Assembly (NCBI GenBank): GCA_003139975.1
Contig: PLHN01000217.1
Span: forward strand, 1 to 10,171
DNA: 10,171 bases
From: Acidobacteriaceae bacterium
GTDB lineage: Bacteria; Acidobacteriota; Terriglobia; Terriglobales; Acidobacteriaceae
Direction: 5' to 3'
Below the pieces are notes generated by a model. It worked only from the letters and a program-made list of their open reading frames with translations. It was not told where the DNA came from and did no database searches. This document shows positions 1 to 10,171 of this stretch, one piece after another; position 1 is the stretch's first letter, and every line of letters starts with the position of its first letter. The translations under genes and the position numbers were made by a program.

Positions 1-83
1 AGTTGCAACGAGCCTAGAAGAATCACCGACACGATATCGATCAATCGTTTGAACTGTGAAGTACTCGATGGAGACAACGTCAT
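1..83 (-). CDS. Start of a hypothetical, probably membrane-associated protein (partial)
   Basis: An ATG at position 83 opens a reading frame that runs to the window edge without a stop, giving 27 complete codons. The start is supported by an AAGGG ribosome-binding site (91-95) seven bases upstream. The peptide begins with a short Ser/Thr-rich polar stretch and a basic QFKR, then enters a hydrophobic run (LIDIVSVILLGSL), which looks like the beginning of a transmembrane helix or an uncleaved signal anchor. It lies 39 bases after the stop of the three-helix protein and on the same strand, so it probably belongs to the same transcription unit. Nothing can be said about function because almost all of the gene lies outside the window. 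Confidence 0.6.
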   Translation of the reverse strand, partial: MTLSPSSTSQFKRLIDIVSVILLGSLQ

Positions 84-90
84 GAAAGGA

Positions 91-95
91 CCCTT
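91..95 (-). promoter_or_regulatory. Ribosome-binding site for the partial gene at 1-83
   Basis: On the minus strand this reads AAGGG, with a seven-base spacer to the ATG at 83. It is the main reason for calling a gene at the window edge. Confidence 0.55.
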
Positions 96-122
96 GCGAT
101 GATGATCACTGTTGTCATACGC

Positions 123-458
123 TCAGTTCCACACCATGTTTGTGAGGATTAAGTACACAAGGCAGTTCATAGCCAGAAAAGCAAGCACCCACCGCACAAA
201 ATTAAGTGGCTTAGAGAGAGAGTATTCTGCCGGGACAAACCGGGAATATCTGACAAAAATCCAGATGAGGCCAAGCGCACAGGGGGGAGTGACCGCAAAA
301 GATGCCTTTACCATCCAGACAAAGTGTCCCTGTGCGTCGTGAGTGTGCGGGTGGTAGTGCATCCATAATGGGCACACTATGACCAGAAAAACAAACGACA
401 CCATGGAAAGGGTATCGATTCCTACCTTCCAGGCTTCGCGATTGCGTTTGTCGCTCAT
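123..458 (-). CDS. Small three-helix inner-membrane protein, function unknown
   Basis: I do not recognise this 111-residue protein. It starts MSDKRNREAWK, a basic cytoplasmic head. Three hydrophobic segments follow at about residues 14-34, 48-69 and 88-107, so it is probably a polytopic inner-membrane protein with its N-terminus inside. A His-rich stretch (HYHPHTH) lies between helices 1 and 2, on the periplasmic side, and could bind a metal, although that is inference. I chose the ATG at 458 because GGGAG stands seven bases upstream. The frame also allows a TTG at 488, but that start has no comparable site. A longer antisense-free frame on the same strand (639-211) overlaps it, and I consider the hydrophobic frame the real one here. 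It is co-directional with the AAA+ cassette upstream and the partial gene downstream. Confidence 0.65.
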   Translation of the reverse strand: MSDKRNREAWKVGIDTLSMVSFVFLVIVCPLWMHYHPHTHDAQGHFVWMVKASFAVTPPCALGLIWIFVRYSRFVPAEYSLSKPLNFVRWVLAFLAMNCLVYLILTNMVWN

Positions 459-639
459 CCGAGTGCTCCCAAGCTTCTCGCTTCGCAAGAGAATGCCCTG
501 TCAACAGGCCATCTAGTCGTGCGCCCTCTTCGATGGGACTGTCACCAAAGCTGAACGATCTATAGCCACAGCCGGGCACAATGTCATCAAAAAAAGCAGG
601 CCTTGCGTTTGCGGCAGGTCGATAGCGTGCCAGAGTCAT
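211..639 (-). CDS. Doubtful overlapping reading frame; only its 5' part (459-639) may be coding
   Basis: A 142-codon frame starts at an ATG 21 bases after the stop of the DUF3467-like gene, in the otherwise empty stretch between that gene and the three-helix gene. The first 60 or so residues look protein-like (for example FFDDIVPGCGYRSFSFGD and SPIEEGARLDGLL). The rest, which overlaps the three-helix gene in another frame, is rich in Cys, His, Pro and Arg and reads like an out-of-frame shadow. There is no clear ribosome-binding site before 639. It could be a short real gene, the remnant of one that lost its original 3' end, or chance. I recognise no family. Confidence 0.2.
   Translation of the reverse strand: MTLARYRPAANARPAFFDDIVPGCGYRSFSFGDSPIEEGARLDGLLTGHSLAKREAWEHSDERQTQSRSLEGRNRYPFHGVVCFSGHSVPIMDALPPAHSRRTGTLCLDGKGIFCGHSPLCAWPHLDFCQIFPVCPGRILSL
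466..470 (-). promoter_or_regulatory. Ribosome-binding site deciding the start at 458
   Basis: On the minus strand this is GGGAG with a seven-base spacer to the ATG at 458. It favours a 111-residue protein over the 121-residue version that would start at a TTG at 488. Confidence 0.5.
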
Positions 640-660
640 GGTAGGCGGTTTGGTGGGGGC

Positions 661-963
661 CTATTGAAGGGTATGGGAGCCGACCTCAGAGCCGGGAGCT
701 TGTGCTTTCTTATTGTTGAGGACCGTCGTAAGCATTTTGTGAAAATCGTCCAATGCGGCCAGGGGCATGACTAAGCGGCCAATAACCACGCGACTTTTAG
801 AAGCTGGATCTGTCGTATGATCGGCCTTGGCAGAGGCGAATGTGATTCGGAAAGTATTATGGACCGAATAGCAACCTACGACCTCATCCGCAAACATGTC
901 GCGGGCGTATGGATTATCGAGAAGAGTCAGTTTTGCTTGTTGCTTCGGGGCGAGCTTTGACAT
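661..963 (-). CDS. Small DUF3467-like protein
   Basis: The product has 100 residues, the usual size of DUF3467 proteins. It begins with a basic head (MSKLAPKQQAKL). The core reads NPYARDMFADEVVGCYS followed by a strand of the FRITFA type, then a conserved-looking hydrophobic strand (RVVIGRLVMP) and a helix (LDDFHKMLTTVLNN). That order matches my memory of DUF3467: an acidic 'FAD/G-V' start, a beta strand ending in TFA, a V-V-x-R-x-V-x-P strand, and a C-terminal helix. The family has no established biochemical role that I know of. The protein has no membrane segment and is probably cytoplasmic. AAGGA lies about eight bases before the ATG. The gene follows the upstream membrane-protein gene by 31 bases, so it is probably the fourth gene of the AAA+ cassette. 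Confidence 0.7.
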   Translation of the reverse strand: MSKLAPKQQAKLTLLDNPYARDMFADEVVGCYSVHNTFRITFASAKADHTTDPASKSRVVIGRLVMPLAALDDFHKMLTTVLNNKKAQAPGSEVGSHTLQ

Positions 964-994
964 GATTGAAGTCCTTCATGAAAGGGTTGTGGGT

Positions 995-1969
995 CTATTG
1001 GCCAGCGTCAAATGATTGTTTGAATTGCGGCCAGAGGGAAGCAGCCCATTGCTTGAGTCTTTCGACATAGGCGAGCTTGTCGGGATGGCGGTGGATATTA
1101 GACACATACCAATCAGAATCCACAAAAGAAAGCGCCGTGCCTGATGTAATCTTCTCCACCTCAGGATTGAACAAGTAGACAGCGGTTATCAGACCCCACT
1201 TCTCGGCTCGGATAAAACGAACGCCAACCATGTCCTGGGGATAAAGTATTCCCTTCGCATCCATATTCCCAGCTGCCGCCCGTTCGATATTGTTCATCTT
1301 TTCCGAACGATCAGCCCATTTGTGCCATGAAGAACTAAACCAGTCGTAAATCATCCAGCAGGACTGGACGTGAGCGCCCTCGCCTGAGGCGCACTCGGGG
1401 GACTTGAAGAGTGCGCTTTGCTTAGCCCAGTTCAGCTTTTCGCCGCCGTCGGGTACGCTTGGTTTTGTTCTGACAGCCGTTATTATGAGCCCCTTGACGA
1501 GCTGCTTGTGTACGATTGTGCCGAGAAAATAAACCACGCCTGAACTCTTGGCTGAAGTGATTTTGGCGGCAGCCAGCAGCGCCCAATCATCGCCAGTAAG
1601 CGGTATTTTGAAGCCATTTACGGTAACCGAGCCATTGAACAAGCGCCCCAGCGTGGCCGCATCGAGGCCTGTTTCGCGTTTTATTGCATCGTTTTCAGTG
1701 TTGTTGGCGGTAGAGAGGGAGAGATCCGCGGTTTGAGGTGCTGACCGTCCCGCGTCGGCGACGGAGGGAGAGGCCGGCGCTTGAGGTGCATAGGTTGCTG
1801 TTGCGGACAAGGTCTTGGCGTAGTCATCTGGCGGTGGCTCGCCTGGCGGGAACAGAATAAACAGCAAAGTCAGTAACGCGGCAGACATGAATGAGAACCG
1901 CCATAAGGGCGCGCGACGCCACAAGGAGGTCATTGTCCCAGGAAAGGATACAGTCTCGGACACCGTCAT
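995..1969 (-). CDS. Single-pass inner-membrane protein with periplasmic domain, cassette partner of the AAA+ ATPase
   Basis: I do not recognise a family for this 324-residue protein. A short cytoplasmic head with basic residues (LWRRAPLWR, 16-24) precedes one transmembrane helix at about 25-41. An Ala/Pro/Ser-rich linker (about 42-90) then leads to a folded domain of about 225 residues that should lie in the periplasm. This domain has two cysteines at 193 and 204 that could form a disulfide, and a tryptophan-rich segment (W205, W210, W215, W218). There is no lipobox and no cleavable signal. The ATG at 1969 overlaps the stop of the upstream ATPase gene as ATGA, which argues for translational coupling and a shared complex. 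A later ATG at codon 13 is possible. The topology matches the 225-residue protein encoded at the other side of the ATPase gene. Confidence 0.75.
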   Translation of the reverse strand: MTVSETVSFPGTMTSLWRRAPLWRFSFMSAALLTLLFILFPPGEPPPDDYAKTLSATATYAPQAPASPSVADAGRSAPQTADLSLSTANNTENDAIKRETGLDAATLGRLFNGSVTVNGFKIPLTGDDWALLAAAKITSAKSSGVVYFLGTIVHKQLVKGLIITAVRTKPSVPDGGEKLNWAKQSALFKSPECASGEGAHVQSCWMIYDWFSSSWHKWADRSEKMNNIERAAAGNMDAKGILYPQDMVGVRFIRAEKWGLITAVYLFNPEVEKITSGTALSFVDSDWYVSNIHRHPDKLAYVERLKQWAASLWPQFKQSFDAGQ

Positions 1970-3213
1970 TCTTCGGCCCTGGCTATCACTGCGCCGTTGA
2001 AAGAGACCAGCGATACCCTGACATGACCCTTCTGTTTCGCCTCAATCAGCGTGTCTGCAATCGATTCTTCCACCGCACGCACCAAGTCTCTTGATGAAGC
2101 GCCAGCGCCGCGCTTTTCCTGATTGCGCATCATATCCAACAGGACTTCGGGAGCTATCCCTTTTTCGGCAATGCCAAGGCCATAGCTTTGAATCATCCCT
2201 TCGATTTCGAGAGCCGTAACGCGGGCGATGTCGAGACCCGATAGAGGCTTAAAGACCAGGATGCGATCGATGCGATTGAGGACTTCAGGAGCGAATCCTG
2301 CCTCCCGTAGCGCGTTGGTGGCAGCGCGGCGGAGTTCATCCGAATTGTTCGCGTATGTGATGCTGAGCGACTGGAGGGAATCCGTAGCGGCATTCGTGGT
2401 TAACATGAATATGGAACCTGTCGTCGATATCTGCTTGCCGTCCGATGCTTCCGTAATAAACCCGTCGTTCCACGCAGTGAGAAAATTCTTATGCACCTCG
2501 GAGTGTGCCTTTTCGAATTCGTCGAGCAAAACTACGGCGTCGGGTGTGTCGCGCAGGGACCCGGTGAGTTTTCCATAGGAATCAGATCCCACATAGCCTT
2601 TTGACGAACCAAACAATTGGGTTGCACCGTGACCGCCACTTGAGAATTGCGTCATGTCGAAGTGCAGGAGTTTGCGGGAGAGCTCAATCGCCAGGCGCTT
2701 TGCCAAATATGTCTTACCGGTCCCCGGTGGACCCGCAAGCATGAATACGCCTACCGGCTTTCCGCGCTGCTTCAGCGCCAGGCGCCTTCGGACCTGAGCT
2801 GCGATATCATCACAAACGGCGTCCTGGCCGATTACCTTGCTCTTGAGGCTGACAGCCAATTGTTCGGTATCAATGAATACAGCTTCAGGTTCTTTGGCTA
2901 TCTTTTGCTCTAGAACCTGACGATTTGTCAAACGATCAAGTATGTCCATCAACCATCCCTTCTCTTTGCGGCTGGCATTGCTCTGGCGCTCATGAAAAAC
3001 ACCACAGAAAGTAAGTAGCCAGAATAATGTCGCGGACCCCAGTACCACCCAAGCATGACGCTGTATGAGGATGCTTGTTGCATGAATATAGGTTCCGATA
3101 GTCCCGCTCGATGGACCATATTGCATACAAAACTGGGCGATGGCAATGCAAGCCATCACAAGAAATGCAACGGGCATGAGCCTTGTTGCTGCAGATATCA
3201 ATGACCGCGTCAC
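1966..3213 (-). CDS. Membrane-anchored AAA+ ATPase of the ClpA/ClpB second-domain type
   Basis: The 415-residue product has two transmembrane helices at about 13-30 and 53-71, then a cytoplasmic linker and one AAA+ module of the Clp/Hsp100 D2 class. Visible motifs are VIGQDAV (127-133), Walker A GPPGTGKT (161-168), an aromatic pore loop GYVG (Tyr208), Walker B with D231-E232, sensor-1 N274 in TTN, an arginine finger at R314 in VLNRID, and a sensor-2 arginine around R375 in the small C-terminal domain. All catalytic elements therefore look intact, so an ATP-driven threading or remodelling activity is likely. The Clp N-domain and D1 ring are absent, and I see no ClpP-docking IGF/IGL loop. The start is GTG at 3213, overlapping the preceding stop as GTGA. 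An ATG at codon 13 would remove part of the cytoplasmic head. It is co-translated with two bitopic membrane proteins. The substrate is unknown. Confidence 0.88.
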   Translation of the reverse strand: MTRSLISAATRLMPVAFLVMACIAIAQFCMQYGPSSGTIGTYIHATSILIQRHAWVVLGSATLFWLLTFCGVFHERQSNASRKEKGWLMDILDRLTNRQVLEQKIAKEPEAVFIDTEQLAVSLKSKVIGQDAVCDDIAAQVRRRLALKQRGKPVGVFMLAGPPGTGKTYLAKRLAIELSRKLLHFDMTQFSSGGHGATQLFGSSKGYVGSDSYGKLTGSLRDTPDAVVLLDEFEKAHSEVHKNFLTAWNDGFITEASDGKQISTTGSIFMLTTNAATDSLQSLSITYANNSDELRRAATNALREAGFAPEVLNRIDRILVFKPLSGLDIARVTALEIEGMIQSYGLGIAEKGIAPEVLLDMMRNQEKRGAGASSRDLVRAVEESIADTLIEAKQKGHVRVSLVSFNGAVIARAEE

Positions 3214-3887
3214 CTTATTCTTACTCTGAGGCTCAAGACCTCGCCTTCGCTCATGATCGGAAAAACTGCCTTGGACGCGCCGGAGGCCACGCCGACCGTT
3301 ATGCCACCCCCATCACCGTCGCGAATGCCGGTAACAGTGATAGCGTCATCCTGCGAAACGGGAACCGCAAAGGTAGTGGGCTCCTTTTTTAATACAACCG
3401 TTCGGGAATACCCCTGTGTATCAATTCGCACCACGTCACCATCTTCCGTATCCGTGTCCCAAAGCGTTATCCACGTAAGCCGGAGTTCATGCCTGTGCCC
3501 TCCTGCGGGATCAGGTAGCGCCGAATGTTGAATGGAAGGCGTCTGGGGGCTTTTGGCCAATTCATCCATCAGCGCCTGTCGTGCGGCAACAGAAAGCTGC
3601 ATGGCATCAACAGCATTGGATATGCCTTGTTCTGGGATGGGCGTCACTTCCATCGGGCCAAGCGCGTTAAACGCTGCGAGACGTTTCTGTTGCTCCTCCA
3701 CGCTTACGTGATCACCGTGCTGATAAAACGGCAGGATTTCTGAGCCGTGAATGAAATATGTTCCGCAAGTAATTGCGCCAACCACTACGCCGGTAAGAAG
3801 AAGTGATCTATAAAAAGTAGGGAATGATGGAGCCCTCTTGGGCTGTTCTGTAGGTCGTAACTGCGAAGACTGCAAAGGTTTGGTCAT
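3210..3887 (-). CDS. Single-pass membrane protein with beta-rich, aspartate/glycine-rich outer domain
   Basis: I recognise no named family in this 225-residue product. A basic, proline-containing cytoplasmic head (1-27) precedes one transmembrane helix at about 28-46. A helical region (61-112) follows, then a C-terminal beta-rich domain from about 133 to the end. This domain contains two acidic turns, DTDTEDGD (144-151) and RDGDGGG (189-195). They resemble calcium-binding loops, but the spacing does not match a canonical EF-hand, so calcium binding is only a guess. The domain should lie in the periplasm. AGGGG stands eight bases before the ATG. The gene is first in the cassette, 108 bases after the HlyD-like gene, and its stop overlaps the GTG of the AAA+ gene by four bases. 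Together with the 324-residue protein it likely frames the ATPase in the membrane. Confidence 0.75.
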   Translation of the reverse strand: MTKPLQSSQLRPTEQPKRAPSFPTFYRSLLLTGVVVGAITCGTYFIHGSEILPFYQHGDHVSVEEQQKRLAAFNALGPMEVTPIPEQGISNAVDAMQLSVAARQALMDELAKSPQTPSIQHSALPDPAGGHRHELRLTWITLWDTDTEDGDVVRIDTQGYSRTVVLKKEPTTFAVPVSQDDAITVTGIRDGDGGGITVGVASGASKAVFPIMSEGEVLSLRVRIR

Positions 3888-3962
3888 GGGAACTGCCCCT
3901 GCTTCAAGGCCTTAATGTGCCGACTAAGACATAAATAAATAAGAACTTCAACTGTTGAATTG

Positions 3963-3984
3963 GTTGCTACCCCCTTGTAGCGAC
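3963..3984 (-). other. Stem-loop after the HlyD-like gene, possible weak terminator or mRNA boundary
   Basis: GCTAC and GTAGC form a five-base stem around a six-base loop, just after the HlyD-like stop. The outer bases extend it by two pairs across one mismatch on the minus strand. A second short inverted repeat (TTCAAC/GTTGAA) and an A+T-rich tract with T-runs follow, but no proper T-tract sits directly behind the first stem. It may attenuate readthrough from the secretion operon into the AAA+ cassette. The A+T-rich part could also hold a promoter for the cassette, though I could not find convincing -35/-10 boxes. Confidence 0.3.
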
Positions 3985-3995
3985 GGGATTAGGAA

Positions 3996-5468
3996 TTACA
4001 TCTCCCTCATGGCCTGTTGTCTGTGGCGCAAGAGTGGTGACAGCAGGTACTCGATGACGCGCCGTGAGCCCGTCTTGATTTCCACCGTCACCGCCATTCC
4101 CGGTGCCAGGTTCACCATCCTGTCATCAATCTGCATCTGCGTCTTATCAAGCGATACGCGCGCGGAATAGACAAGCTCCTGGCCCGGAAGCTCGCTGGAA
4201 TCGCTTTCATCACCCGTGCTTCGCTTCTCATCGGCTTTCTCGGGAGGCCTCTGGCGAACAATCGCGTCCTGCGAGACCGACTGGACATGACCGTGAATGA
4301 GGCCGTAACGGGTGAAGCTGAAGGTATCGATTTTGATTTCGGCGTCTTCTCCCGCGCGGATGAAGCCGATGTCCCGATTTGAAACCTGCGCTTCAATCTC
4401 CAGGCGGCTGTCGGCGGGGACTATGGACATTAACGCCTGCGCGGGTGTGACGACGCCGCCTTCGGTATGCACCGCGAGCTGCTGAACCGTTCCATCGACA
4501 GGTGCGGTCAGCGTCTGCAGACGGTATTTCTGCGCGGCCTGCAATAGTTGCTCGTTCAGGCTTGCGGCCTTTTGTTCCGCCTCGGAGAGGTCTTTGAGAA
4601 TAGTGTGCTTGTACTCGTCCTCCGCCTGTAGGCGCTGTGCTTTGTGCGCGGCAATGGCTGCTTCCGCCTCGGCAAGGCGTCCTTTCTGTACTTCCAGCTC
4701 CTGCTGGTGCTCCACCAGATCCTGCTCGATGGTCAGATAGTCGAGCTTGGAACCATAGCCTTTATCGAGGAGGGATTTGCGGGCCTTCGCGCGTTCCTCA
4801 AGAAGCGGAATCGTTTGGGTAAGCTTGGCGATGGTCGATGTGACGGCGTCGCGGTTGCCTGCATTCTGTGCAATCTGGTGATCGAGATCGCTCAGCTTTG
4901 CTCGAATCTCGCCCACCTGGTTAGCAAGCAGGCTCTTTTGGAGTGCCGCTTGCGATTCGGTCGCCCCTTCGGGAGCCGCGAAACGCGCGGCCCCATCACC
5001 TTCTATGTCGAGCGCCGCTTTCAGCCTCGTTGTATCCAGAAGAGCTTGCATATGCTCGTTCTTCAGACGATCGCGCTCGGACGCGCTGATGGTCGTGTCG
5101 ATTTCGATCAGAACGTCGCCTGCTTTGACTTTCTGCCCGTCCTGCACATGGATGGCGCGCACGACGCCGCTTTCAAGTGGCTGAATGGTCTTGGTGCGGC
5201 CCGTTGGCACAATCTTGCCCTGAGCGGTGGCGATGATATCGACCGAGCCGAGACACGCCCAGGTAAGCGCAGTCACCAGGAACCCGATGATGATGGCCGC
5301 GATGATTCGCCCGGCGGGGGCAGGGGGGCTTTCGACGATTTCAAGGGCTGCCGGCAGAAACTCCATTTCGTCCGTGCGCCCGGTAATGATTTGTGAGGTG
5401 GCAAGTAGTCGCAGCCGGGAGACGAAGGGAGCCAGCGCGGAGCGAAGTGGTCTCATCTCAGTTTGCAT
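3996..5468 (-). CDS. HlyD-family type I secretion periplasmic adaptor
   Basis: This 490-residue membrane-fusion protein links the inner-membrane ABC transporter to the outer-membrane channel. A cytoplasmic N-terminal segment (1-53) and one transmembrane helix (about 54-74) are followed by the first half of a lipoyl/barrel-sandwich domain (about 84-126, with G-x-V-x-x-I and DGQKVKAGDVL). A long alpha-helical hairpin with coiled-coil character (about 128-315) comes next, then the second lipoyl half (TAPVDGTVQQL, 321-331) and a beta-barrel domain to about 466. The C-terminus ends in the EYLLSPLL-type tail typical of HlyD/PrtE proteins. A charged insertion rich in D/E/K/S (about 408-428) interrupts the barrel region. 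The start at 5468 lies inside the transporter gene, giving an 11-base overlap, and is supported by AGGGAG six bases upstream. The length is normal for the family. Confidence 0.95.
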   Translation of the reverse strand: MQTEMRPLRSALAPFVSRLRLLATSQIITGRTDEMEFLPAALEIVESPPAPAGRIIAAIIIGFLVTALTWACLGSVDIIATAQGKIVPTGRTKTIQPLESGVVRAIHVQDGQKVKAGDVLIEIDTTISASERDRLKNEHMQALLDTTRLKAALDIEGDGAARFAAPEGATESQAALQKSLLANQVGEIRAKLSDLDHQIAQNAGNRDAVTSTIAKLTQTIPLLEERAKARKSLLDKGYGSKLDYLTIEQDLVEHQQELEVQKGRLAEAEAAIAAHKAQRLQAEDEYKHTILKDLSEAEQKAASLNEQLLQAAQKYRLQTLTAPVDGTVQQLAVHTEGGVVTPAQALMSIVPADSRLEIEAQVSNRDIGFIRAGEDAEIKIDTFSFTRYGLIHGHVQSVSQDAIVRQRPPEKADEKRSTGDESDSSELPGQELVYSARVSLDKTQMQIDDRMVNLAPGMAVTVEIKTGSRRVIEYLLSPLLRHRQQAMREM

Positions 5469-7593
5469 GGCGCACTCCCTGAAGCCGAAAAAGCGCGGCG
5501 TAGCGATTTCCCGAGCGCATCAGCTCTTCGTGATTGCCGTCCTCGACGATGCGTCCCTTTTCAATGGTGATGATGCGATGGCAATTGCGCACGGCCGATA
5601 GCCGGTGCGCGATGATGAGCACGGTGCGGGCCTGGACGATACTTTGCATGTTCTGCTGAATGACACGCTCGCTTTCATAGTCAAGGGCGCTCGTAGCCTC
5701 ATCAAGAATGAGAATGCGGGGATTCATGATGAGCGCCCTTGCGATGGCAATGCGCTGGCGCTGGCCGCCGGAAAGGGTGCATCCGCGCTCGCCTACCTGC
5801 GTGTCGTAGCCTTGGGGAAGTTCGAGAATGAAGTCATGCGCGCCCGCGAGCTTTGCCGCCTCAATGATTTGCGCTATCGGCATGCCGGGATCGGCAAGCG
5901 CGATGTTCTCGCGGATAGTGCGGTTGAAGAGTTCATTTTCCTGCAGCACGACGCCAATCTGACGCCTGAGCCAGGACGCATCCACCATCGCGAGATCCAC
6001 GCCGTCAATCAGGACACGGCCGCTTTCAGGCACGTAGAGACGCTGCACCAGCTTGGCAAGCGTGGATTTGCCGGAGCCCGAGGAGCCGACGATTCCGATC
6101 ACCTGGCCTGCATCTATCGCAAGGTGTATGCCGCTTAAGACTTGGGGCCCGTCGAGCTTGTAACGAAAGTTGACGCGCTCGAAGACGACGGAGCCCCGGA
6201 TATCGGGCAGCGCCGTGCGGCCCGGCGTGAATGCGGGCTCGGGAGTGGTATTGAGAATGTCGCCTAGCCGGTCGATGGAGATTCGCGCCTGATGAAAGTC
6301 CTGCCAGATTTGCGCAAGACGGAGCACGGGCTGCGACACACGGCTGGCAAGCATGTTGAAGGCAACCAGTTCGCCGATGGTCATCTCGCCGCCAATGACG
6401 GACTTGGCTCCGAGAAAGAGAATGGCGGCTGTCACCAGCTTGTTGATGAGCTGGATGCCCTGGCTTGCCCAGTTGCCTAAGTTGGAGACGCGAAAACTCG
6501 CGCGCACGTAGCCCGCGAGTTGCTCTTCCCAGCGCCGCTGCATTTGCGGCTCGACCGCAAGGGCCTTCAGCGTCTCAACCCCGGTGACGGTCTCAACGAG
6601 GAATGCCTGGTTCTCCGCTCCGCGATTGAATTTCTCATTGAGCTGCTGGCGGAACAGCGGGGTTATCAGAACCGAGATAAGGATGTAAAACGGAAAGGAC
6701 GCCAGGACGATACCGGTCAGGGTCAGCGAATAGAAAGCCATCACGGCAAGGAAGACGATAGTAAAAAACAAATCAATGACGAGGGTGAGAGCCGAACCGG
6801 TGATGAAGTTACGGATATTTTCAAGCTCGCGCACGCGCGCAACGCTGTCCCCCGCGCGGCGAGACTCGAAGTAGCTTATCGGCAGGGCAACCAGGTGCTT
6901 GAAGAGTCGCGCGCCCAGTTCGACATCAATCCGGTTGGTCGTGTGGGAGAAGACATAGGTGCGAAGCGCCGTGAGGACGCTTTCAAAGAGCGAGACGACA
7001 ATAAGGCCGAAGACTATTACGTCGAGCGTTGAAAGGCCGCGATGCACCAGAACCTTGTCGATGACGACCTGAAAAAACAAGGGAGAGACGAGCGCGAACA
7101 ACTGCAGGAAGAACGAGGCGATGAGCACTTCGGAAAGCAGGCGGCGGTATTTATGCATCGCCTGCAGGAACCAGCCGATGTCGAAGCGACGCGTCGTATC
7201 GATGAGGCTTGCGCGGCGCGTCATCAGAACGAGACGGCCGCTCCAGCCCGATTCCAGATCATCGCGGCTGACGAGCTGAGGCCTGCCCACTACCGGGTCG
7301 AGAATCAGGATTTTGCCGTCTGCGACCTTGCTGATGATGAAGAAGCTGCCGTCGCGCCGCTCGGCGATGGCCGGCAGCGCCGTGCGCAGGAGCCGGTCCC
7401 AGTTGCTGTCGATCACGCGGCATTTGAGCTTCAGGTCCTTCGCGCAGCGGAGCATTTCAGTTACCCCGATGGTGCGGCCATATTGGTGGATCAGCTGTCC
7501 GCCGTCCGCTGCAATGCCATGAAACCGGAGCAAAAGCATAAGTGCCGTAAGGCCGGTGGAATGCGTAGGCGGTATCTCAGGCTGAAGGTCCAT
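5458..7593 (-). CDS. HlyB-like type I secretion ABC transporter (permease/ATPase with C39-like domain)
   Basis: The 711-residue fused permease-ATPase has the usual length for HlyB/RtxB/PrtD-type exporters with an N-terminal extension. Residues 1 to about 125 form a peptidase-C39-like domain, but the catalytic cysteine region reads HSTGLTALMLL with no Cys, and the expected His position is not conserved. It is therefore a non-cleaving docking domain, as in HlyB. The membrane domain spans about 150-400. The nucleotide-binding domain shows Walker A GSSGSGKS (503-510), Q-loop Q551, signature LSGGQ (607-611), Walker B with D631-E632, D-loop SALD and H-loop H663, so it should be active. It would drive one-step export of an unfolded protein carrying a C-terminal signal, rather than cleave double-glycine leaders. 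It starts five bases after the stop of the TolC-like gene, with no strong ribosome-binding site, which suggests reinitiation. Confidence 0.96.
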   Translation of the reverse strand: MDLQPEIPPTHSTGLTALMLLLRFHGIAADGGQLIHQYGRTIGVTEMLRCAKDLKLKCRVIDSNWDRLLRTALPAIAERRDGSFFIISKVADGKILILDPVVGRPQLVSRDDLESGWSGRLVLMTRRASLIDTTRRFDIGWFLQAMHKYRRLLSEVLIASFFLQLFALVSPLFFQVVIDKVLVHRGLSTLDVIVFGLIVVSLFESVLTALRTYVFSHTTNRIDVELGARLFKHLVALPISYFESRRAGDSVARVRELENIRNFITGSALTLVIDLFFTIVFLAVMAFYSLTLTGIVLASFPFYILISVLITPLFRQQLNEKFNRGAENQAFLVETVTGVETLKALAVEPQMQRRWEEQLAGYVRASFRVSNLGNWASQGIQLINKLVTAAILFLGAKSVIGGEMTIGELVAFNMLASRVSQPVLRLAQIWQDFHQARISIDRLGDILNTTPEPAFTPGRTALPDIRGSVVFERVNFRYKLDGPQVLSGIHLAIDAGQVIGIVGSSGSGKSTLAKLVQRLYVPESGRVLIDGVDLAMVDASWLRRQIGVVLQENELFNRTIRENIALADPGMPIAQIIEAAKLAGAHDFILELPQGYDTQVGERGCTLSGGQRQRIAIARALIMNPRILILDEATSALDYESERVIQQNMQSIVQARTVLIIAHRLSAVRNCHRIITIEKGRIVEDGNHEELMRSGNRYAALFRLQGVRHAN
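5475..5480 (-). promoter_or_regulatory. Ribosome-binding site of the HlyD-like gene, inside the transporter gene
   Basis: On the minus strand this is AGGGAG with a six-base spacer to the ATG at 5468. It supports that start over the in-frame ATG at 5456 and indicates coupled translation from the end of the transporter gene. Confidence 0.7.
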
Positions 7594-7598
7594 CGGTA

Positions 7599-9014
7599 TT
7601 ACTGAGCCGGAGTGTGTGAAGAGGGGACGCCGTAGCGCGAATCATCCTTGCTGAAGCCAATCCATTGCGAGCGGACATCTTCGTAGTGAAGCCTCGGATC
7701 GTATGTCGCAGCCCGAAGTTTCAAGTGCTCCGCCGTGAGTTCTCCCGCCGCCGCTTCGATCTGCAATACGGCCATATCCTTGTCGTGTTGTGATTTGGCT
7801 TGATCGACCTTTGCGTCAAGCAGTTCCTGCTCGGCATTGAGCACGTCCAGTGTCGTGCGCGTACCGACTTTCGATTCCTCTTTCACGCCCGCAAGCGCGC
7901 TGCCTGCCGCCTCGATCTCGGTTCGGTCGGCATCGAGCGCCGCCTGCGCTGTTTCAAGAGCCTGCCAGGCGTTGTTCGCCGATTCATGCACTTTGTCGCG
8001 GGAGTCATCAAGCTCCATCTCCCGCTGGGTGAGCACCTGCTCCGCCGCCCGTGTGCGCGAATAGTCGGCGCCGGATCGGTACAGCGGCATGGTGACCTGT
8101 ACCAGAACCTGGCTCGTCTCCTGCTCTCCCGGAAGCAGGCCGCTCTGGCCCCAGATGCGCCCCGTGTTGCCCACCAGATCAACTTCGGGCAGCAAGCTGC
8201 CTTTGTTGAGATCGATCTCTGCCTTTGCCTGTTCCACCGCGAACCGGGAAGCCGTAACGTTCGGATTCTGCATTGCCGCGCGATGGAAGATATCTTCAAG
8301 GCCCTGCTGAGGATGAAGCTCAAGACGCGGAGGCTTCAGGCTTGCGGGCATCTCTCCCACCAGCCGCTTGTAGGCCGCTCGGTCCTGCGTCAAACTGTTC
8401 TCCACCTGAAACCGGGTGACACGGGCGCGCGCAAGACGGGATTCGCTTTGGCGGACATCCGTACTCGTCAGCTCGCCGGCGTTGTGACGAACTCTTGTCT
8501 CTTGCAGCTTCTGCTGCAGGATATTTTCGTTATCGCGCATCATGTCGAGAATGGATGTGTCGCGAAGAACGCTCAGATACGCGGAAGCGGTATCCAGGAA
8601 AAGCTGCTGCTCGGCATCCTCTAGTTTGGCGCGCTCAGAGAGCACCTGCTGCTCGGCGGCTTTCGTTTCCGCGATGGTGCGAAATCCCCGGAACAGCGGC
8701 TGAGTCGCCTGCACGCCATAGCTGCGCGTCGTGCCGTTGAAGTCCTCGGTGCCGAATGGCTCCAGCGATGGAATCTTCTGATTGGTCTTACCCGCGCTGC
8801 CGGTTGCGTCAATGCTGGGACGCCAATGGCTCAGCGCCTGCGAGACCGCTTCATCGGTAGCGCGCAACTCCGCGCGTTTGGCTTGCAGAGAAGGATTGTT
8901 CCGATAGGCAAGCGACCATGCATCCTCCAGCGTTGCCTCCGCATTAGCGGAGAAGCAAAACAATAAAGAGCACGTAGTTAGTACGCTTGCAGCTGAACGC
9001 GACTTGCCCGCCAT
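7599..9014 (-). CDS. TolC-family outer-membrane channel of the type I secretion system
   Basis: This 471-residue outer-membrane efflux/secretion channel subunit would trimerise into a beta-barrel plus periplasmic alpha-tunnel. A signal peptide is clear: basic start, hydrophobic core at about 9-22, and likely cleavage after A-N-A at residue 25. The family's internal duplication is visible. QATQPLFRGF (102-111) matches QVTMPLYRSG (306-315), and the segment with G-E-L-T-S-T-D-V (180-187) matches G-T-R-T-T-L-D-V (384-391), each followed by an amphipathic helix rich in Glu and Arg. The C-terminal tail after about 440 is polar and probably periplasmic. It is the first gene of the operon, 5 bases before the transporter gene. 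GGGAC close to the ATG is only a moderate ribosome-binding site, but the signal peptide fixes the start well. Confidence 0.95.
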   Translation of the reverse strand: MAGKSRSAASVLTTCSLLFCFSANAEATLEDAWSLAYRNNPSLQAKRAELRATDEAVSQALSHWRPSIDATGSAGKTNQKIPSLEPFGTEDFNGTTRSYGVQATQPLFRGFRTIAETKAAEQQVLSERAKLEDAEQQLFLDTASAYLSVLRDTSILDMMRDNENILQQKLQETRVRHNAGELTSTDVRQSESRLARARVTRFQVENSLTQDRAAYKRLVGEMPASLKPPRLELHPQQGLEDIFHRAAMQNPNVTASRFAVEQAKAEIDLNKGSLLPEVDLVGNTGRIWGQSGLLPGEQETSQVLVQVTMPLYRSGADYSRTRAAEQVLTQREMELDDSRDKVHESANNAWQALETAQAALDADRTEIEAAGSALAGVKEESKVGTRTTLDVLNAEQELLDAKVDQAKSQHDKDMAVLQIEAAAGELTAEHLKLRAATYDPRLHYEDVRSQWIGFSKDDSRYGVPSSHTPAQ

Positions 9015-9051
9015 CTCGTCCCGTTTTACTCATTTTTCTTAAGAATGCGAC

Positions 9052-9080
9052 TTTATGGGGCATTGAACGGAAAATTGCAA
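9052..9080 (-). promoter_or_regulatory. Candidate sigma-70-type promoter of the type I secretion operon
   Basis: On the minus strand TTGCAA (9080-9075) and CATAAA (9057-9052) are separated by 17 bases. Each box matches the sigma-70 consensus at four of six positions. It lies about 38 bases before the start of the TolC-like gene and downstream of the terminator at 9226-9258, where an independent promoter is expected. The box quality is modest. Confidence 0.3.
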
Positions 9081-9225
9081 TGTCGAAGCGCACCGATCCT
9101 GTAGACACCGGCGATGGCTCTGAATGGAAATGCCAGAAGGTTTTCAAAGCGTTAGTTGTTTCGTGTGACCGTGTAAGCGGGCGGACATCAAACTGCGAAT
9201 TCCGTAAGGGGCTGGGCAGCCAAGG
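9081..9225. other. Intergenic stretch with no recognised signal
   Basis: This part of the 346-base protein-gene-free region between the TolC-like gene and the small hypothetical gene shows no convincing coding frame, repeat or hairpin. A plus-strand frame crossing it (8987-9304) overlaps the TolC signal peptide and the RNA gene and has no protein-like features. The stretch probably holds regulatory sequence upstream of the secretion operon. Confidence 0.4.
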
Positions 9226-9258
9226 AAAAAGCCAGACACCGGGAAGGCGGCTGGCTTT
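9226..9258 (-). terminator. Rho-independent terminator
   Basis: On the minus strand AAAGCCAG and CTGGCTTT form a perfect eight-base stem around a 15-base loop that has its own small C-C-G/C-G-G pairing. A run of five T follows at once (9230-9226). It would end the candidate small RNA and any readthrough from the gene at 9361-9540, insulating the secretion operon. On the plus strand the T-run is shorter, so the terminator is mainly minus-directed. Confidence 0.75.
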
Positions 9259-9291
9259 GAGTTGGGGGGTACGATTATGCGGATCGTACCT
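9226..9291 (-). ncRNA. Candidate small regulatory RNA, about 66 nt
   Basis: A complete small transcription unit is readable on the minus strand. From a predicted start at A9291 the RNA would open at once with a perfect eight-base-pair hairpin (GGTACGAT/ATCGTACC, 9290-9283 with 9275-9268, seven-base loop). It continues through a short single-stranded C-rich stretch (CCCCAACTC) and ends in a terminator hairpin with a T-run. No protein gene overlaps it. The two-hairpin form with an exposed C-rich linker resembles the general plan of alphaproteobacterial small RNAs that pair with purine-rich ribosome-binding sites, but I cannot assign it to a named family. Alternatives are the trimmed 3' end of the upstream small gene's mRNA or a bare terminator region. 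The promoter argues for an independent RNA. Confidence 0.5.
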
Positions 9292-9297
9292 GCGGGC

Positions 9298-9325
9298 ACC
9301 ATAGAACATCGCGCGAGCAAGTCAA
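9298..9325 (-). promoter_or_regulatory. Sigma-70-type promoter of the candidate small RNA
   Basis: On the minus strand TTGACT (9325-9320) and TATGGT (9303-9298) are separated by 16 bases. Counted from TTGAC, as in the alphaproteobacterial housekeeping consensus, the spacer is 17. The -35 box matches five of six positions and the -10 box four of six. The predicted start, seven bases downstream, is an A directly before the first hairpin of the RNA. Confidence 0.5.
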
Positions 9326-9326
9326 T

Positions 9327-9341
9327 CCTTCGCGGCGAAGG
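9327..9341. other. Perfect short hairpin next to the small-RNA promoter
   Basis: CCTTCG and CGAAGG form a six-base perfect inverted repeat around CGG. It sits between the stop of the small hypothetical gene and the -35 box of the candidate RNA promoter. It may be a regulator-binding site or a 3' mRNA-stabilising hairpin of the upstream gene. There is no T-tract, so it is unlikely to be a terminator alone. Confidence 0.35.
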
Positions 9342-9360
9342 TCTCCGCAACCGTACGGAG

Positions 9361-9540
9361 CTATCTACCCTTTCTCGCTAACCGGCGAAATAGTTTGGCC
9401 GACTCGTGAACTTCGTCTTGCAGTTGCCGTTTTTCATCCTCTGACAGAGGGCTCACAAGTGGCTTCGATTGTGACCGCGGTGCCCCTGGCTTTTTGAGTT
9501 GGTCTTTTGGTTTCGGGTCTGTATTGGGCATATGCGCCAT
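9361..9540 (-). CDS. Small basic hypothetical protein
   Basis: From the ATG at 9540 the product has 59 residues. The first half is a Lys/Pro/Ser-rich, probably disordered stretch (KPKDQLKKPGAPRSQSKP). The second is a charged amphipathic helix (about residues 31-56: SEDEKRQLQDEVHESAKLF then RRLARKGR). It has no membrane segment or cysteine, and the composition suggests a small cytoplasmic protein that could bind nucleic acid or a partner protein. An ATG at 9531 is a near-equal start choice, and the frame extends to a TTG at 9621. No start has a clear ribosome-binding site, which lowers confidence. It is divergent from the coupling-protein gene. Similar small Lys/Pro-rich proteins are common on plasmids, but I know no family for it. 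Confidence 0.45.
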   Translation of the reverse strand: MAHMPNTDPKPKDQLKKPGAPRSQSKPLVSPLSEDEKRQLQDEVHESAKLFRRLARKGR

Positions 9541-9563
9541 CGTACCAATTCGCGATTCGGCGC

Positions 9564-9578
9564 TGACACAAATTGTCA
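9564..9578. promoter_or_regulatory. Operator-like inverted repeat in the divergent intergenic region
   Basis: TGACA and TGTCA are arranged as a perfect inverted repeat with a five-base A+T-rich centre (CAAAT). It lies between the small minus-strand gene and the plus-strand coupling-protein gene, and one arm overlaps a TTGACA hexamer read on the minus strand. This is a typical site shape for a dimeric repressor. No matching -10 box was found at standard spacing, so the link to a promoter is inference. Confidence 0.3.
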
Positions 9579-9719
9579 ATCCGCAACGATCAGAAAACAC
9601 TCGCACTATAGCTCTCGTCAAAACTCCGGCCGGCGATCTACACTCTTCGATCCGCTTTTGTCCCGCAGGTTCCTCCGCAAGAGACTCCAGGGCCCCGGAA
9701 CAAACTCACGAAGGTTGCA

Positions 9720-10171
9720 ATGTCGAAACTGATTCTCGGGCGCAGCATCGCTGCATCTCGCGGGATGGGCTTTTCCGCGCGAGCTCATTCCGATGCCGGC
9801 GAGCTGGTGACTTACTCGGGCGATGGCCATCTCATCACCTTTGCCCCGACACGCACGGGCAAGACATCCGGGCCGGTCATCACGAACGCACTTACTCATC
9901 CCGGACAGCTTGTCGTTCTCGACCCGAAAGGCGAGGTCTTCGCAGCAACCGCGCGCGCAAGGCGGGCAATGGGCCAGGATGTATGCGTTATCGATTTGCG
10001 GGACGGAAGCGAGAGCGGTTCGCTCAATCCGCTCGATTTGACGATGCGATGCGGGACGGACCCGGCAGCGACGGCGCGCAGCTTCGCGGCGGAACTCATC
10101 GAGCGTCAGGGCGATGAGCGCGACAGGTTCTGGAACGACTGGTCGGAGACGATGATTGCCGGTGCGACTGC
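9720..10171 (+). CDS. VirD4/TraG-family type IV coupling ATPase (5' part, runs off the window)
   Basis: The frame from the ATG at 9720 is open to the window end, giving 150 codons and no stop. CGAAGG stands five bases upstream. Visible features of the TraG/VirD4 (T4CP) ATPases are a P-loop APTRTGKTS (42-50), with Ala in place of the first Gly, the strand-loop VVLDPKGEVF (65-74) that normally follows it, SLNPLDL (101-107), and an FWNDWSETMIAGA helix (137-149). These proteins feed DNA-protein complexes or effectors into a type IV secretion channel. The N-terminus starts almost directly with the ATPase core and lacks the usual two transmembrane helices. The frame upstream to the previous stop (9609-9611) adds none either. 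It may therefore be a soluble, TrwB-core-like or divergent member. The Walker B and the all-alpha domain lie outside the window. Confidence 0.85.
   Translation, partial: MSKLILGRSIAASRGMGFSARAHSDAGELVTYSGDGHLITFAPTRTGKTSGPVITNALTHPGQLVVLDPKGEVFAATARARRAMGQDVCVIDLRDGSESGSLNPLDLTMRCGTDPAATARSFAAELIERQGDERDRFWNDWSETMIAGAT

What the first reader, a model, noticed from the sequence alone, without database searches (positions are those of the whole stretch)
1966..3887. Translationally coupled membrane AAA+ cassette with two periplasm-facing partners
Three genes (225, 415 and 324 codons) are joined by 4-base stop/start overlaps. The middle one is a ClpB-D2-like AAA+ ATPase with all catalytic motifs, but with two N-terminal transmembrane helices in place of the Clp N-domain and D1 ring. 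The two flanking products are each single-pass with an outer domain. The layout implies a fixed-ratio envelope complex in which a cytoplasmic threading motor acts next to or on membrane or periplasmic components. No ClpP-docking loop is visible, so remodelling or export is more likely than degradation. I know of no described system with this set.
Basis: partly seen in the sequence, partly recalled or inferred. Interest (0 to 1): 0.78.

Follow-up and report, generated by a model that had tools for sequence, protein, structure and literature searches.

The report
Unnamed three-part membrane AAA+ motor cassette
Three neighbouring bacterial genes encode a motor protein anchored in the inner membrane and two partners predicted to face outward; they stay together across distant genomes, and some lineages that lost one partner also lost the motor's ATP-burning parts, which points to an undescribed membrane protein-pulling machine.

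Summary
On the minus strand, P1 (225 aa), an ATPase (415 aa) and P3 (324 aa) are joined by 4-base overlaps. The ATPase is a ClpB/ClpA-D2-type AAA+ domain behind a two-helix membrane hairpin, with all motor motifs and no ClpP-docking loop. P1 and P3 are single-pass, with predicted periplasmic domains.

The trio is a conserved module. Of 113 Acetobacterales genomes carrying the ATPase, 111 have P1 upstream and P3 downstream; 35 of 40 larger loci sit beside rimP-nusA-infB. A sister clade, which includes the window, is sparse and accessory. P1 and P3 match no named family in four profile libraries.

New here: five Acetobacterales genomes keep P3 and a catalytically degenerate ATPase but have no P1 at the locus. 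A NusA tree gives four events (at least two well supported). In the one pair tested, the degenerate ATPase is still under purifying selection.

I read it as a protease-less membrane-protein dislocase or remodeller, built like FtsH-HflK/C but unrelated to it. P1 is tied to the ATP-driven step; P3 and the ATPase form a scaffold. Function is inferred, not shown. The window's type I secretion genes and coupling protein are not general neighbours.

The parts
3210..3887 (-). P1: 225-aa single-pass membrane protein, positive-inside N-terminus, three-helix region and C-terminal beta sandwich
   Evidence: ORF; TM; AlphaFold2 model pLDDT 83, helix 23-47, strands 136-224; no named family; 216 homologues at E 0.001 or better
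1966..3213 (-). ATPase: 415 aa, two-helix N-terminal membrane hairpin plus one ClpB/ClpA-D2-type AAA+ module with its C-terminal small domain
   Evidence: 1851 hits among 8000 scored candidates, the 120 listed at 68% identity or more over 79-100% of the query
995..1969 (-). P3: 324-aa single-pass membrane protein, disordered Pro-rich linker, outer domain with a conserved cysteine pair and a Mog1/PsbP-like arrangement (weak match)
3210..3213 (-). GTGA stop/start overlap P1-ATPase
   Evidence: read
1966..1969 (-). ATGA stop/start overlap ATPase-P3
   Evidence: read

Best explanation
The three genes encode one inner-membrane machine. The ATPase is tethered by its two-helix hairpin and forms, as its D2-type relatives do, a ring on the cytoplasmic face. 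P1 and P3 stand on the periplasmic side. The ring grips a polypeptide with its conserved pore-loop tyrosine and pulls it out of, or away from, the inner membrane. No protease domain or ClpP-docking loop is present, so the outcome is extraction or remodelling and not degradation: it works like FtsH-HflK/C with the protease removed. P3 and the ATPase body form the lasting scaffold. In Acetobacterales P1 is kept only where the ring can hydrolyse ATP, so it is most likely the substrate-presenting or activating subunit. Shown: gene order and conservation, motifs, purifying selection, co-loss of P1 with catalytic motifs. Inferred: hexamer, topology, physical complex, substrate class and direction of pulling.
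For: Trio in 111 of 113 ATPase-bearing Acetobacterales genomes, in several unrelated settings: beside rimP-nusA-infB in 35 of 40 large Acetobacterales loci; in other surroundings in L007, L153, L154, L155 and L166, G850 and the window. In the accessory clade, 29 contig lengths are shared between the P1 and ATPase hit lists against a shift-control mean of 0.8 (maximum 4), and 7 of 21 between P3 and ATPase against 0.125 (maximum 2). In 113 Acetobacterales ATPases: Walker A 111, Walker B 111, sensor 1 111, arginine finger 112, pore GY[VIF]G 109, sensor-2 pattern 93. dN/dS 0.01-0.30 for all three genes wherever it could be computed in eight pairs. Five genomes without P1 at the locus all carry ATPases with degenerate catalytic motifs, in four events on a NusA tree. 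One such pair keeps dN/dS 0.05 for the ATPase. Positive-inside bias in accessory P1 (53 of 60) and in P3 (16 of 21 accessory; 89 of 113 Acetobacterales). A cysteine pair in the outer domain of P3 in 112 of 113 and 21 of 21 fits an oxidising periplasm.
Against: No complex model could be run. The Microvirga plasmid relative (L005) has an ATPase with near-intact motifs (pore GYSG, and the arginine-finger box reads LSRID), no P1 and only a short P3-like stub, so P1 is not universally required. The Methylorubrum plasmid version (L006) keeps P1 although its ATPase fails the Walker A, pore and arginine-finger patterns, and it lacks a P3 homologue; this too breaks the P1-catalysis rule outside Acetobacterales. 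Retention of degenerate ATPases shows that part of the function does not need ATP. P1 and P3 of Acetobacterales are far from the accessory ones: the accessory profiles alone found P1 in 37 and P3 in 67 of 116 loci, and the rest came by iteration. Absence of P1 elsewhere in the five genomes was not tested. No substrate is known.
Confidence: 0.48

Rival explanations
1. Accessory of the type I secretion system next door: the motor unfolds or clears T1SS cargo.
For: TolC, HlyB-type ABC transporter and HlyD lie directly upstream on the same strand (9014-3996), with 108 bases between the hlyD stop and the P1 start.
Against: 0 of 40 large Acetobacterales loci hold a TolC or HlyD relative; 34 of 40 have an ABC ATPase matching HlyB, and those I read in four loci are not T1SS sets. 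The annotation of L005 and L006 shows no T1SS.
Confidence: 0.12
2. Part of a conjugative or mobilisable element, for example entry exclusion or envelope preparation for transfer.
For: A VirD4/TraG-like coupling protein starts at 9720 in the window. In Methylorubrum plasmid pB146-2 a MobQ relaxase and coupling protein lie beside P1-ATPase. The accessory clade is sparse among species representatives: 1 of 399 (the window's own genome), 0 of 369, 0 of 399, 1 of 220 (the search centre itself).
Against: The largest clade found is mostly at one site beside translation genes, and none of 40 large loci has a coupling-protein relative. The window's coupling protein is on the other strand, beyond the T1SS genes.
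Confidence: 0.14
3. Anti-phage or other conflict system using a Clp-like ATPase.
For: Weak PADLOC hits to PDC-M37B (79 bits) and DolB (74 bits); sparse accessory distribution.
Against: Those hits cover the AAA domain region only (residues 92-281), and P1 and P3 have no PADLOC hit at E 0.1. The Acetobacterales locus is stable, which is unlike a defence island.
Confidence: 0.08
4. Chaperone-like export or assembly motor that helps fold or insert inner-membrane or periplasmic proteins; pulling from the membrane is not its main act.
For: Same architecture and conservation; retention of degenerate ATPases in five genomes fits a holdase or scaffold.
Against: The conserved pore-loop tyrosine and full motor motifs favour threading.
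Confidence: 0.18

Closest known systems
ClpB/ClpA/ClpC/ClpE D2 ring (Hsp100)
   Same: AAA_2 module, motifs and pore loop GYVG; about 30-38% identity to ordinary Clp proteins
   Different: Single ring, no D1 and no Clp N-domain; two-helix membrane anchor instead; no ClpP loop; separate clade on a long stem in a FastTree of 51 family and 30 Clp rows, stem support 0.65
FtsH with HflK/HflC
   Same: Two N-terminal membrane helices on a cytoplasmic AAA+ ring, plus two partners that extend into the periplasm (FtsH/HflK/C facts from abstract starts listed and recall)
   Different: Clp-type instead of classical AAA, no M41 peptidase hit, partners without an SPFH hit, hairpin loop only about 24 residues
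Torsin
   Same: ClpB-D2-like single AAA+ module with membrane-protein partners (recalled); Pfam Torsin 26.4 bits
   Different: Below the Pfam cut-off of 27; torsins are lumenal (recalled), here the ring is predicted cytoplasmic
DolB (Dodola defence) and PDC-M37B
   Same: Clp-like AAA ATPase, 74-79 bits
   Different: Match limited to the AAA region; no partner match

Membership tests
ClpB/ClpA/ClpC (Hsp100) | D2-type AAA_2 domain | tested here: met
   PF07724 108.2 bits, cut-off 27
ClpB/ClpA/ClpC (Hsp100) | NCBIfam equivalog cut-off for ClpA, ClpB, ClpV | tested here: not met
   155.4 against 993, 149.4 against 1232, 131 against 885 bits
ClpB/ClpA/ClpC (Hsp100) | N-domain and D1 ring | tested here: not met
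   415 aa with one AAA module starting near residue 115; hairpin before it
ClpP-partner unfoldase | IGF/L docking loop after sensor 1 | tested here: not met
   0 of 113 Acetobacterales and absent in the window; 3 of 120 accessory proteins have such a tripeptide, two in the later REVGFAPEV helix and one in an N-terminal membrane helix
FtsH | M41 zinc peptidase domain | tested here: not met
   no peptidase among the 25 shown of 34 Pfam hits; protein ends after the small AAA domain
FtsH | two N-terminal membrane helices | tested here: met
   by hydropathy in the window and in 122 of 129 family members
HflK/HflC | SPFH domain in the partners | tested here: not met
   P1 only a PsbX hit at E 0.72; P3 no hit at E up to 1
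Type I secretion system | conserved linkage to TolC/HlyB/HlyD | tested here: not met
   TolC and HlyD in 0 of 40 large Acetobacterales loci; not testable for most accessory-clade loci
Type IV secretion / conjugation | conserved linkage to the coupling protein | tested here: not met
   0 of 40 large Acetobacterales loci; present in the window and L006; not testable for most accessory-clade loci
Torsin | Pfam gathering score | tested here: not met
   26.4 bits against 27
Mog1/PsbP-like fold (P3 domain) | structural match well above background | tested here: inconclusive
C2/PLAT/CBM60-like beta sandwich (P1 domain) | structural match well above background | tested here: inconclusive

The most novel reading that the evidence does not exclude
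An undescribed inner-membrane machine: a protease-less, Clp-type analogue of FtsH-HflK/C in which, in Acetobacterales, P1 is the obligate partner of the ATP-driven cycle, and in which the P3-ATPase scaffold has a second, ATP-independent role that has been kept alone, as a pseudo-ATPase, in several lineages.
Probability: 0.35. Interest if true: 0.77.

Novelty: new variant of a known kind. Interest (0 to 1): 0.62.

Why it matters
The best-known membrane-anchored AAA+ machine of bacteria, FtsH, is a protease. A widespread Clp-type ring with its own membrane hairpin, no protease and two dedicated periplasmic partners would add a second design for handling inner-membrane proteins. The repeated joint loss of P1 and catalysis, with the scaffold kept, gives an unusually direct genetic handle on which partner belongs to which step. 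Nearly half of the Acetobacterales genomes sampled (113 of 250) carry the ATPase.

Tried and rejected
Tried without yield: the genome-contig scan with alignment A1 filled up with Clp proteins of 30-38% identity because the patterns chosen were generic; only L007 (54%) was a clear relative. The viral scan gave only short partial AAA+ matches. Three steps meant to reach Burkholderiales carriers failed, so the genomic context of the accessory clade is known only from the window; the plasmids L005 and L006 and G850 are deeper relatives. Profiles of P1 and P3 against PDB sequences gave nothing credible. Foldseek gave no match at E 0.001 or better for P1 or P3; absence from those lists excludes no fold. 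Paper searches for a description of the cassette found none; only search listings and abstract starts were seen, no paper was opened. Composition of the window (GC 0.563; tetranucleotide correlation 0.778) lies within the range of 16 usable of 20 contigs of its genome, so composition gives no sign of mis-binning and does not prove residence.

Considered and rejected: chance gene neighbourhood; decay artefact (dN/dS); a ClpP-type protease partner; one single loss event for all P1-less genomes: the NusA tree gives four events, with G900 beside intact G872 at bootstrap 98, so at least two are robust; the others rest on supports of 64-82.

Full report
On the minus strand it reads TolC (9014-7599), an HlyB-type ABC transporter with a C39-like domain (7593-5458), HlyD (5468-3996), then P1 (3887-3210), ATPase (3213-1966), P3 (1969-995), a 100-aa and a 121-aa ORF. 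A VirD4/TraG-like coupling protein begins at 9720 on the plus strand and runs off the end. The stop/start overlaps GTGA and ATGA are as described.

The ATPase is one D2-type Clp AAA+ module (Pfam AAA_2, 108 bits; best PDB match ClpE residues 431-728, with ClpB D2 constructs close behind) behind two hydrophobic helices. All motor motifs are present. No ClpP-docking tripeptide follows sensor 1 in the window or in 113 of 113 Acetobacterales relatives; of 120 accessory relatives 3 gave one, two in the later REVGFAPEV helix and one in an N-terminal membrane helix through a false sensor-1 match. In a FastTree of 51 family members (30 of the Acetobacterales sequences, 18 of the 120 accessory proteins, the window and two plasmid relatives) and 30 ordinary Clp domains, the family is one clade on a long stem (support 0.65). 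The accessory clade with the window has support 0.995, and accessory plus 29 Acetobacterales sequences 0.999; G850 and the two plasmid relatives branch outside these.

Co-occurrence. The A1 profile found the ATPase in 113 of 250 genomes of the order of L007's genome, taken as Acetobacterales, at E 1e-50. Locus DNA was fetched for all 113. P1 and P3 profiles built from accessory sequences alone found P1 in 37 and P3 in 67 of 116 loci (113 plus window, L005, L006); after iteration both partners lie on the same strand within 600 bases of the ATPase in 111 of 113, and the other two lack P1. In 35 of 40 large Acetobacterales loci the trio sits beside rimP, nusA and infB; in five (L007, L153, L154, L155, L166) it sits elsewhere, and in G850 it is followed by a phosphoribosyltransferase/PQQ-propeller gene. 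For the accessory clade no further contigs could be fetched, but P1 and ATPase hits share 29 contig lengths (shift control mean 0.8, maximum 4) and P3 and ATPase hits share 7 of 21 (control mean 0.125, maximum 2). Exceptions: the Microvirga plasmid relative has no P1 and only a short P3-like stub; the Methylorubrum plasmid relative has P1 but no P3 homologue.

Elsewhere the family is sparse: 1 of 399 genomes of the window's own class (only the window's genome), 1 of 41 close relatives (only the window's genome), 0 of 369 of the class of a Woeseiaceae genome, 0 of 399 of a probable Burkholderiales set, 1 of 220 of the class of L007's genome (only the centre). Searches had no positive control in the set, and only up to four first-look candidates per genome were scored. 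One search's threshold also misses degenerate ATPases, so 113 is a lower bound.

Selection. In eight locus pairs, dN/dS was 0.01-0.30 for all three genes wherever it could be computed; synonymous sites of P1 were saturated in one pair, and P1 is absent in another.

Co-loss. The two Acetobacterales genomes without P1 (G941, G969) also have an ATPase that fails the Walker A, Walker B, sensor 1 and pore-loop patterns. A P3 profile was then run on 76 of the 137 ATPase-negative genomes plus 4 positive controls; all 4 controls and 7 of the 76 matched. Three of the seven (G900, G892, G839) have, at the same rimP site, P3 and a strongly degenerate ATPase, and no P1 by profile. The space between ATPase and rimP starts is only about 165-250 bases in these loci (coordinates), too little for P1. 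The other four are a match at a contig end, where an ATPase could not be seen (G957), P3-like domains in other proteins (G927, G863) and a marginal hit (G902). The motif changes differ between lineages: G900 keeps a possible Walker A but lost Walker B; G892, G839, G941 and G969 have altered Walker A; the sensor 1 asparagine and the pore loop are gone in all five. On a NusA tree of 38 genomes these cases form four events if loss is irreversible; G900 is sister to intact G872 at bootstrap 98, the deeper placements have supports of 64-82. The G941/G969 ATPase pair still shows dN/dS 0.05, so there it is a kept pseudo-ATPase and not a decaying gene; the other three were not tested. Within Acetobacterales, P1 presence and an intact motor therefore go together in 116 of 116 loci assessed (111 with both, 5 with neither), counting conservative pore variants in G884 and G883 and the LSRID box in G850 as intact and leaving G957 out. 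Outside that order both plasmid relatives break the rule: Microvirga has near-intact motifs without P1, Methylorubrum has P1 with an ATPase that fails the Walker A and pore patterns.

Mechanism. From the motifs and the architecture I infer a ring that threads polypeptides on the cytoplasmic face of the inner membrane, with periplasmic partners, in the manner of FtsH with HflK/C but without proteolysis. The co-loss pattern in Acetobacterales assigns P1 to the ATP-driven step and P3 to the scaffold. Complex formation, substrate and direction are not shown. The T1SS operon and the coupling protein in this window are local neighbours: 0 of 40 large Acetobacterales loci have relatives of HlyD, TolC or the coupling protein.

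Known or new. No profile library names P1 or P3, no PDB relative was found for them by sequence, and the paper searches found no description (listings only). I file it as a new variant of a known kind: a membrane AAA+ machine of an unnamed type.

Noticed in passing
L151, L152, L249, L250, L251 (rimP locus): Five Acetobacterales genomes keep P3 and a catalytically degenerate ATPase while P1 is missing at the locus; four events on a NusA tree.
   Followed up: yes
L252:8671-10053: A P3-like domain is fused behind a signal-peptide-like start and a domain that looks by eye like a ClpP/crotonase-type periplasmic protein (COG3904-like, recalled; no Pfam hit at E 0.1).
   Followed up: partly
L253:4609-18865: Three P3-like domain ORFs (two with Pfam DUF2061 hits; one P3 match weak) lie around an HlyD-like gene in one Acetobacterales genome.
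   Followed up: partly
L233:1022-8006: A divergent trio in G850 is followed by a phosphoribosyltransferase/PQQ-propeller fusion gene and a 384-aa ORF without Pfam hit; none of 34 other genomes of its genus matched the ATPase at E 1e-40.
   Followed up: partly
window 9014-3996: Complete type I secretion operon (TolC, HlyB-type ABC with a C39-like domain whose usual Cys appears replaced, by eye, HlyD) directly upstream; no cargo gene recognised within the window.
   Followed up: partly
window 9720-10171: VirD4/TraG-like coupling protein, cut by the contig end, that appears to start without the usual N-terminal membrane helices (by eye).
   Followed up: no
window 661-963: 100-aa ORF after P3 with one plasmid relative (35% identity, Rhizobium beringeri pRlX2), with no trio annotated in the 16 kb around it.
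   Followed up: yes
L006:8695-11627: Methylorubrum plasmid pB146-2 has P1 and a shortened ATPase with altered Walker A and pore loop, followed by a Pro-rich single-pass ORF and a secreted, coiled-coil-like protein in place of P3 (by eye), beside MobQ and a coupling protein.
   Followed up: partly
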